DNA of 64,000 nt from Halolamina litorea (lineage in GTDB: Archaea; Halobacteriota; Halobacteria; Halobacteriales; Haloferacaceae). The notes under the pieces were generated by a model. It was not told where the DNA came from. It saw nothing but the letters and a program-made list of their open reading frames with translations, and made no database searches. The stretch spans positions 124,001-188,000 of the forward strand of contig NZ_JANHGR010000001.1 of assembly GCF_026616205.1 (NCBI RefSeq). Direction: 5' to 3'. Positions 1-64,000 of this stretch are shown in pieces (within the stretch, counting starts at the first letter, position 1; each line of letters begins with the position of its first letter). A program made the position numbers and the translations under genes.

Positions 1-2
1 AC

Positions 3-1391
3 GGCACCACGACCGCCGTCGTCGTCGGTGGCGAACTCCTCGACCAGGCCGAGGAGCTCGTCGAGGCCGACGTGCACCCGACAACGATCGCACAGGGCTA
101 CCGCGCGGCCGCCGAGAAGGCAAAGGAGATCCTCACCGAGGAGGCCATCGAGGTCACTGCCGACGACTACGACACCCTGACCAAGATCGCCGAGACGGCG
201 ATGACCGGTAAGGGCGCCGAGACCGCCAAGGACACGCTCGCGGAACTGGTCGTCGACGCGCTGCTCGCCGTCCAAGACGAGTCGGGGATCGACGCCGACA
301 ACGTCTCCATCGAGAAGGTCGTCGGTGGTTCCATCGAGAACTCCGAGCTGATCGAGGGCGTCATCGTCGACAAGGAGCGCGTCGACGAGAACATGCCCTA
401 CGCGGTCGAGGACGCCGACGTCGCGCTGTTCGACGGCGCCATCGAGGTCAAGGAGACCGAGATCGACGCCGAGGTCAACGTCACCGACCCCGACCAGCTC
501 CAGCAGTTCATGGAGCAAGAAGAGAAGCAGCTCCGCGAGATGGTCGACCAGCTCGTCGACGTGGGCGCCGACGTGGTGTTCGTCGGTGACGGCATCGACG
601 ACATCGCCCAGCACTACCTCGCCCAGCAGGGCATCCTCGCGGTCCGCCGCGCGAAGAGTGACGACCTGAAGGCGCTGGCCCGATCCACCGGCGCGACCGT
701 CGTCTCCTCGCTCGACGACATCGAGGCCGACGACCTCGGCTTCGCCGGCTCCGTCGCCCAGAAGGACATCGGCGGCGACGAGCGCATCTTCGTCGAGGAC
801 GTCGAGGAGGCCCGCTCGGTCACGCTCGTCCTCCGGGGCGGCACCGACCACGTGGTCGACGAACTTGAGCGCGCCATCGACGACTCCATCGGCGTCGTTC
901 GAACGACGCTGCTCGACGGGCAGGTGCTGCCCGGCGGCGGCGCTCCCGAGACCGAACTCGCACTCCAGCTCCGCGCGTTCGCCGACTCCGTCGGGGGCCG
1001 CGAACAGCTGGCCGTCGAGGCGTTCGCCGACGCGCTGGAGGTCATCCCGCGCACCCTCGCCGAGAACGCCGGGCTCGACCCGATCGACTCGCTGGTCGAC
1101 CTGCGCGCCACCCACGACGGCGGCGCGTTCACCTCCGGCCTCGACGCCTACACGGGCGACATCATCGACATGGAGGAGGAGGGCGTCGTCGAGCCCCTCC
1201 GAGTGAAGACGCAGGCAATCGAGTCCGCCACCGAGGCGGCGACGATGATCCTCCGCATCGACGACGTCATCGCCGCCGGCGACCTCGCGGGCGGTCAGGT
1301 CGGCGACGACGACGGCGGGGACGAGATGCCGCCGGGCGGCGGCGGCATGGGCGGCATGGGCGGCATGGGTGGCATGGGCGGCGCGATGTAA
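3..1391 (+). CDS. Thermosome (group II chaperonin) subunit, 5' truncated by window edge
   Basis: This is the C-terminal part of an ATP-driven cytosolic chaperonin subunit of the double-ring thermosome. The reading frame is open from the window edge. It begins inside the conserved stretch GTTTAVVVGGELLDQAEEL, followed by VEADVHPTTIAQGYRAA, which in this family lies shortly after the nucleotide-binding GDGTT motif. Further on are the apical domain and the second ATP-site segment around LPGGGAPETELA, where the PGGGA loop is diagnostic. The tail carries a glycine-methionine repeat (GGMGGMGGMGG) typical of haloarchaeal thermosomes. The first methionine inside the window, at base 72, is internal and is not the start. 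Haloarchaea carry two or three paralogous subunits, and which one this is cannot be decided. The downstream neighbour converges from the opposite strand. Confidence 0.95.
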   Translation, partial: GTTTAVVVGGELLDQAEELVEADVHPTTIAQGYRAAAEKAKEILTEEAIEVTADDYDTLTKIAETAMTGKGAETAKDTLAELVVDALLAVQDESGIDADNVSIEKVVGGSIENSELIEGVIVDKERVDENMPYAVEDADVALFDGAIEVKETEIDAEVNVTDPDQLQQFMEQEEKQLREMVDQLVDVGADVVFVGDGIDDIAQHYLAQQGILAVRRAKSDDLKALARSTGATVVSSLDDIEADDLGFAGSVAQKDIGGDERIFVEDVEEARSVTLVLRGGTDHVVDELERAIDDSIGVVRTTLLDGQVLPGGGAPETELALQLRAFADSVGGREQLAVEAFADALEVIPRTLAENAGLDPIDSLVDLRATHDGGAFTSGLDAYTGDIIDMEEEGVVEPLRVKTQAIESATEAATMILRIDDVIAAGDLAGGQVGDDDGGDEMPPGGGGMGGMGGMGGMGGAM

Positions 1392-1664
1392 GCTCGGCCG
1401 GCGACTCACACTACCCCGTCCCACGCATCGACCGCCGACCGGGACACGGAACACCCCCGTTCGGCGTCTGACAACTCTCCACACGTTTTCGACGGCGTCG
1501 CTGATTCCTCCGGTATTTATTAGTGAGTCCCACGCGGGGATTCACACACCCGACTGGTCCGTCGGGTTGTCAGAGGCAGGCCGGCGGGACGTACTGCTCC
1601 CGCTATCGTTTGATCCTGGTGTGGTGCCCTCTCTGAGCACGGGGGCGCTCCCAGTTTCTCGGGC

Positions 1665-2456
1665 CTACTCGCTGATTGCCACCAGCAGCGCCGCCAACTC
1701 GTCGACGAACCCTTCGAGCATCCGCTCGCCCTTCTCGGCGCTCACCCGGGAGACGTCGCCCATCGCCCCCGACTCCGACCACTCCTCCACGTCGAGCGTG
1801 ACGTTCAGCGGTCCCGGCCCCAGCAGGTCCGAGGGGGCCTGTTCGTACTCGGTCTCCCACTGGGTCGCCGCCATCAGTTCCTCGTCGACCAGTTCGGGGG
1901 TCAGATGCAACATCATGGAGGTCTCCAGTTCCCCGCCGTGGGCCATCCCGCCGAGGTCGCTCTCCCGGATCTCGTCCATGAAATAGGTCCCGAGTTCGAA
2001 GTAGGTCAGCCCCAGTACCTCCGTGTCGGGCTGTTCGGCGCCCACCCGCCCCGTCGCCGCCGCGATCAGCGGTCGGTTCCCCCCGTGGCCGTTGAGGAAC
2101 AGGATCGTATCGAAGTCGTTGCCCAGCGCGCTGTCGGCGATCTGTGAGAGCACGTCGTGGAGCGTCTCGAAGTCGGCGCTGACGGTGCCGCCGAAGGGCA
2201 GGTGGTGTGGCGAGTGGCCCAACCAGAGTGGTGGCGTCGTCAGAACCGGCACGTCGTCGGCCTCCGCGACGTACTCGGCGGCGCGGGTGGCCACCGCCTC
2301 GACGAGTATCGTGTCCGTCCCGGTCGGAAGGTGGTGTCCGTGCTGTTCGAGGGCCCCGATCGGGACGACCAAAACCGATCCGTCCTGCTCGGCGACCTCC
2401 CGGATCTCGTGGTACGGTTTGCCCGCCCAGGCGACGGGACTCGTGGTGTTAACCAT
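1665..2456 (-). CDS. Creatininase-family amidohydrolase
   Basis: A metal-dependent amidohydrolase of the creatininase/MftE-type fold, about 263 residues. Metal-site motifs are visible: E37-Q-H39 with D48 in PIGALEQHGHHLPTGTD, NGHGGN near residues 122-127, and a later HGGELETS. The family includes creatinine amidohydrolase and enzymes of cofactor or pyrimidine metabolism, so the substrate cannot be assigned. The frame is open further upstream, but the extra residues (LLPQSLPTTR) look non-coding, so the ATG at 2456 is preferred. It converges with the thermosome gene. Upstream lie only tRNA-derived fragments. Confidence 0.85.
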   Translation of the reverse strand: MVNTTSPVAWAGKPYHEIREVAEQDGSVLVVPIGALEQHGHHLPTGTDTILVEAVATRAAEYVAEADDVPVLTTPPLWLGHSPHHLPFGGTVSADFETLHDVLSQIADSALGNDFDTILFLNGHGGNRPLIAAATGRVGAEQPDTEVLGLTYFELGTYFMDEIRESDLGGMAHGGELETSMMLHLTPELVDEELMAATQWETEYEQAPSDLLGPGPLNVTLDVEEWSESGAMGDVSRVSAEKGERMLEGFVDELAALLVAISE

Positions 2457-2771
2457 GCGAGTAGTTGGCAAACTCTGGGGAAGTAGCTGCTGGTGGCGGC
2501 GATGGACGTCGACGTCCAGCGGGGCCCCTCGAAACCCACGGGCGCCGCTGCAGCTCACGTTCGTTCGCAGACAGCGGGCGCGGTGGGACTCCCGCGAGCG
2601 GAGCGAGTGGGAGTAAACCGCGGTCGTTGACTGACCGAAGGGAAGGAAACGGGCGCGGTGGGATTCGAACCACGGTCGCTCCCGTTCGCTCGCTACGCTC
2701 GCTCACCTCCCGCTCCCTGCTTCGAATCCCACGCGCGACGCTCTCGGTCTCACTTCGTTCGACACGAGAAG
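2457..2771. repeat. Partial duplicates of a tRNA-Arg 3' end; no protein gene seen
   Basis: This 315-base stretch between the creatininase gene and tRNA-Arg holds copies of the tRNA T-arm/acceptor sequence. The 20-mer GGGCGCGGTGGGATTCGAAC at 2651-2670 repeats exactly at 2773-2792 inside the tRNA. A shorter copy (GGGCGCGGTGGGA) lies at 2576-2588. An inverted copy (CTTCGAATCCCACGCGCG) lies at 2720-2737. The rest is made of short, self-complementary GCGAGCG-type sequence. Such tRNA 3'-end fragments are classic scars of integrase-mediated insertion at tRNA genes, though tandem decay of duplicated tRNAs is also possible. Confidence 0.7.
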
Positions 2772-2871
2772 CGGGCGCGGTGGGATTCGAACCCACGGCC
2801 ACCGGATGGCTCCCCCCGCGGGACCACCGGGGTTAGAAGTCCGACGCTCTGTCCAGCTGAGCTACGCGCCC
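2772..2871 (-). tRNA. tRNA-Arg (anticodon TCT), apparently intron-containing
   Basis: Read on the minus strand, the acceptor GGGCGCG pairs perfectly with CGCGCCC. The D-arm is GCTC...GAGC and the T-arm is GTGGG-TTCGAAT-CCCAC. The anticodon stem TCGGA can only pair with TCCGG if about 26 bases (2808-2833) are removed after CTTCTA, the canonical 37/38 position. The predicted mature loop then reads C-T-TCT-A-A, decoding AGA. The intron itself has a CCCC/GGGG hairpin compatible with a bulge-helix-bulge for the archaeal splicing endonuclease. The exact splice boundaries are inferred. Confidence 0.85.
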
Positions 2872-2955
2872 TCACCCGAACATCAGCCTCCGCCCGCAAA
2901 AGCGGTCGGGTTCGTCCCGTAGCCCTTAACCCCGGCTGCCGAGAACCCCGAGCCG

Positions 2956-3561
2956 ATGCGAATCATCGGCACCGTCGGGCTTCCGGGGAGCGGCAAGGGC
3001 GAGGCCGCAGCGGTCGCCCGGGAGGAAGACATCCCGGTCGTGACGATGGGCGACGTGATCCGGGAGGAGACCCGCCGCCGCGGGCTCGACCCGAGCGAAC
3101 ACCACGGCGAGGTCGCCGGCAAACTCCGCGAGGAGGAGGGCGAGACCGCCATCGCCGACCGCTGTATCCCGATGGTCCGGGAGGCCGCCGAGGGACAGGC
3201 GGGGGAACCGGTCGTGCTCGTCGACGGCCTGCGCTCGATGGCCGAGGTCGAGCGATTCGTCGAGGCGTTCGGCGACGAGTTCCTGCTCGTCTCGATCGAG
3301 GCGCCCTTCGACCTGCGAGCGACGCGACTCGGCGACCGCGGGCGCGAGGCGACCGACCTCGACCGCGAGAAGCTCCGCGAGCGCGAGGAACGTGAACTCG
3401 GATTCGGCATGGGAGAGGTGATGGACGCCGCCGACCTCACCATCGAGAACGACGACACGCTGGAGGGGTTCCGCGAGCAGGTCCGTGCGGTGCTCGACGC
3501 CGGCGCGGCCGCGGTCGGCGCTGACGACCACGAAGCGGGTCCGGAGGGTGAGAACGAATGA
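2956..3561 (+). CDS. UPF0200-type P-loop kinase-like protein
   Basis: A 201-residue nucleotide-binding protein of the UPF0200 type, related in fold to dephospho-CoA and adenylate kinases. The Walker A motif is GLPGSGKGE at residues 8-16. VVLVDGLRS near residue 90 is a Walker-B-like segment. An Arg-rich lid follows (LRATRLGDRGREATDLDREKL). The substrate is not known to me. It overlaps the next gene by four bases (ATGA), so the pair is translationally coupled. The ATG fits because it opens directly with the first strand of the fold (MRIIGTVGLPG). Confidence 0.8.
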   Translation: MRIIGTVGLPGSGKGEAAAVAREEDIPVVTMGDVIREETRRRGLDPSEHHGEVAGKLREEEGETAIADRCIPMVREAAEGQAGEPVVLVDGLRSMAEVERFVEAFGDEFLLVSIEAPFDLRATRLGDRGREATDLDREKLREREERELGFGMGEVMDAADLTIENDDTLEGFREQVRAVLDAGAAAVGADDHEAGPEGENE

Positions 3562-3974
3562 TCTACAGCATCGACGTGACGATCGAGGCACCGGTGCAGG
3601 GAACCGAGATCGCAGACCGGGTCGAGGACGCGGTGACGAACCTCTTCCCCGACGCCGAGTTCCGCCGTGAGCCCGACCGCTTCATCGCCGAGAGCCACTC
3701 CCTTGACGCCTTCTCGGATACGCTCCACGAACAGGAGATCCTCGACACCGCCCGCCGGGAGTTCTTCAACGGCCGGGACGACGAGGGCTTTTCCTTCTCG
3801 CTGAAGAAACAGCCCGCCTTCGAGGGCGTCGTCAACTTCGCGGTCGGCTCCGAGGACGAACTCGGCGACATCCGGGTCCGCGTCGACGTGCGCGAACCCG
3901 ACGTCGAGTCGTTCATCGACTACGTCGCCCCGCCGACCGAGGACGGCCGCCCGGTCGACCCCGACGACCGCTGA
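3558..3974 (+). CDS. UPF0201 family protein
   Basis: A small, acidic 138-residue protein resembling the archaeal UPF0201 family, which has an RNA-binding-like alpha/beta fold. It starts MIYSIDVTIEAPVQGTEI and contains a FSFSLKKQPAF segment typical of the family. No catalytic motif is apparent. Its start codon overlaps the stop of the kinase-like gene, and the next gene begins two bases after its stop, so the three genes probably form one transcript. Its biochemical role is not established. Confidence 0.75.
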   Translation: MIYSIDVTIEAPVQGTEIADRVEDAVTNLFPDAEFRREPDRFIAESHSLDAFSDTLHEQEILDTARREFFNGRDDEGFSFSLKKQPAFEGVVNFAVGSEDELGDIRVRVDVREPDVESFIDYVAPPTEDGRPVDPDDR

Positions 3975-3975
3975 G

Positions 3976-4458
3976 GTGTCCTCCGCCGTCCGGGCCGGCG
4001 TCCACGCCGGTACGCTGCTCGCGGCCACGGGCGTCGCCGCGCTCCTGACCGGCCGTCCCTTCCTCTTCCCCAGCCTCGGCCCCTCCGCGTACCTGCTGGC
4101 GACGGCGCCGAAGGCCCCCGCGAGCCAGCCTCGGACCGTCCTCGCGGGCCACGCCGTCGGTGTCGTCGCGGGGCTGTTGGCCTCCGGGCTGATCGCGCCG
4201 GGACTTGTCGTCATCGAGCCGACCCCGGCGTTCTCGTCGGCGACGTTCCGCCTCGCCGCCAGCGCGGTCGTCTCGGTGGCGCTGACGACCGGCGGAATGG
4301 TGCTCACCGGCCGCGAACACGCACCGGCGTGTGCGACGACGCTCATCGTCGCGCTCGGCCTCCTTCCGTCGCCGACCGACGGGGCGATCATCCTCGCGGC
4401 GGTGGCGCTGTTGCTGGCCGTCGACGCGCTCCTCGGACGATCGGGTCTCAGAGCGTGA
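3976..4458 (+). CDS. HPP-family integral membrane protein
   Basis: A 160-residue protein with about four hydrophobic spans and the loop FLFPSLGPSAYLLATAPKAP, the GPSA signature of the HPP family. Some HPP members have been linked to nitrite transport in chloroplasts and cyanobacteria; here the substrate is unknown. The GTG start at 3976 lies two bases after the upstream stop, implying coupling. The 3' end overlaps the convergent MgtE-like gene by 11 bases. Confidence 0.75.
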   Translation: MSSAVRAGVHAGTLLAATGVAALLTGRPFLFPSLGPSAYLLATAPKAPASQPRTVLAGHAVGVVAGLLASGLIAPGLVVIEPTPAFSSATFRLAASAVVSVALTTGGMVLTGREHAPACATTLIVALGLLPSPTDGAIILAAVALLLAVDALLGRSGLRA

Positions 4459-5005
4459 GCTGAACCACCACGAAGAGTACGACGACCCCGAGCACGTCGC
4501 AGGTGTTGGTGACGACCGGGATCACCACGTCGTCCGGGTCGAGTTCGAAGCGGTAGGCGCCGTAGGTCGCAGAGAGGGTGAGCACCACCGCGAGGGCCGC
4601 GAGCGTGACGCCGCTGAGAAGCGAGATCCGGACTACCGTGCCGACGCCCAGCGCCGTGCCACCCACCAGCGACTGGAGCCCCCACGCACCCACGCCGACG
4701 ACCGGGAACAGCGTCACCGCGAGCGCGACCGTCGCTAGCGCGTTGCCAGCCAGCGTCTCGTCGCTCGGCGAGAACTCGAACGTCCCGAGGTGGAACGCCG
4801 TCGACAGCCTGGAGGCGAGGATGCTCCCGAGGTTGCCCGCGGTCCCGATCGTGACCGGCACCAACACCAGCAGCGTGGGGTACTGATAGAGCGACGCCTC
4901 GAAGCTCCCGAGCACCAACCCCGAGCCGACCTCGACCATCGTCATCGCCAACAACACCGGGAGCATCGCCCGCGTGATCCCCCGGACCGACCAGTCGGTC
5001 GTCAT
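4448..5005 (-). CDS. MgtE-type magnesium transporter membrane half (second half)
   Basis: A 185-residue membrane protein equivalent to the SLC41/MgtE transmembrane domain alone, without the cytosolic N-domain or CBS pair. Conserved landmarks are VLVPVTIGTAGNLGSILASRL (pore-lining P..GN.GS region) and the acidic end-of-helix motif DPDDVVIPVVTNTCDVLG. It probably forms a heteromeric divalent-cation channel or transporter with the preceding gene, whose stop overlaps this start (ATGA at 5002-5005). The frame is open farther upstream, but those residues are out-of-frame shadow of the partner gene. The ATG at 5005 is therefore chosen. Confidence 0.85.
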   Translation of the reverse strand: MTTDWSVRGITRAMLPVLLAMTMVEVGSGLVLGSFEASLYQYPTLLVLVPVTIGTAGNLGSILASRLSTAFHLGTFEFSPSDETLAGNALATVALAVTLFPVVGVGAWGLQSLVGGTALGVGTVVRISLLSGVTLAALAVVLTLSATYGAYRFELDPDDVVIPVVTNTCDVLGVVVLFVVVQLTL

Positions 5006-5583
5006 CCGACACCCCCGGCCGCGAGCACGATCCGCACCGAGAGCAGCAGGAAGGCGACGCCGAACACGTCGCCAGTCGTGGTCACAACGGGGCCGACGAG
5101 CGAATCGGGGTCGTGCCCGCGCCGGTAGCCGGCGAACACGACGAGCACGACGACGACCGTCAGCGCGATCCCCGAGAGCAGTCCCGAGAGGAGGCTGATC
5201 GCGAGCAGCGTACGCAGCGGGGCGACGGTGTCCCCGAGCAGCGTCAGGATCAGGAACACGGCGACGGCGGCGACGGCACACGCGAGCAGGCCGTTAGCCA
5301 GCGCGGCCGCCGCGGCCCCGCGAAGCCGCTCGTCACCGAGGTCGACGTGGGGTTCGACCAGCCCCTGATGGAGGCCGGTCGAGAGCCGCGCGCCGAGGCT
5401 GCCGTAGACGTTCCCCCGGGTCGCCAACAGCGCGGGCACCGCCACCAGCAGCCCCGGAACCGCCCGCAGTTCCGCTTGCATCCCGCCGAGCACGACGCCC
5501 GCGAGCAGGCCGCCGACGAGGCTCGCGACGAGTGCGGGCAACGCCGCCTCGTAGGCCTCGCGTGCGACGGCGATGACGCTCAT
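5002..5583 (-). CDS. MgtE-type magnesium transporter membrane half (first half)
   Basis: A 193-residue polytopic protein homologous to its downstream neighbour. It has VAVPALLATRGNVYGSLGARL and DPDSLVGPVVTTTGDVFG, the two hallmark segments of the MgtE/SLC41 membrane domain. About five transmembrane helices are expected. Having two half-size genes in tandem suggests an obligate pair rather than the homodimer formed by bacterial MgtE. Regulation by the usual Mg-sensing N-domain is absent from the sequence. Confidence 0.85.
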   Translation of the reverse strand: MSVIAVAREAYEAALPALVASLVGGLLAGVVLGGMQAELRAVPGLLVAVPALLATRGNVYGSLGARLSTGLHQGLVEPHVDLGDERLRGAAAAALANGLLACAVAAVAVFLILTLLGDTVAPLRTLLAISLLSGLLSGIALTVVVVLVVFAGYRRGHDPDSLVGPVVTTTGDVFGVAFLLLSVRIVLAAGGVG

Positions 5584-5628
5584 TGTCGAACGAAACAGCC
5601 GGCGGGGTGAAAAAGACCGCGAGCGGCC

Positions 5629-6870
5629 TCACTCCTCGCCGCCGATCAGGGCGATCCCCGCAAGCAGCCCCAACGCGACCACGAACGCCCCACCCAGCGT
5701 CGCGAACGCCGCGGTGTAACCCTGCGTGTCGATCAGGAACCCCGTGACCCCGGGGGCGACCGCGCCGGCGAGCATCAACACCGTCCGCACGACGCCCAGC
5801 CCACCGCCGGCGGCGTCGTCGGGAAGCAGCGACATCAGGAACGCGCTCCGGACGGGCCGGAAGCCGTGACAGCCCAGCCCGAAGACGACGACGGCGACGC
5901 CGACGGCGATGATCCCCTGTACCGAGAGCAACAGCGCCGCGCCGAGGACGGCGGCCCCGACGGTGACGAACAGCATCGGCAGCCGCCCCACGCGGTCGGT
6001 GAGTTCGCCGGTGCCCAACTGGACCAGCGAGACGACGAACAGCCCGGAGTAGAGCGTGTTGGCCAGCCCCTGTTCGAGCCCTGCGCCGTCGGTCAGGTAG
6101 ATGGGGAGGAACGCCACGACGCCGTTGTAGCCGAAGGCGAACGCGACGGTGACGCCGACGAACAGGCCGACCCGCGGGATCGCCATCAGCCGGAGATACC
6201 CCCCGAGCGAGCCGTCCATCCCGCCGTCGTCGCCGGACTCGTCGACGGCGCCGTCGCCGTCGAGGTGTCGCGGGGTCCGTCGGACGAACAGCACCGTCAG
6301 CGCGACGACGACGATCGCGCTCGCGAGGAACAGGCCGCGCCAGTCCGGCAGCGCGTAGGTCACGGCCAGCGGCGCCGCGACGCCGCCGAAGGCCGCGACG
6401 GTGTCGAGCACGCCCAGCGCCCGCCCGGTCCGTTCCGTGTGGACCGCCGCGAGCAGGCGGACGGCGACGGTCTTGTGGGCGCCCGTGCCGAGGCCGATCA
6501 GCAGCATCCCGCCGACGATGCCGAGGAACTCCCCGGGCACCGTGTCGATCGGGCCGGCCGGGATCGACAGGTCCGGCAACGGGAGCGGGAGGACGAGCGC
6601 GAACGCCCCGAGGGCGGCGACGGCGGCGCCGCCGGCGATCACTCGCACCGGGCCGCGCCGGTCGGCGATCACGCCGGAGGGGAACTGCATCAGCGCGTAG
6701 ACGGTCATCAGCGCCGAGAACGCGAGACCGGTGGCGGTGTTGGAGACGCCGAAGGCCGCCTGGAACGGCTCGAACAGCGGCGGGAACAGGTAGCGGACGA
6801 ACTTCGCCATGAACCACAGCAGCGACGTGAGGATCAGCGCGTCGTAGCGTGCGAGGCGGCGAAGCTCCAT
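5629..6870 (-). CDS. Major facilitator superfamily transporter
   Basis: A 413-residue protein with about twelve hydrophobic helices. The loop after helix 2 reads FPSGVIADRRGPVRVIAGG, the MFS motif A (G-x3-D-R-x-G). A charged, glycine-rich central linker (VDESGDDGGMDG) separates the two six-helix halves, and the second half repeats the motif (GELTDRVGRLPML). The substrate is unknown. The gene stands alone between the MgtE pair and SRP54. The start MELRRLARYDALIL fits a short cytosolic N-terminus before helix 1. Confidence 0.85.
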   Translation of the reverse strand: MELRRLARYDALILTSLLWFMAKFVRYLFPPLFEPFQAAFGVSNTATGLAFSALMTVYALMQFPSGVIADRRGPVRVIAGGAAVAALGAFALVLPLPLPDLSIPAGPIDTVPGEFLGIVGGMLLIGLGTGAHKTVAVRLLAAVHTERTGRALGVLDTVAAFGGVAAPLAVTYALPDWRGLFLASAIVVVALTVLFVRRTPRHLDGDGAVDESGDDGGMDGSLGGYLRLMAIPRVGLFVGVTVAFAFGYNGVVAFLPIYLTDGAGLEQGLANTLYSGLFVVSLVQLGTGELTDRVGRLPMLFVTVGAAVLGAALLLSVQGIIAVGVAVVVFGLGCHGFRPVRSAFLMSLLPDDAAGGGLGVVRTVLMLAGAVAPGVTGFLIDTQGYTAAFATLGGAFVVALGLLAGIALIGGEE

Positions 6871-6956
6871 TCGTCCGGCGCTACCCCGCCCGCGCGGAAA
6901 AAGCGCGCGGATGCGGCGAACGCGGGGGCGGTTCGACCGTTACTGGCTGTCGGCGT

Positions 6957-8342
6957 TTATCCGAACGGCCCCATGCCGCCGAGGCCGCCACCACCGCCGT
7001 CGCCGCCCTGCATCTTCTTCATCATCCGCTGCATGTCGCCGTCGCCCATCCCCTGGAACTGACTCAGGGTCTGGTCCATCATCTTGTGTTGCTGGAGCAG
7101 TTCCTGTACCGTCTCCTCCTCGGTGCCCGAACCGCGGGCGATGCGCTGGACCTGCGAGGCGCCGATGGAGCGGGGGTCCTCCAACTCCTCGTCGGTCATC
7201 GAGTCCATGATGACCTCGAAGTTCCGCATCCGGTCTTGGGTCACGTCCATCGCGTCGTCGGGAAGCTGATCCATCAGCCCGCCGCCCATCCCCGGGATCA
7301 TGTCCATCACCTGGTCGAGCGGCCCCATCTTGTTCATCGCGTCCATCTGGCGCTGCATGTCCTTCAGGGTGAAACTCCCCTGCAGCATGTCCTCGGGCTC
7401 CCAGTCGTCGTCCTCGCCCGTCTCCTCCATCGCGCGCTCGACGCGCTCTGAGAGCTGTTTGAGGTCGCCCATCCCGAGCAGCCGGGAGATGAAGCCGTTG
7501 GGCTCGAAGCGCTCGATGTCCTGGACGGTCTCGCCGGTCCCGAGGAAGGCGATCGAGGAGTCGGTCTCGTTGACGGCCGTCAGCGCACCCCCACCTTTCG
7601 CGGTCCCGTCGAGCTTGGTGATGGCGACGCCGTCGACGCCCACGGCGCTGTCGAACTCCCGAGCCTGTGCCTTCGCGCCCTGTCCGATCGCGGCGTCGAG
7701 TACGAGCAGGTTCCGGTCGGGGGCGACCGCGCGCTCGATCTCCTCGATCTCCTCGATCAGGTCCGCCTCCAGGGCGTGCCGACCGGCCGTGTCCACGATT
7801 CGGATGTCCGCGTCCTCGGTCGCCTCCATCCCATCGCGGGCGATCTGGACGGGGTCCTCGGCGTCCGGGTCGCCGTAGAACTGGACCTCCGCGTTCTCAC
7901 ACATCTGTTTGGCCTGCTCGTAGGCGCCGGGCCGGAACGTGTCGGTCTGGATGACCGCCGGTCGCAGGCCCTTCGTCGAGAACCACCACGCCATCTTGGC
8001 GGCGGTGGTCGTCTTCCCCGACCCCTGGAGGCCGGCGAGCATGATCGTCTGGGGCTCCAGCGGGATCTCCGTGGAGTCGCCGACGACTTCGACCATCTCC
8101 TCGTAGACGATCTTGAGGATGTGGTCACGCGCGGAGGTGCCACCCGGCGGCTCCTCGTTGAGCGCGCGCTCCTCGATGTTCGAGGAGAGATCCATCACGA
8201 GGTCGACTTCGACGTCGGCCTGCAGCAGCGAGCGCTGGATCTCCTTGACGATCTCTTGGACGTCCTCCTCGTCCAAGCGGGACTTCCCGCGGAGCTTGTC
8301 CATCGTGCCCCGCAGGGAGCTCCCGAGGTTGTCGAGTACCAT
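6957..8342 (-). CDS. srp54: Signal recognition particle 54 kDa GTPase (SRP54/Ffh)
   Basis: This is the GTPase subunit of SRP. It binds signal peptides and 7S RNA and delivers ribosomes to FtsY at the membrane. At 461 residues it is full length. The N-domain is followed by the G-domain with P-loop [25 protein letters not shown] and [11 protein letters not shown]. The methionine-rich M-domain ends in [16 protein letters not shown] plus a Gly/Met tail. The start [17 protein letters not shown] is the conserved N-terminus. A TATA-like GTTTACC lies about 25 bases upstream of the ATG, so the message may be leaderless. FtsY lies about 4.4 kb away on the same strand. Confidence 0.97.
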
Positions 8343-8400
8343 CTTACCCCACTCTTGACGGCGGACCGGTAAACGTTTGTCCGTCCTCGCGGCGGGAGCG

Positions 8401-9447
8401 CTACGAACAGTCCGAGACGGTCACGTCGCTCGGGACGGTGAAGGAAACGATTCCCAGCGCCGCCGCGATCTCGTTCGCCGTCGTCTCGTCCGCGACGCTG
8501 ATGACGAACTCCCCGGTCCAGTCGCCCGAGCGGATACTGGCAGCGAGGCCCCTGCTGAGTGGCCCCTCCCACACGGTCTCGCCGTCGTAGCGTGCGACGA
8601 GCGGATGCCGGTCCGGCGCGTTCAGCGCCCCGACCTCCACGAGCGCCTCGCTCACCCGCGCCCGTGCCTCGTCGGTCAGCGTGAACGGGATCAGGTACGC
8701 GTCGGAGCGCTCCGATTCGGACGGCTCGGAGACAGACGCGATATCGCCGGCCCCGATCAACGGTGTCGTCGACTCGCCGCCCTCGACGGTCACCTCGAAC
8801 GAGCCGCTCCCCGAGATCGCGTCGACGGAGTCGACACCGTCGATCAACGCGACCGCGGTGACCGGATCCGGTGGCTCGGGGACGGCGAGTCGCACGTCGA
8901 TCTGATCGGGCTGGATCGCGTCGCCCGCCGCCAGCGACGACCGGAGTTCGACGGCGACGGCCTCGACGGTCGGGACCGACCAGCCGTCGCGGGTGTCTCC
9001 CGGGTCGGAGACGCGCTCCAGCAGCCCCTGCAACGACTCGTCGTCGTTGATCGCGTCCCGCACGGCCGGCCCGAACTCGACGACGTACGTCGTCCCGCCG
9101 CCGGATTCGACGGCCCGTTTCCGGACCGCCGTCCCCGCTTCGAACCCCTGCCCCTCGGTCAACTCCGTGAACAACTCCTCGGCCGCCGTCTCCTCGTCGA
9201 GTTCGACCGAAGCGCCGAGCGTCTCGACGGTGTAGACGATTCCCGCGTCGACGCTCTCACAGGTCGGGACTCCGTCGATCCGTTCGATCCCGGCCGCCGA
9301 CGCCTCCTCGCTCCCGGCACCCCTCGTCGTCCCGTCTCGGGATTCTGCGCCCACCGAGTCGCCGCCGACGCACCCCGAGAGGAGAACCAGCGATCCGACT
9401 CCGGCACGAAGCAGCGCTCGCCGCGTCCCCGGTTTCCCGTCCCGCAT
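8401..9447 (-). CDS. Tat lipoprotein with SecD-like periplasmic head region
   Basis: A 348-residue exported lipoprotein. The N-terminus has a twin-arginine-type signal (RRALLRAG) and lipobox LLSGC with Cys26. The C-terminal ~115 residues (IASV...[17 protein letters not shown]...[22 protein letters not shown]) resemble the P1 head region of archaeal SecD. In SecD the comparable segments are IASVG, PVTLTD, DGEVV and SLAQSMESGDW. It lacks the SecD transmembrane helices. It follows SRP54 on the same strand, about 60 bases away. The role is unknown; an accessory factor for export is inferred. The ATG at 9447 is preferred to one at 9501 because it places the Tat signal at the N-terminus. Confidence 0.65.
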
Positions 9448-9628
9448 TCGTCCCGGAGGTGTGATTCGATTCACAAAACGTTGTTGCCGGAGGTGACTCA
9501 CGATCGGCGGCAGTACCTGTCTACGGCGTTTCCTGGCCGGTACTCGCCACTCGACTACATCCTTCAGTGTGGTTCCTCGTGTCGGCCGACCCGTTCCGAC
9601 CGCGTCGACGGCCCTCCGATACGGTTCG

Positions 9629-10201
9629 CTACGAGACGCCGAACCCGAACTCGGTCACCCGCTCGAAACGCGCCGGGATTCGGATGAACGTCGCCGCCAC
9701 GTCCCTGCCGTCGTCGGCCTCGCAGTCACCCTCCTGTTCGACCGTCTCGTAGCTGAGGTCGACGTCGGCGCTCCCCGCGGGTGCCCCGGCGTCGGCCGCT
9801 CCCCACTGGAGCCGTTCGAGCGACCACTCCTCGCAGTGGCGGACGGGGCGTTGGTGGACGAGCACCAGTTCGGCCGAGAAGTCGGTCTTCTCGACCACCG
9901 AGCGGGCGGCGTCCACCCTCTCGGCGTCGTCGGCGAAGTACAGTGCCTCCCGGTCGTTGCTGTCGGTGACCAGCCAGTGGGTGTCCGTCCACTCCGGGAA
10001 CGGGTCCACGACCGTCGACCGGACTGCCGGCTCGCCGCTCGCGTTCCGAACCGTTCGGCTCGTCGGATCGTCGACTGTCCCGGCGTAGCTCTGTTCGCCG
10101 ACCGTCGCCGTCTCAGTCGCGTCGTCCCTGCTCGAACAGCCGCTCAGACCAGTGAGGAGGAGGCCGCCAGCGGCGAGGGCTCGTCGTCGCGTGAGGACCA
10201 T
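9629..10201 (-). CDS. Predicted Tat lipoprotein of unknown function
   Basis: A 190-residue protein with the signal MVLTRRRALAAGGLLLTG and lipobox LSGC at Cys22, so an exported lipid-anchored protein is predicted. The mature part is a single acidic domain with two Cys (HCEEW, GDCEADD) and segments such as SAELVLVHQRPV and ATFIRIPARFERV that suggest a beta-rich fold. I recognise no family. It is the second of four consecutive predicted lipoproteins between SRP54 and FtsY. Confidence 0.7.
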   Translation of the reverse strand: MVLTRRRALAAGGLLLTGLSGCSSRDDATETATVGEQSYAGTVDDPTSRTVRNASGEPAVRSTVVDPFPEWTDTHWLVTDSNDREALYFADDAERVDAARSVVEKTDFSAELVLVHQRPVRHCEEWSLERLQWGAADAGAPAGSADVDLSYETVEQEGDCEADDGRDVAATFIRIPARFERVTEFGFGVS

Positions 10202-10244
10202 GTCGCTACCGATGGCCCGGGGCTGCCGTAGTCGTTGTGCTCGG

Positions 10245-10892
10245 TTACAGCGACTCGACCCGAACCGAGTCGAGGTAGTGGGTCGCGTCGGCCTCCCAGA
10301 CCACGCTCACGCCCAGCGAGAGGTAGAGCGTCTCGGGAACCGACGCCGGCTCCCACGTGAAACCGTACTCGCGCCAGCCCGCCGCGAGGTGGAGTGGTTC
10401 CCGCAGGCCGCCGTAGGGCGCGCCGTCGACGTTCGAGGAGTTCTGCCCCGGATCCGGGAAGTCCGCCTCCGCCGTCGGTGCCTCGGGCCCGAGGGAGGCG
10501 ACGACGTTCCGGAGCGTGTTGAACGACTCCGACTCGCTCCAGGCCTCGAACGTCACGTCGAACGCCTCGGCGTCGCCGGGCGAGAACTCCGTCGTCGCCC
10601 ACGCGGTGCCGTCGTCGTGGTCGCCCTCGGTGAACACCGAGAGGCCCCAGTCGCCCGCGGCGGCTTGCGTCTCGGACCGCTCGATGGCCCACTCGAAGTC
10701 GGCCACGTCCTCCTCCGGGCCGATGTGGGCAGCCGTCTCCCAGCCGAAGCCGTCCTCGAAGCCCTCGGTGAACAGCGGGCCGTCGTCGTTGTCGCCGCTA
10801 CCTGGGAGTGTACAGCCCGCGAGCGCGGTGCCGAGACCGATTGCGGCACCCGCCTTCAGTGCCTCGCGTCGACTCGGCGGTCGGTTGTCCAT
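10245..10892 (-). CDS. Predicted Tat lipoprotein with beta-sandwich-like domain
   Basis: A 215-residue exported lipoprotein with twin arginines (SRREALKAGAAIGLG) and lipobox ALAGC at Cys27. The mature part starts FTEGFEDGFG-WETAAHIGPEED and ends ATHYLDSVRVESL, with alternating hydrophobic strands. That pattern (FE.G...W, final LD.V.V) is common in carbohydrate-binding-module-like jelly rolls, so sugar or surface binding is possible but unproven. The ATG at 10892 is chosen because the residues upstream in frame do not look like part of a signal peptide. Confidence 0.65.
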   Translation of the reverse strand: MDNRPPSRREALKAGAAIGLGTALAGCTLPGSGDNDDGPLFTEGFEDGFGWETAAHIGPEEDVADFEWAIERSETQAAAGDWGLSVFTEGDHDDGTAWATTEFSPGDAEAFDVTFEAWSESESFNTLRNVVASLGPEAPTAEADFPDPGQNSSNVDGAPYGGLREPLHLAAGWREYGFTWEPASVPETLYLSLGVSVVWEADATHYLDSVRVESL

Positions 10893-10935
10893 AGCGAAAC
10901 TACCAGTCAGAAAGCCAACTAGCTTGCGGCCCGGG

Positions 10936-11457
10936 TCACGCGTCAGCCAGCGTCCACACGTCCGCCTCGTCGCCGGTCCGGGTATCACGCTCACCGACGC
11001 CCTCGATCAGCTGTCGGGCGAACGCGGCGGCTTCCGCCAGATCCGCGGGGACGCCGGCCTCCAGCCGGCCGAACGCCAACTCCGCGCCCGTCCCGAGCGC
11101 CACCGGCGAGTCGTCGATGACGCTCCCGTCGGCGTAGACGGCACGGACCTGTGCCCGCCCGTCGGCGTCCCGGGCGACGACGGCGGCGTCGGTGCCGACG
11201 TCCCGGGCCACTTCCGTGGCTAACTGCGTGAACGGCTCGATTCCGGGGTTGTCGCCGTGGTCGGCCTCGTAGCTCCGTCGTTTCCCGTCCAGTTCGCGCC
11301 GGAAGCGATCCGGATCCGCGACGGCGGCGCCGCCGCAGTCCCCGAGATCGGCGATGCGGTCGGCCTGCTTGCTGCTGACGGTGTCGTTGTCGACGACCAG
11401 TCGGTCCGCGGCGACGACGGCGCCTCCCTCTGTCTCGAACGCGACGACGGTGGGCAT
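10936..11457 (-). CDS. 20S-proteasome-subunit-like (Ntn-fold) protein
   Basis: A 173-residue protein whose N-terminus, TVVAFETEGGAVVAADR at residues 3-19, aligns with the first strands of proteasome beta subunits. Asp18 matches the conserved Asp/Glu17, and Lys30 in SSKQADRI may match Lys33. In that alignment the catalytic Thr1 falls on Pro2, and there is no propeptide, so classical threonine-protease activity is doubtful. It is shorter than true alpha or beta subunits. A regulatory or inactive Ntn-fold protein is inferred. It sits between lipoprotein genes. Confidence 0.65.
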   Translation of the reverse strand: MPTVVAFETEGGAVVAADRLVVDNDTVSSKQADRIADLGDCGGAAVADPDRFRRELDGKRRSYEADHGDNPGIEPFTQLATEVARDVGTDAAVVARDADGRAQVRAVYADGSVIDDSPVALGTGAELAFGRLEAGVPADLAEAAAFARQLIEGVGERDTRTGDEADVWTLADA

Positions 11458-11550
11458 GGTTTGGGTTTGGGCCGCCCGAGTGAAAACCGTCCGCCTCGGC
11501 TACGGCCCAGCGCCGGTGGCCCCAAGTCCCCCCGTGCCGAACTCCGAGTA

Positions 11551-12708
11551 ATGCCCTCCCGACGCGACCTGCTGGCGGCTCTCGGCGCTGGCGCGGCACT
11601 CGGCGTCGCTGGCTGTGCCGGCCGCGACTGCAGCCCCGTCACCCCCAGAGGAATCGACTGGACACAGCCGGGCGGCGACGCCGGCAACACGGCCGCGGCA
11701 CCGGACCAGTCGCTCCCCGCCCGCGTCGGCGAACGATGGCGCGCCTCGATCGCTCCTGAGGGAGAGCTCCTCGCGTTTGCGGGCGCTGCTGTCGTCGACG
11801 GCCTTGTCGTCACTGCAGGCCGGGATACTGAGGGTGGGTTCCACGCCTCCGTCGGTCTCCGAGACGGCGATGCAGGCCCGTGGTACCCCATCTCTCAACG
11901 GATTGCTGCTCCGCCGGTCGCCGTCGGAACCACCACTGCACTCGTCCACCAGACCGATGCAGGGTCGGAACTCCGCGTGCTGGACAACGGCGTCGAGGAG
12001 TGGACCCGACCGCTCGACGGTTCGGGACCACCGACACCGCGTGCTGTCGAGGGAACCCTGTTCGGCGGTGACGCCAGCAGCGCGTTCGCCGTCGACACGG
12101 CGTCCGGCGAGGAGCGCTGGCGGCGTGCGTTCGGCGACGACCGGGAGGGCGGGGCGGTCTCGTTCCCGCCGGCGGTCGACGACCACGCGACCTACGTTGC
12201 CGTGACCAGTTCGAGCGACCGCGGGATCTACGCGCTCGACCGATCCACCGGCGATGTCGAGTGGTCGGCCGCGGGACCACGGGCGTTCCGCGGGCCGGTC
12301 CGGACCGGCTCGATCCTGATCGTTCCCGTCGAACGGGAGCTGCTGGCGTTCGACGCCGCCAGCGGGGAGCGAGCGTGGTCGACGCCGACGCCGGCCGACC
12401 GCCGGACGTTCCTCCCTCCCGCGGGCGCCGATGACCGGCTCGTTGTCTCCGACGGCACGTCGATACACCGCCTCGACCAAGCGACGGGCGAACTCGGCTG
12501 GCGCGTCGACTACGAGACTGTCGGCCGGCCGATCGTCGTCGGCGACGCGGCGGTCGTCGATACCGAGTCCGGCGTCGTCGCCCACGAACTCGGAGACGGG
12601 AGCGAGCGCTGGCGACTCGAGGACGTGTCGCTACTCGCGCCGCTCGGGAACGGCGTGTTGGTTCGACGGGAGGACGAACTGGTCGCGTGTACGGCCTGCG
12701 AAAACTGA
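11551..12708 (+). CDS. PQQ-like beta-propeller lipoprotein
   Basis: A 385-residue exported protein with signal MPSRRDLLAALGAGAALG and lipobox VAGC at Cys22. The mature domain contains repeats of the type AFDAASGERAW, ALDRSTGDVEW, HRLDQATGELGWRV and AVDTASGEERWRR. These are blades of a PQQ-binding-like (BamB-like) propeller, with about seven blades inferred. Haloarchaeal members are usually annotated as PQQ-binding-like proteins without proof of cofactor binding. It reads opposite to its lipoprotein neighbours and converges on ftsY. Confidence 0.85.
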   Translation: MPSRRDLLAALGAGAALGVAGCAGRDCSPVTPRGIDWTQPGGDAGNTAAAPDQSLPARVGERWRASIAPEGELLAFAGAAVVDGLVVTAGRDTEGGFHASVGLRDGDAGPWYPISQRIAAPPVAVGTTTALVHQTDAGSELRVLDNGVEEWTRPLDGSGPPTPRAVEGTLFGGDASSAFAVDTASGEERWRRAFGDDREGGAVSFPPAVDDHATYVAVTSSSDRGIYALDRSTGDVEWSAAGPRAFRGPVRTGSILIVPVERELLAFDAASGERAWSTPTPADRRTFLPPAGADDRLVVSDGTSIHRLDQATGELGWRVDYETVGRPIVVGDAAVVDTESGVVAHELGDGSERWRLEDVSLLAPLGNGVLVRREDELVACTACEN

Positions 12709-12723
12709 GGGAGCGCCGACGGG

Positions 12724-13839
12724 CTACTCGTCGCCGAGCAGGTCCGCGACCAGCGCCTCGGGGTCGAACGCCTGAATGTCGCCGTAGCCCTGGCCGGTGC
12801 CGAGGAACAGCACCGGCTTGCCCGTGACGTGGGCGATCGAGATGGCCGCGCCGCCCGAGGAGTCGGCGTCGGCCTTCGTCAGCACCGTGCCGTCGATCTC
12901 GGCGGCCTTGTTGAACTCCTTGGCGCGCTCGACGGCGTCCTGTCCGGCGACGGCCTCGTCGACGAACAGCGTCATCTCGGGGTCGACCACGCGGTGGATC
13001 TTCTCCAACTGCGTCATCAGGTCGTTCGAGGTGTGGAGTCGCCCGGCGGTGTCGCCGAGCACCACGTCGACGCCGTTGGCCTCGGCGTACTCCACGCCGT
13101 CGTAGATGACCGCCGCGGGGTCGCCGCCCTGCTCGTGGGCGATGACCTTGCGACCGACGTTCTCGGCGTGCTTGCTGATCTGCTCGCTCGCGCCGGCGCG
13201 GTAGGTGTCGCCGTTGGCGAGGACGGAACTGTAGCCACGCTCGCCGAGCCACTCGCTCATCTTGGCAATCGAGGTGGTCTTGCCGACGCCGTTGACGCCG
13301 GTGAACACGATGGTCACCGGCTTCTCGGCCTCGGCGATCCGCTGCTCGAAGTCGAACTGGCCGACCGAGATGACCTCGACCAGCGCGTCGTGGAGCGCGT
13401 CCTCGACCAACTCCGCGGTCGTGTCGACCTGTTTGCGGCTCTCGCCGATCAGCTTCTCGCGGACGCTGTCGAGGATCTCCTCGGCGACGCTCATCTCCAC
13501 GTCGCTCTCCAACAGCGCCATCTCCAGCGACCAGAGCGGCTCTTCGAGGTCCTCCTCCTCGATGATCACGCGCCCGGTCGCGAAAGCGGCGGCCTGCCGG
13601 AGCCGACCGGGGCCGCCGTCGTCGTCCTCGTCGCTCGGCTCACGATCCGGCGCCGCGGCGGGCGTCGAGGGTTCGTCGTCGGCCGCCTCGGCCGTCGACG
13701 ACGTGTCGGTCTCCGCTTCCGCTTCTGCTTCCGCCGCTTCGGCTTCGGCTTCAGCGGCCGCTTCGGCCTCCTTCTCCTCGACTTCCTCCTCGACGTCCTT
13801 GCGGAACGAGCCGAGTTTCTCCTTCAGTCCGTCGAACAT
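12724..13839 (-). CDS. ftsY: SRP receptor FtsY
   Basis: Membrane-associated GTPase that receives SRP-ribosome complexes. It has 371 residues: a very acidic, Ala/Glu-rich N-terminal ~110 residues, as in other haloarchaeal FtsY, followed by the NG domain. GTPase motifs are TGVNGVGKTTSIAKM, DTYRAGASEQI, DTAGRLH and TKADADSSGGAA. It is the last gene of the minus-strand rpl39e-rpl31e-eif6-rpl18a-pfdA-ftsY cluster, with only a few bases between it and the prefoldin gene. Confidence 0.97.
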   Translation of the reverse strand: MFDGLKEKLGSFRKDVEEEVEEKEAEAAAEAEAEAAEAEAEAETDTSSTAEAADDEPSTPAAAPDREPSDEDDDGGPGRLRQAAAFATGRVIIEEEDLEEPLWSLEMALLESDVEMSVAEEILDSVREKLIGESRKQVDTTAELVEDALHDALVEVISVGQFDFEQRIAEAEKPVTIVFTGVNGVGKTTSIAKMSEWLGERGYSSVLANGDTYRAGASEQISKHAENVGRKVIAHEQGGDPAAVIYDGVEYAEANGVDVVLGDTAGRLHTSNDLMTQLEKIHRVVDPEMTLFVDEAVAGQDAVERAKEFNKAAEIDGTVLTKADADSSGGAAISIAHVTGKPVLFLGTGQGYGDIQAFDPEALVADLLGDE

Positions 13840-13845
13840 GGGTCC

Positions 13846-14307
13846 TTACTCGCCGCCTTCGTCGCCCATCTGCTGCATCTGCTGCATCTGCTGTTGCTGC
13901 ATCTGCTGTTGCATCTGCTGGGCGCGCTGTTCGATCTCCGCGCTCTCCTCTTCGAGGTCCGAGATGTCCGAGCGGACCTCGTCGATGCGGTCGTCGAGCG
14001 ACTCCTTCTTGGACTCGAGTGCCTCGATGGCGTCGTCACCCTCCTGCTCGGCCGCGTAGCCGCCGCCGAGGCCGACGATGACCTCGTCGATGTCCTGCAC
14101 TTCCGCGCGGACGTAGGCGCCGCCCCCGAGGGGGACCTGCACCGTCGAACCGCTTTCGAGCGTGCCGATCGCCTCGATGGCGTCGTCGACGCCCGCCTTC
14201 TCGTCCTGGAACTCCGTGATCTCGGCTTCCTTCTCCTCGATCTCCGCGTCGATCTCTTCGAGCTCCTGGGAGAGCTGCTGGAGCTGCTGCTGACCTCCAC
14301 CCATCAT
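13846..14307 (-). CDS. pfdA: Prefoldin alpha subunit
   Basis: Alpha subunit of the hexameric co-chaperone that hands unfolded proteins to the thermosome. The 153-residue chain has an N-terminal coiled coil (QQQLQQLSQELEEIDAEIEEK) and a central beta-hairpin core (VQVPLGGGAYVRAEV...VIVGLGGGY). A second coiled coil leads to a Gln/Met-rich tail (QQMQQQMQQQQ). The start MMGGGQQQ at 14307 overlaps the stop of rpl18a (ATGA), indicating coupling. Confidence 0.93.
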   Translation of the reverse strand: MMGGGQQQLQQLSQELEEIDAEIEEKEAEITEFQDEKAGVDDAIEAIGTLESGSTVQVPLGGGAYVRAEVQDIDEVIVGLGGGYAAEQEGDDAIEALESKKESLDDRIDEVRSDISDLEEESAEIEQRAQQMQQQMQQQQMQQMQQMGDEGGE

Positions 14308-14480
14308 GCGGCGGTCACCTCCGAGATCTCGATCTGCGTGCGCTTGAGGTTGTGCTCGGCACCGAACTGCGAGAGCACGTGCTCCTCGGCGACCGACTCG
14401 TTCTCCGCCTCGACGCTCCGCTCGAAGGCCTGCTGCCCGTCCCGGGCCTCGAACGTACCGCTCACAGTAAACTGGCTCAT
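14304..14480 (-). CDS. rpl18a: 50S ribosomal protein L18Ae (LX/L20a)
   Basis: A 58-residue protein that would be missed by length cut-offs. Translation of the minus strand begins MSQFTVSGTFEARDGQQAFE and ends AEHNLKRTQIEISEVTAA. It is the archaeal L18a/LX protein: the opening VSG.F and closing LKR..I.I are typical. Its stop codon overlaps the ATG of the prefoldin gene. The order eif6-rpl18a-pfdA-ftsY is conserved in archaea, which supports the call. Confidence 0.93.
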   Translation of the reverse strand: MSQFTVSGTFEARDGQQAFERSVEAENESVAEEHVLSQFGAEHNLKRTQIEISEVTAA

Positions 14481-14545
14481 ACCCGAAAAAGGCCGCGCGA
14501 GCGGGAAGTAGCTTCCGAAAGGGTTCTCGTTCGGCGTCGCCGGGC

Positions 14546-15211
14546 TTACTCCAAGTAGCCCAGCGTGTCCTCGATACGCCCCAGTTCCGGACCGGTGGTG
14601 TCACGCCCGACGACGTAGCCGTCGTCGTTCGCGACCAACCCCGAGCCGACCAGCGGGGCGCCGTAGTTGATCGTCCCCACGTCGGCGTAGACGCCGAGGA
14701 GCTCCTCGACGGCCTCCAACTCCGCCTCCCGGGAGCCGGGCTGGCAGAGTACGCCGTTGTTCGTGGCGACGGCGGCGGTACCGACGGTGTCCACGTCGCC
14801 GAGCGATCCACGCTCGACGGGGACCTCGAGCGCCTCGCCGACCACGTCGACCTGCTCGTCGGTCAGGTCGGGGTGGACGTAGGCACCGTTGTCGTTGGCG
14901 AGTACGACGTTCCCGGCGGCGTTGATCCGCCCCGGCAGCCCGTGGACGGGCTTGTCGGTCGCCGACTCGATACGCTCGCGCTCGCGGTCGGTGGCCCGAC
15001 CGGAGACCAGCAGGCCGTTCTCGTTACCGACGGCGAGTGCGCCGACGGTGTTGGAACCGGCGACGGTCGTCGGCAGGGCATCGACGCCGAGCTCGTCGGT
15101 CATCCCCTCGATGACGTCGTCCTCGGCGTCCGGACGGATCAGCAGACAGTCGTCAGTCGCTCGCGCGAACACCCCGACGTACGAGGAGCCGGCGAAAGCC
15201 GCGCGGAACAC
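14546..15211 (-). CDS. eif6: Translation initiation factor 6 (aIF6), ribosome anti-association factor
   Basis: A 221-residue protein that binds the large subunit and prevents premature joining of subunits. It shows the five-fold pseudo-repeat of the eIF6 pentein fold, with recurring segments such as [45 protein letters not shown] and [14 protein letters not shown]. The start is a GTG ([15 protein letters not shown]), six bases after the rpl31e stop. The length matches the family. Confidence 0.95.
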
Positions 15212-15217
15212 GACGTG

Positions 15218-15496
15218 TTACTCCGCCGGCTCGGCCTCGACGACCGTCTCGCCGTCCTCGTCGAACCGTGCGGCGCGGACGCGGATGGAACTCGGAGGCT
15301 TGCTTCGCCCGCGCTCCCAGACGGTCTCGTTGACTGCCGGGTCCAGACGGACCTCGTCCTCGTCGACCGAGAAGTTCTTCGCCAGGTGCTCGCGGACGAT
15401 CGACATCGCACGGTCGCCGCGCTCCTGCTTCGGCGCCTTCTTCGCGTCGCGGAGCGGGACGGTGACGACCCGCTCCTCGAAGTCGTTCGCGCTCAT
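15218..15496 (-). CDS. rpl31e: 50S ribosomal protein L31e
   Basis: A 92-residue ribosomal protein lying near the exit tunnel. It starts [20 protein letters not shown] and contains KQERGDRAMSIVREHLAKNF and the NETVWERGRSKPPSSIRV segment typical of L31e. The C-terminus is acidic, as usual in halophiles. Its ATG overlaps the TAA of rpl39e by one base (TAATG), so translation is coupled. Confidence 0.96.
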   Translation of the reverse strand: MSANDFEERVVTVPLRDAKKAPKQERGDRAMSIVREHLAKNFSVDEDEVRLDPAVNETVWERGRSKPPSSIRVRAARFDEDGETVVEAEPAE

Positions 15497-15648
15497 TATT
15501 CGTCGATGTCAGAGCGCCGCCAGTTGCGCCGCTTCGGGTTGCGGGTGACTTCCATGTCGGTCTTCATCATGACCCACGCGGGAACGCGGGAGTTCTGTCG
15601 CTCCTTCTTACCGAGTCGCTTTTTCTGCGCTTTCGACTTCTTCCCCAT
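15496..15648 (-). CDS. rpl39e: 50S ribosomal protein L39e
   Basis: A 50-residue basic protein ([20 protein letters not shown] ... [14 protein letters not shown]) with the invariant NPKRRNWRR end of L39e. The longer in-frame start is ignored because all family members begin MGKKS or similar. It is the first gene of the cluster running to ftsY. A TATA-like box lies about 30 bases upstream of the ATG. Confidence 0.96.
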
Positions 15649-15673
15649 AGTGGCCGTGAGTTCCCCCGCTCGA

Positions 15674-15682
15674 CGTAAAACG
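15674..15682 (-). promoter_or_regulatory. TATA-like box for the rpl39e-ftsY cluster
   Basis: On the minus strand CGTTTTACG is centred about 30 bases before the rpl39e ATG. That spacing gives a leaderless or very short-leader transcript, as is usual in haloarchaea. The site is inferred from position and A/T content only. Confidence 0.5.
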
Positions 15683-15833
15683 CTGTCCATCCGCGCGAAC
15701 ACCCCGTGCGGGCGCGCCGATGGCTCTCCCCGTCCTGTCTCTGCCGTGGAAAAACCCGGTCGGCCGCCGTCGGCTCAGCCCGCCCTCGACTTCTCTCAAG
15801 CCGACACCCACCGAGTCGGGCGACAGAGCGCCC

Positions 15834-16553
15834 TCAGTTGGTTGTCGACTTCGAGCGCCCCTCGCCCTCCGTCGGCGGGACTTCGACGCCCTCGGCGGCC
15901 TCGGCGGTGACGGTCTCCTTCTCAACGTCGACGTGCCAGCGGTCGATCTGGTCGTCGTACTCCGAGAGGCGTTCGCTGACCTCGCTTTTCAGGTCGTCGT
16001 CGTTGATGTTGACCTCAAAGACGAACTCGGCCTCGGCGCCCCGGGAGCTCTGCTGGACGTTCGCGCTCACCAGTTCGTTGTCGAAGTAGTACGGCGCGAG
16101 TTGGGTCATGACCTTCCGGTAGACGGTGTCTTCCACCGTCCGGATGGCCTTCCGACTCGCCGAGTCGGCCGCGCGGGTGGCGTAGCCGATGGAGTCCTGC
16201 CAGCGCTCGATGGCGCCGCCGTTGTCGCCCTCTTCGACTTTCTCGTAGGATTCGGTCAGCTTCTCGCCGGCGGACTTGATGTCGTCCTCCGGCTCCTTCC
16301 CCTCGCGCTCGCCGGGGCCTTCCTGGATGCTCGCCTGCTCCGCGGTCTTCTCCTCGACGTCCTCGTCGAGGGTCTCGTGAGCCTTCGGGCGCCACTCGTC
16401 CCACGCCTCGAACGCGTCACCGTCGACACCGGCGTCGCGCAGCGCGCGAGTGATCCGTTCACCGTGTTCGACCACGTCGCCCCACGAGCCGCGCTGTTTG
16501 AAGCCGGCGATGCTCTCCTCCATCTCACCGGAGGAAAGGTCGTGCTGACACAT
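15834..16553 (-). CDS. Uncharacterised acidic haloarchaeal protein (DUF5828-like)
   Basis: A 239-residue soluble, strongly charged protein. The N-terminal part (GFKQRGSWGDVVEHGERITRAL) is followed by an acidic linker and a C-terminal domain rich in alternating strands (EAEFVFEVNINDDDLKSEVSERL). It resembles what I recall as DUF5828, a family without known function; the family name is from memory. The start could also be the internal ATG at 16523 (MEESIAGFK), which has a GGTGAG just before it. The gene is divergent from the HTH gene that follows. Confidence 0.65.
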   Translation of the reverse strand: MCQHDLSSGEMEESIAGFKQRGSWGDVVEHGERITRALRDAGVDGDAFEAWDEWRPKAHETLDEDVEEKTAEQASIQEGPGEREGKEPEDDIKSAGEKLTESYEKVEEGDNGGAIERWQDSIGYATRAADSASRKAIRTVEDTVYRKVMTQLAPYYFDNELVSANVQQSSRGAEAEFVFEVNINDDDLKSEVSERLSEYDDQIDRWHVDVEKETVTAEAAEGVEVPPTEGEGRSKSTTN

Positions 16554-16640
16554 AAGTCCACGTAGTCCCTGTCAGCACACGCCACGACGCCGTTGCCGCT
16601 GTCACCCGGCTTTTAGCGTGCGGGACCCCATCGGAGGCGT

Positions 16641-17021
16641 ATGAGCGACGCCGCCGACCGGCCGGCGATGACCGACCTACTGGAGACCGAACGGCCGGAC
16701 TTCCGGCAGGTGCTCTCCTGTGTGTTCGGGGTGCAGGACCACCAGAGCCGCGCCTACCTCGCGCTGCTCGACCGCCCCGAGAGCACCGTCGCCGAACTCG
16801 CCGAGGCCCTCAACCGCGACCGGAGCAACGTCAACCGATCGTTGACGGCGCTGCTGGAGAAGGGACTGGTCGAACGCAACCGGCGACTGCTCGACCCCGG
16901 CGGCTACGTCTACGAGTACACCGCGGTCCCGCTGCCGGAGGCGAAAGCGATGCTCCACGAGGCCCTCGACGAGTGGGTCGAGAGCGTCCACGGCCGCATC
17001 GACGACTTCGGCGACGACTGA
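16641..17021 (+). CDS. TrmB-like winged-helix transcriptional regulator
   Basis: A 126-residue DNA-binding protein. Residues ~33-85 form a winged helix-turn-helix (QSRAYLALLDRPESTVAELAEALNRDRSNVNRSLTALLEKGLVERN). A YEYTAVPLPEAKAMLHEAL tail is typical of small haloarchaeal TrmB/GbsR-like regulators. A Shine-Dalgarno-like GGAGG lies five bases before the ATG, and a TTTTAG box lies near -27. The target is unknown; threonine synthase follows at about 45 bases. Confidence 0.8.
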   Translation: MSDAADRPAMTDLLETERPDFRQVLSCVFGVQDHQSRAYLALLDRPESTVAELAEALNRDRSNVNRSLTALLEKGLVERNRRLLDPGGYVYEYTAVPLPEAKAMLHEALDEWVESVHGRIDDFGDD

Positions 17022-17066
17022 CACGCCCCGCCCCACTTTTCCCCTCCGGGCCCCCAGCCACGCTCG

Positions 17067-18368
17067 ATGACCGACGCGCTCTCGCTCGACGCTCCGGCGC
17101 CGACCCGGCCCGACGGCGTCGACGGCGACTGTTGGCTGGCCTGTATCGACTGCGGCGCGACGTTCCCGCCGTTCGCGGCGATCCGCTACTCCTGTGACGA
17201 CTGTGGCGGCCTGCTGGAGGTCCGCTACGCCGACCTGCCTGATTGGGACGCGTTCGAGGGTCGGGGGGTCTGGCGCTACGCCGCCGCACTTCCCTTCGAG
17301 ACGGGCCGGACCGGCCCGCTCGACTCGGATCACCCGTCAGGAGTGAGCCTTCCCGAAGGGGACACCCCGCTCTACGAGGTCCCCCGCATCGAGGACGAAC
17401 TCGGCCTCGACCGGCTCCGCGTCAAACACGAGGGGATGAACCCCACGGGCAGTTTCAAGGACCGCGGCATGACCGTCGGCGTCGGCGCCGCCGCCGCCGT
17501 CGGCGTCGACCGACTCGCCTGCGCGTCGACGGGCAACACCTCCGCGGCCCTCGCGGCCTACGGCGCCCGCGCCGGCCTCGAAACCCTCGTCCTGCTCCCC
17601 GCGGGGAAGGTCGCCGCCGGTAAGGTCGCCCAAGCGGCGCTCCACGACGCCCGCATCCTCGAAGTCGACGGCAACTTCGACGACTGCCTCGACATCGTGC
17701 AGGACCTCGCCGACCGCGGCGAGGCCTACCTGCTCAACTCGCTCAACCCCTTCCGGCTGGAGGGCCAGAAGACGATCGGGCTGGAGATCCTCGAACGGTT
17801 CCGCGACGAGGAGGGCGGCTACCCCGACCGGATCGTCCTCCCCGTCGGGAACGCTGGCAACACCGCGGCGCTCTACAAGTGTTTCCGCGAACTGGTCCAG
17901 GCCGGCGCGCTCGCCCGCGAGGACGTGCCGAAACTCACCGGCGTTCAGGCCGCGGGCGCCGCACCCTTCGTCGAGGCCATCGAGAACGGGAGCGAGACCG
18001 TCGAACGCTGGGAGACCGTCGAGACCATCGCCACCGCCATCCGTATCGGCGAACCGGTGAACGCCCCCAAGTCCCTGCCCGGCGTGCGCGAGACCGGCGG
18101 CACCGCCGTCGCCGTCGCCGACGAGGCGATCACGCAGGCTCAGCGCGACCTCGCTCGCGAGGGGATCGGCGTCGAACCGGCCTCCGCAGCCTCGGTCGCC
18201 GGCCTCCGGAAGCTCCGCGAACGCGGCGAGATCACGTCCGACGAGGAAGTCGTCTGTCTGACGACGGGCCACCTGTTGAAGGACCCCGAAGCCGCCGCGG
18301 CCGCCGGCGGGGAACCGGAGTCCGTCGCCGCCGATACCGGCGCGGTGCTCGAGTTGGTCGGCGAATAA
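17067..18368 (+). CDS. thrC: Threonine synthase
   Basis: A PLP enzyme converting O-phosphohomoserine to threonine. The 433-residue chain has an N-terminal zinc-ribbon-like segment (CIDCG...CDDCGG) and the PLP-lysine motif GSFKDRGM with Lys131. A cofactor-binding STGNTSAALAAYGARAG loop follows, then the glycine-rich GNAGN segment. Length and motif order match archaeal ThrC. It is probably monocistronic or co-transcribed with the upstream regulator. Confidence 0.93.
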   Translation: MTDALSLDAPAPTRPDGVDGDCWLACIDCGATFPPFAAIRYSCDDCGGLLEVRYADLPDWDAFEGRGVWRYAAALPFETGRTGPLDSDHPSGVSLPEGDTPLYEVPRIEDELGLDRLRVKHEGMNPTGSFKDRGMTVGVGAAAAVGVDRLACASTGNTSAALAAYGARAGLETLVLLPAGKVAAGKVAQAALHDARILEVDGNFDDCLDIVQDLADRGEAYLLNSLNPFRLEGQKTIGLEILERFRDEEGGYPDRIVLPVGNAGNTAALYKCFRELVQAGALAREDVPKLTGVQAAGAAPFVEAIENGSETVERWETVETIATAIRIGEPVNAPKSLPGVRETGGTAVAVADEAITQAQRDLAREGIGVEPASAASVAGLRKLRERGEITSDEEVVCLTTGHLLKDPEAAAAAGGEPESVAADTGAVLELVGE

Positions 18369-18423
18369 CGGCGTCCGACACCGCCCCGTCAGCCTCTTGA
18401 CTCGCGGTCACCGGGGTTCGGGT

Positions 18424-19068
18424 ATGGAGCGTGCCGCCGCGCTGGACCGCGTCGAAGCCCTACTCGACACGATCGAACAGGAGACGATGCCGGTCCCGGT
18501 CCGGGAGGTCTGGCTCTACGGCGACGCCGCCCTGGGGCTCGATCCGGTCGAGCGACTCGACGTCTACCTCACCAAGGACATGCTGCTCGAGAGCGACGAC
18601 GCCGTCGCCGACCGCTTCGAGCGCGAGTACGGGATCAAGGGCGTCGGCAGCACCGTGCGCGCCGAGTGGGCCGAACAGCACCCCGACGCGCTGCGGGCCA
18701 GCGACAACGGCTACGCCGCCCCCGAGAAGTGTCTCGGGGCGCACCTGACTGGCTCCGACGAACCGATCCACCTCGAAGTCTGTAACGCCCCATTCGGCGA
18801 CAACGTCACCCAGCGGCTCCGTGGCGCGCTCGACCGTGGGGCCTACGAACAGGTCCTCGACCCGCGGGGTGCCTGCCTCTGGGTCGACGGCGAGCGAGAG
18901 GCGGAGACCATCGAGAAACTCCGGGCCGGCGAACTGGCGTTCCCGACGCTATCGGAGGCGCTCGGGATGCTCGGTGCCGACGAGGACGAGGCGACGGCCG
19001 CCGCCGAGGCGGTGCAACGGCGCCGGGCCGAGCGGTCCGGCGCCACCGTCCGCGGCGACGTCGTGTAG
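18424..19068 (+). CDS. Uncharacterised haloarchaeal protein with nucleotidyltransferase-like opening
   Basis: A 214-residue acidic protein. VREVWLYGDAALGLDPVERLDVYLTKDML has the look of a G-[SD]-x(n)-D-x-D/h nucleotidyltransferase core, but the second aspartate pattern is incomplete. A Cys pair (EKCLGAHL, LEVCNAPF) and a C-terminal helical domain follow. I recall similar proteins in haloarchaea as a DUF only. The ATG at 18424 follows GGGTTCGGGT and gives the best N-terminus. Confidence 0.6.
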   Translation: MERAAALDRVEALLDTIEQETMPVPVREVWLYGDAALGLDPVERLDVYLTKDMLLESDDAVADRFEREYGIKGVGSTVRAEWAEQHPDALRASDNGYAAPEKCLGAHLTGSDEPIHLEVCNAPFGDNVTQRLRGALDRGAYEQVLDPRGACLWVDGEREAETIEKLRAGELAFPTLSEALGMLGADEDEATAAAEAVQRRRAERSGATVRGDVV

Positions 19069-19106
19069 CCGTCGCTTCCGGGTGGGAAAACGGAGGAGGG
19101 GCCGCC

Positions 19107-20294
19107 TCAGCGGATGACGTCGAGGTCGTTGTCGCTGTCGTCGTACTGGTCGCCGCCGTCGCTGGCGGGCGAGCCAGTGTGCTTGGCGTTGCTCTTCGCG
19201 TCGAAGTCGACGTCGTCGAAGTCGCCCTTCCCGAGTGCCTGCTTCGACGCGTCGGCTTGTTTCTGCGTGCTCGGCCCGAGCACCTGCGCGGACTGGACGC
19301 CGGTCATGATGGCCATGACCCGCACCTTCCCTTTGTAGTTCTCCTGGATCCGCGCGCCCCAGATCACGTTCGCGCTCGCTTCCAAGCGCTCGGTGATGTT
19401 GTCGGCGATGCCCTCGGCCTCTTTGAGCGTGAGGTCGGGGCCGCCCGTGATGTGGACCAGTCCGCCGCTGGCGCCGCGGTAGTCGACGTCGAGCAGCGGG
19501 TGGTTCATCGCGTCGTTGACGACCTCGTCGGTCTTGTTCGAGTCCTGGGTCTCGCCGACGAGCATCACCGCGACGCCGCCCTGATTCATGATCGTGGACA
19601 TGTCCGCGTAGTCCAGGTTGATCAGCGACGGCTGAGTGATGGTCTCGGAGATTCCTTTGACGGTCTCGGCGATGATCTGGTCCATCACCGAGAACGCCTT
19701 GCCGATCGGGAGGTTCGGCACGTAGTCGAGCAGGCGGTTGTTGTCCAGCACGATGATCGAGTCCGCCTCGTTGCGGAGCTTCTCGAGCCCTTCCTCGGCT
19801 TTCACCGTGCGGGCGCGCTCGACGTTGAACGGCGTCGAGACCATTCCGACGACGATGGCGCCCTGCTCCTTGGCGATGCTGGAGACGACGGGTGCGGCAC
19901 CCGTCCCCGTCCCGCCGCCCATCCCGGCGGTGACGAACACGAGGTCCGCGTCGCCCAGCACTTCCTTGACCGTTCCTTGGGCCATCTCGGTGGCGCGCTC
20001 GCCCATCTCGGGGTCGCCACCCGCACCGAGGCCCTGTGTGAGGGACTTGCCGACGAGGATCTTCGTGTCGGCTTCGATCATCTTCAGATGCTGTTTGTCG
20101 GTGTTGATGGCGACGGTCTCGGCGCCGTCGACCCCGATGTTGTAGAGTCGATTGATGGTGTTGTTACCCGCACCACCGGCACCGACGATGACGATCCGGG
20201 GGTCCCCGAACTCGTCACCGTCGCTGTCGACGTCCTGCATCGATCGCTGCTCGGCCTCCGCGTTGTCTAAAGCGTCTTGAACGATATCCTGCAT
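19107..20294 (-). CDS. ftsZ2: Cell division GTPase FtsZ2
   Basis: A tubulin-like GTPase. In haloarchaea FtsZ1 assembles the ring and FtsZ2 drives constriction. The 395-residue chain opens [19 protein letters not shown] and has the GTP-binding motif [10 protein letters not shown] and the T7 synergy loop NLDYADM. The C-terminus is disordered and ends DNDLDVIR. The N-terminal and C-terminal signatures and the position immediately downstream of a CdrS-type gene match FtsZ2 rather than FtsZ1. It begins four bases after the cdrS stop, so both form one operon. Confidence 0.95.
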
Positions 20295-20297
20295 GTA

Positions 20298-20477
20298 TTA
20301 CACCTTGGCCCAGCTGCGCTCACGACGACCGGTCCCCTCGGTCGCGTTACTTTCGTCGATCATCTCCCGGACAGCCGACCGGATCGCTTCGCTCCGGTTC
20401 GGGAACTCCCCGGTTTCGACCATCTGTTCGACCTCTTCGACCTGCTGTCGTGGTATACGCAGTGTGACACGCTCCAT
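20298..20477 (-). CDS. cdrS: Ribbon-helix-helix cell-division regulator CdrS
   Basis: A 59-residue protein: [20 protein letters not shown], then [20 protein letters not shown] and a basic tail. The opening beta strand VTLRIP and the SEAIRSAVR helix are the ribbon-helix-helix fold. Published work in Halobacterium and Haloferax describes CdrS directly upstream of ftsZ2 as a regulator of division and shape genes; the arrangement here is identical. A motif GTAAGACG recurs around its promoter and is a candidate self-operator. Confidence 0.92.
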
Positions 20478-20492
20478 TGTTTGTTTCCCCCG

Positions 20493-20642
20493 GTAAGACG
20501 AACCGGCGCGAGCCGTCGCCTACAGTCCCACCCGGGCGGGGTCCCCGCCCCGTCCGGCTCTGTAAGACGACCGTCTTACGCGTCGGGACAAACGTGGCTA
20601 TCTGTTAAAAAGATACCGGCGGTTTTACCTGTGTGTAAGACG
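20493..20642. promoter_or_regulatory. Candidate CdrS/CdrL operator cluster (four GTAAGACG sites)
   Basis: Four copies of GTAAGACG lie between cdrL and cdrS: 20493-20500, 20562-20569, 20572-20579 (inverted) and 20635-20642. The middle two form an 18-base inverted repeat, GTAAGACGACCGTCTTAC. It sits just downstream of the presumed cdrS TATA box (minus-strand TATCTTTTTAAC, 20604-20615), near the expected transcription start. Ribbon-helix-helix proteins bind such short inverted sites, so autoregulation is inferred. Confidence 0.65.
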
Positions 20643-20666
20643 TCGCCCGCAGTCGTCTGACGGCCG

Positions 20667-21116
20667 CTACGCGTGGTCCAACACGTCGGCGGTCGAGTTC
20701 CGTCTCCCACAGCCCGGACAGAACGCCCACTCGGGGTCGATCTCCTCGCCACACTCACAGTGTGGCTGTCCCCGGTGTTGCTCGCCGCAGTTGGGACAGA
20801 ACGCGTGGTCGGCGCTCACGGCCGCTCCGCACTGTTTACACGTCTCCTCGCCGTCGGCGGCCGGCGCGTCGTCGTCGTTCGCTCGGCCGAGGTTGATGTT
20901 TACGGTCAGGTCGGTGCCCGCCTCGTCGCCGTCGACGCTCACCGACGCCTCACGTGGTCCGTGGTCGACGGCCGCCACCTCCCGCTCACGGCCCACCGAC
21001 GGGTGTCGGTCGAGGAACTCCCGAAGCGCCTCGCGCATCACCTCGCTCTTCGAGGCGTCGAGGCCGTCCAGTCGCTCGACGAGCGCGTCGTCGGCGCGGA
21101 AGGTGATCTTGCTCAC
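20667..21116 (-). CDS. cdrL: CdrL-like regulator: ribbon-helix-helix plus double zinc ribbon
   Basis: A 149-residue protein. Residues 1-45 (SKITFRADDALVERLDGL, SEVMREALREFL) are a ribbon-helix-helix domain. The C-terminus has two zinc ribbons (CKQCG...CPNCG and CECGEE...CPGCG). CdrL in other haloarchaea has this design and is encoded upstream of cdrS-ftsZ2. The GTG at 21116 is chosen over an ATG at 21137 because a TATA box (minus TTACTTATAGG) is centred 27 bases upstream, giving a leaderless message starting SKITF. Confidence 0.85.
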   Translation of the reverse strand: MSKITFRADDALVERLDGLDASKSEVMREALREFLDRHPSVGREREVAAVDHGPREASVSVDGDEAGTDLTVNINLGRANDDDAPAADGEETCKQCGAAVSADHAFCPNCGEQHRGQPHCECGEEIDPEWAFCPGCGRRNSTADVLDHA

Positions 21117-21137
21117 ACCCGGGACGTGGGCAGGCAC

Positions 21138-21148
21138 CTATAAGTAAT
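21138..21148 (-). promoter_or_regulatory. TATA box of cdrL
   Basis: Minus-strand TTACTTATAGG is centred 27 bases from the GTG at 21116. That is the archaeal TATA-to-start distance and supports a leaderless transcript and the GTG start. Confidence 0.6.
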
Positions 21149-21268
21149 TTGCCCAGAACCGCCCGGAAGCGCCGACGAACCGGCCGGTTGGCGCACACAC
21201 CCGCGTACGCGTAGGAGTCACGGCGCCTCCTCGGAAGCCATAAACCCCCTGCGCCGGTTACTACCCGT

Positions 21269-21880
21269 ATGGAGTACGAGACGAAACTCGATCGGGCGCT
21301 CGAGCTCGTGCCCGAACTCGGCGGGAGCGACGAGCGTCTCAGCGTCCCCGACCCGACGGCACAGAAAGACGGGGCGTTCACCCGACTCACCAACCTCAAG
21401 GAGATCGCCGACGCGCTCTCCCGCGAGGAGGAGCACCTCCACCGCGAGATCCAGAGCGAACTCGGCACTGCCGGGCAGCTCGGCGACGGCCGCTCGCGCT
21501 ACAACGGTACCTTCTCCCAGCGGGACTTCCAGGCGGCCATCGACAGCTACATCGAGGAGTTCGTGCGCTGTTCGGAGTGTGGCCTGCCCGACACCCGGCT
21601 GGTCAACGAGGACGGCACGATGATGCTGCGCTGTGAGGCCTGTGGGGCGTTCCGCCCGGTCACCAAGCAGTCGACCTCCAGCAGCCAGCAGACCACCACC
21701 GAGATCACGGAGGGCGAGACCTACGAGGTCGAGATCACCGACACCGGCCGGAAGGGCGACGGCGTCGCCAAGCGCGGCGACTACACCATGTTCGTCACCG
21801 GCGCCGAGGAGGGCGAGACCGTCCGCGCCCGCGTCAACAACGTCTCGGGCAACCTCGTGTTCGCCCGCAAAGTGAACTGA
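21269..21880 (+). CDS. Translation initiation factor aIF2 beta subunit with C-terminal TRAM domain
   Basis: Beta subunit of the heterotrimeric aIF2 that delivers initiator tRNA. It has 203 residues: a central domain (YNGTFSQRDFQAAIDSYIEEFVRC), a C4 zinc ribbon (CSECG...CEACG), and then a TRAM domain (GETYEVEITDTGRKGDGVAKRGDYTMFV). The TRAM extension is a haloarchaeal feature of this protein. A TATA-like CCATAAACC is centred about 27 bases before the ATG. Confidence 0.92.
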   Translation: MEYETKLDRALELVPELGGSDERLSVPDPTAQKDGAFTRLTNLKEIADALSREEEHLHREIQSELGTAGQLGDGRSRYNGTFSQRDFQAAIDSYIEEFVRCSECGLPDTRLVNEDGTMMLRCEACGAFRPVTKQSTSSSQQTTTEITEGETYEVEITDTGRKGDGVAKRGDYTMFVTGAEEGETVRARVNNVSGNLVFARKVN

Positions 21881-21953
21881 GTCGCCGACCGCACCCGCTC
21901 CCGTTTTCCCGCCGGCCATCACTCCCTTGACGGCCGGCCCCGAAACGTTCGGT

Positions 21954-22319
21954 ATGACGAACCCCAGCGACGAGGCCGCGCGCCGCCAGCGCGACCGCCA
22001 GCAGCGACAGGACGAGATCATCGCGGAGTTCGAGGGGGCCATCGAGGACGTGAAGTTCCCGGTCCACTCCGCGGAGATCGCCGCCGAGTACCGCGACGCC
22101 CCCGACGAGGTCGTCGCCGAGGAGGAGTCGCTCAGTAGCGTCCTCGACCGGCTCGACGAGGAGTACGACGACGAACTCTCCGCCCGCGAGGCGGTCCTCG
22201 AGGAGTTCGGCGCGACCGACCACGACGAGCCCGCCGACCTGGAACGCGAGCGGATCGCCGAGGCCGAGCGGGCCGCGACCGACGTCGACGACGTCGAGGA
22301 ACTCGAGGCCGAGGCGTAG
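21954..22319 (+). CDS. Small acidic haloarchaeal protein (DUF5789-like)
   Basis: A 121-residue soluble protein. VKFPVHSAEIAAEYRD followed by LSSVLDRLDEEYDDELSAREAVLEEFG matches the pattern I recall for DUF5789, a family of unknown function. The N-terminus is Arg/Gln-rich (RRQRDRQQRQDEI) and the C-terminus is very acidic. It lies 73 bases after aIF2-beta and may be co-transcribed. The start is the ATG in GGTATGAC. Confidence 0.65.
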   Translation: MTNPSDEAARRQRDRQQRQDEIIAEFEGAIEDVKFPVHSAEIAAEYRDAPDEVVAEEESLSSVLDRLDEEYDDELSAREAVLEEFGATDHDEPADLERERIAEAERAATDVDDVEELEAEA

Positions 22320-22343
22320 CTCGGCCCACATCGTTTTGCGGCA

Positions 22344-23399
22344 GTGCTGGGTACGGAGCCTGTGAGCGACCGCACCGACGACCCGGGATCGGGTTGGTTC
22401 GATACGGAGGAGCCGATGGTCCGCGGATCGGGGCTCTCGGGCCACGTCCGACGCTGGCTCCTCATCGACGGCAACCGGTGGGTGTTGGCGCTGCTGCTCG
22501 CGGGGTTCGTCTTCGCGTTCGTGTTGGCCGTCGGCGTCCTCGACGGTGCCTTCAGGGAAGCCGTCCGGACCAACGACCCCATCGAGACCGCCTTCTCCGG
22601 GCTGGCGACGGGCATCATCACCGGCGTCACGCTGGTCGTAACCATCGACCAGTTGGTGCTCTCCCGCCAGTTGGGCCCGCTGGCCGAACAGCGCCAACAG
22701 CTCGACGACTCCCTGCGGTTCCACCGCGAGGTCGAGCAGGTCATCGACGGAACCAGTCCCGCCGAGCCGGGGCGCTTCATCGCCGCCGTCGTGGCGACCA
22801 TCGACGACCGCGCGGCCGCGCTGACGGCGACGGTCGCGGCGTCGGACACCGAGTTCGCGGCCGCCGTCGAGCGGTTCGTCGACGAGCACGAACACGACTC
22901 CGAGGTCGTCAGCCAGCGCCGTGACGCCCGCTACCTCCGGTTCAACGCCCTCCGGGCCGCACTCGAGTACGACTACTCCCACCGCGTCCACGAGGCTCGG
23001 CGCCTGCGCCGGGAGTACGACGAGGAACTCACCGACGAGCAACGCGAGGTGCTCACCGAACTCATCGACGCGCTCCGGTTCCTCGGGCCCGCGCGCGAGC
23101 ACATCCGCGGGCTCTACTTCCAGGCCGAACTGGTGAAGCTCTCGCGGGTGATCCTCACGGCGGCCGTCCCGGCGCTGGCGATCTCGCTCGCGGCGGTGTT
23201 CTTCCTCGACGCCGGCGACGTCCCCGGAACGACCCTCGGCGCCGAGAACCTCGTCGTCACCGTAACCGCGGCGGCGACGGTGTCGGTCACCCCGTTCCTG
23301 CTGCTCGTCTCCTACGTCCTCCGGATCGTCACCATCACCGAACAGACGCTCACGACGGGGAGCTTCGTCCTCCGCGAGGACGAACGGCCCGGCGAGTAG
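22344..23399 (+). CDS. Four-helix membrane protein of unknown function
   Basis: A 351-residue protein. Two transmembrane helices come early (WVLALLLAGFVFAFVLAV and ATGIITGVTLVVTIDQLV). A ~150-residue cytosolic helical domain rich in Arg/Glu follows, then two helices near the C-terminus (LTAAVPALAISLAAVFFL and ATVSVTPFLLLVSYVLRIV). This layout resembles haloarchaeal uncharacterised membrane proteins; no enzyme motif is seen. The start is GTG at 22344, or alternatively the GTG at 22362. Confidence 0.7.
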   Translation: MLGTEPVSDRTDDPGSGWFDTEEPMVRGSGLSGHVRRWLLIDGNRWVLALLLAGFVFAFVLAVGVLDGAFREAVRTNDPIETAFSGLATGIITGVTLVVTIDQLVLSRQLGPLAEQRQQLDDSLRFHREVEQVIDGTSPAEPGRFIAAVVATIDDRAAALTATVAASDTEFAAAVERFVDEHEHDSEVVSQRRDARYLRFNALRAALEYDYSHRVHEARRLRREYDEELTDEQREVLTELIDALRFLGPAREHIRGLYFQAELVKLSRVILTAAVPALAISLAAVFFLDAGDVPGTTLGAENLVVTVTAAATVSVTPFLLLVSYVLRIVTITEQTLTTGSFVLREDERPGE

Positions 23400-23474
23400 C
23401 CGTCACACTCGGCACCCAATTACCTCGTTTTCGAACGTTATGACGGTCCTACTGTCCGAGTAGGTGAAAACTTC

Positions 23475-23495
23475 TGGAAAAGTGATATATCTCCC
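23475..23495 (+). promoter_or_regulatory. Promoter of the ABC importer/enolase-superfamily operon
   Basis: TGGAAAAGTGATATATC precedes the GTG start of the binding-protein gene, with the A/T-rich centre at about 23487. That is 27 bases upstream, implying a leaderless transcript. The bases just upstream are less GC-rich than the surrounding genes, as expected for a regulated promoter. Confidence 0.6.
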
Positions 23496-23513
23496 GGCGC
23501 CCAACCCTGTGCC

Positions 23514-25055
23514 GTGCAACCAATTACCAATATCGACCGACGGACACTGTTGAAACTGGCCGGGACCGGCGCGGTCGGCTCGATGGCCGGCTGTCTCGGT
23601 GGCGGGAACGGCAACGGTGACGGCGGCGACTGGGACGGCGCGGTACAGGGACTCAACCTCGGCGAGAACTGGCAGGCTCGCCGCATCGGCGCCGCCGATA
23701 GCTGGCCGATCGAGCAGCGCCGGCAGGTGCCCGACCGGCAGAACGACACGACGTGGGCCGACTCGGGGGCGTTCCAGAGCGCCGTCGAGAACGACGTGTG
23801 GGCGCCGCCGGACGGCTGGGACGACACCGCCGCCGGCGACGTTGACAGCATCACCATCCTCAACCACGGCGCCGCGAACATGGAGTTCGACCCGGCGACG
23901 CTGGCAGCTCACGAGATGTTCACCGAGCAGACGGGTATCGATATCGAGGTCATCGAGATCGGCGTCGACCAGGCAAACACGCGCGAACAGCAGTTCCTCT
24001 CCTCACAGGAGCCGAGCCCCCACGCGTTCAACGTCGACGGCATCCTCGTCCCGCAGTTCGTCCAGCAGGGCTATCTGGAGGTCACCGACGGCCTCTACCC
24101 GGAGGGCGGCTACGAGCCGTACATCCCGGCGCTGCAGAGTCTGGTCCAGTGGGACTTGGACGCCTCCCGTGAGGGCACCCACACCTACGGCTACCCGAAC
24201 ATCGGCGAGGCGAGCATGGGTCACCTCCGGCCCGATCTCGTCGAGGAGCAGGGCATCGACCCCAGCCGCTTCGAGGGGGAGTGGACGTGGGACCTCCTCG
24301 AGGAACTGGGCGAGGCGTTCGCCGGCACCGACGTGAACGCCTTCGCGTACTACGCGGGCACGTCGACGTACTTGGCGTACTCGTTCCGCGAACTCCTCTT
24401 CCAGCAGGGCGGCAGTATGGTGCAGGACGACGGCACCGTCGTGATGAACTCCCCCGAAGCGGTCCGGGTGATCCAGAAGATGAAGGAGTGGCGTGACGCC
24501 GGCTACGTCCCGAGCGACGTGATCTCCTACGGCGAGGGGGACATCGTCGACCTGTACGCCTCCGGCCAACTGGCGTACACGACGGCGTTCAGCGACTTCA
24601 TCCCGCGCCTGCTCCAGCAGTACGAGGCCGGAACCGAGTACCAGGTCGTCGTGCCGCCGGCAGCCAACGCCGGCCCGTCGCCGACCCAAGCGGGGCTCGT
24701 GGCGCCAAACACCACCAGCATCAACCGCTTCTCGAACACCGGCGAGAAGCTGGCGTCGATGCTGTACGGCGACCTGAAACTGAGCTACTTCACCCAGTGG
24801 TTGGAGTTCACCTACGAGGGGAACATCTCCTATATGGACCAGGTGTACACCGACTCCGCGGAGAACGACTTCGTCACCTTCGGCGACGCCATCGGCGAGG
24901 CCATCGCGGCCGGCCAACTGGAGCTGTTCCCGCAGATGGCGTCGGTGTTCCAGCAGATGCTCAGCCCGGTCCAGCGTGCCCTCCAGGGCGAGACCACGCC
25001 GCAGGCGGCGATGGACAGCGTCCAGGACTTCGTCGACGACGAGATCAACAACTGA
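23514..25055 (+). CDS. ABC transporter sugar-type substrate-binding lipoprotein
   Basis: A 513-residue exported solute-binding protein. It has a Tat signal (DRRTLLKLAGTGAVGSM) and lipobox MAGC at Cys27. The mature part belongs to the carbohydrate-type (family 1) extracellular binding proteins: MFTEQTGIDIEVIEIG, FNVDGILVPQFVQQGYLEV, and late aromatic-rich helices. The GTG start is set by the TATA box 27 bases upstream. It is the first gene of an operon with two permeases, an ATPase, and two enolase-superfamily enzymes. Its ligand is therefore probably a sugar acid or related polyol acid. Confidence 0.88.
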   Translation: MQPITNIDRRTLLKLAGTGAVGSMAGCLGGGNGNGDGGDWDGAVQGLNLGENWQARRIGAADSWPIEQRRQVPDRQNDTTWADSGAFQSAVENDVWAPPDGWDDTAAGDVDSITILNHGAANMEFDPATLAAHEMFTEQTGIDIEVIEIGVDQANTREQQFLSSQEPSPHAFNVDGILVPQFVQQGYLEVTDGLYPEGGYEPYIPALQSLVQWDLDASREGTHTYGYPNIGEASMGHLRPDLVEEQGIDPSRFEGEWTWDLLEELGEAFAGTDVNAFAYYAGTSTYLAYSFRELLFQQGGSMVQDDGTVVMNSPEAVRVIQKMKEWRDAGYVPSDVISYGEGDIVDLYASGQLAYTTAFSDFIPRLLQQYEAGTEYQVVVPPAANAGPSPTQAGLVAPNTTSINRFSNTGEKLASMLYGDLKLSYFTQWLEFTYEGNISYMDQVYTDSAENDFVTFGDAIGEAIAAGQLELFPQMASVFQQMLSPVQRALQGETTPQAAMDSVQDFVDDEINN

Positions 25056-25076
25056 TGCGACCGACCAGACCCCAAC

Positions 25077-26018
25077 ATGGCCACTGAGGAGTACCGGGGC
25101 GCGCCCCACGGGGGCGGCCTCAGCGGCCGCCTCTCGGACTGGGTGAACGACCACATCCGGACCGTGCTGCTCGGGCCGTCGCTGGTCGCGCTACTCGTCG
25201 TGTTCATCTACCCCGCGGTGATGCTGGTGTGGCTGTCGCTGCAGAACACCCGTGGCATCGGCGAGACGTTCGAACCGGCGTACAACTACGGCCGGATCTT
25301 CACCGACCCGACGTTCTGGAACGCCGTCGAGAAGACGCTGATCTACTCCTTCGGCTCGCTGTTCCTCTCGGTCGGCGCAGGGCTGGTCGTCGCGCTCGCG
25401 CTCAACAAGGTGCTCGACAGCCGGATCCGGAACGCCTACTCGACGCTGATCCTGATCTCGTGGGCCGTCCCGCTCTCCATCGTCGGCGTCACGTGGCGCT
25501 GGATGTTCAACGGCCAACTGGGCGTCGTCAACAAGGTGCTGCTCGACCTCGGCGTCCTGGAGAGTTCCTACTCGTGGCTCGGCAACTCGCTGTCGGCGAT
25601 GGTCGTGGTGATCCTCGCCGACTCGTGGTCGCGCATCCCCTTCGCCGCGGTCGTGTTGCTCGCGGGGCTCCAGTCGATCCCACAGGAGATGTACGACGCC
25701 GCGAAGATGGACGGCGCGACGACGTGGCAGACGTTCCGGAACGTCACGCTGCCGTACCTCAGACCCTCCTTCTTCGTCGCGGGGTTGATCACGTGGATGT
25801 TCGCGTTCCGCGCGTTCGCCATCCCGTTCTCGACGACGGGCGGCGGCCCCGGCGGGGCCACCGAGACCCTCGCGGTCTACATCCACCGCTTCGGCATCCA
25901 ACTGCTCGACTACGGCTTCGCGTCGGCCGTCTCGATGTTCCTCGTCGCCGTGACGCTGGTCGTCGCGACGGGCTACGTCTACTTCATCCTCGAACAGATC
26001 GAGGAGATCGAGGTGTGA
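25077..26018 (+). CDS. ABC transporter permease (MalF-type)
   Basis: A 313-residue membrane protein with six predicted helices. The EAA loop (MYDAAKMDGATTWQTFRNVTL) contacts the ATPase. The N-terminal cytosolic tail is glycine-rich. It is one of two different permeases of the importer and follows the binding-protein gene by 21 bases. Confidence 0.92.
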   Translation: MATEEYRGAPHGGGLSGRLSDWVNDHIRTVLLGPSLVALLVVFIYPAVMLVWLSLQNTRGIGETFEPAYNYGRIFTDPTFWNAVEKTLIYSFGSLFLSVGAGLVVALALNKVLDSRIRNAYSTLILISWAVPLSIVGVTWRWMFNGQLGVVNKVLLDLGVLESSYSWLGNSLSAMVVVILADSWSRIPFAAVVLLAGLQSIPQEMYDAAKMDGATTWQTFRNVTLPYLRPSFFVAGLITWMFAFRAFAIPFSTTGGGPGGATETLAVYIHRFGIQLLDYGFASAVSMFLVAVTLVVATGYVYFILEQIEEIEV

Positions 26019-26019
26019 G

Positions 26020-26889
26020 ATGGCGGGCGCAGACTTCACCGTCGAGCAGTACCGCCGCCGCCAGCGCGTCTGGGACGTGCTGGAGAGTCGCTACGTCGTC
26101 CACCTCGTGCTGTTCCTCGCGGTGTTTTTCATCATCTCGCCGCTGATCTGGCAGTTGCTCACCTCCTTCAAGAGCCCACAGGGGGTGCTCGAACTCACCT
26201 ACCTCCCGACCGATCCGACGCTCGACGCGTACGAGCGGGCGCTGATCGAGCGCGGGTTCTGGCGGGCAGTCGTCAACAGCGTCATCGTCGCCAGCGCGTC
26301 GACGGTCATCGTGATGGTCCTCGGGACGCCGGCGGGCTACGTCTTCAGCCGCTTCCGGTTCCCCTACGACAACGCGGTGTTCGTCTTCGTCCTGTTCACT
26401 CGGCTGTTCCCACCCATCGGGCTGGTGACGCCCTACTACCGGATCGTCACCACGTTCGGCCTGCTGAACACGAAGACGGGCATCGTCATCGCGAACGTCT
26501 ACCTCTGGCTGCCGCTGGTGATCTACATCATGCGGAACTTCTTCATCACCATCCCGCAGGCGCTGGACGAGGCCGCTCGCGTCGACGGCTGTACGAAGCT
26601 TCAGGCGTTCCGCCACGTCGTGTTCCCGGTCGTGTTGCCGGGCTTCGCGGCGGGGACGATACTGACGTTCCTCTACTCCTGGCGGGAGTTCCTCTTCGCG
26701 TTCACCGTCAGCACCGACCTGCAGTCGATGACTATCCCCGTCGCCACGTTCCTCTTCGTCGGGGACGCCGGCATCGACTGGTCGGCGATGGCCGCCGCGG
26801 CCATCGTCGCGGTGATCCCCTCGGCGCTGGTGGTGATTTTCTTCCAGCGCTACATCGTGGTGGGTCTGACCGGGGGGCTGAAAGGATGA
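26020..26889 (+). CDS. ABC transporter permease (MalG-type)
   Basis: A 289-residue membrane protein with six helices and the EAA loop ALDEAARVDGCTKLQAFRHVV. It ends VVGLTGGLKG, the C-terminal signature common to MalG-type carbohydrate permeases. It starts one base after the stop of the partner permease, so the two are co-translated. Confidence 0.92.
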   Translation: MAGADFTVEQYRRRQRVWDVLESRYVVHLVLFLAVFFIISPLIWQLLTSFKSPQGVLELTYLPTDPTLDAYERALIERGFWRAVVNSVIVASASTVIVMVLGTPAGYVFSRFRFPYDNAVFVFVLFTRLFPPIGLVTPYYRIVTTFGLLNTKTGIVIANVYLWLPLVIYIMRNFFITIPQALDEAARVDGCTKLQAFRHVVFPVVLPGFAAGTILTFLYSWREFLFAFTVSTDLQSMTIPVATFLFVGDAGIDWSAMAAAAIVAVIPSALVVIFFQRYIVVGLTGGLKG

Positions 26890-26994
26890 GCCCCAACCCG
26901 CCCCCCGGCCACGGCGCTGTCACCGACCGCTGCCGCCGCGGCCCCCGCCCCGACCCCGACCCGATTCGACGTACCCACCCCCGAGGTGGCTCCC

Positions 26995-28203
26995 ATGAGT
27001 GACACGAACCACCCCACGACCGACCGAGTGGCACAGAACAGCGACCACGAGGATCGGACGCGCAGCCTCGAACTCGACGGCATCACCAAGGAGTACACCG
27101 AGGACGACGGCTCGACGGTCGTCGCCGTCGACGACGTGAGCCTCGACGTGTACGACGGCGAGTTCATCGTGCTCGTCGGGCCCTCCGGCTGTGGCAAGAC
27201 CACGACGCTCCGCATCGTCGCCGGCCTCGAACAGCCCACCCGGGGGACCCTCCGCATCGACGGCGAGGACGTGGCCGGACAGGAGCCCCGCGAGCGCGAC
27301 ATCGCCATGGTGTTCCAGAACTACGCGCTCTACCCCCACAAGACCGTTCGGGGGAACATCGCGTTCCCGCTGGAGATCCGGAAGTACCCCGACGACGAGG
27401 TCGAGAAACGCGTCCACGACACCGCCGAACTGCTCGGTATCGGCGACCTGCTCGACCGGCGACCCTCGGACCTCTCGGGGGGCCAGCAACAGCGGGTCGC
27501 GCTCGGGCGCGCCATCGTGCGTGACCCCTCGGTGTTCCTGTTCGACGAGCCGCTGAGCAACCTCGACGCCAAACTCCGCATCCAGATGCGGACCGAACTC
27601 AACAAGCTCCACGACCGGGTCGGGCGTACCTCCGTCTACGTCACCCACGACCAGGTGGAGGCGATGACGCTCTCGGACCGCGTCGTCGTGATGAACGACG
27701 GGCGGGTCCAGCAGGTCGCGCCGCCCGACGAAGTGTACGAACACCCCGAAAACCGGTTCGTCGCGGGGTTCATCGGGGAGCCGCCGATGAACTTCTTCCC
27801 GGTCACGACGGTCCCGGACGGCGACAGCCTCCGCGTCGACGCCGGCGGGTTCTCGCTCGTCTTGGACCCGGACGTGGCCGACACGGTGGCGGCGTGGGAC
27901 GGCGACACCGAGCACCTCGACCTGGGGATCCGCCCGGAAGCCTTCGAGGACGCCGCGCTGGTCGAACGGGAACTCGGCGAGGGAGAGACGTTCCCGGCCC
28001 ACGTGGCCGTCGTCGAGCCGATGGGTCCCCACACCGACCTCGCGCTCCGACCGATCGACCGCTCCGAGGACGAGACCGCCGAGTTCACCGCCCGGGTCGC
28101 CAACGAGACCGACGCCACGCCCGGGGAGACGCTCGACCTCGTCGTCGATACCGACGCGATCCACCTGTTCGACCAGGAGACCGGGGCGAACATCCTCGTG
28201 TGA
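26995..28203 (+). CDS. ABC transporter ATP-binding protein (UgpC/MalK type)
   Basis: A 402-residue ATPase. It has Walker A GPSGCGKTT, Q-loop MVFQNYALYP, signature LSGGQQQRVALGRA, Walker B VFLFDEPLSNLDAKLR and switch His in YVTHDQ. A C-terminal ~130-residue OB/TOBE-like regulatory domain follows (LGIRPEAFEDAAL). This is the MalK/UgpC subtype that powers CUT1 sugar importers. A GTG nine bases upstream is an alternative start; the ATG is preferred. Confidence 0.93.
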   Translation: MSDTNHPTTDRVAQNSDHEDRTRSLELDGITKEYTEDDGSTVVAVDDVSLDVYDGEFIVLVGPSGCGKTTTLRIVAGLEQPTRGTLRIDGEDVAGQEPRERDIAMVFQNYALYPHKTVRGNIAFPLEIRKYPDDEVEKRVHDTAELLGIGDLLDRRPSDLSGGQQQRVALGRAIVRDPSVFLFDEPLSNLDAKLRIQMRTELNKLHDRVGRTSVYVTHDQVEAMTLSDRVVVMNDGRVQQVAPPDEVYEHPENRFVAGFIGEPPMNFFPVTTVPDGDSLRVDAGGFSLVLDPDVADTVAAWDGDTEHLDLGIRPEAFEDAALVERELGEGETFPAHVAVVEPMGPHTDLALRPIDRSEDETAEFTARVANETDATPGETLDLVVDTDAIHLFDQETGANILV

Positions 28204-28205
28204 CC

Positions 28206-29330
28206 ATGCGGGTCACCGATATCGAGAGCTTCGCCGTCTCGATCCCGCTCGACGAGCCGGTCGCCTTCGCCACCCGCGAGGTCGAGGCCCGCGACCACGC
28301 CATCGTCCGGATCAACACCGACACCGGGCTGGAGGGTGTCGGCTACACCCTCGGCTACGAGGCGGGGTCGATCATCGCGGCCGTCGTCGAGGACCTGCTC
28401 GCGCCCATCGTCGTCGGCGAGAACCCTCACGACACCGCCCGGCTCTGGCGCGAGATGTTCGACACCACCGTCCCCTACGGGCGGAAGGGGCTCGTCCTCC
28501 GGGCCATCTCCATCGTCGACATCGCGCTCTGGGACCTGAAAGCCAAACACGCCGCGCTCCCGCTGCACACGTACCTCGGCGCGATGCGCGATTCGGTCCC
28601 GGCGTACGCCAGCGGCGGCTACTACCGCGAGGGGAAGGGGCTGGAGGGCCTCCGCGAGGAGATGGGCCGGTACGTCGACCGCGGCCACGACACGGTGAAG
28701 CTGAAGGTCGGCGGCCTGCCCCCGGGCGAGGAGGTCGAGCGCGTGCGCGTGACCCGCGAGGTCATCGGTGAGGAGCGCACCCTCCTGCTCGACGCCAACG
28801 GCGCGTGGCGCGACCGCCGCTCGGCCGTCGACGCCTGCCGGCGCTACGGCCAGTACGACCCGTACTTCATCGAGGAGCCGGTGATGCCCGACAGCGTCGA
28901 ACTGATGGCGGCGGTCAACGCCGACCTCGACTACGGCGTCGCCGCCGGCGAGCAGGAGTTCACCCGCTACGGCTTCGCGGAACTGCTCCGTGAGGGCGCC
29001 GTCGACGTGGTTCAGCCCGACGTAACCGTCGTCGGCGGCATCACCGAGTGGCTCAGGATCGCCAACACCGCGGCGACCCACGACATCCCCGTCGTCCCCC
29101 ACTACAACTGGGACCTGCACGTCCCGCTGGTCGCCGTCGCCGAGACGGGCCGCTGGGTGGAGTACTTCTACCGCGAACAGGACGTGAAAGTGTTCGACGA
29201 CGTGCTCGAACGGCCGATGACGCCGAAAAACGGCGAGATCGACGCTAGCGAGCGCCCCGGCCACGGCGTCACCCTCGACGACGACGCCGTCGCGGAGTTC
29301 CGCGTCCGGGCGACCAACGGGGGGCGGTGA
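28206..29330 (+). CDS. Enolase-superfamily enzyme, mandelate racemase subgroup (1)
   Basis: A 374-residue sugar-acid dehydratase- or racemase-like enzyme. The barrel shows KLKVGG (K-x-K at strand 2) and metal ligands in LLLDANGAW, FIEEPV and AAGEQEF. A C-terminal Asp-His dyad lies in VVQPDVTVVGG and VVPHYNWDLH, assigning it to the mandelate racemase subgroup. The second enzyme downstream shares only distant similarity, so two different steps or substrates are likely. It starts two bases after the ABC ATPase stop. Confidence 0.85.
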   Translation: MRVTDIESFAVSIPLDEPVAFATREVEARDHAIVRINTDTGLEGVGYTLGYEAGSIIAAVVEDLLAPIVVGENPHDTARLWREMFDTTVPYGRKGLVLRAISIVDIALWDLKAKHAALPLHTYLGAMRDSVPAYASGGYYREGKGLEGLREEMGRYVDRGHDTVKLKVGGLPPGEEVERVRVTREVIGEERTLLLDANGAWRDRRSAVDACRRYGQYDPYFIEEPVMPDSVELMAAVNADLDYGVAAGEQEFTRYGFAELLREGAVDVVQPDVTVVGGITEWLRIANTAATHDIPVVPHYNWDLHVPLVAVAETGRWVEYFYREQDVKVFDDVLERPMTPKNGEIDASERPGHGVTLDDDAVAEFRVRATNGGR

Positions 29331-29331
29331 G

Positions 29332-30555
29332 ATGCGGGACTACGCGAACCACGAACACCACCGCGCCCCCGAGCGCGACGTACGGATCACGGGTATCGAC
29401 ACCGCGGTCGTCTCGGGCAACTTCGACTGGAACCTCGTCCGGATCCACACCGACGCCGGCGTCACTGGCACGGGTGAAGCCTACCGCGGCGCCGCGATCC
29501 CCGAGATCATCGACTACATAGCGGCGTTCCTCGTCGGCGAGAACCCCCTCGACGTGGAGCGACTGTTCCGCCGGATGGTGCAGGAGCTCTCGGGCCATGG
29601 CGGCACCACGGGGAAGGTCGTCACCGCCGCCTCGGGCGTCGAAACCGCGCTCTGGGACTGTGCGGGCAAACTGCTCGACCTCCCGGTCTACCAGCTACTG
29701 GGCGGGAAGTTCCGCGACGAGATCCCGGTCTACGTCGACCTCCACGCGGGCGACGCCTACGCGGTCGATCACGGCTTCACCCAGTACGGCGATGAGGAGG
29801 CCTACACCCCGGAAGCGTACGCCGATACCGCAGAACGGGCGCTCGAACTGGGCTACGACGCGATGAAGTTCGACCTCGACATGCCTCGGGACAACGAATC
29901 GGACCCGATGAACGGCCGGCTCAGTGCTGCCGATGTGGCCGCGAAAGTCGACGTGGTCGACGCCGTCGTCGACGCCGTCGGCGACCGTGCCGAGGTCGCG
30001 TTCGACTGCCACTGGGACTACACGATCGACTCGGCAAAGCGGCTCGCCCGCGCGCTCGAACCGTACGGCCTGCTCTGGCTGGAGGACGCCATCCCACCCG
30101 AGAACGCCGCCGCCCAGCGCGAACTCGCCCGGTCCACGTCGACGCCGCTGGCGACCGGCGAGAACCGCTTCCGGGTCCACGAGTTCCGCGAACTCCTCGC
30201 CGAGTTCACCGTCGACGTGCTCACCCCCGACCCCACGACCGTCGGCGGCCTCGCGGAGTCGAAGGCGATCGCCAACCGCGCCGAGGAGCAGTACATCCCG
30301 TTCGCGCCCCATAACGTCTGCTCGCCCGTCGGGACGATGGCGGTCGCTCACCTCTGTGGCGCGATCCCGAACGCGGCGTATCTGGAGTTCCACGCCCTCG
30401 AAGTCGACTGGTGGGACGACCTCATCGCCCGTTCGGGGTCGCTCATCGACGACGGGACAATCGTCGTCCCCGAGGCGCCGGGCTACGGCATCGAACTGAA
30501 CGAGTCGGTCGTCCGCGAGCACGCGAAACACGTCGACGACGGCTTCTTCGATTGA
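29332..30555 (+). CDS. Enolase-superfamily enzyme, sugar-acid dehydratase-like (2)
   Basis: A 407-residue enzyme of the mandelate racemase group. Active-site segments are MKFDLDM (K-x-D), VAFDCHWDY, WLEDAIPPE, TGENRF, TPDPTTVGGL and the histidine in FAPHNVCSPVG. The K-x-D and DCHWDY variants are seen in gluconate-, galactonate- and arabinonate-type dehydratases, so dehydration of an aldonic acid to a 2-keto-3-deoxy acid is a fair inference. It starts one base after the previous gene and belongs to the importer operon. Confidence 0.85.
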   Translation: MRDYANHEHHRAPERDVRITGIDTAVVSGNFDWNLVRIHTDAGVTGTGEAYRGAAIPEIIDYIAAFLVGENPLDVERLFRRMVQELSGHGGTTGKVVTAASGVETALWDCAGKLLDLPVYQLLGGKFRDEIPVYVDLHAGDAYAVDHGFTQYGDEEAYTPEAYADTAERALELGYDAMKFDLDMPRDNESDPMNGRLSAADVAAKVDVVDAVVDAVGDRAEVAFDCHWDYTIDSAKRLARALEPYGLLWLEDAIPPENAAAQRELARSTSTPLATGENRFRVHEFRELLAEFTVDVLTPDPTTVGGLAESKAIANRAEEQYIPFAPHNVCSPVGTMAVAHLCGAIPNAAYLEFHALEVDWWDDLIARSGSLIDDGTIVVPEAPGYGIELNESVVREHAKHVDDGFFD

Positions 30556-30591
30556 CTGCGGTCCAGAAACCCCTACCCCAACAGCACACTC

Positions 30592-31368
30592 ATGACCCAC
30601 CGAATCGGCCTCCTCGGCTACGGACGCATCGGCACCGACCTCGCGGACCGGGTCCGACAGGCGTCGGACACCGAACTGGCCTACGTCTACGTCCGCTCGC
30701 TCAAGTCCGAGATCGACGAGCCCCAACTCACCGACCCCGACGAACTCGCCGACCACCCCGTGGACCTCGTCGTCGAGGCGGCGACGCCCGCGGTCCTCGC
30801 CGAGCTGGCCGAACCGATCCTCGCCGGGAGCGACCTGCTCGCCCTCTCGGGCTCGGCGTTCGCGGACCCCGAAGTGGAGGCCCGCCTCACCGACCTCGCT
30901 ACCGAGAGCGACCACGACCTCTACCTCCCTCACGCCGCGCTGTTCGGCATCGACGGCCTCGTCGACGCCCGTGAGGCGCTCGATTCGGTCCACATCGAGG
31001 CGCGGAAAGCCCCCGGCCACCTCGACTTCGAGTACGCCGACGCGGTCGATCCCGCCACCATCGAGGGGACGACCGTCCTCTACGAGGGGCCGACGCGCGG
31101 GCTCTGTGCGCGGTTCCCGCGGAACTTCAACTCCCACGCCGCGATGGCGCTGGCGGGGCTGGGACTGGACGAGACCACCTCGCGGCTGGTCGTCGATCCC
31201 GAGCAGGCCTCGGCCCGCCACGTCATCACGGCTACCGGCCCGGGGTTCGACCTGGAGGCGGTCCGGGACTCGGCGATCGAGGGGGTCACCGGTGACTACA
31301 CGCTCGTCTCGACGTGGGGGTCGATGCGGCGCGTCCTCGGTGCCGACGAGGGGCTACGGTTCCTGTAA
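30592..31368 (+). CDS. Aspartate dehydrogenase-like (NadX/DUF108) oxidoreductase
   Basis: A 258-residue NAD(P)-binding protein. The Rossmann start is RIGLLGYGRIGTDLADRV, followed by DLVVEAATPAVLAELAEPIL. The C-terminal catalytic domain has FPRNFNSHAAMALAGLGLD, the conserved HA segment of aspartate dehydrogenases. In NadX this enzyme makes iminoaspartate for NAD. In this operon a role on an amino or keto acid related to the imported substrate is equally possible. It is the last gene of the operon. Confidence 0.75.
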   Translation: MTHRIGLLGYGRIGTDLADRVRQASDTELAYVYVRSLKSEIDEPQLTDPDELADHPVDLVVEAATPAVLAELAEPILAGSDLLALSGSAFADPEVEARLTDLATESDHDLYLPHAALFGIDGLVDAREALDSVHIEARKAPGHLDFEYADAVDPATIEGTTVLYEGPTRGLCARFPRNFNSHAAMALAGLGLDETTSRLVVDPEQASARHVITATGPGFDLEAVRDSAIEGVTGDYTLVSTWGSMRRVLGADEGLRFL

Positions 31369-31865
31369 ACTACCCCACCCTACTTGCTCCCTCCCCGCTT
31401 ACGCGGGTCGATCACTCCTTGAGGCTGAGGCTTTGCCGAAACGACATTGTGCCCCACGGCCCCGTGCATGGGCGTGGCCCGGCTTTCTCTTACCGTCCTT
31501 GCCTCGGCGTGGGGGCGATTTTCTACGCCTCTCACTCCGACCGAGGCCGGGATTGTTCCGCCGATTTAATTCCCGGTGTTCTCGCGCTCTATCCCCAAAC
31601 AGGGAACGGGAGTCAAACCCGTTCGCGGTCGTCGTTCCCGAGTATGGGGTGCGGTACTACCGCACCACGAGCGTCGGTCTACTGCGACGCCTTCCGTCCC
31701 CGACTTGTGCGAGGACGACAGTAACGGAGGATACGTCCGGGAGTGTATTAATTGTGCACGAACCCGCTTCATATCCTCCCTACTCGCAGCTTCGTCGCTC
31801 GTTGAGGAAGGAGGGCCCGCGCTACCGCGCGCTAGGCCGCCGTATCGCTGCTCACCCGCGGTTAC
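31369..31865. other. Unassigned block, possibly a decayed insertion element
   Basis: About 500 bases without a convincing gene between the operon and a convergent membrane-protein gene. Composition differs from both flanks. On the minus strand short open stretches are interrupted by stops. The 3' part carries GCCTCAAGGAGTGATCGACC, then a small inverted repeat (CCCGCTTACGCGGG around 31392-31405), then CAAGTAGGGTGGGGTAG. This order resembles the right end of haloarchaeal IS200/IS605 (TnpB-type) elements as I remember them. No intact transposase is present, and the identification is tentative. Confidence 0.3.
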
Positions 31866-32570
31866 TCAGTAACCGCCCGTAACTTTCCGCCGCTGCAGCA
31901 CGATCGTCGCGGTGGCGACGACGACGACGGCGATCAGGTGGCCCACCAGCGCGGCGACCAACAGCGGTTCGTCTCGGATGAACGGGACCAGCGTCACCTG
32001 CACCGCCGCGAACGCGACGTTTATCGTGTCCAGCCGGGTGAGTCGTCGCGTCGTCTCGGCGTCGAAGCCGTACTTGATCGCTCGCCACAAGCCCACTACC
32101 GTCGCCCACCAGCAGGCGCCGATCCGGTAGATCACGTCCCATGCGACGAGCAGCAGCAGGGCGACCGCGACCGCGGGCGGCTCAGCCCCCAGGAGGTTCG
32201 TCAGCAGCGAGCCGTCGGCGCCCGTGTCGACGACGAACAGGTAGGTGACCAACAGCACGAACGCGACCACGCTGAGAACCAACTCGATGCTCGAGCCGAA
32301 CAGCAGCCGCCGGTAGGGCTCCGGCGGGTGGAGCGCGCGGAGCCGCCGGCTGAACGTCAGCATCAGCCAGCTCCCGACGACGGCGACGGCGATCGCCACC
32401 GTTGCGGCCGGCACCGCCATCCACAGGTCGTACACCCCGGCGACGATGAACACCAGCGCTTCGAAGGCGAGGAACTGGACCGCCAGCGCGGTCCGATGCG
32501 AGAGGTCGAGCCCCGGTACCGCGCCGACGAGGCTCTCGTACACCCACGTCTCCCCGTAGTGTGGCGCCAT
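31866..32570 (-). CDS. Polytopic membrane protein of unknown function
   Basis: A 234-residue protein with five or six hydrophobic helices (for example FEALVFIVAGVYDLWMAV, ELVLSVVAFVLLVTYLFVV, AVALLLLVAWDVIYRIG). A Trp/Tyr-rich N-terminus reads MAPHYGETWVYESLVG. No transport or enzyme motif is recognised. The ATG at 32570 overlaps the stop of the SDR gene, so the two are coupled. Confidence 0.65.
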   Translation of the reverse strand: MAPHYGETWVYESLVGAVPGLDLSHRTALAVQFLAFEALVFIVAGVYDLWMAVPAATVAIAVAVVGSWLMLTFSRRLRALHPPEPYRRLLFGSSIELVLSVVAFVLLVTYLFVVDTGADGSLLTNLLGAEPPAVAVALLLLVAWDVIYRIGACWWATVVGLWRAIKYGFDAETTRRLTRLDTINVAFAAVQVTLVPFIRDEPLLVAALVGHLIAVVVVATATIVLQRRKVTGGY

Positions 32571-33490
32571 CAAGCAGCCCCGTCGGCTGCCGATTCAGCG
32601 TCCGCTTCCTCCGCGAGCGCACGCTCGACTGCGGTCTCGAAGTGGGTGAGATCGATCGGCACCAGCGAGCGAATGCGGTCGTCGGTCACCACCACGTCCG
32701 CCACCATGCCGTCGATGAGCGGGTAGGCGACGCCGGCAGGCACGTCGGTGACGAGGTCGACCCAGTACGCCGAGAGCCGGGGCGTGAGGACCGGAACCGG
32801 GAGGATGATCGGCTCCCGTCCCGTGAGGATCCGGCCGACGACGGCGAGCATCTCGCGGTAGGTCAGCACCTCCGGCCCGCCGATCTCGAACGTGTCTCCG
32901 GCCGTCTCGGGAGCGTCGAGGACGCCGACGAGGTAGGCGATCACGTCCGCGATGGCGATGGGTTGGACCCGGGTCTTCACCCAGCGCGGCGTGGTCATCA
33001 CGGGGAGCCGCGAGCAGAGTTGCCGGACGATCCGGAAGCTCGCGCTCCCGTGTCCGATGATGATGGCCGCCCGGAGCACGGTCAGGTCGTACGTCCCCCG
33101 CCCGAGCACCGCTTCGACCTCGCGTCGCGAGTTGAGGTGCGCCGAGAGGTCCTCCCCCTCGACACCGAGCCCGCTGAGGTAGATCACGCGGTCGACGCCG
33201 GCCCGCTCGGCCGCCGCGGCGAAGTTCCGTGCCCCACGGCGGTCCCGCTCCTCGAAGCCGCGGCCGCCGCCCATCGCGTGGATGAGGTAGTAGGCGGCGT
33301 CGACGCCGTCCAGTGCCGCGTCGAGCCCCGTCGGTTCGAGCACGTCGCCCTCGAACACGGTCACTCCCTCCGGCGGGTCGTACTTCGTCCGGTCCCTGAC
33401 GAGAGCCGACACCTCGTGGCCGGCCTCCAGCAGCGACGGGACGAGCCGCTGGCCCACGAAGCCGGTCGCGCCCGTGACGAGAACGTTCAT
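32570..33490 (-). CDS. Atypical short-chain dehydrogenase / NAD(P)H-binding protein
   Basis: A 306-residue Rossmann protein of the NmrA/atypical-SDR type. The nucleotide loop is TGATGFVGQRLV, followed by ALVRDRTKY, GDVLEPTGLDAAL, and YLSGLGVEGED in place of a classical YxxxK. These proteins often act on quinones or isoprenoids or as electron-transport accessory factors; the substrate here is unknown. It is the last core-like gene before the accessory region. Confidence 0.8.
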   Translation of the reverse strand: MNVLVTGATGFVGQRLVPSLLEAGHEVSALVRDRTKYDPPEGVTVFEGDVLEPTGLDAALDGVDAAYYLIHAMGGGRGFEERDRRGARNFAAAAERAGVDRVIYLSGLGVEGEDLSAHLNSRREVEAVLGRGTYDLTVLRAAIIIGHGSASFRIVRQLCSRLPVMTTPRWVKTRVQPIAIADVIAYLVGVLDAPETAGDTFEIGGPEVLTYREMLAVVGRILTGREPIILPVPVLTPRLSAYWVDLVTDVPAGVAYPLIDGMVADVVVTDDRIRSLVPIDLTHFETAVERALAEEADAESAADGAA

Positions 33491-33571
33491 ACCGGTGATA
33501 GGCTCTCGCGATGCTTAGCTGCTGGGTCGGTCGGAACTATTGACCCGCGTTGCGTGCGGTTCAGTGCTAAC

Positions 33572-34780
33572 TCAACAGGTCGTGCTCACACCGCACCACT
33601 GGAACCTCCCGTTTCGCCCGGCCATCACCACAGAGGAACCCTCAACAGACAACCGATACACCTCCCCTTCGGACTGGACCGTTCTCACGTTCGCCTTCGG
33701 TGTGAACCCATCATTCCGCTCGCTGAAGTAGAGCTCCCAGAGGTCGCCACGACGGATGTACCGAGGCTTCATCCCAAGGAACAATCCAAACTGGCAGAGA
33801 TCACGTGCCAGCCGCTCACTGACCGTGTAGTACGTTCCATCGCTGTTCCCATCTCCAGCCATCAGAGTCTCGAAGAACGCTCGTTTTTGCTCGGTCGGGA
33901 GCGACCAAACGAGGCTTGGCAGGCGTCGTTCCTTGCTGGACTCTCCGCAAAGTGACGTGAGGAATCGACCGTACAGTGATGACCCAAACTGGAACGAATC
34001 ACTTGTTGACTGAAAATCAAACCCCATTCTGGTGAGGAGTGACTGGATCGTTTCTCTGTGTTCGGGCTTCTCTTGAGCTATTTGAACGATTGCGGTATCT
34101 CGGTTCTTTCGCCACGTGACACTCCCCTCAGTAATGAACCAGCCGAGGAACGCCACGAAGTCTTCAGCCGCAAACCGGTATGGCCTGCTCCGCTGGCTCG
34201 CCCCACCGACGATAGTGAGTTCGTCGGCGACTGACTCCAGTTCCTGCTGGTAGCCCTTGAACGTCTGTGGGTCGAAGTAATAGCCTGTATGGCTGTTTCG
34301 CCGGCAGGGCTGGCAGCCCTCTGGGAGTGCTGCTCGGAACGTATGGCCATGTACCTCACTCGTTGTCCGGATCTCGTACTCATCGAGGAAGTCAGTGATG
34401 TCGATGAACTCCGTTTCAGGGTATGACGGGGCAGTCCATCCGTTCACGAATTTGTAGTCAAACCGTTCGTGGAGGTCATCTGCTCGCTGGAACCGGACTG
34501 AGTCGATCGATTTTGTGCAGAACGGGAGTCGCTGGTCTGGGTGAACGAGGAGATCACACCGCTTCCCTTGGATGTTTACAAGCGACCCGCTGAATGAGGC
34601 CGGTTCGACCGCCGTTACTGGACTTCGACCTAATTGCTTCGTCGATGGGTCAAGCGTGTAGAGGACGTCTGATTCTGAGAGTTCAGCTACGAGCTTCGGG
34701 CCATCGGCCGTGATGACCTTCGTGTCTGGTGAGAATCCACCAGTTCGATCCGTGTTGTCTCCTTCAGGGTTGCCAGTCAT
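33572..34780 (-). CDS. Stand-alone intein-like protein: Hint domain with LAGLIDADG endonuclease
   Basis: A 402-residue protein. Residues ~15-95 resemble an intein N-terminal block (GGFSPDTKVITADGPKLVAEL...LLVHPDQRLPF). The centre carries LAGLIDADG motifs (DFVAFLGWFITEGSV and RAFFETLMAGDGNSD). The end resembles intein blocks F/G (EVYRLSVEGSSVVMAGRNG, then QWCGVS). The Cys1 position is glycine, and the C-terminal Asn/Gln is replaced (CGVS), so protein splicing looks impossible. Upstream in-frame residues could be remains of an N-extein. The ATG at 34780 is the only good start before the Hint block. It marks the left part of the accessory region. Confidence 0.7.
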   Translation of the reverse strand: MTGNPEGDNTDRTGGFSPDTKVITADGPKLVAELSESDVLYTLDPSTKQLGRSPVTAVEPASFSGSLVNIQGKRCDLLVHPDQRLPFCTKSIDSVRFQRADDLHERFDYKFVNGWTAPSYPETEFIDITDFLDEYEIRTTSEVHGHTFRAALPEGCQPCRRNSHTGYYFDPQTFKGYQQELESVADELTIVGGASQRSRPYRFAAEDFVAFLGWFITEGSVTWRKNRDTAIVQIAQEKPEHRETIQSLLTRMGFDFQSTSDSFQFGSSLYGRFLTSLCGESSKERRLPSLVWSLPTEQKRAFFETLMAGDGNSDGTYYTVSERLARDLCQFGLFLGMKPRYIRRGDLWELYFSERNDGFTPKANVRTVQSEGEVYRLSVEGSSVVMAGRNGRFQWCGVSTTC

Positions 34781-34893
34781 GCGGGCTCGGGCATCTGCCC
34801 GCAATAAACTCTCATGCGGTCTCGTTCTGAGAGCTGTGGCTGGAGAAGGTACTGCAGCAGAAACCCACACTTCGATAAACGCTGTCCGTTGGC

Positions 34894-35178
34894 CTATTGC
34901 TCGTCGTCTTTCGGTTGCCGTTCAGCAAGCCGGTCGAACCGTGACTGTGCTTTCTCCTTCCGACCCGTCGTCTCCCCCGGTTCGTACTCAAGAGCAGCTA
35001 CTTCTCCGTCGCTGGTGAGCGTAACCGTCAGAACTGCGTTCGTCTCGGCTCCATCAGCAGGGAGTTCTGCCCGGTCAAGAACGACCTCGTCGATGACCTC
35101 GCCACATGCTTCGAGCAGGATGACTGCGAGGTCGTCCTCGAAGCGATCGATCACGCCGGTGAATTGGTGAGTGGACAT
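34894..35178 (-). CDS. DUF3006 family protein
   Basis: A 94-residue acidic protein: FTGVIDRFEDDLAVILLE... VIDEVVLDRAELPADGAE is the DUF3006 pattern, a small beta-barrel-like domain. In bacteria and archaea it is typically paired with secreted metallo-beta-lactamase-fold hydrolases. Here it follows such a gene with two bases between, so the two proteins probably work together. The function is unknown. Confidence 0.8.
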   Translation of the reverse strand: MSTHQFTGVIDRFEDDLAVILLEACGEVIDEVVLDRAELPADGAETNAVLTVTLTSDGEVAALEYEPGETTGRKEKAQSRFDRLAERQPKDDEQ

Positions 35179-35180
35179 TC

Positions 35181-36653
35181 TCAGTAGGCCTCCTCGATCA
35201 CGATATTCCCCGACTCGTCTCGGAGAATGATGGTGTCGCCGCCGTTGTTCCACACCGGGGAAGATTGGCCCCAGTACAGTTCTGTCTCAGTATCGGTGCC
35301 ACTCCCAGTGTAGATAGTTATTCGGTCGCCAGGCTCAAGAACAGTCCCTTCAGGGATGGTGTATGTGTGATCGGCGGCATCTGCAAGTTCCCACCCAGAG
35401 AGGTCCACCGACGAAGAGCCGGTATTCTCGAAGGTAACGTACTCTCCGTTGAGGTTCTCTGACTCATCGCCCTCAGCGTCCGCGTTGATCGTGGCGAGCT
35501 CGATGGAAGCTCCCCCATCTGTCGCGGTCGACGTCGTTGGGGCGTCCGTGGTCGCCTCAGTTGGGCTCGTAATCGGCGCAGTTCCGGAGCCATCCGCGTC
35601 GATCACAAGCCGTTCGGTCACGTCGCCAGCCGCCCCCGGTTCAACTGGATCTCCCGAGCGGAGTTGCGTCGCCGTCGTCGGCGCGGCTTGCTCTGTCGCG
35701 ACCGTCACTGCTGACCCATTACTGGTGAAGATGATTGTCCCGTGTGTTGCAGTCCAATACGTCGGAATCGAACGGGCTTCCAGCCGCGTGAGTACCTCCT
35801 CGTGTGGGTGCCCGTACTGCGAGTCGTACGCGCTCGAAACCACGACCGCTTGCGGCGAGACTGCCTCAAGGAACGCCTCGCTCGTACTCGATTGGCTACC
35901 GTGATGCCCAGCAGCCAGAATTGTCGAGTTGAGGCTATCCCCGTAGGTGTCGACGAGGTACTCTTCGCTCGCCGTTTCCCCATCACCGGGGAGCAAGAAG
36001 CTTGACGCGCCGAACGGGAGGTGGAGAACGATGCTATTCTCGTTCGAATCCTCGTTGGCCACATACCCTTCCGGTGGTGCAAGCACCTGGGCCTCCATCC
36101 CACTCATTTGGATCGAATCGCCTGCCTGTGTCCGGTAGAGCGTCACGTTGTGTGTCTCGACTGCATCGAGGTACCGATCATACGTTGCTGAACTCGATGC
36201 AATACCGGGATCGTACACGGCGCCGACGCCGTCCAGTTCAGTCTCGAAATGCTTGATCACGGCTGCATGGCCACCGATATGGTCGGCATCAGGGTGGGTG
36301 GTTACGAGGTGATCAATCCGTGTCACCCCTTGAGCTTCGAGATACGCGATAACGTCCTCACCGTCGTCCCGCCAATCACCAGTGTCTATGAGGATCGTTT
36401 CTCCACTTGGGCCGATCACGAGTGTACTCGATCCTTGTCCGACGTTTAACTGATGAACCGATAACTCTCCCTCTGGGGCTGCCTCGGTGGCCGTCGCGGG
36501 CGCTGTCGTCGTCTGATCCTCCGTCGGCGTTGCCGAGACTGGTTCGGAAGTGGTTGAAACTGGCTCTGCGGTGGGATTCGCCTCTGCCGCACAGCCAGCG
36601 AGGACAACGACCCCCAGAACCGCAATGATGGCGAGAAGTCGTCGAGTAGACAT
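35181..36653 (-). CDS. Secreted metallo-beta-lactamase-fold hydrolase with lamin-tail domain
   Basis: A 490-residue lipoprotein with signal MSTRRLLAIIAVLGVVVLAGC (Cys21), then a Thr/Pro-rich linker. The ComEC/Rec2-type hydrolase domain has LNVGQGSSTLVIGPSGETILIDTG, the metal motif THPDADHIGGH and LAAGHHGSQSS. After a second Thr-rich linker, the C-terminal ~110 residues form a lamin-tail domain (GEYVTFENTGSSSVDLSGWELAD...HTYTIPEGTVLEPGD). Such proteins are thought to act on extracellular DNA or nucleotides. The DUF3006 partner follows. It lies in the mobile-looking region, so a role in DNA uptake or transfer is conceivable. Confidence 0.85.
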   Translation of the reverse strand: MSTRRLLAIIAVLGVVVLAGCAAEANPTAEPVSTTSEPVSATPTEDQTTTAPATATEAAPEGELSVHQLNVGQGSSTLVIGPSGETILIDTGDWRDDGEDVIAYLEAQGVTRIDHLVTTHPDADHIGGHAAVIKHFETELDGVGAVYDPGIASSSATYDRYLDAVETHNVTLYRTQAGDSIQMSGMEAQVLAPPEGYVANEDSNENSIVLHLPFGASSFLLPGDGETASEEYLVDTYGDSLNSTILAAGHHGSQSSTSEAFLEAVSPQAVVVSSAYDSQYGHPHEEVLTRLEARSIPTYWTATHGTIIFTSNGSAVTVATEQAAPTTATQLRSGDPVEPGAAGDVTERLVIDADGSGTAPITSPTEATTDAPTTSTATDGGASIELATINADAEGDESENLNGEYVTFENTGSSSVDLSGWELADAADHTYTIPEGTVLEPGDRITIYTGSGTDTETELYWGQSSPVWNNGGDTIILRDESGNIVIEEAY

Positions 36654-36788
36654 AGACCTATATTGTTCACTTGGGGATTAGTCGTTCCGGCTGGACTAAC
36701 AACGGTCTTCGATCGCCCACTCGGGAGCTATCCTGCGTAAGCGCTGTCTCTGCGAGCGCTCATTCGGGCTGCGCCTACGGAGAACTAC

Positions 36789-37061
36789 TCACTCCTCGCT
36801 GACCTCGGAAGCGATAGCCAAGAGTTCCTGTTTCCGGAAGCCGCTTGTTTGATCTCGACTGCTCGAAACGCCCGGCACCTCATCACTGATTGCTTGGCGC
36901 ATGACGCCTTTCCCGGGAATCACTTCTGTGTCTACATCAGCATCCAACGACTCACAGAGGGCAGCCAGCGCTTCTTTCGTAAACCCAGAGGACACTAACC
37001 GCTCATGCCGACCGACGTTCACTCGAATCTCGTTGCGTAGCTCATCCACAGTCTTGCTCAT
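36789..37061 (-). CDS. Small protein of unknown function
   Basis: A 90-residue protein: MSKTVDELRNEIRVNVGRHE then GFTKEALAALCESLDADV. It is helical and charged, with no recognised domain; the opening could be a helix-turn-helix-like or antitoxin-like segment. The ATG at 37061 is preferred over one 15 bases upstream. Its upstream region is the repeat-bearing non-coding sequence, which may regulate it. Confidence 0.55.
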   Translation of the reverse strand: MSKTVDELRNEIRVNVGRHERLVSSGFTKEALAALCESLDADVDTEVIPGKGVMRQAISDEVPGVSSSRDQTSGFRKQELLAIASEVSEE

Positions 37062-37703
37062 AGGGTGGGTGTACACCTAGCGCGACCTGTACTTCCCGGT
37101 GTCGTGATCACCTATTTCCTATTGACCGGGAGCTCCGTTACGAGCCCATCTGCCAACGGACTGTAGATGAAACACAGAATCGGATTTCCGAACCCGGAAT
37201 CGCTAGAGGAGAACCGATTATGAAAATCTCACCCCTCCGTTTCGGGTCTGTACGGCCATCATAATCGGCCCAAATCCCCGCAAGTAGACCCAGTGTGGTG
37301 CCCAAAATCGGAAGTGGAGTGGCCGTCGCTGAACCGCGTAATCGCTGGAAACGCGGGTTAGACGCGCTATCGGCGCCGTCGCCGTCGTCGTCGACGCCGT
37401 CGATGATCCGAAAATCGGGGCCGAAAATCTTCATAATCGGTTTCCCTCTTGCGGTTAGCCGAATTCGAGATCCGTTGCTGACCTACGAAATTCGTCCATA
37501 TTCGGCGGTGCTGAGCCGTTTCGATCCCTTCCTACCCTCTTTTGGTCACGCACCCCCGCAAGAACAGGCTGAACGCAGTTCCCGTATTCCACCGGTACAC
37601 CTCTTGCGGGGCCCGAATCCGATTATGAAACTCCTGACGCGCCCACAGACCGACCGGATAGCCAATATCGGCCCGCAATCTCACTTTGACTCTGTTCTCT
37701 GAG
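37062..37703. other. Non-coding region with four CCGATTATGA repeats; candidate origin or transfer region
   Basis: No convincing gene in 640 bases. The perfect 10-mer CCGATTATGA occurs four times, at 37214-37223 (+), 37259-37268 (-), 37431-37440 (-) and 37619-37628 (+). Related AATCGG/CCGAAATC sequences are scattered between. It is visibly more A/T-rich than the flanks and lies between a small gene and the conjugation-type ATPase. Iteron-like organisation suggests a replication or transfer origin, or a shared regulatory site. Confidence 0.5.
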
Positions 37704-40700
37704 CTACGACCCATCCGCATCAAGAAACGCGTCCTTGAGCCACTCGACTGGATAGACCGCCGTCAGTCCTGCCGTGTTGATCTTGAATTGCTGTGGCGGC
37801 GTGGTCGATGCGTATGTTTTCTCGACCCGGACTGGGCCCTCTAGTGGATCGTTCAACGCCTCCAGTACGTCATGCCCCGAAGATTGGGTCATGACCACCC
37901 AAATCGCTTCCTCGGGTTCACAGCCGGCCATCTTGTCGAAGTCCTCCGGAACCGCCCGTTTCACGTCGTGATTGATCCGCTCAATCTCTACAGTCACTAC
38001 GAACTCGCCCTCAACGTCGACGCCTGCAAGGTCGAGTCGGTGGTTCTCGTCAAGGTCGTAGTACGGAACGACCTCCACAACCCTTGAGGACGGATCGTCG
38101 ACGTACTCGCGTTCCAGATACCGTCGTGCAACCTCCACAGCCATGACGTGCTGACTGGACTCCTCAAGATCGCCCTGGCCATGTCCATAATCGACGCCTT
38201 GGCGGTAGCTCTCCCCAATCGCGCTCCGTCCGTCAGGTGTCACCGTGTACAGGCGATGTGGATGGTCGGTGTCGTGGCGAAGGAGATCCGTCTCAAGGAG
38301 GTCTTGGAGTGCATCGGCGTCGATACCGACGTACTCCTGTAAGCGAATCATACTGTCGTTCAGCAGGTCATACTCGAGTGGGTCATACCGCAACTGCTGA
38401 GCGTTATAGACCGCTTGGAGGAACAGCAGTTGCGTGTCGGACCACTCTGACAGCACTCGCTCCTCCGGAGTGAGCTTCAGGTTCACCTCACAGATGGGGA
38501 TATCGTCTGGATCTACCTCTGCAAGGGAGGAGCAGCACTCAACCGTCCGGACGAGTCCGTCGATTGTCGGGTCGTATCGGTTATCGCAGCGCCGGCACCG
38601 AAGTCCATGGATATCTCCGTCGTACTCGACCGTCGGCGGCAGGCGTTTCGTGTGCGGGAGCGCACTATCGACCCGCGTTCTCGACCGCTCTTCGACAGGG
38701 TCACCCGCGTCACCGTCGTGTTCAGACGACCGCTCCTCTGTATCTTCATCGATGGCTGTCGAGGGCATCCCGAGCGTGAGTCCAACATTTGCCCGCGTCC
38801 GAGCCGCAACGGCATCGACGGCGGCGTCGAACGCTCCCAACTCAACATCAGAGAGCGGGCGCTTGCCGGTTGGGTCACCAGGTGGGAGCGCTAACGACCG
38901 CACAAGAAACGGTCGTGGCTCTGGACTGTCGAACGCTGCGGGGAGGCTCACCAGCCATTGCCCTCGACGAAGCGCCCGGAGCCGGTTCCCGACAGCGACG
39001 GCATCCATCTCGTCTGTGGCCAATCGCCGAGCCAAGAGCCGGTCGACGGCGACGTTCCCCGCAACAAACGTGGAGATGTTGTTGAGGAGCTCCTCGTACA
39101 CATCGTGATTCTGGCTTTTGAGTTGGGCTGGAAACTGCATCGCCAACGTCATCGAGCAATCGAAACTCCGGGACTGTGAGAGAAGCTGTTTGAGGAGGTC
39201 CGAGACAGCGACGCTTGCGGCCTCTTCGATGTAGAGGTTGACGAGTGGCTGGTCGCCTTGGCTCCGCTGTGAGCGACGGCGGAGCGCCGTCCAGAGGTTC
39301 GAGAGAACCACCAACGTCAGCACGCGCTGGGCCTCGTTCCGGAGGCCACCCGTGTCGAGGATGATGACGACGTCCTCGTTCAGGTACTCCGCAAGGTCGA
39401 AATGCGGATCGCCATCTTCGGGAACATGGTTGAAAATTCGGGCCAACCGTTGGTCGATCGGAATCTTCTCAACTCGATTTGCGACCCCTTGCATGATCTC
39501 GTCGAACGAGCGAGCGCGGTTGGCAACGACGCCGGCGAGCATCCGCTCTAAGTCTTCATCGGCGACGGGCGGGGCTGCCTGTCGTTCGTGCATGCGGCGA
39601 ATCGTGCGGTCGAACGCCCGATGGGAGAACGCATCCTCGCCGTTCACGGGGTCGAACGTCGCCTTCAGGAGATAGCGAATGATGTCCGGAGAGCGAACGG
39701 CCTGTTCGAAGCGGTCACGGCCCATGATTTGGGCGAGGATTTCGAGGTAGTGATCAACCGTATCTTCGACGGCTGTCGCCCGAGGCACGCCCGCGTCGAG
39801 TTCATCGCGGATGTCGAAAAACGAGAATGCAGGCAAGACCTCGGCGCAGTCGAAGTAGAGTACGTTCTCCAGATGGCCGTAGGTCGCGTAGTGGGCCCGG
39901 AGATACTCTTGAGCCATTCCATCGCCCTTTGGGTCGATGAGGATGTCCGCGCCGTCAGTCGCCGCGTGGTTGGCGAGAATGGCGTTGATGAGGGCGGTGG
40001 ATTTCCCGGAGCCCGTCTTCCCGAACCAGCCAACGTGCATTGGTTGGAGGCTCGGTGGGAGTGTGACTGGTTCGGGATCTGCGATGCCGTCATCGCTTAG
40101 CGGCTGTCCGAGTGGGAGTCCGGGGCCGCGATAGGCATCGAGTTGTTCGGCCGGTGGCGATGGGAGTGTCGTCGCTTCTCTGGGCGTGGGTGCGAGTGCC
40201 CGGTCACCAGCCGTGGTGAGGGCGTCGCCGTCGACGATGCAGAAGTTTGCCGCTTCACTGGCGTCGACGACAAGCGGTTTCGGGCGCGTTCGGAGACTCG
40301 GGAGGCGGCTCGTCGATGTGAATTCCCGCTTGCACATCGCGTCGAAGAGCGCGTCTGCTCGGCTGCCTGTTCGGGTGGTCGCCCCGACGGCGTAGCAGGT
40401 GTGGCTTACGTTTGTGAAGGCGCTCGTGAGTTCGCGGATTGTGTGCCCGTCGTCGATGGCGACTGCCCGAGCACTGCACTCAAACGACCAACGAGCGTCT
40501 TTCTCGGCGAGTTCTTCCAACCGTTGTTGATCTTCGTTGCTCAGGTGCTCCTGTCCTTCCTCTGGGGCTCCGAACAGAGCCGCACTCAGTTCGCCACCCC
40601 ATGTGTCCTGTTGGGCTTCAATGCTCACGCGGCGGCTCTCTGCCTCTTGTGTCCAGTCGGGCTTCGGGCGGAGGAGTGCCTGGTAGATCATCGGGGATGC

Positions 40701-41222
40701 TGTCGCCGCCATCGTCTCGAAAATCGCGGCGAGTGGGATGCGAGCATGGTCGTCGGTCAGGAATGTCTCGAAGGGGCTGAGTTGGGTCTGCCAGTCCTTC
40801 GGGCGATCGGGCTTCCCGTAGAACTCGACGCCTGCAAGTGTCGGATCTAAGCCGGCGACGCCACGCAGCCAGCCATCCTGTTGGTGGACTGCCGTGAATT
40901 CATAGCTGTCCGGAAAGAGGCCTCTGAGCGTTCGTGTGAATGTGTCGTGGGTTGCGTCGTCGTCGACGCCGAGGTAGTACTCGATTCGTGTATCGTCGCC
41001 GCCTGTCGAGACGAGTAAGACCTCAATTGTGGATGGCTTCGGACCGCGTAGTCGGTCGAGGAGTGTCGGGTTCGCTTGGTTGTTTGAGAGACTGTGCAGT
41101 CGTCTCAGGTGCGCGGTAACCGTCTCGACGTTGAGCTGGTCTGTCGTTGGGCGAATACGGATGTACGACCGGGCGTTCGTTACGTGAACGGGGAGGGAGT
41201 CGCTGGAGTCTTCGGCGGGCAT
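37704..41222 (-). CDS. Conjugation-type coupling ATPase (VirD4/TraG/HerA-like) with extended C-terminus
   Basis: A 1172-residue protein. The N-terminal ~350 residues are strand-rich. The RecA-type ATPase has Walker A GWFGKTGSGKST near residues 397-408 and DILIDPKGDGMAQEYL. The Walker-B-like segment is PLVNLYIEEAASVAV near residue 660, followed by LAMQFPAQL. After an acidic linker come a zinc ribbon (CRRCDNRY...ECC) and a winged-helix-like segment. A last domain reads DLAGVDVEG...VVTVEIERINHDVKRA, whose D-x(n)-E-x-E pattern recalls PD-(D/E)xK nucleases. It probably moves DNA during transfer of the element. No relaxase is encoded nearby. Confidence 0.75.
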   Translation of the reverse strand: MPAEDSSDSLPVHVTNARSYIRIRPTTDQLNVETVTAHLRRLHSLSNNQANPTLLDRLRGPKPSTIEVLLVSTGGDDTRIEYYLGVDDDATHDTFTRTLRGLFPDSYEFTAVHQQDGWLRGVAGLDPTLAGVEFYGKPDRPKDWQTQLSPFETFLTDDHARIPLAAIFETMAATASPMIYQALLRPKPDWTQEAESRRVSIEAQQDTWGGELSAALFGAPEEGQEHLSNEDQQRLEELAEKDARWSFECSARAVAIDDGHTIRELTSAFTNVSHTCYAVGATTRTGSRADALFDAMCKREFTSTSRLPSLRTRPKPLVVDASEAANFCIVDGDALTTAGDRALAPTPREATTLPSPPAEQLDAYRGPGLPLGQPLSDDGIADPEPVTLPPSLQPMHVGWFGKTGSGKSTALINAILANHAATDGADILIDPKGDGMAQEYLRAHYATYGHLENVLYFDCAEVLPAFSFFDIRDELDAGVPRATAVEDTVDHYLEILAQIMGRDRFEQAVRSPDIIRYLLKATFDPVNGEDAFSHRAFDRTIRRMHERQAAPPVADEDLERMLAGVVANRARSFDEIMQGVANRVEKIPIDQRLARIFNHVPEDGDPHFDLAEYLNEDVVIILDTGGLRNEAQRVLTLVVLSNLWTALRRRSQRSQGDQPLVNLYIEEAASVAVSDLLKQLLSQSRSFDCSMTLAMQFPAQLKSQNHDVYEELLNNISTFVAGNVAVDRLLARRLATDEMDAVAVGNRLRALRRGQWLVSLPAAFDSPEPRPFLVRSLALPPGDPTGKRPLSDVELGAFDAAVDAVAARTRANVGLTLGMPSTAIDEDTEERSSEHDGDAGDPVEERSRTRVDSALPHTKRLPPTVEYDGDIHGLRCRRCDNRYDPTIDGLVRTVECCSSLAEVDPDDIPICEVNLKLTPEERVLSEWSDTQLLFLQAVYNAQQLRYDPLEYDLLNDSMIRLQEYVGIDADALQDLLETDLLRHDTDHPHRLYTVTPDGRSAIGESYRQGVDYGHGQGDLEESSQHVMAVEVARRYLEREYVDDPSSRVVEVVPYYDLDENHRLDLAGVDVEGEFVVTVEIERINHDVKRAVPEDFDKMAGCEPEEAIWVVMTQSSGHDVLEALNDPLEGPVRVEKTYASTTPPQQFKINTAGLTAVYPVEWLKDAFLDADGS

Positions 41223-41597
41223 TTGGAGAGAGTGGAGGTCGGTATCTCTCCTTACCGACGCTGTGGATAAGGGGACGGGTTGGCCACCTCGATTTCCGTT
41301 TCAACGACCGCTGAACAGTCCGTTTTCCGTGAGTGTGTGCAAAGCTGCTGTCGTGCCTTAGGCGGTTGTCGAACCAGAGCGACCTCGCCGATTGAGCTAT
41401 TCGTATCGCCATTCACGATCTGTGCATTACCTCTCGAAATCCGACCTCTCGAAATCCGAATAGAGAGCCCCAGCAGGTAGGGCTCATAACCAATAGTCTT
41501 CGGACCCAACCGATTCGCATGGTGACGAGCAATGGAACCGACGCGAGACGGATCACTGTCGCTTCGACCGGCGTCTGCAACAGCCCCTCAAGAGACG
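41223..41597. other. Intergenic region with a tandem 15-base repeat
   Basis: 375 bases between two divergent genes without a supported gene. CCTCTCGAAATCCGA is perfectly duplicated back to back at 41430-41444 and 41445-41459, and could be an operator. A D-arm-like string (GAATAGCTCAATCGGCGAGG on the minus strand near 41387-41404) is present, but no full tRNA can be folded. Confidence 0.45.
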
Positions 41598-42032
41598 ATG
41601 TACGATAATATCCTCCTGCCCACTGATGGGAGCGACGGGACGGACCGAATCGCCGCACACGCAATCCACATCGCTCGACAGAACGATGCGACGCTTCACA
41701 TCCTTCACGTCGTGGATACGTCGGTCCTCCCGCTTGATGCTCACAGTCAGTCGTTCTACGACCAGATGGAAGCGGCCGGCCGAAGCTCCGTCGTGGAGAT
41801 TCGTGACCGAGCCATCGACGCCGGAGTTCACGCTGTCGATTCTCTTCATCGCGGAACGCCGTACCGGACCATTCTCGACTACGCCGAGGAGAACGACATT
41901 GACCTCATTGTTCTCGGGACGCACGGACGAGGCGGTGTCCGTCGTGCGCTTCTGGGAAGCGTCGCCGAACGCGTCGTCCGACTTTCGGAGGCGCCTGTCC
42001 TCACCGTCCGGACCTTACCTCTAGGAGAGTAG
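41598..42032 (+). CDS. Universal stress protein (single domain)
   Basis: A 144-residue UspA-type protein: MYDNILLPTDGSDGTD at the N-terminus and the ATP-binding pattern GTHGRGGVRRALLGSVAERVV (G-x2-G-x9-GS) near the end. The nucleotide site is intact, unlike the second domain of the other USP in this window. The ATG at 41598 is the family start; the longer frame upstream is not used. It stands alone in the accessory region. Confidence 0.9.
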   Translation: MYDNILLPTDGSDGTDRIAAHAIHIARQNDATLHILHVVDTSVLPLDAHSQSFYDQMEAAGRSSVVEIRDRAIDAGVHAVDSLHRGTPYRTILDYAEENDIDLIVLGTHGRGGVRRALLGSVAERVVRLSEAPVLTVRTLPLGE

Positions 42033-42562
42033 CGATCATTCCTCGTGTGAAGACCGACATTCGGGTACATTACTGCTCGACCCTGCAACGCATTGGCGTT
42101 TCAACCGCGCCGATGCGTCATACTCGGAGCTCTCTCCGGAAGGGTACCTCACCACCACCCACTCACCATCGCCTGTGGGCTATTCGGGGGTGTGCGCCAG
42201 CCACGAGCCGTCTGATGCGCGTATCTTCGAGTGAGCTGTCGTCCACAACTCGCTTCGAACGTCACCCTAATTGGTTCTCGGCTGGCGGTTCGGTTACTTC
42301 TTCGTCTCTTTAGTCTGGATCTGAACCCCTGTTTGGAGGCGTCTCGACGTACCTCTCTGGCGTATTCGTCATCGCTGACTCGGCGCCGACGAGGCGGTCA
42401 TGAGTTCGCAGCGTCCTGTTCGCTCTAGGCTCACCGGACCATCGTCTCGCTCGTCGACGCCACGGCCCCTTCACCCCTGTAGCCAGACGGGTCATCGTTC
42501 CCCTCACTAACCAGAACGGACCGGTTTTCTTCGCGCACCTCACGGGCGAGGTGCGCAACCAG
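42033..42562. other. Intergenic stretch without a recognised gene
   Basis: 530 bases after the universal stress gene. Short open frames exist on both strands, but none has a start, composition or motif that convinces. A polarity of short C/T-rich runs is visible. No repeat, tRNA or inverted element was found. Confidence 0.4.
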
Positions 42563-42811
42563 ATGTCGACAACCACCCCGAAGGCCGTACTGAACGCGGT
42601 AAAGAAGACGATTAGCGGGCGACCGCAAACGCTGATGACGACGGCGTGCGGTCATCCACCCTCCGAACAGTCAGTTCTCCTCCTCGAGGACCGGGCGCTG
42701 CACGGCTGTGAATGGTGTGGAGAGCTGCTGGATCGCCGGCCTCACCCGCTCTTGAGTGACGACGTTCCCGAACTGGAGTACGAGGCGCTGCGGAACCTCC
42801 GCCGTCGATGA
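42563..42811 (+). CDS. Small Cys-rich protein, possible zinc binding
   Basis: An 82-residue frame starting MSTTTPKAVLNAVKKTISG, with ACGHPPSEQ...HGCEWCGELL, i.e. a C-G-H and a C-x2-C pair that could bind zinc. The end is charged (LEYEALRNLRRR). A GTG twelve bases upstream is an alternative start. No family is recognised. The opposite strand is also open here, so the coding call is moderate. Confidence 0.5.
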   Translation: MSTTTPKAVLNAVKKTISGRPQTLMTTACGHPPSEQSVLLLEDRALHGCEWCGELLDRRPHPLLSDDVPELEYEALRNLRRR

Positions 42812-43173
42812 GGTAGCGCGAGGAAAAATCGTCGCCCATTGCTGTCTCCGTGCTGTCGCCGGCCCGTCCGCTCGCCGTCCCCGTCGCCGAGGGGTGGGTT
42901 CGTGCCAAAGTCGGCACGCCAGCGGGTTGGTCGGTCGGGGTCTCGCTGGCGCTCGCCCCACGACCAGACACACTCCGCTGGCCGCCCACCCTCGGCGAGC
43001 CGGCGCGCGTACTGGTTGGTGTGGCTCTCGATCCGTTTTGCGCGCCGCTCGCGCCCTGGCGGGCGCTGAAGGCGCGAGCGGCGCGTGCGAGGATTGGTCG
43101 GTCTGAGAAGACAACCGCGAGTGATGATCGCGGCTGTCGGGCGCGGTGAAGCGCCTTCGGTCCGTGAAGACCA
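42812..43173. other. GC-rich spacer before the OB-fold gene
   Basis: 360 very GC-rich bases. Frames are open on both strands, as expected by chance at this composition. The GAGCGGCGCGTGCG-type self-complementary strings do not form a clear gene or terminator. I see no supported feature. Confidence 0.4.
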
Positions 43174-44052
43174 ATGAGTAGTAAGAGCGCAATCGGAAAT
43201 GAAGTTTCGGGTGTAGAGACAACTGAACGACGAGAAATCGACGAGGACGGCTTTGCGGTTGTGGACGACGTCGCGGAGCGGGAGGCGAACCTGCGACCGA
43301 CAGTGGAGATGGAGATCCAGGCGAAGGTGGACACCAATCACCCAGATGGGCGGCGGGCTGGGCTGACACTGGAAGCCGAAGAGCGGCTGGAAGCGCGTGA
43401 GTGGGAAATCGAGCGAACAGCCGAGCGGTTCGATCGACGGCCGGACTCCGATAGAGAGGCGCGAACGAGAACGGTGGTTCGTGAGGCGAGTGTCGAGCAG
43501 CGACGAGTGTTCGACGAGCGAGCGGCGGCGGTGGATCCGTGGCAAGACCCGGAGCGGGCGGATGCGCGAGAGCAGGTGTCCCAATCGGCGTTGGGCTGGG
43601 TGAACGAAGAAGCGAGGCGGCTGTCGGGGATGCTGCCGGGGTGGTCGCGGGCGGCGATCAGTCGGCGGTTGGCTGAGCGGGTCGTCGACGGCGTGTCGAA
43701 GACGGCGGCGGTCGTCGGTGTCTTCGAGGCGTTGAAGACCGATGCCGGCCAGGTGCTCCCAATTGCGGCGCTTGAGGACGTGCCAGTGAACGAGGTGAGT
43801 GTCGGCGGCGTTGTGACGACGCTGTGGGAACCGAAACACCCGAAGATCGCCCAGGTGGGGTTGATCGAGGACAAGAGCGGGAAAACGAAGTTCACGGCTT
43901 GGCGGGTAAGTGACGTTCCGTGGATGGAGGAGGGCGAGCGTGTCGTGCTCAGGGAGGTCTCGAAGAGTTGGTACGAAGGGCGCGTCTCCGTGGCGCTGAC
44001 GGGCCGGTCGTCGATCTCGTTCCCCGACCGAGAGGCGTGGTGGGCTGAGTAG
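43174..44052 (+). CDS. OB-fold single-stranded-DNA-binding protein (RPA-like)
   Basis: A 292-residue protein. The N-terminal half is highly charged and helical (EAEERLEAREWEIERTAERF). The C-terminal ~100 residues form an OB fold (SVGGVVTTLWEPKHPKIAQVGLI, DKSGKTKFTAW, VVLREVSKSWYEGRVSVALTG). Haloarchaeal plasmids and integrated elements often encode this protein. It probably protects or channels ssDNA during replication or transfer. A CRISPR array follows about 260 bases downstream. Confidence 0.78.
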   Translation: MSSKSAIGNEVSGVETTERREIDEDGFAVVDDVAEREANLRPTVEMEIQAKVDTNHPDGRRAGLTLEAEERLEAREWEIERTAERFDRRPDSDREARTRTVVREASVEQRRVFDERAAAVDPWQDPERADAREQVSQSALGWVNEEARRLSGMLPGWSRAAISRRLAERVVDGVSKTAAVVGVFEALKTDAGQVLPIAALEDVPVNEVSVGGVVTTLWEPKHPKIAQVGLIEDKSGKTKFTAWRVSDVPWMEEGERVVLREVSKSWYEGRVSVALTGRSSISFPDREAWWAE

Positions 44053-44218
44053 GGCTGTCGTGACCTCTCTTTTTGCTGTGGCCAGCCGCCTCCCCAGCCG
44101 TCGTCCTCACTGCGTTCGGCCGCCCCTCGCGCGCGGTCGCGGCGTTCGCCGCGCCTCACGCGCGCCGCCGTTACAAGCTTTCAGTTCCTCTCACCGCGAT
44201 CACCGGCTCGTTTCCATT

Positions 44219-44233
44219 AACCCCCCGGGGGTT
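44219..44233. repeat. Perfect palindrome upstream of the CRISPR array
   Basis: AACCCCCCGGGGGTT is a palindrome with a one-base centre, about 80 bases before the first CRISPR repeat. It may be part of a leader or the end of the RPA-like transcript; the function is unknown. Confidence 0.4.
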
Positions 44234-44311
44234 CTGGAGGTATTGCGGGTCCATGGAAATCACTTAGTGAGACTGGGCAGTAGAGCCTTCTACCCCCCGA
44301 AATACGGGCGG

Positions 44312-44533
44312 GTTTCAGACGAAACCTTGTGGGTTTGAAGCCTGTTCAGAAAGTGTCAACCAACAAATAGCGCGTTTCAGACGAACCCTTGTGGGTTTGA
44401 AGCGACGACTATCCCGACGCGGCGGTGGAGAACGCCCGGTTTCAGACGAACCCTTGTGGGTTTGAAGCGACGACTATCCCGACGCGGCGGTGGAGAACGC
44501 CCGGTTTCAGACGAACCCTTGTGGGTTTGGAAC
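44312..44533 (+). CRISPR. Short CRISPR array: four repeats, three spacers, two identical
   Basis: Repeats of 30 bases (starting GTTTCAGACGAACCC, ending TTGTGGGTTTGAAGC) lie at 44312-44341, 44374-44403, 44439-44468 and 44504-44533. The first has one substitution (GAAACC). The last is degenerate at its 3' end (GGAAC), marking it as leader-distal, so the leader is to the left. Spacers are 32, 35 and 35 bases, and spacers 2 and 3 are identical (start GACGACTATCCCGACG). The repeat closely matches type I-B repeats known from Haloferax. No cas gene lies in the window, so it would depend on Cas proteins encoded elsewhere. Confidence 0.93.
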
Positions 44534-44696
44534 ATCACTTACCCCAACACCCCCCGGTGAGTTCGGAAAGGGCTATACAAGACGGCGTTCCCGAAGTCGC
44601 TCTCGTCGCCTTCGCCGACGTCGATAGGGACAACAGCGACACCGATTTTCTGGCGCCCCAGCAGGGCTGGAGGCGCGTCAAACCCCTCCAGTCCCA

Positions 44697-45239
44697 ATGT
44701 CTCGAAGACAACTCCCCCCAAAACCAGTTGAACCGGAGATCCGCAATCCAAACGGGCACGAACTCACCATCGTCAGCGAGCGACTCCCCGGGAAGCGGCC
44801 AACCGATTACGACGTTGAGCTTTCAGATGGGGATAGCTACTATACACGCTTCTACCGCTGCCTGACCTGTGGCCAAGAGCGAAATCGTCCTGAACACTTT
44901 CGCGAGCCGTGTGAGAACCCCGAGCCGTCGACGCCGCTCAGCGACGGTGGCTACTCGGTTGACGATGCACGGACACGCCGTGCACTCACGGAAAACATGG
45001 TCGTTCGATTCTCTGATATCGGCCCAGTGTACCACGTCCAGAGTGAGAGCGGGAACTCCTACGAAGTCGACATTGAGCGGGTACAGTGTTCGTGTCCGGA
45101 TTGGCTCTACCGTGGAGAGAGCCTTGGCCAGCAGGGCTGTAAGCACCTTCGGCGGACGAATCTGGAGATCGCTGCTGGGTTGGTCCCACAGCCAAACGGA
45201 CGGTTTCGGTCTCCCGGTTCAACCGAGCCGAGTGCTTGA
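44697..45239 (+). CDS. SWIM zinc-finger protein
   Basis: A 180-residue protein. The C-terminal part has VQCSCPDWLYRG...GCKHLRR, the C-x-C-x(n)-C-x-H SWIM pattern linked to DNA or protein binding. The middle has CLTCG and a later EPC, perhaps a second metal site. Haloarchaeal mobile elements commonly encode such proteins, but no function is established. It starts 163 bases after the CRISPR array, in the same orientation. Confidence 0.75.
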   Translation: MSRRQLPPKPVEPEIRNPNGHELTIVSERLPGKRPTDYDVELSDGDSYYTRFYRCLTCGQERNRPEHFREPCENPEPSTPLSDGGYSVDDARTRRALTENMVVRFSDIGPVYHVQSESGNSYEVDIERVQCSCPDWLYRGESLGQQGCKHLRRTNLEIAAGLVPQPNGRFRSPGSTEPSA

Positions 45240-45316
45240 CATCTCCTCCGTCTGGAGGCTGCTTGGTCTCCCTCATCCTGCCTCACGCTGGCCTCACCCT
45301 CTATCTGCGGAACAAA

Positions 45317-45345
45317 GAAATCACGATTTCTGAAATCATGATTTC
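45317..45345. promoter_or_regulatory. Twin 14-base palindromes, probable operator of the ATPase gene
   Basis: GAAATCACGATTTC (45317-45330) and GAAATCATGATTTC (45332-45345) lie one base apart, giving a 15-base period. The second is a perfect palindrome; the first has a two-base centre. They lie upstream of the A/T box TTCTATTGA near -27 of the ATG at 45388. A dimeric regulator bound on one face of the helix is inferred. Confidence 0.65.
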
Positions 45346-45387
45346 CAAAATCGGGAGTTCTATTGATGAAGAAGCGCTATTGGCTGT

Positions 45388-46755
45388 ATGGTGAATTTCG
45401 TGAATCGGGAGGTCGAACTCGATCAACTCAGGGACTGCTATGACTCTGAGACTGCCGATTTCGTCGTCATCTATGGCCGTCGCCGACTCGGGAAGAGTGA
45501 ACTCGTTCGCCAGTCGATCGTAGACCGAGACGACGCTATCTACTACCAAGCAGTCGAATCCACTGCACAGAACCAACTTGAGCAGTTCGTGGATGCAGCG
45601 GCAGGACAGTTCCCCTCCCTTCAGAACGTCCGTCGTGACTGGGAAACCCTCCTTGAGGCACTTGGTGAGCAAGACGCCGTCGTAATCATCGATGAGTTCC
45701 CGTTTCTCATCGAAGAGGACGAGTCACTCCCGTCCCGGTTGCAGCGCGTCTGGGACCTTGAGCTGCAAGAGACGGGTATGACGCTCGTGCTTGTTGGCTC
45801 CTCAATCAGCGTGATGGAGGACAAGGTGCTTTCTGGGAGCGCACCGCTGTATGGCCGGCGGACAGCAACAATTGACCTCAAACCACTCTCAATCACCGAC
45901 GTACGACAGTTTTTCCCAGAGTACGATCCTGAGACTGCCATCACCGCGTGGTCGATCTACGGAGGAACACCGTACTATCTCCAAACTATCGACCCCGACC
46001 AGGAGCTAGGAAGGAACGTACGGCAGACAATTCTGTCAGAACGCGGCCTCCTGTACTCCGAACCAGAGTTCCTGCTACGTACTGAACTCAGGCAACCGAA
46101 TACGTACTTCAGTATACTCCGTGCACTTGCCCACGGTCGCCGCACCCCAAACGAAATTGCGGGGATGGCTGGTGTCAACTCAGGATCGCTAAGCACGTAT
46201 CTCCAAAAGCTTCGACGCCTTCGGCTTGTTGAGCGCCATATCCCCGTGACTGAATCACCAACGTCGTCGAAACGGGGCCGCTATCGTATCGCAGCACCCC
46301 TATTCCGTTTCTGGTTCCGGTTTGTGTACGGTAATCAGGATCAGCTTCGCCTGCTTGATGAAGACGCATTCGAGAAACTTGTCGCACCAGAACTTGCGGA
46401 TTATGTAAGCCCCTTGTTCGAACGGCTTAGTCAACAGGCACTCCCTGCCCTCGTCGACCGACAGTTCCGACACATCGGGCAGTGGTGGTTCAAAGAGCAT
46501 GAACTAGATGTCCTCGGCCTCACCACCGACGGCCTTGTCGCCGGCGAATGCAAGTTCACCTCTCAGCCTGTGAGCGAAGGCGTTCTCGCTGATCTTGAAC
46601 GAACCGCATCCGAAGTCCGTTGGGCAGGGGAACCAGCCGATGGAAAGACGCTATATGTCTTGTTCAGCCGGTCTGGGTACACGACCGATCTTGAACGGCT
46701 TGCTGACACTCGTGATGATGTCATGCTATTCGACATCCCCGACCTCCTAACGTAG
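45388..46755 (+). CDS. Archaeal AAA-type ATPase with C-terminal DUF234-like domain
   Basis: A 455-residue protein. Residues 1-230 are an archaeal-ATPase domain: NREVELDQL, Walker A YGRRRLGKSELV, Walker B AVVIIDEFPFL, and sensor VLVGSSISVM. A winged helix follows (RRTPNEIAGMAGVNSGSLSTYLQKL). A restriction-like C-terminal domain has ELDVLGLTTDGLVAGECKF, where D-x(n)-E-C-K recalls a nuclease core. Families of this kind are abundant in archaea and of unknown function, possibly mobile-element or defence related. Tandem palindromes precede it. Confidence 0.85.
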   Translation: MVNFVNREVELDQLRDCYDSETADFVVIYGRRRLGKSELVRQSIVDRDDAIYYQAVESTAQNQLEQFVDAAAGQFPSLQNVRRDWETLLEALGEQDAVVIIDEFPFLIEEDESLPSRLQRVWDLELQETGMTLVLVGSSISVMEDKVLSGSAPLYGRRTATIDLKPLSITDVRQFFPEYDPETAITAWSIYGGTPYYLQTIDPDQELGRNVRQTILSERGLLYSEPEFLLRTELRQPNTYFSILRALAHGRRTPNEIAGMAGVNSGSLSTYLQKLRRLRLVERHIPVTESPTSSKRGRYRIAAPLFRFWFRFVYGNQDQLRLLDEDAFEKLVAPELADYVSPLFERLSQQALPALVDRQFRHIGQWWFKEHELDVLGLTTDGLVAGECKFTSQPVSEGVLADLERTASEVRWAGEPADGKTLYVLFSRSGYTTDLERLADTRDDVMLFDIPDLLT

Positions 46756-46829
46756 GTTCCTCCGCGTTTCGAGGAATGCAGGGGCCAATCGGAACCGTTT
46801 GCGCTCGTCCACGCATTTCCGCGTTTTTC

Positions 46830-46857
46830 GGCCGCCCCTGACGGGTGCGGGGCGGCC
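46830..46857. repeat. Inverted repeat before the TFB gene
   Basis: GGCCGCCCC and GGGGCGGCC form a perfect 9-base stem with a 10-base loop, ending 24 bases before the TFB ATG. It may be a protein-binding site or an upstream terminator. A T-run lies on its left on the plus strand, so it is not a classical plus-strand terminator. Confidence 0.45.
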
Positions 46858-46881
46858 TGAACAGGTTGTCTCGGATACCGA

Positions 46882-47811
46882 ATGAGCCAGAGAGCCATCT
46901 ACGGACGGAGCTTCGACGAAACGGACGGCCAAACACTGCCTGCAGAGACCACATGCCCTGAGTGCGACGGGGCACTCAGAACGGAGGGCGGCGAGACGAG
47001 TTGTAGTGTGTGCGGACTCATTATCGACGAGTACCGAATCGACCACCAAGGCGGCGTCGGCGGGTACGTCGACGACGAAGAGACAGAACGTACGGGACCT
47101 CCGCTCACCTTTGGCCGACACGATCGGGGACTCTCGACCACAATCGGCTGGAACCGGGACGCGAAGGGGAACACCCTCCCAGCGGCGAAGCGTCGTCGAC
47201 TCAATCGACAGCGAACCCAGAACCGACGTGCGAAGTGGCGATCAAAGGCAGAGCGAAACCTCGGCCATGCCTGCTTCGAGATCGCGCGGTTGGTGAGTGC
47301 GCTTGAACTCCCGACAGTCGTTCGTGAATCGGCGTCGAAGACTTACCGGACAGCCCAGCAAGCGGACCTCATTACGGGCCGATCTATCGAGTCGATGGCC
47401 GCCGGGGCTGTGTACGCGGCGTGTCGATGCGGTGGGTTTGCGGTATCTGCCTCGGCAGTCGCCGATGTCTCTGTGAGTAGTACGGACCACGTGCAACACG
47501 CCTACAGCGTCCTCAACGTCGAACTCAGCCTCGAAACACCGGTGATTCAGCCGGGATCGCTGATTCCGAAGCTGGCGACGGGCTGTGACTGCTCACCGCA
47601 GGTCCAACACCGGGCGCTCGAACTCGCGACGCAGGCCGTCGACGCCGGCTTGGCAAACGGACGAAATCCAGCAGGTGTCGCGGCGGGGTGTCTCTATACG
47701 GCTGTAAGCGAGCACGACGGCGTGACAACACAGGCCGAGATTGCGGCGGCGGCAGAGGTCTCAGTCGAGACGGTTCGGAGCCGCTATCAGGAACTGCAAG
47801 ACCGCGTGTAG
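46882..47811 (+). CDS. Transcription initiation factor B (TFB) paralogue
   Basis: A 309-residue basal factor that bridges TBP, the BRE element and RNA polymerase. The N-terminal zinc ribbon is CPECDGALR...CSVCGLII. A B-finger/linker with TFGRHDRGLSTTIGW follows, the archaeal TFB signature. Two cyclin-like repeats complete it, each opening at ERNLGHACFEIARLV and LIPKLATGCDC. Haloarchaea have several TFB paralogues with different promoter preferences. This one sits inside the accessory element, so it may serve the element's own promoters. Confidence 0.9.
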   Translation: MSQRAIYGRSFDETDGQTLPAETTCPECDGALRTEGGETSCSVCGLIIDEYRIDHQGGVGGYVDDEETERTGPPLTFGRHDRGLSTTIGWNRDAKGNTLPAAKRRRLNRQRTQNRRAKWRSKAERNLGHACFEIARLVSALELPTVVRESASKTYRTAQQADLITGRSIESMAAGAVYAACRCGGFAVSASAVADVSVSSTDHVQHAYSVLNVELSLETPVIQPGSLIPKLATGCDCSPQVQHRALELATQAVDAGLANGRNPAGVAAGCLYTAVSEHDGVTTQAEIAAAAEVSVETVRSRYQELQDRV

Positions 47812-47897
47812 TTCCTGTATGTTCGTGGAAAGGCAGTCTCGGGCCGATTACCCACCCAAATATTGACTCGCGTCCAGTGTCAACACTGTCGACAAGG

Positions 47898-48128
47898 ATG
47901 CCGCACCAAGTTTGGCTCGAAGACCACGTCTACGAGCGAATCAAGTCGAAGCAGCGCAGCGACGAATCGTTCAGCGACACGGTTGAGCGGCTCACCAGTG
48001 GGCACTCGCTCCGCGACCTCCGCGAGGTGTTCGACGAAGGGCAGGCCTCGGAGATGCGGGAGGCCATCGAGGCCGCTGATGACCGCGATCGGGATGAGGT
48101 ACGACAGGTCTCTGAGCGGTTTGAGTGA
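47898..48128 (+). CDS. VapB-like antitoxin (short, no toxin seen)
   Basis: A 76-residue protein, MPHQVWLEDHVYERIKSKQR, with SFSDTVERLTSG, as in small haloarchaeal antitoxin proteins with a ribbon-helix-helix-like N-terminus. The C-terminus is acidic. A VapC PIN-domain gene normally follows but none is found downstream. An alternative is a stand-alone regulator of the element. Confidence 0.65.
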   Translation: MPHQVWLEDHVYERIKSKQRSDESFSDTVERLTSGHSLRDLREVFDEGQASEMREAIEAADDRDRDEVRQVSERFE

Positions 48129-48544
48129 CCATCGGGTGGGACGAACCAGTTCTCGTCGGTGACAGCACTTCGAGGGTATCTTCAGTATCAAAGCTGGAAC
48201 CCACCGCTAGCACATCCCGTTCTGTGAAGTGGCCAATCTTCAACCACAGTTGACCCGCTCCAGTACCGGTTCCTCCCGTTCACTGAACCATTTCTCCCGA
48301 GACAGTCAGTTATGGGTGGTTCACACGGCGTTCAACATCTTTGATCCCGGTGATGTGCTGAGTCACCGAAGTCGGGCCAAAACGCGCTGACATCCTCTCG
48401 TTCGGAGACTTAATTCTCCAAAAATTAGAACGGAATTATTTCGGAACGGCTATTAACAGCGTTTTCTAGGACCGCACCAGTGAGAGTCCCAAGTTGGTGG
48501 CACAATGTCACCAAACGGGTTCCGGGCGATCATCACCACTCGAC
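48129..48544. promoter_or_regulatory. Intergenic region upstream of the T4SS-like operon
   Basis: About 415 bases without a gene. It has an A/T-rich section (AATTCTCCAAAAATTAGAAC, about 48411-48430) and a 9-base inverted repeat, TTGGTGGCA and TGTCACCAA (48494-48514), three bases apart with one mismatch. This lies 30 bases before the first gene, so it probably carries the operon promoter and an operator. Confidence 0.5.
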
Positions 48545-48952
48545 ATGACGAAACACGACCCCACGGCCGGTTTGTCGGCGATCCTGACGCAGAACAGTGT
48601 TCGAACAGCCATTCTCCAGAGCGTGGCGACGGCGTTCGTACTCAGTCTGCTCGCTGTTCAGCCGGCTGTTGCACAGACAAGCGGGATGGCGTTCTGCCAG
48701 ACTGATATGGCGACCACGATCAAGAACCTCTTCACCATCATCCAGTTCGGTGGCCCGCTCATCGGCGGCCTCATCGCTCTCGGCGCAATCGTGGCGACGC
48801 CGACGATCCGCCGAGCAGACCTGAAAAAGGAGATCAAGGAGATCCGGAACCAGGGTATCGTGTGGGGCGTCATCGTCGCCCCGCTCGGTACCGGGATCAT
48901 CCAGTTCCTGCTGAACGATGTGGTGGCTGGTGGCGTGAGTTGCGGCTTCTAA
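48545..48952 (+). CDS. Small exported membrane protein, VirB2/TrbC-like candidate
   Basis: A 135-residue protein with an N-terminal signal-like helix (QSVATAFVLSLLAVQPAVAQ; the AVAQ end fits signal cleavage). Two more hydrophobic helices follow (IIQFGGPLIGGLIALGAIVA and GIVWGVIVAPLGTGIIQFL). Size and layout match pilin-like VirB2/TrbC subunits at the head of type IV secretion operons, but sequence identity with them is not evident. The ATG at 48545 is preferred to an upstream GTG. It precedes and overlaps the surface-protein gene. Confidence 0.6.
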   Translation: MTKHDPTAGLSAILTQNSVRTAILQSVATAFVLSLLAVQPAVAQTSGMAFCQTDMATTIKNLFTIIQFGGPLIGGLIALGAIVATPTIRRADLKKEIKEIRNQGIVWGVIVAPLGTGIIQFLLNDVVAGGVSCGF

Positions 48953-50832
48953 CTCCCGCACCCGGACCGCTTCTTACACTCGCCCTCGTCGTCCTGTTGC
49001 TGAGCTCGACGCAGCCGCCTGCTCGGCATCCGACTGAGCCAGCACACGGTGTCGACCCGGAGACGTTTGCGACGCTCTGGTCTGGTGACCGAGATACTGA
49101 CTCGCCAGCTACAGCAGTTCAACCGAACGCATCGGAACTCCCAATTGTTGAACTCGCACAGGTGACCGATATCCCGTTTGAGGAGCCCCCCGAAGCCGCC
49201 GAACGCTGGAACCGTGGTGACCACACCGAGCTCCCCGCAACAAACCACACAACATCGATCCGACCGGCTGAGACGCCCACGACGGATGGGGTGTTCATCG
49301 CGGATGCCTACACCGCAATCTTCGCCGTCCAGCCGTCGACGCGGCTGTGGCGCTCCCAGACAGACCAGCCGCTGTATGTCGACGGCGCCGGTGACGTCCT
49401 CGGGACTGTGGATTATCGCGTTCGGTTGCCTGCTGATGACGCTACCGGGAGTCAGCAGGTCGACTGGACGCTCCTTGCCCACCAGATCGAGGAAGTGCGT
49501 CTCCGCATCGACGATCGCGTTGTCGACCGTAGTGACGGAACTCACACCCCTGTTCTCCGATTCGGGGAATTGGCGGGCTCGCCTGGGGAGACGCATACGC
49601 TGACGCTGGAGGCAACGATCAGTGTCGAACTCTCAAAGCGGGTGACTCAGTACGAGAAACAATGCAACCTGACGGAGACAGAGCAGCCTACCAACTCCTC
49701 TACAGAGACGGCGAACACGACGGCCACAGCGAGGCCGAACGGGACGACGACAGCGGCGCCATCGACGACTGAGACGCCCACTGTGACTGGGACACCACCC
49801 ATCACGGCGACGCCATCGCCGACTCCAGCGAACAACACCACAGCGACTGCGACGCCGACCGAATCAGCGAACTGCCGAACCACCTCAACGACGACGGTCA
49901 CGTCGCCGGTTGAGCGGCTCACCGTGGAGGAGTCGGTGACCGTTACGGAGTATGCCCCGAAAGCGGCGGGTGCCTACACGCAGTATCCTGATGGCACGCA
50001 GGCTGTAGCCATCACAGGCACTCAGCCGTGGCGCAGTTACTCCACAGGAACCAGCGAAACCCTCGGGACGTGGCGGTTCTACACCGCCCGCGAAACGCGT
50101 TGGGACGAACTCGTCTCTCACTCGAGGGGGACCGTTTCGTCTCAACCATCGCCGCTCCAGCCGTTGCAGGTGTACGCCTATCCAAGTCGAGTGGGTCCAA
50201 CAACCGAAGCGACTGGTCGGATCACTACTGTTGACGGCCAGCAGTTCGACCCACCAGATCTCCCAGTCTCTATCGATGTGGACCTCGTGTCCGGCCCGTA
50301 CACGGAGAGTGAGACCGTCGTCATGACGGGATCATTCCCCCGCTCAGACACCGTCATCGTCGACGGACTTGTTCAGGGAACGTCGGTGACGGTGCCTCGT
50401 GAGTCGCTCACGGAGACGGTCGTTCACCCGAGCACCCTCACGCTCACGCTTTTGCAGACGACGCCTGAGACGGTCACGGCACAGATCGAACTCACGGACG
50501 CCCAGACTGGCACCCCGATTCAGACAACCAAACGGGATGGGGCGGTCTTGCTGCAGGGTCGATCAATTGAGACAGACGAGGCGGGCATGGCGACGGTGAC
50601 GATTCCTCGCCCAGTCGGTGCCCTCTCCGCACGGTACGAACCTGCGGCGTGGTGGAGGACTGAGCAGGGCTTCCTCCCCAGTTCGGACACCGTGTACATC
50701 CGCGGGACGACCATCCCCATCGTCGCGACGGTGTTCAATCTCGGCGTCCCTGTCGGGACGTTCCTCTTCGCCGTGTTCCTGATCGCCCGCGCGACTGGCT
50801 GGGACATCTGGCCACTCTGGGGGCGTCGATGA
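48940..50832 (+). CDS. Thr/Ser-rich surface protein with C-terminal membrane anchor
   Basis: About 630 residues. A hydrophobic N-terminal segment (LLTLALVVLLLSS) is followed by acidic beta-rich domains. A low-complexity Thr/Pro/Ser stretch (residues ~265-320, TTETPTVTGTPPITATPS) is likely glycosylated, and the protein ends in a helix (GVPVGTFLFAVFLIARATG). The start is unclear: a TTG at 48940 overlaps the upstream gene and gives a sensible signal, while an ATG at 48862 also exists. It probably exposes a long domain outside the cell, possibly for contact in transfer. Confidence 0.65.
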   Translation: MRLLTPAPGPLLTLALVVLLLSSTQPPARHPTEPAHGVDPETFATLWSGDRDTDSPATAVQPNASELPIVELAQVTDIPFEEPPEAAERWNRGDHTELPATNHTTSIRPAETPTTDGVFIADAYTAIFAVQPSTRLWRSQTDQPLYVDGAGDVLGTVDYRVRLPADDATGSQQVDWTLLAHQIEEVRLRIDDRVVDRSDGTHTPVLRFGELAGSPGETHTLTLEATISVELSKRVTQYEKQCNLTETEQPTNSSTETANTTATARPNGTTTAAPSTTETPTVTGTPPITATPSPTPANNTTATATPTESANCRTTSTTTVTSPVERLTVEESVTVTEYAPKAAGAYTQYPDGTQAVAITGTQPWRSYSTGTSETLGTWRFYTARETRWDELVSHSRGTVSSQPSPLQPLQVYAYPSRVGPTTEATGRITTVDGQQFDPPDLPVSIDVDLVSGPYTESETVVMTGSFPRSDTVIVDGLVQGTSVTVPRESLTETVVHPSTLTLTLLQTTPETVTAQIELTDAQTGTPIQTTKRDGAVLLQGRSIETDEAGMATVTIPRPVGALSARYEPAAWWRTEQGFLPSSDTVYIRGTTIPIVATVFNLGVPVGTFLFAVFLIARATGWDIWPLWGRR

Positions 50833-50871
50833 TCACTGCCCCAACAACCGCCCCAACAGCTGGTGATCGCG

Positions 50872-52137
50872 ATGAGTAGTTTCTGGGACGCGTTCGTTGA
50901 CGCCATCTCAGAGTTCCTCCGACTGCTGTTCGCGCCGGTGGAGTCGTTCGTCGAAACGTTCGGGAACGAGCTCATTCATCTCGTCGTCGGCACGCCGGCG
51001 CCGAACGCCGTGTTCACGGCGCCAACGAACGGCCCATGGCCAGCTATCTATGACTACTACTGGTCAGCGATCATCCCGCTCTCACTCTCCCTCTACGGGC
51101 TCATGCTCGGGATCGTCATCTTCCTTGAGTCGACGAGCTACCTCTTCGGGAGTTACCACCGGTCGAAGCTCAAGAAGCGGGCCTTCACTGGCCTCCTCGG
51201 GATTCTCTCGTGGTGGTGGGTCAGTGCGCTTGCACTGCGCTTTGTCGATGCCCTGACCGGCTTCATCGTTCCCGACCTCTCAGAGATTGCGCTCTTCGAG
51301 ACCGCATCATTCGCTATTCTCGGCGTCCTTGGCGTGATGCTTGCCCAGGGCGTGAACCTCACGCTGTTTCTCCTGCTGGCGCTTGTCTACACGATCCGGC
51401 AACTCGGCATCTACCTATTCGTGCTGTTGATGCCGCTGTTGATGGTTTTCTGGATTCCTGGCGTCGGCCCATTCACGCTCGTGTCGCGGTTCATGCAACG
51501 CCTCGCCGGGTTCTACGTCCCACTGCTGTTCCTGACCGTCCCCGTTGCGCTCCTTCTCCGACTCGGGGAACTCCTCGGGGACAGCTTCAGCCTCTCACTC
51601 GGCGGCGTCGGGGCGTGGCTGCTTGCGTTGCTCATCCCCGTGGCCGCGTTGTTTGCGCCGCTCGTGATGTTCTGGCAAGCGGGGGCCTTGTTCTTCTTTG
51701 CCGACCGGGCGTCGCGGCACGTCTCCGTCGACCGGGCACAGCGCCGCGTTAGCCGGATGCGTGCGGGCTCGGAGCAAGCGACCCATAGTGGCCGGAACTT
51801 CGGCCGTGGCGTCCTCGGGAAGCCGGCCGTGAACCGGGATAATCAGCAGCTCCTCGACGCCAGTCGCTCACGCGCCCACCGTGCAGGCACACGCGTCGAG
51901 AATGCTCGGGGACGGCTTCAGTCAGCGTTCACGGAACGATCCAACAGCGGTTCAGACGGCGACGCAGGCGGCACATCGGGCGGCGACGATGCAGCCGAAT
52001 CGGAATCGACCACTGACACGAAACAGAGCGCGCGGAGTGAGAACTTCGAGACGCTTCGCCGTCGCGACTCGGCACCAGCCCAGACCGACGACGCGGACGA
52101 TGAATCGACCGACGATGATCCACGGTACATCCAATGA
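50872..52137 (+). CDS. Polytopic VirB6/TrbL-like membrane protein
   Basis: A 421-residue protein with about seven hydrophobic helices in the first 290 residues (for example LFAPVESFVETFG..., IPLSLSLYGLMLGIVIFL, LFVLLMPLLMVFWIPG). A ~130-residue hydrophilic, Arg- and Asp-rich cytosolic tail ends DDDPRYIQ. This design is that of VirB6/TrbL inner-membrane channel proteins of type IV secretion systems. The ATG at 50872 is preferred over the GTG nine bases upstream. Its stop overlaps the next start by four bases. Confidence 0.7.
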   Translation: MSSFWDAFVDAISEFLRLLFAPVESFVETFGNELIHLVVGTPAPNAVFTAPTNGPWPAIYDYYWSAIIPLSLSLYGLMLGIVIFLESTSYLFGSYHRSKLKKRAFTGLLGILSWWWVSALALRFVDALTGFIVPDLSEIALFETASFAILGVLGVMLAQGVNLTLFLLLALVYTIRQLGIYLFVLLMPLLMVFWIPGVGPFTLVSRFMQRLAGFYVPLLFLTVPVALLLRLGELLGDSFSLSLGGVGAWLLALLIPVAALFAPLVMFWQAGALFFFADRASRHVSVDRAQRRVSRMRAGSEQATHSGRNFGRGVLGKPAVNRDNQQLLDASRSRAHRAGTRVENARGRLQSAFTERSNSGSDGDAGGTSGGDDAAESESTTDTKQSARSENFETLRRRDSAPAQTDDADDESTDDDPRYIQ

Positions 52138-53147
52138 ACTCACGAGACGCAACCAAGCGCATCCCCAAGGCAATCGGCACTGAAGCACAGCTATTCGGCA
52201 CGTATACGCTGACAGACGTCGCAGTCGGCCTGCTTCCTGGCGTGGCCGTACTCTTGCTCATGCAGGTCGTCGCTCCCCCATCTGCGACAGTCGCCGGCTA
52301 CGCCGTTCAGTCACTCACCCTTCCGCTGTCGGGCGTCGCGATCGGTGTCGGCGTGATCTTCGTCTACCTCACGCCACCGTACACCTCCAGTCTTGATTGG
52401 CTCCTCATGTTCGTCGGGTTCCACCGACGTGAGAGAGACCACGACTTCGCGGCTGCGAAAGAACTCACCCGTGTCGAGCGAATCCACTCTGAAGACGGGT
52501 TCGTTGAGCGGACCGATGGCGCCCTCGTCGGGATGGTCCAAGTGACGCCTCCGACGATGGCTCTTGCAACTGATGAGCAGTGGCGGTCGACCGCAAAGGC
52601 GTTTCAGAACTTCCTCAACACCACCGTTGAGTATCCAATCCAGATCTTCTCGACGACACAGGACTTCCCGACCGCGGAGTACGTTGCCCAGTACGAACAG
52701 CGCCTCTCCGACCCGGACGTACAGGCGAACCCGCAACTGGCGGCGCTCATCGAGGAGTACATCGCGTGGTACACCACCGAGATGGACCAGCGGAAGATGA
52801 CCATCCGGGATCACTACATCGTCGTCCCCGTGACGCCAGCAGAAGTCCAGTTCGAGCGCGAGAGCGTGACCCAACAGCTTGCGAAACTCCCGGTCATTGG
52901 CTTGCTTATCCAGGCGTGGCTTGCGCCTCGTGTTGAGGAGGAAGCGGCTGCGATGCGGGCCGAACTCACCGAACGGCTTCGACGAATCGAGATCGGTATC
53001 CGCGAGGTTGAGGGCTGCACTGCCCAGGGCGTCGAGGCCGACGAGATGGCGACACTCCTTGCGTCATTCTGGAACGGCGAGACACGCGACGAAGGCAAGA
53101 TGGGCGAGCGCATCCGAACGACACCACTCATCGGAGGTGCGAAATGA
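52134..53147 (+). CDS. PrgI-like protein with a VirB4-N-terminus-like domain
   Basis: A 337-residue protein. Two helices near the N-terminus (VAVGLLPGVAVLLLMQVV and LSGVAIGVGVIFVYL) resemble PrgI/VirB3 membrane components. The following ~220 residues (GALVGMVQVTPPTMALATDEQW, FQNFLNTTVEYPIQI, MTIRDHYIVVPVTPAEV) resemble the N-terminal domain of VirB4/TraC ATPases. It precedes the VirB4 gene with a four-base overlap. It may be a split or duplicated VirB3-VirB4 arrangement. Confidence 0.7.
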   Translation: MNSRDATKRIPKAIGTEAQLFGTYTLTDVAVGLLPGVAVLLLMQVVAPPSATVAGYAVQSLTLPLSGVAIGVGVIFVYLTPPYTSSLDWLLMFVGFHRRERDHDFAAAKELTRVERIHSEDGFVERTDGALVGMVQVTPPTMALATDEQWRSTAKAFQNFLNTTVEYPIQIFSTTQDFPTAEYVAQYEQRLSDPDVQANPQLAALIEEYIAWYTTEMDQRKMTIRDHYIVVPVTPAEVQFERESVTQQLAKLPVIGLLIQAWLAPRVEEEAAAMRAELTERLRRIEIGIREVEGCTAQGVEADEMATLLASFWNGETRDEGKMGERIRTTPLIGGAK

Positions 53148-55162
53148 TCCCCGACTGGGTGCCGTTCTTCGGTGGGGATGCAGACGACTCCGGAGAAGCC
53201 GAATCCGCCGATCCTGCCGTCGAGTACGACGCCGCACAAACACCGCTCGACACACTCTCCGACACCCACCAGCGCCTGATCGCTCCTGAGCACGTCGTCG
53301 AACACGCAAACGGTGTCGAGACCGGAGAGCACTGGCGGCGGACGCTGTGGGCCGCGGAGTACCCTGACGAACCGATGGATGGCCTCTTCGAGACGCTCTA
53401 TGCAACCGGCGAGACCCGCGAGACCGACCTCTCGATCCATCTCGACCCACGGGACACCCACAGCACGCTGAACGAACTCGAAAACCGGATCGAGAGCCTC
53501 ACCGCTGACCACGAGTACCTCGCGGAGAAACACCGTGCTGGCGCTCGCGGGGTTCGGAAGGACCTCGAGGACTACCAAGCGCTCTATGACGTCCTCCGGA
53601 ACTCTCCCATGCGAGCATTCGACGTCTCGATGTACCTCAGCGCTCGTGGCGAGCAGGGAACCAGCACTATTGACGGTGTGAGTAAGACAGCACGCCAAGC
53701 CCCTGCGAACCTGACGCCTGTGACGCCGCGGTGGTCACAGCTTGACGCGCTCACTGCGAGTAGTCCGATAGGCGTCGACGCACTTGACGAGACACTCGAT
53801 ACACGGACACCGATGCTCGCAGGCGCCGTGGGGGCGATGTTCCCCTTCGTCGCCGGAGCGTTTGCCGAACCCGGCGTTGAGTACGGTACTTACGCACTCA
53901 ACGAGAGTCCCGTGATTCTCGATCGGTTCAACCGCTCGACGGGGTACTGCATGATGACCATCGGAAAGCTCGGTGCGGGGAAGTCCTTCTCGACGAAACT
54001 CCAGCTCGTACGGCAGGCGATGTACGACGACGACACGACGATCGTGATGCTCGACCCGATGGAGGGCTTCGCTGGCGTGAATAGCGCCCTCGGTGGTGAG
54101 CGCATCATCGTCGGTGGGCGTCGCGGCCTGAACCCACTCAAACTGAAGCCAACACCTCCAGAAGTGCTCACAAGCGTACCCGATATCGATCCGTGGGCTG
54201 AGCAGATCTCGTGGGTGATGACGTTCTTCGAGACGTTCTTCGCTGGCGTCGCCGACAGCCCGCTCGGTCGTCGTAAGCAGACCCTTCGCCGGGCGGTCCA
54301 AGACGCCTACGAGCAACAGGGAATCACCCGAGACCCGTCGACGCACGACAACCCGTCACCGACGGTGCAGACCGTCATCGGGGTGCTTGAGGACCTCCTC
54401 GCTGATCCTGGTGAGTTCGGGTATGCAACCGAGGGCGAACAAGAGAGCGTTCGAAGCGATGCCCAATCACTGCTGAAGGACCTCCGACCCTCGTTCAGGC
54501 CGGACGGTGACTTTGCGAACCTCACCAAGCCAACCGAGTTCGACTTTGACGCGAACGTCCTCTACCTTGACCTCCACCAAGAGGAGGGCACCCAGGGACG
54601 CATGGAGACCAGCCTGATGATGCAGGTGGTGTTCAACGCCGTCTACGAGCGAGCCAAGGAGACGAGCAAGAAGGTCGTCTTCGTCATCGACGAGGCACAC
54701 TATCTCATGGACGATGCGACCTCGCTGGGCTTCCTTGAGACCGCTGTTCGGCATAGTCGGCACTACGACATCTCGCTGCAGTTCGTGACGCAGACTGGCG
54801 GGGAGTTCACGCTCACCCCCGAGGCGAAGACGATCGCCGATCTCTGTTCAATCGTCCAGATCCATCGCGTTGCCGAGGAGGCCGAGAAGCTCGCGACGTG
54901 GTTCGGCTTGAGCGAACGTGAGACGAATTGGGTCCGAACGGCGAAAGCCGGGAACGAGGAAGACGGCTACTCGGAGGCGCTCCTCGGCATTGACGAAGAG
55001 GGGTGGTTCCCGATCCGGGTTCGAGCGAGTGGGTATGAGGCGGCAGTCGTCGACGGAGAGGCGCCGACGGACGCAGATGATCCACCGACGCAGGCCAGCG
55101 ACACGCATTCGACCAACGGCACGCACTTGGACCGAAGCGGTGCGGAGGCGGCTGATGATTAA
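53144..55162 (+). CDS. VirB4-type conjugation ATPase
   Basis: A 672-residue ATPase that powers pilus or channel assembly. An N-terminal CagE/TrbE-like domain (HSTLNELENRIESL, MRAFDVSMYLSARG) is followed by the P-loop GKLGAGKSFSTKLQLV near residue 275 and PLGRRKQTLRRAV. Walker B is KVVFVIDEAHYLM near residue 520, followed by LQFVTQTGGEF. Starts and stops overlap with both neighbours, so it is one operon. This is the diagnostic gene of the transfer module. Confidence 0.92.
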   Translation: MIPDWVPFFGGDADDSGEAESADPAVEYDAAQTPLDTLSDTHQRLIAPEHVVEHANGVETGEHWRRTLWAAEYPDEPMDGLFETLYATGETRETDLSIHLDPRDTHSTLNELENRIESLTADHEYLAEKHRAGARGVRKDLEDYQALYDVLRNSPMRAFDVSMYLSARGEQGTSTIDGVSKTARQAPANLTPVTPRWSQLDALTASSPIGVDALDETLDTRTPMLAGAVGAMFPFVAGAFAEPGVEYGTYALNESPVILDRFNRSTGYCMMTIGKLGAGKSFSTKLQLVRQAMYDDDTTIVMLDPMEGFAGVNSALGGERIIVGGRRGLNPLKLKPTPPEVLTSVPDIDPWAEQISWVMTFFETFFAGVADSPLGRRKQTLRRAVQDAYEQQGITRDPSTHDNPSPTVQTVIGVLEDLLADPGEFGYATEGEQESVRSDAQSLLKDLRPSFRPDGDFANLTKPTEFDFDANVLYLDLHQEEGTQGRMETSLMMQVVFNAVYERAKETSKKVVFVIDEAHYLMDDATSLGFLETAVRHSRHYDISLQFVTQTGGEFTLTPEAKTIADLCSIVQIHRVAEEAEKLATWFGLSERETNWVRTAKAGNEEDGYSEALLGIDEEGWFPIRVRASGYEAAVVDGEAPTDADDPPTQASDTHSTNGTHLDRSGAEAADD

Positions 55163-56318
55163 CGTCGACGCAATCCCCGAGGAACTGCAGGAAGTGCCCC
55201 AGTGGCTCTGCTGGAGTGAGCAGGTGCGCGATGGGAAACAGACGAAGGTCCCACTTGATCCACAAACGGGTTCGTACGCCTCCGTGACCGACCCCGGTAC
55301 GTGGGGCCCCTTCCAGGTCGCGACGGAGGCTGCAACGGATGATTCCGTGGCCGGCATCGGCTTCGTTTTCACCGACGATGATCCCTTCGTCGGCGTTGAT
55401 CTGGATGACTGTCGGGACGCTGAGACTGGATCTGCCGAGCCCTGGGCGCGTGATCTTCTCACCCGGTTGGACTCGTTCACCGAGGTGAGCCCCTCTGGAA
55501 CAGGCTTCCATGTTTACGTCCGAGGAGTGCTTCCCGCGGGTGGCAATCGCTCAGGCTCACTGGAGTGTTACGAGTCATCGCGGTTCTTCACCGTTACGGG
55601 TGACTGGGTGGCTGGGACGCCAGAAAACGTCCACGAACGGACAGCCGCCCTGCAAGCGATGCATACGGAGCACATCGCCACGTCGGTCCCGTCGACAGCA
55701 TCCATACCCGACGAAGTATCGACGACAATCGCGGACGAAACACTGCTCTCGAAGGCGATGAACGCGAAGAACGGTGAGAAGTTCACGCGGCTCTGGAACG
55801 GCAACACCAGTGGCTACGACAGTCAGTCGGAGGCAGATATGGCACTCTGTTTCCTCCTTGCCTTCTGGACCGGTCGGGATCCAAGCCAGATGGATCGGCT
55901 GTTCAGGCAGTCTGGGCTCTATCGAGCGAAGTGGGATGATCGTCACTACGGCGATGGGCGTACCTACGGCGAGGGAACGCTCGAACGCGCCGTTCAAGGG
56001 ACGACAGACGTGTACGAGCCACCGCGCGACGAATACGTTGAACAGCCAGAGGTGCAGCCAACTGATGCGCTCTCAGCATCGCCTGAGGCGAATCGGCACG
56101 AGCCGATCCCGTCTGAGGTCGTCAATACTGTCTCGGAGCTCACGACGACCGTTGCAGAACTCAATGCGTCGTTCGAGGCACTAGAAGCACAACACGACTA
56201 TCTGTACGACGAGCTCCAGTCTGAGCGACAAGCACGTGAGAAGGCACAGAAGCGGCTGAAAACGCTTGAACAGGCTGTTACGGAACAACAGCAATCGTGG
56301 TTACAACGGCTATTCTGA
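55155..56318 (+). CDS. PrimPol-like (NrS-1 polymerase family-like) primase
   Basis: A 387-residue protein. The primase/polymerase domain reads VPQWLCWSEQ, KQTKVPLDPQTGSYASVTDP, GIGFVFTDDDPFVGVDLDD (metal D-x-D), SPSGTGFHVYVRG and SSRFFTVTG, which is the order of NrS-1-like/DUF5906-type prim-pols. A helical domain and a C-terminal coiled coil follow (LQSERQAREKAQKRLKTLEQ). The start is ATG at 55155, overlapping the VirB4 stop. It may prime replication of the element after transfer. Confidence 0.82.
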   Translation: MINVDAIPEELQEVPQWLCWSEQVRDGKQTKVPLDPQTGSYASVTDPGTWGPFQVATEAATDDSVAGIGFVFTDDDPFVGVDLDDCRDAETGSAEPWARDLLTRLDSFTEVSPSGTGFHVYVRGVLPAGGNRSGSLECYESSRFFTVTGDWVAGTPENVHERTAALQAMHTEHIATSVPSTASIPDEVSTTIADETLLSKAMNAKNGEKFTRLWNGNTSGYDSQSEADMALCFLLAFWTGRDPSQMDRLFRQSGLYRAKWDDRHYGDGRTYGEGTLERAVQGTTDVYEPPRDEYVEQPEVQPTDALSASPEANRHEPIPSEVVNTVSELTTTVAELNASFEALEAQHDYLYDELQSERQAREKAQKRLKTLEQAVTEQQQSWLQRLF

Positions 56319-56567
56319 GGATATCTACGGGCCGACTCACGATCCCGGACCGTCATCCCGCCCCAGTACAGCCAGCCGCGTCCCGACGCGTCGAGCTGAC
56401 ACCGCAGCCGTCACGCAGCGCGAGGAAACGGAACAGCCCAAAACAGATCGCTTCCGGGCCTCAGCGCTGAATGAACCTGTACGATTCTGTTGACCCCCCG
56501 AGACCTGACAGATGTCGCGTGCTGCATATCGAAGGTGTATGTCGCACGTAGAGTTCGATTTTCACTG

Positions 56568-57329
56568 TCACCAGTTACCGCCAACACTCACAGCAGGTGT
56601 TGACTGGTTCGTCAGCCACGGACCGAGAACGTCAGCGAGACGCTGATGCGCTTCGTCATACGAGAGTGGAGCAGGCGAATCCCCACGCTGCCCGCGATAC
56701 GACCCGAACTGTGTGTGGTTCATTCCCGTGATCTCTTGGCTTGTCGTGTCGGGCGGTAATCGGGTATTCGCCTCCTGGTAGCGTTCACGATTCAGAACGG
56801 TATCTGCGCTCCCAGTGACGCTGAGGACGGCGAACGGTTCATCGCGTATGTCTACGTTGCAGTAAGACGCGAACAAGACGAGCCCTCGGACGTCATGTGA
56901 ACTGGCGTACTGACAGGCGGCAACGCCCCCGAGTGAATGACCACCAACGAACCACGTCCGGATACCGGGATGCTGAGACCGAACGCGCTCGGCGGCGTCG
57001 GTACCGAGTAGCGCAAGGTTGAGCGGCATCTTCGGAACGAAGACCGTGACGTTCGCCCGCTTCGCTACCGGTGCGAACGTGCTGTAGTACGCATCCGGTG
57101 CGACACGAGCGCCGGGATAGAACACGACCCCGACAGTGGGGTCGGCCTCTGCCGGGCTGATAACGTGCACGCCGGCTTCTGTCGTCACGGTCACTTGCGG
57201 GTCGTCACGTATCTGCTGGACCGACGACTCCGATCCGTGATACGGCATTGAGAAGTAGAGCGAGACACCCCCACTCCCGACGAGTAGCACCACGAACAGG
57301 ACGGCGATCGCTTGCCTCCACCGGTTCAT
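56568..57329 (-). CDS. Membrane-anchored alpha/beta hydrolase
   Basis: A 253-residue protein. The N-terminal helix (AIAVLFVVLLVGSGGVSLYF) anchors it, with the catalytic domain outside. The nucleophile motif is VGGHSLGGVAA, followed by VLSVTGSADTV (Asp) and GMNHTQFGSY (His). It resembles dienelactone-hydrolase/esterase types; the substrate is unknown. The ATG at 57329 is preferred over one 60 bases upstream. It is the last gene of the accessory block and reads against the transfer operon. Confidence 0.82.
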   Translation of the reverse strand: MNRWRQAIAVLFVVLLVGSGGVSLYFSMPYHGSESSVQQIRDDPQVTVTTEAGVHVISPAEADPTVGVVFYPGARVAPDAYYSTFAPVAKRANVTVFVPKMPLNLALLGTDAAERVRSQHPGIRTWFVGGHSLGGVAACQYASSHDVRGLVLFASYCNVDIRDEPFAVLSVTGSADTVLNRERYQEANTRLPPDTTSQEITGMNHTQFGSYRGQRGDSPAPLSYDEAHQRLADVLGPWLTNQSTPAVSVGGNW

Positions 57330-57631
57330 GCCTGGATAACCGTGGCAGTCCTCTAAACAGCATCTGTTCGGTGAGCTACCTGTTTTCACCGCCCGGCGTT
57401 CCCGGGGCCTTCCCTTCGAGCCGTCTGTAACGCTTCGAGCACATCATCGACACCCCACAAGTGCTCGTAGACCTCTCAGTCGAGTGAGCTCCGGAGTTCC
57501 ATCCGAGAACTGTGCTCGTGCGGACACCGTAACCGATCTGTGCCGTCCATTCAGCGGATTCGACGAAACCTATCACCTACCGAGGTATTTCGACAGGTGA
57601 TGTTTATTCTGATTGGGATGCGATTAGCTAC
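57330..57631. other. Intergenic region at the right edge of the accessory block
   Basis: About 300 bases between divergent genes. The GTG of the next gene has a TATA box (TGTTTATTC, 57601-57609) 27 bases upstream, implying a leaderless message. No direct repeat matching the left edge (33.5 kb) and no tRNA was found, so the integration junction cannot be placed. Confidence 0.5.
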
Positions 57632-58462
57632 GTGCATCTCGCCGTCGGACCCCTGACGCCCCGTAATGCCCGTGCGGCCGCCGCCGCGTTCGGGAGCGAC
57701 CCAGTCCCGCCGGGTGAGGGGACCGTCGACCTGTTGGACCTCCTCGATCCCCCGTACGCCGACCCGGCGGACGCTCACAGACGGCTCGCGCTGCTCGAAC
57801 GCCGACTCGTTCGTGCGGGCGACCGCCGCGCGGTTTTCCTCACCGTCTACGGGGCAGTGACGGCACAGGTCCGCCGTGAACTCGCTGCCGAGCGGTTCCG
57901 CGACCCGGCGTGGGTCGCCGACTACCTCACGGCGTTCGCGAACCGCTATCGGACCGCCCTGCTCGCGTACGAGCGGTCCCGTCGCGACCGCGTCCCTGGA
58001 TCGTGGCTGCTCGCGTTCGACGCCGCGATCTCGGGGGAGACGCTCGTCACACAGGACGCCGTTCTCGGCATCAACGCCCACGTCACGCACGACCTGGCGC
58101 TCGCGCTCACCGACGTGGGCATCGACCCGCGTCCGGCGCGGCGAGCCGACCACGACGCCGTCAACGCGGTGCTCGCCTCGTTGGTCGACGTCGAGCAGGC
58201 GCTGCTCGCCTCCCGGTACGCGCCGGGGCTGGCCGACCTCGACGCCGCTGGGGGTCGACTCGACGAACGGCTTGCCTTCCTCACGCTTGCGGAGGGCCGT
58301 GACTGGGCGTGGCAGTGTGCCGTCGCGCTCGCCGACCGCGGCCCCGCTGTGGACCGGGCCGTCCGCTGGCTGCTCGAAACGGTCGCACGGGGTGCGGGCC
58401 GCCTCATCCTCCAGCCGCCGCCCGACCAGTTCGCGGCGCTCGAACGTGCCGAAGAGGGGTAG
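57632..58462 (+). CDS. DUF5995 family protein
   Basis: A 276-residue helical protein. RAVFLTVYGAVTAQVRREL, FANRYRTALLAYE and LVTQDAVLGINAHVTHDLALAL follow the DUF5995 pattern, including the conserved NAHVTHDL segment. No catalytic site is known. The GTG start is supported by a TATA box 27 bases upstream. Composition is high GC again, as in the core genome. Confidence 0.8.
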   Translation: MHLAVGPLTPRNARAAAAAFGSDPVPPGEGTVDLLDLLDPPYADPADAHRRLALLERRLVRAGDRRAVFLTVYGAVTAQVRRELAAERFRDPAWVADYLTAFANRYRTALLAYERSRRDRVPGSWLLAFDAAISGETLVTQDAVLGINAHVTHDLALALTDVGIDPRPARRADHDAVNAVLASLVDVEQALLASRYAPGLADLDAAGGRLDERLAFLTLAEGRDWAWQCAVALADRGPAVDRAVRWLLETVARGAGRLILQPPPDQFAALERAEEG

Positions 58463-58477
58463 TCAGCCGTCGGCAGA

Positions 58478-59677
58478 TTACGACTCGCCCACCTTTTCGG
58501 TCACGCGGAACTCCTCGGGCGGGTCGAGGATCCCCGCGACCGTCCCCATAGAGTGGACGACGGTGACGACCGGCGCCAGCGGCACTGCCGCCGCCCACGC
58601 CAGCTTTGTCCCCCCGTAGTAGAGCACCCCTCGGAGGAACCAGAAGACGGTGAGCAGCCCCAGCGCGACCGAGAGCATCGCGAACGCGCCGGTCGCGGCG
58701 ACGCCGACGCCGAGGATCGTCAGCGGGACGACGACTAGTGTGACGATCGGCGAGAGCGCCCACGCGTAGTTCCGCAGGCGGGTCAGGAGCTGATACCGGA
58801 CCGGGAGCTCCGCGGCGGCGCGGACGTTCCCCGCGGCCCAACGCCGGCGCTGTTGAGTGATCTCCGAAAGCGACGGCGGCGCCTCGTTGGCACACGTCGC
58901 CGTCGCGAGTTCGAAGCTGAAGTCGGGAACCCGCTGGGCGGCCGCCCAGACGAACGCGGTGTCCTCGACGATGGTCTCGCGGTCCCACGTCACCTCGTCC
59001 TCGACCTCGCTCCGGACGGCGATGCCGCCGCCCCACGCGAACAGCGGCACCGAGAGCCGCGCGAACGCCCGCTGCTCGATCTGGACGCCCATCCGGTAGA
59101 CGTCCGCGAGGTAGGAGAGCACCGAGCCGGTCCGGCGCGGTCGCTCCCGGAGTTGAACCACGTCGGCGTCGGGCAGCCCCTCGAAGGACGTGAGCAGGCT
59201 GTCCTCGTCGAGGTAGAGCACCATCTCGCGGTCGTGATCGACGTGCTGCCGCGCCCACTCGATCGCCCGGCCCTTCCGGACGGCGTCGGCCTCGAAGCCG
59301 TCGGGGACGACGTGGACCTCGGCGCCCGCCACGTCGATGGCGTCCTCGGCGATCACGTGCACGTCGTCGAACGCCGCGGCCAGCGAGTCGACGGTCGACT
59401 GCACCACCGACTCGGCATCGACGGTCAGGATGCGGACGTGGATGTCGTCGGCGCCGTGGACCGGTTCGGGGGACTCGTAGCCCGCGCCGATCACGTAGGT
59501 CAGGACGACCCACGCCAGCGCCGTCGCCGTGAACAGGGCCGTGGTCCCGACGACCAGCAGTTCGAACAGCCCGGGCCAGTCGATCAGACCGGGCGTTACC
59601 CACGGCGCGACAGTCGCCAGCGCGGTCACGACGAGGATCACCGCGGCCCCGGCGAGGGTGACACGTTCGGGTTTCAT
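58478..59677 (-). CDS. Membrane glycosyltransferase family 2
   Basis: A 399-residue enzyme. N-terminal helices are AGAAVILVVTALATVAPW and LLVVGTTALFTATALAWVVL. The catalytic domain has ADAVRKGRAIEWARQH, YLDEDS (D-x-D), VEDTAF and QQRRRWAAG (Q-x2-R-W). C-terminal helices follow. This layout is that of processive or membrane-bound GT2 enzymes making surface polysaccharide or glycolipid. A start eleven residues upstream (59710) is also possible. Confidence 0.88.
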   Translation of the reverse strand: MKPERVTLAGAAVILVVTALATVAPWVTPGLIDWPGLFELLVVGTTALFTATALAWVVLTYVIGAGYESPEPVHGADDIHVRILTVDAESVVQSTVDSLAAAFDDVHVIAEDAIDVAGAEVHVVPDGFEADAVRKGRAIEWARQHVDHDREMVLYLDEDSLLTSFEGLPDADVVQLRERPRRTGSVLSYLADVYRMGVQIEQRAFARLSVPLFAWGGGIAVRSEVEDEVTWDRETIVEDTAFVWAAAQRVPDFSFELATATCANEAPPSLSEITQQRRRWAAGNVRAAAELPVRYQLLTRLRNYAWALSPIVTLVVVPLTILGVGVAATGAFAMLSVALGLLTVFWFLRGVLYYGGTKLAWAAAVPLAPVVTVVHSMGTVAGILDPPEEFRVTEKVGES

Positions 59678-59854
59678 CTCGCTCGGTGGGAGTCGCCCGA
59701 CCCACTTCAACGGGGGAAACGCCCCAGTCGCCTTGGCTCTCGGTTAACCCCGATTAATCGAGTTAGTCGGCGGTTTGAGGGCCTCACACCCTGTTCCGGG
59801 CGCCCGACCGTCGAGCGGCCGACCACGACGCCCGCCCCCGTTGCGGCGCGCGCC

Positions 59855-60718
59855 TCACTTCTCGGCCGGCTTCGGCACCGTCAGCACGGGGCAGTCGGCG
59901 GTCCGGACCAGTCGGTCCACCGCGTTCCGGTGGAGGAACCGATCCAGCCCCCGGCGTTCGTGGACGCCCGTCACCAGCAGGTCGATCCCGTGTTCGTCGG
60001 CGTACTCGGTGACGCAGGCGTCGGGCGTCCCCTCCCGGACCTCGCTCACCACGTCGACGCCGGCCGCGGCGCCGCGGGACTCGGCGGTCTCGACGGCCGC
60101 CTCGGACTCCGTTTCGAGCGCCGCGAGCAGGTCCCCCGACCGCGAGAGGCCGGCGTCGACGACCGAGAGCGCGTGGACCCGAGCGTCGTAGCGCGCCGCG
60201 ATGTCGAAGGCGTGGTCGGCCGCCCGCCCGGTCGCCTCGCTGCCGTCGACGGGCAGCAGGATCTCCCTGTAGTCGCCCTCGCTCGCCGCCTCGCTCCGGG
60301 TGGTCAACACCGGTACCGTCGCGTCCCGGAGGACCGACTCGGCGACGCTACCGAGGAGGTGGCGCGCGATGCCGCTCCGGCCTCGGGTCCCCATCGAGAC
60401 GAGGTCGATCCCGTGGTCGGCGACGTAGCGCCGGATGCGCGGCGCGGGCGTCCCCGGGTCGACGGTCGTCACGGCCTCCAGCCCGCGCTTCTCGGCGCGC
60501 CGGCGGATCTCGGCGGTCGCGCGCTCGCCCCGGCCGGTCAGGGTGTCGATCACGGGCTTGTCGTCGAACGCCTCCTCGCCGACGTTGATCGCCCGTACGT
60601 CGACGACGTAGAGGGCGTGGACGGTCGCGTCGTACCGCTCGGCGAGGCTCAGCGCGTTCGTCACCGCGCCGAGGGTGGCCTCGCTCCCGTCGGTGGCGAC
60701 GAGGATATCGTCGTACAT
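59855..60718 (-). CDS. Two-domain universal stress protein
   Basis: A 287-residue tandem UspA protein. Domain 1 opens MYDDILVATDGSEATLG and has an intact G-x2-G-x9-GS ATP site (GTRGRSGIARHLLGSVAESV). Domain 2 opens YREILLPVDGSEATGR, but its site reads GVHERRGLDRFLHRNAVDRL. The glycine/serine pattern is lost, so only one nucleotide is likely bound. It may sense energy or stress state. It is divergent from the alcohol dehydrogenase gene. Confidence 0.9.
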   Translation of the reverse strand: MYDDILVATDGSEATLGAVTNALSLAERYDATVHALYVVDVRAINVGEEAFDDKPVIDTLTGRGERATAEIRRRAEKRGLEAVTTVDPGTPAPRIRRYVADHGIDLVSMGTRGRSGIARHLLGSVAESVLRDATVPVLTTRSEAASEGDYREILLPVDGSEATGRAADHAFDIAARYDARVHALSVVDAGLSRSGDLLAALETESEAAVETAESRGAAAGVDVVSEVREGTPDACVTEYADEHGIDLLVTGVHERRGLDRFLHRNAVDRLVRTADCPVLTVPKPAEK

Positions 60719-60802
60719 GGTGGCTCTGTCCCCCCACTCCCGCTTAAGCGTTCGTCGCTCCCACCGACAACCCTACCCACACCCCACCCGAACGCCCACG
60801 AA

Positions 60803-61858
60803 ATGCGCGCCGCAGTCCTCCGCGAGTACGGCGAACCGCTCGACGTGACCGAGGTTCCGGACCCTGAGCCAGCGCCGGACGGCGCCGTCGTCGCCGTCGA
60901 GGCCTGCGGCATCTGCCGCAGCGACTGGCACGCCTGGCAGGGCCACGGCGAGTGGGCCGACGATCAGGTGCCGCTCGACTACGTGCTGGGTCACGAGCCC
61001 GCCGGCCGCGTCGTCGCCGTCGGCGAGGACGTGAGCCGATTCAGCGAGGGCGACCGCGTCGTCGTCCCGTTCAGCCTCGGCTGCGGCGGCTGTGGCGAGT
61101 GTCGGACTGGCCACGGGAACACCTGCGAGAACGGCCTCGCGCTGGGGTTCGACGAAGACGTACCGGGCGCGTTCGCCGAGCAGGTTGCCGTCCCCCACGC
61201 CGAGCACAACCTCCAGATCCTCCCTGACGGCGTCAGCTTCCGCGACGTAGCGGCCGTTGGCTGCCGGTACATGACGGCGTTCCACGCGCTCGCTCACCGC
61301 GCCGACGTGGGCGGCGGCGACTGGGTCGCGGTTCACGGCTGCGGCGGCGTCGGCCTCTCGGCGGTTCAGATCGCCGACGCGCTCGGGGCCCGCCCCATCG
61401 CCGTCGACGTGAACGACGAGGCGCTCGCCCGCGCGGCCGGGGTGGGCGCGAGCGAAACCGTGAACGGCGGCGACGTCGACGTTGTCGATCAGATCCACGA
61501 GCTCACCGACGGCGGCGCCGCGATCAGCGTCGACGCCCTCGGCCGCGCCGAGACGGCGCGCAACTCGGTCCGCTCTCTGCGCCAGCGCGGCACCCACGTA
61601 CAGGTCGGGCTGACGACCGACGCCGAGAAAGGGGAGGTGTCGCTCCCGACTGACTGGATGACCCGCTGGGAGATCGACTGGCTCGGCTCCCGCGGGATGC
61701 CGCCCGCGCGCTTCGACGAACTGCTCGCGATGGTCGACGACGGTAGCCTCGACCCCGGAAAGCTGGTCGGCCGGGAAGTCGACCTTGAGGATGTCTCGGG
61801 CCGCCTCGCGGCGATGACGACCTACGACACCGAGGGGATCGAGATACTCACCTTCTAA
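60803..61858 (+). CDS. Zinc-dependent alcohol dehydrogenase
   Basis: A 351-residue medium-chain dehydrogenase. Catalytic zinc ligands are in CGICRSDWH and GHEPAGRVVAVGEDV. A structural zinc loop has four Cys (CGGCGECRTGHGNTC). The Rossmann motif is VHGCGGVGLSAVQIA, with VDVN for NAD preference. The substrate is unknown. Its stop overlaps the convergent FAD protein's stop by four bases. Confidence 0.92.
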   Translation: MRAAVLREYGEPLDVTEVPDPEPAPDGAVVAVEACGICRSDWHAWQGHGEWADDQVPLDYVLGHEPAGRVVAVGEDVSRFSEGDRVVVPFSLGCGGCGECRTGHGNTCENGLALGFDEDVPGAFAEQVAVPHAEHNLQILPDGVSFRDVAAVGCRYMTAFHALAHRADVGGGDWVAVHGCGGVGLSAVQIADALGARPIAVDVNDEALARAAGVGASETVNGGDVDVVDQIHELTDGGAAISVDALGRAETARNSVRSLRQRGTHVQVGLTTDAEKGEVSLPTDWMTRWEIDWLGSRGMPPARFDELLAMVDDGSLDPGKLVGREVDLEDVSGRLAAMTTYDTEGIEILTF

Positions 61859-62895
61859 CGGCCGAAGACGAGTTCCTCGCCGACTTCCAGCCCGTTCTCC
61901 AGTGCGACGTGGACCCGGGCCTCGCCGCCGACCCAGTCGCCGGTGCAGTAGAGCCCCTCCTCCCGTGCGGAGTCGAGTGGCCCTGCCAGCGCGCCCTCGT
62001 CGGGCAGCGCGTAGCGCCAGCCCTGACTGTCGCTCCAGTCCGGCGCTGTGAGCCGTTCGTCGCCGACGATTTCGGCCGTGTGGGCCGCGAGCGCGTCGAC
62101 GTTCGCGGCGGGGTCGTCGTCGTAGTGTTCGACGGACCACTCGTGGTTGGCCTGCACGACGAGCAGCGACTCGCCGTCCGGGACGTGGCCCGCCTTGCAC
62201 TCCTCGCGGGAGATCCAGCCGACCTCGTGGTCCTTGTCGGTGTTCACGAGGCCGTAGTACGGCAGATCCAGCTCGAAGGGGTAGTGCAGCACGGCGGTCC
62301 AGACCGTCCGGAACGGTACGTCGGCGACGGCGTCGATGAGGGGTTCCTTCACGGGCGACTCCCACTCCGCACTGCGGAGCAGTTCCGCGGTCTGGGGCGC
62401 CGGCGGATTGAGAACGAGCGCGTCGAACGGCCCGTACGCCTCGCCGTCGGTGTCGACGACGGTCCACGTCTCGTCGTCGCCGCGCCGCAGCGTCTCGATT
62501 CGGGTCCGCCGGTGGATTTCGGCGTCGGTCCGACCGAACAGTCGTTTGGCGATCTGTGTGAGCCCCTGCCGGTAGGACCACTTGTGGCCGTCGGGTTCGC
62601 GGCCCTCGGTGACCTCGCCGCTCTCGTCGAAGGTGTTGATGCGCTCGGTCACGTCGACGAGGCCGTCGTCGTCGAGCGTTTCGGTCAGGAGTTCGCTGAC
62701 GCGCTCACTATCGGATTTGACGTAGTTCGCGCCGTAGTCGTAGGTCAGGTCCCCGTGGCGGCGGGTGGCCGCGCGGCCACAGAGGCCGCCGGACTTCTCG
62801 AAGACGGTCACGTCTGCGTCGGGGAGCGCCTCGTCGACGACGAACGTCGCCGCGGCGGCGGCGGCACCCGCGCCGACGACTCCGATGGTGGCCAT
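61855..62895 (-). CDS. FAD-dependent oxidoreductase (renalase/amine-oxidase-like)
   Basis: A 346-residue flavoprotein. The FAD-binding start is GVVGAGAAAAAATFVVDEAL, then VTVFEKSGGLCGRAATRR, typical of renalase-like and protoporphyrinogen-oxidase-like folds. The C-terminal FAD segment is LYCTGDWVGGEARVHVALENG. The substrate is unknown. Confidence 0.85.
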   Translation of the reverse strand: MATIGVVGAGAAAAAATFVVDEALPDADVTVFEKSGGLCGRAATRRHGDLTYDYGANYVKSDSERVSELLTETLDDDGLVDVTERINTFDESGEVTEGREPDGHKWSYRQGLTQIAKRLFGRTDAEIHRRTRIETLRRGDDETWTVVDTDGEAYGPFDALVLNPPAPQTAELLRSAEWESPVKEPLIDAVADVPFRTVWTAVLHYPFELDLPYYGLVNTDKDHEVGWISREECKAGHVPDGESLLVVQANHEWSVEHYDDDPAANVDALAAHTAEIVGDERLTAPDWSDSQGWRYALPDEGALAGPLDSAREEGLYCTGDWVGGEARVHVALENGLEVGEELVFGR

Positions 62896-62976
62896 GGCGG
62901 CGATGGGGCCGGCAGCCGCATCAAACGTCCCGGTCGCGGCACTCCCCCACAGCGATCGCTTTGGTCAACGAAACCA

Positions 62977-62983
62977 CTATACC
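62977..62983 (+). promoter_or_regulatory. TATA box of the DUF4129 gene
   Basis: CTATACC lies about 26 bases before the GTG at 63006, giving a leaderless transcript. This supports the GTG start. Confidence 0.5.
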
Positions 62984-63005
62984 TCGGTTGTGACTACCAC
63001 ACCAC

Positions 63006-63965
63006 GTGCAGCGGGACACCGCGGTCGCGATCGTCCTCGCCCTCCTCGCCCTCCTCGCCATCGGCGCCGCCGCCGCCACGTTGGAGAACCCTGCGGCGTC
63101 CAGTTCCGGCTCGGGGTTCGGCGGCGGCAGCGGCGACGGGCTCGGTAGTGGGAGCGCCGCGAGCGGTTCGACCAACGGCAGTTCGGGTGGGGGCGCGATG
63201 CAGTGGACCGGCGAACTCAGCGGCGCCTGCCTGTCGATCCTGATGACGCCGTGGGCGAAAGCGCTGATCGCCGGGAGCGTGTTGCTCGTCGCCGCCTCCG
63301 TCTGGCGGCGCACCGGCTCGATCTGGTTCGGGGCAATCACCCTCGTCCTCTACGGGCCGATCGTCTACGTCGTGTGGTTCGCGCTCGCCGGCTGTCGGAC
63401 CCTCCAGCCCGCGATGGCGCCGTCGCGTCCGGCGACCAACCAGACCCAGACCAACGGCTCCGCGGGCGGCGCCGGGGGGCTCGGCTCCGTCGCCGATACC
63501 GCGACCAGCCAGAGTTCGCTGCTGCTGTTGGCTGTCATCGTCGTGTTGGTGCTCGCGGCCGTCGTCCTGCTCTACCTCGCGTCGGCCGACGACCTCGTCG
63601 ACTCGCAGTTGGACCGCGAGCGCGAGGAGAGCGACGACGACTACACCGACATCGCCGCCGTCGGGCGCCTCGCCGGCGAGGCCGCTGACCGGATCGAGGC
63701 CGGCGACGCGTTCGGCAACGAGGTGTACCGCGCGTGGGTCGAGATGACCGAACACCTCGCCGTCGAGCGCCCGCAGTCCTCGACGCCCGCGGAGTTCGCC
63801 GCGGCGGCCGTCGACGCCGGCATGGCCCCCGACGACGTGCGCGAACTCACCGACCTGTTCGAGGAGGTCCGCTACGGCGACCGTGAGGTGACTGAGGAGC
63901 GCGAACGCCGCGCGGCGGCCGCGCTCCGCCGCATCGAAGCGGGCTACGCGGAGGACGAGGAATGA
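63006..63965 (+). CDS. Membrane protein with C-terminal DUF4129 domain
   Basis: A 319-residue protein. A signal or anchor helix is followed by a Gly/Ser-rich linker. Two helices come next (AKALIAGSVLLVAASVW, IWFGAITLVLYGPIVYVVWF) and then a third (LLLLAVIVVLVLAAVVLLYL). The cytosolic C-terminus NEVYRAWVEMTEHLAVERPQ...FAAAAVDAG is the DUF4129 pattern. Such genes usually belong to DUF58/MoxR/transglutaminase clusters, and the next gene starts in the stop codon (ATGA), as expected of one. Confidence 0.82.
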   Translation: MQRDTAVAIVLALLALLAIGAAAATLENPAASSSGSGFGGGSGDGLGSGSAASGSTNGSSGGGAMQWTGELSGACLSILMTPWAKALIAGSVLLVAASVWRRTGSIWFGAITLVLYGPIVYVVWFALAGCRTLQPAMAPSRPATNQTQTNGSAGGAGGLGSVADTATSQSSLLLLAVIVVLVLAAVVLLYLASADDLVDSQLDREREESDDDYTDIAAVGRLAGEAADRIEAGDAFGNEVYRAWVEMTEHLAVERPQSSTPAEFAAAAVDAGMAPDDVRELTDLFEEVRYGDREVTEERERRAAAALRRIEAGYAEDEE

Positions 63966-64000
63966 GGCTCCGGATCTCGGCGGCGGTCGGTGCCGTCGCG
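63962..64000 (+). CDS. Start of a further gene, cut by window edge
   Basis: ATG at 63962 overlaps the preceding stop. The 13 visible codons read MRLRISAAVGAVA, a signal- or anchor-like opening. By analogy to DUF4129 neighbourhoods it may be a further membrane protein of that cluster, but nothing more can be said. Confidence 0.6.
   Translation, partial: MRLRISAAVGAVA

Follow-up and report, generated by a model that had tools for sequence, protein, structure and literature searches.

Which protein reads the repeats in front of the cdrS-ftsZ2 operon of Halolamina litorea, and with what effect on the operon? The window considered here is the whole stretch of 64,000 nt that was analysed, and the features of the locus are listed in Table 1. 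In relatives ftsZ2 and cdrS are co-transcribed (PMC7439475, PMC8406309). The cdrL gene lies upstream of cdrS and is kept there in most Halobacteria. Both cdrS and cdrL encode ribbon-helix-helix proteins, as the first-pass annotation of this DNA had stated, and both products match Pfam RHH_1.

Table 1. Genes and candidate regulatory elements at the cdrS-ftsZ2 locus (positions in the window)
Feature	Position	Strand	Remarks
ftsZ2	19107..20294	-	TIGR00065, E 1.7e-118
cdrS, 59-aa ribbon-helix-helix regulator	20298..20477	-	NCBIfam NF058555 CdrS, E 1.9e-34; Pfam RHH_1
Half-site in the cdrS ribosome-binding region	20493..20500	+	~16-23 nt before ATG; position conserved
Candidate core operator GTAAGACGGTCGTCTTAC (minus-strand reading), inverted GTAAGAC heptamer pair	20562..20579	-	genome-unique, conserved
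Predicted TATA box TTTTTAA of cdrS-ftsZ2	20605..20611	-	AT-rich box 32 bp upstream of the repeat; putative promoter
Distal half-site upstream of the TATA box	20635..20642	+	63 bp from core; position conserved
Extra GTCTGAC heptamer	20655..20661	+	20 bp beyond the distal half-site; seen in the window
cdrL, ribbon-helix-helix + double zinc ribbon protein	20667..21116	-	Pfam RHH_1 + DZR

Repeats in the cdrS leader and their conservation

The annotation had reported four exact copies of GTAAGACG within 150 bases, and a scan of the window located them at 20493-20500(+), 20562-20569(+), 20572-20579(-) and 20635-20642(+); a fifth copy at 56862 is unrelated. Genome-wide the word alone is at chance level (17 copies in 3.02 Mb versus 14 for a reversed-pattern control), and the Poisson probability of four copies in 150 bp is about 2e-14 per window. 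Two of the copies had been said to form an 18-base inverted repeat after the cdrS TATA box. This repeat (GTAAGACGACCGTCTTAC; 8+2+8, composed of GTAAGACG-AC-CGTCTTAC) is indeed perfect, lies 32 bp downstream of TTTTTAA and, in the genome-wide check that had been proposed, occurred only once in this genome; the closest other places have 3 mismatches, which is about control or chance level. The core reads GTAAGAC-N4-GTCTTAC with heptamer centres 11 bp apart, and the heptamer GTAAGAC is a better unit than the eight-letter GTAAGACG. The core comes directly after the TATA box and covers or closely follows the predicted transcription start. The extra GTCTGAC heptamer, found at the same spacing in a Halolamina relative (L088), is of the type seen at CdrS targets (see below). 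On another contig, the window's own genome carries a second cdrS-ftsZ2-like gene pair (contig C2:151840-153032, L336) that has no GTAAGAC operator.

The annotation had made its operator depend on conservation of the motif in the orthologous intergenic regions, and the motif turned out to be conserved there: a search for GTAAGAC-N2..6-GTCTTAC hit 237 of 242 Halobacteria genomes, spread over 11 families and over 73 of the 74 genera, while the reversed control pattern matched in 4 genomes. With a single exception, each of the 237 matching genomes has the site at one place. In all loci inspected it lies upstream of cdrS, 86-149 bp before the ATG, and the core spacer varies in length from 2 to 6. 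Of the non-matching genomes, three were read in detail (G124 was left out of this reading), and they carry near variants at cdrS: GTATGAC-GTAAGAC-GTATGAC in G014, GTGAGAC...GTCTTAC in G018 and GTAAGAC...GTATGAC in G174. CdrS was found in 242 of 242 genomes, only one of them marginal; G229 is without a clear cdrS.

For leader statistics we used 63 non-redundant haloarchaeal cdrS leaders and scanned them for GT[AC][AT][GT]AC, the general form of the heptamer being the quasi-palindrome GTnWnAC. This yielded 296 heptamers versus 9.3 expected, among them GTAAGAC (263), GTATGAC (22) and GTCAGAC (8), and a purine follows GAC in 259 of the 263 GTAAGAC heptamers. Besides the core, a GTAAGAC close to the start codon is present in 58 of the 63 leaders, a mid-leader copy in 33, and a distal copy in 43, mostly upstream of the TATA box and with 53 or 63-64 bp as its usual distance to the core. 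In 48 of the 63 loci the core site is preceded by an AT-rich box that begins at 32-34 bp, so that the core would overlap or directly follow the expected transcription start; the 32 bp seen in the window fall in this most common range. The distances between close heptamers peak at 11 bp (48 pairs), followed by 12 bp (10), and 11 bp is about one helical turn. This is the spacing expected of cooperating ribbon-helix-helix dimers. Chance as the origin of the repeats is ruled out by their uniqueness, clustering and conservation. Pairs of the form GTGAGAC-N4-GTCTCAC with the same spacing were also seen at two places in one genome (G078:C1:1373352 and G078:C1:2019188); another ribbon-helix-helix regulator may bind there.

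Heptamers in methanogens and at CdrS targets

A phylum-wide search provided 60 cdrS-ftsZ2 loci from classes other than Halobacteria, of which 27 are non-redundant. The word GTAAGACG is absent from the cdrS leaders of these 27 methanogen-side loci, where GTCAGACA and GTCTGACA prevail. GTnnGAC heptamers are present in all 27 (132 versus 9.2 expected), and a count by spelling gave 53 GTCAGAC and 9 GTATGAC. The heptamers form arrays in 11-bp steps, in direct as well as inverted orientation, and spacings up to 40 bp were 11 (12 pairs), 22 (10), 33 (10) and 12 bp (1). Two marks of a ribbon-helix-helix operator are thus found, short boxes that recur roughly once per helical turn (11 bp, or 11/22/33 bp) and a locus that encodes such proteins (CdrS and CdrL). 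In the 20 longer methanogen-side loci the region before cdrS holds no CdrL homolog, and CdrL has been described as confined to Halobacteria (PMC7439475); the operator architecture is therefore very probably older than CdrL. CdrS is the obvious predicted reader of the methanogen-side arrays. We conclude that the candidate operator is genuine and near-universal in haloarchaea, with a counterpart in methanogens, and infer binding to it from sequence.

ChIP-seq of CdrS in Haloferax volcanii gave 18 sites; the targets include ftsZ1, dacZ, panA, hisB and psmB, and the cdrS promoter is not among the sites (PMC8406309). The CdrS motif of that publication is symmetric with its centre at about the 10th base, and we see 11-bp-spaced heptamers at its targets ftsZ1, dacZ, panA and hisB. 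We derived the target motif from the promoters of the named targets. Haloferacaceae ftsZ1 promoters carry GTCWGAC-N4-GTCWGAC or a one-sided form of it just upstream of the TATA region (GT[AC]AGAC: 17 versus 1.1 expected). The dacZ promoters are likewise rich in heptamers (14 versus 2.7 expected). The psmB promoters showed no heptamer enrichment, and not all published CdrS targets were thus recovered. A blind search of 12 genomes with GTNWGAC-N4-GTCWNAC returned, among others, matches upstream of ftsZ1, panA (Pan1), hisB and dacZ, all with GTCWGAC-N4-GTCWGAC or a close variant and with the geometry seen at cdrS. Since four published ChIP targets were hit in this way, CdrS most likely reads GTCWGAC pairs. 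The 11-bp centre spacing is common to cdrS and ftsZ1, whereas the spelling at haloarchaeal cdrS is GTAAGAC instead of GTCWGAC, and the two spellings are cleanly separated. The placement differs as well: the ftsZ1 and dacZ boxes lie upstream of the TATA box, the cdrS core, which is outside the published list (PMC8406309), downstream of it.

Heptamers are also abundant in cdrL promoters (80 versus 6.7 expected), and here most are GTCAGAC. Of 100 non-redundant promoters, 58 (e.g., L017, L021, L032) have them no more than 100 bp from the start; most of these boxes directly precede the TATA region, at 50-60 bp from the start codon. The boxes thus match those at ftsZ1 and dacZ in placement, which suggests that CdrS controls cdrL; a feedback loop between cdrS and cdrL is possible. 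In the window's own genome we found no CdrS-type boxes at ftsZ1 (L277), dacZ (L209) or cdrL (window 21117-21236), and the cdrS operator is its only pair of the GTNWGAC-N4-GTCWNAC class; this species may therefore have a reduced CdrS regulon. Halolamina relatives (L205, L372) retain the dacZ box that is missing here.

Candidate readers of the operator

The annotation had assigned the repeats to the ribbon-helix-helix proteins of the locus. Architecture, uniqueness, the position behind the TATA box and CdrL ChIP-seq (PMC7439475) all support such an operator, and as to the reader, the evidence points to an ancestral CdrS, to which CdrL was probably added in Halobacteria. We favour, at slightly better than even confidence, an operator read by CdrS for negative autoregulation of cdrS-ftsZ2, with CdrL as second reader in Halobacteria. 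The region 20478-20666 would act as operator of the operon, each GTAAGAC heptamer being the footprint of one ribbon-helix-helix dimer. Two dimers would bind cooperatively, on one helix face, to the 11-bp-spaced heptamers over the start site and block cdrS-ftsZ2 transcription, and the flanking half-sites would strengthen occupancy. CdrS, itself a product of the operon, would be the ancestral reader, its negative autoregulation holding the FtsZ2 level steady, and CdrL would provide a second input via the same region in Halobacteria. That repression would result is judged from one feature, the position of the core downstream of the TATA box, which is a repressor position; for Halobacterium, the literature presents CdrS as activating ftsZ2.

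CdrS is favoured as ancestral reader because methanogen arrays exist without an adjoining cdrL and because haloarchaea lacking cdrL keep the site. A search with a profile built from the CdrL alignment (A1) found no full CdrL in eight genomes (G001, G002, G007, G026, G093, G136, G138, G183), which belong to 7 genera and 4 families; other genomes in one of these genera retain CdrL. All eight keep the core site (loci L148-L154, L371), showing that the site does not depend on the presence of CdrL. In 7 of the 8 cdrS is preceded, at a distance of up to ~1 kb and without an intervening cdrL, by a tRNA-Tyr gene, which in most of the eight is now the closest gene detected on that side; in 9 of 10 cdrL-bearing loci checked tRNA-Tyr lies beyond cdrL. 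From this placement, cdrL was probably lost cleanly and the operator retained. These genomes are at odds with the literature, where CdrL is said to be encoded by every member of the Halobacteria. In two of them (G001 and G007; L148, L150) three half-sites have jointly acquired a C behind GAC (e.g., GTAAGACC), which looks like a shift in the preference of the reader.

The geometry common to the cdrS site and the CdrS targets ftsZ1, dacZ, panA and hisB further supports reading by CdrS, as do the invariant beta-strand of CdrS and its likeness to NikR (see below). On the other side, GTAAGAC differs from GTCWGAC, so that specificity may differ too, and the CdrS ChIP list lacks the cdrS promoter, though the N-terminal FLAG used in that study adjoined residue R3. 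The main rival builds on these points. It holds that CdrL alone reads GTAAGAC, an ancestral GTCAGAC site of CdrS having drifted and been handed to CdrL, which would insulate cdrS from its own product. ChIP-seq of CdrL-FLAG in Halobacterium gave the region upstream of cdrS as the only reproducible peak (PMC7439475), consistent with a core site that is unique per genome, although the text of that paper does not map a motif. The miss of cdrS by CdrS ChIP-seq (PMC8406309), the clear distinction of the two spellings and the prevalence of GTAAGAC only in the CdrL-bearing clade fit this rival as well. A site read by CdrL only should decay once CdrL is gone, yet the eight genomes without it keep their GTAAGAC pairs, and the geometry is older than CdrL. 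The retention argues against CdrL as sole reader and weakens this rival, which we consider rather unlikely.

Retention without CdrL and absence from the CdrS ChIP list would both be explained if a third, unrecognised DNA-binding protein of all Halobacteria read GTAAGAC. However, the profile search returned no CdrL-like candidate common to the cdrL-less genomes, and CdrS, being present throughout, suffices; a third protein is improbable. A role of the repeats at the RNA level, by folding the 5' leader into a hairpin or into alternative pairings around the start codon, is rejected as hardly credible: the core palindrome and the start-codon half-site, both behind the TATA box, could be transcribed, but one copy lies upstream of this promoter, one-arm variants (GTAAGACggtGTATGAC in Haloquadratum, GTAAGACggctcGTATGAC in Halorientalis) break arm pairing without compensation while keeping the heptamer form, the spacer length varies, and methanogens use direct as well as inverted heptamers at 11-bp steps.

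Autoregulation by CdrS with CdrL as second reader may be part of a wider circuit, which we put forward tentatively, as possible but short of probable. An ancient CdrS autoregulatory circuit based on 11-bp-phased heptamers would extend from methanogens to haloarchaea, and two codes would operate in Halobacteria, GTCWGAC for CdrS at the ftsZ1, dacZ, panA, hisB and cdrL promoters and GTAAGAC at cdrS for CdrL and CdrS. Expression of cdrL would be driven by CdrS, and CdrL would in turn act on cdrS-ftsZ2. If true, such a loop would run with a delay and could serve to time division or to buffer it.

Comparison with known systems and significance

The CdrL binding seen in Halobacterium salinarum concerns the same promoter region, operon and pair of ribbon-helix-helix proteins; the text of that study gives no motif or operator sequence and does not address an architecture kept in CdrL-less haloarchaea and methanogens, as seen here (PMC7439475). 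Among bacterial systems, the E. coli NikR nik operator (GTATGACG...CGTCATAC) has a half-site, GTATGACG, that is a close cousin of GTAAGACG, and the NikR beta-strand MQRVTITL resembles the R3-T5-R7 strand of CdrS (R3-V-T5), which is invariant in 188 sequences from methanogens to haloarchaea. In NikR, residues of this strand contact bases. The nik half-sites are farther apart (GTATGA-N16-TCATAC, compared to 11-bp spacing here), and NikR is a nickel-binding tetramer, while CdrS has no metal domain. In the operators of Arc, MetJ and CopG, short boxes recur about every helical turn and are occupied by ribbon-helix-helix dimers that cooperate, in many cases for autorepression. Compared to these, the cdrS operator is archaeal, tied to tubulin-based division, and has two ribbon-helix-helix proteins at its locus. 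The cell-cycle regulator aCcr1 of Sulfolobales is likewise a small archaeal ribbon-helix-helix regulator of division genes, but the matches of CdrS and CdrL to the NCBIfam aCcr1 model fall far short of its cut-off. In our literature searches no paper was found that names a GTAAGAC operator; a ribbon-helix-helix operator array is of a known kind, and this instance, its reach and the two spellings are not described in the literature searched.

The control of division genes in archaea is poorly understood. The nearly invariant element described here is probably the exact DNA element through which the FtsZ2 level is set in Halobacteria. Our analysis proposes a code for the CdrS regulon at base level and predicts that cdrS and cdrL are joined in a feedback loop, and the haloarchaea that lack cdrL and bear the operator are natural strains in which the roles of CdrS and CdrL can be separated.
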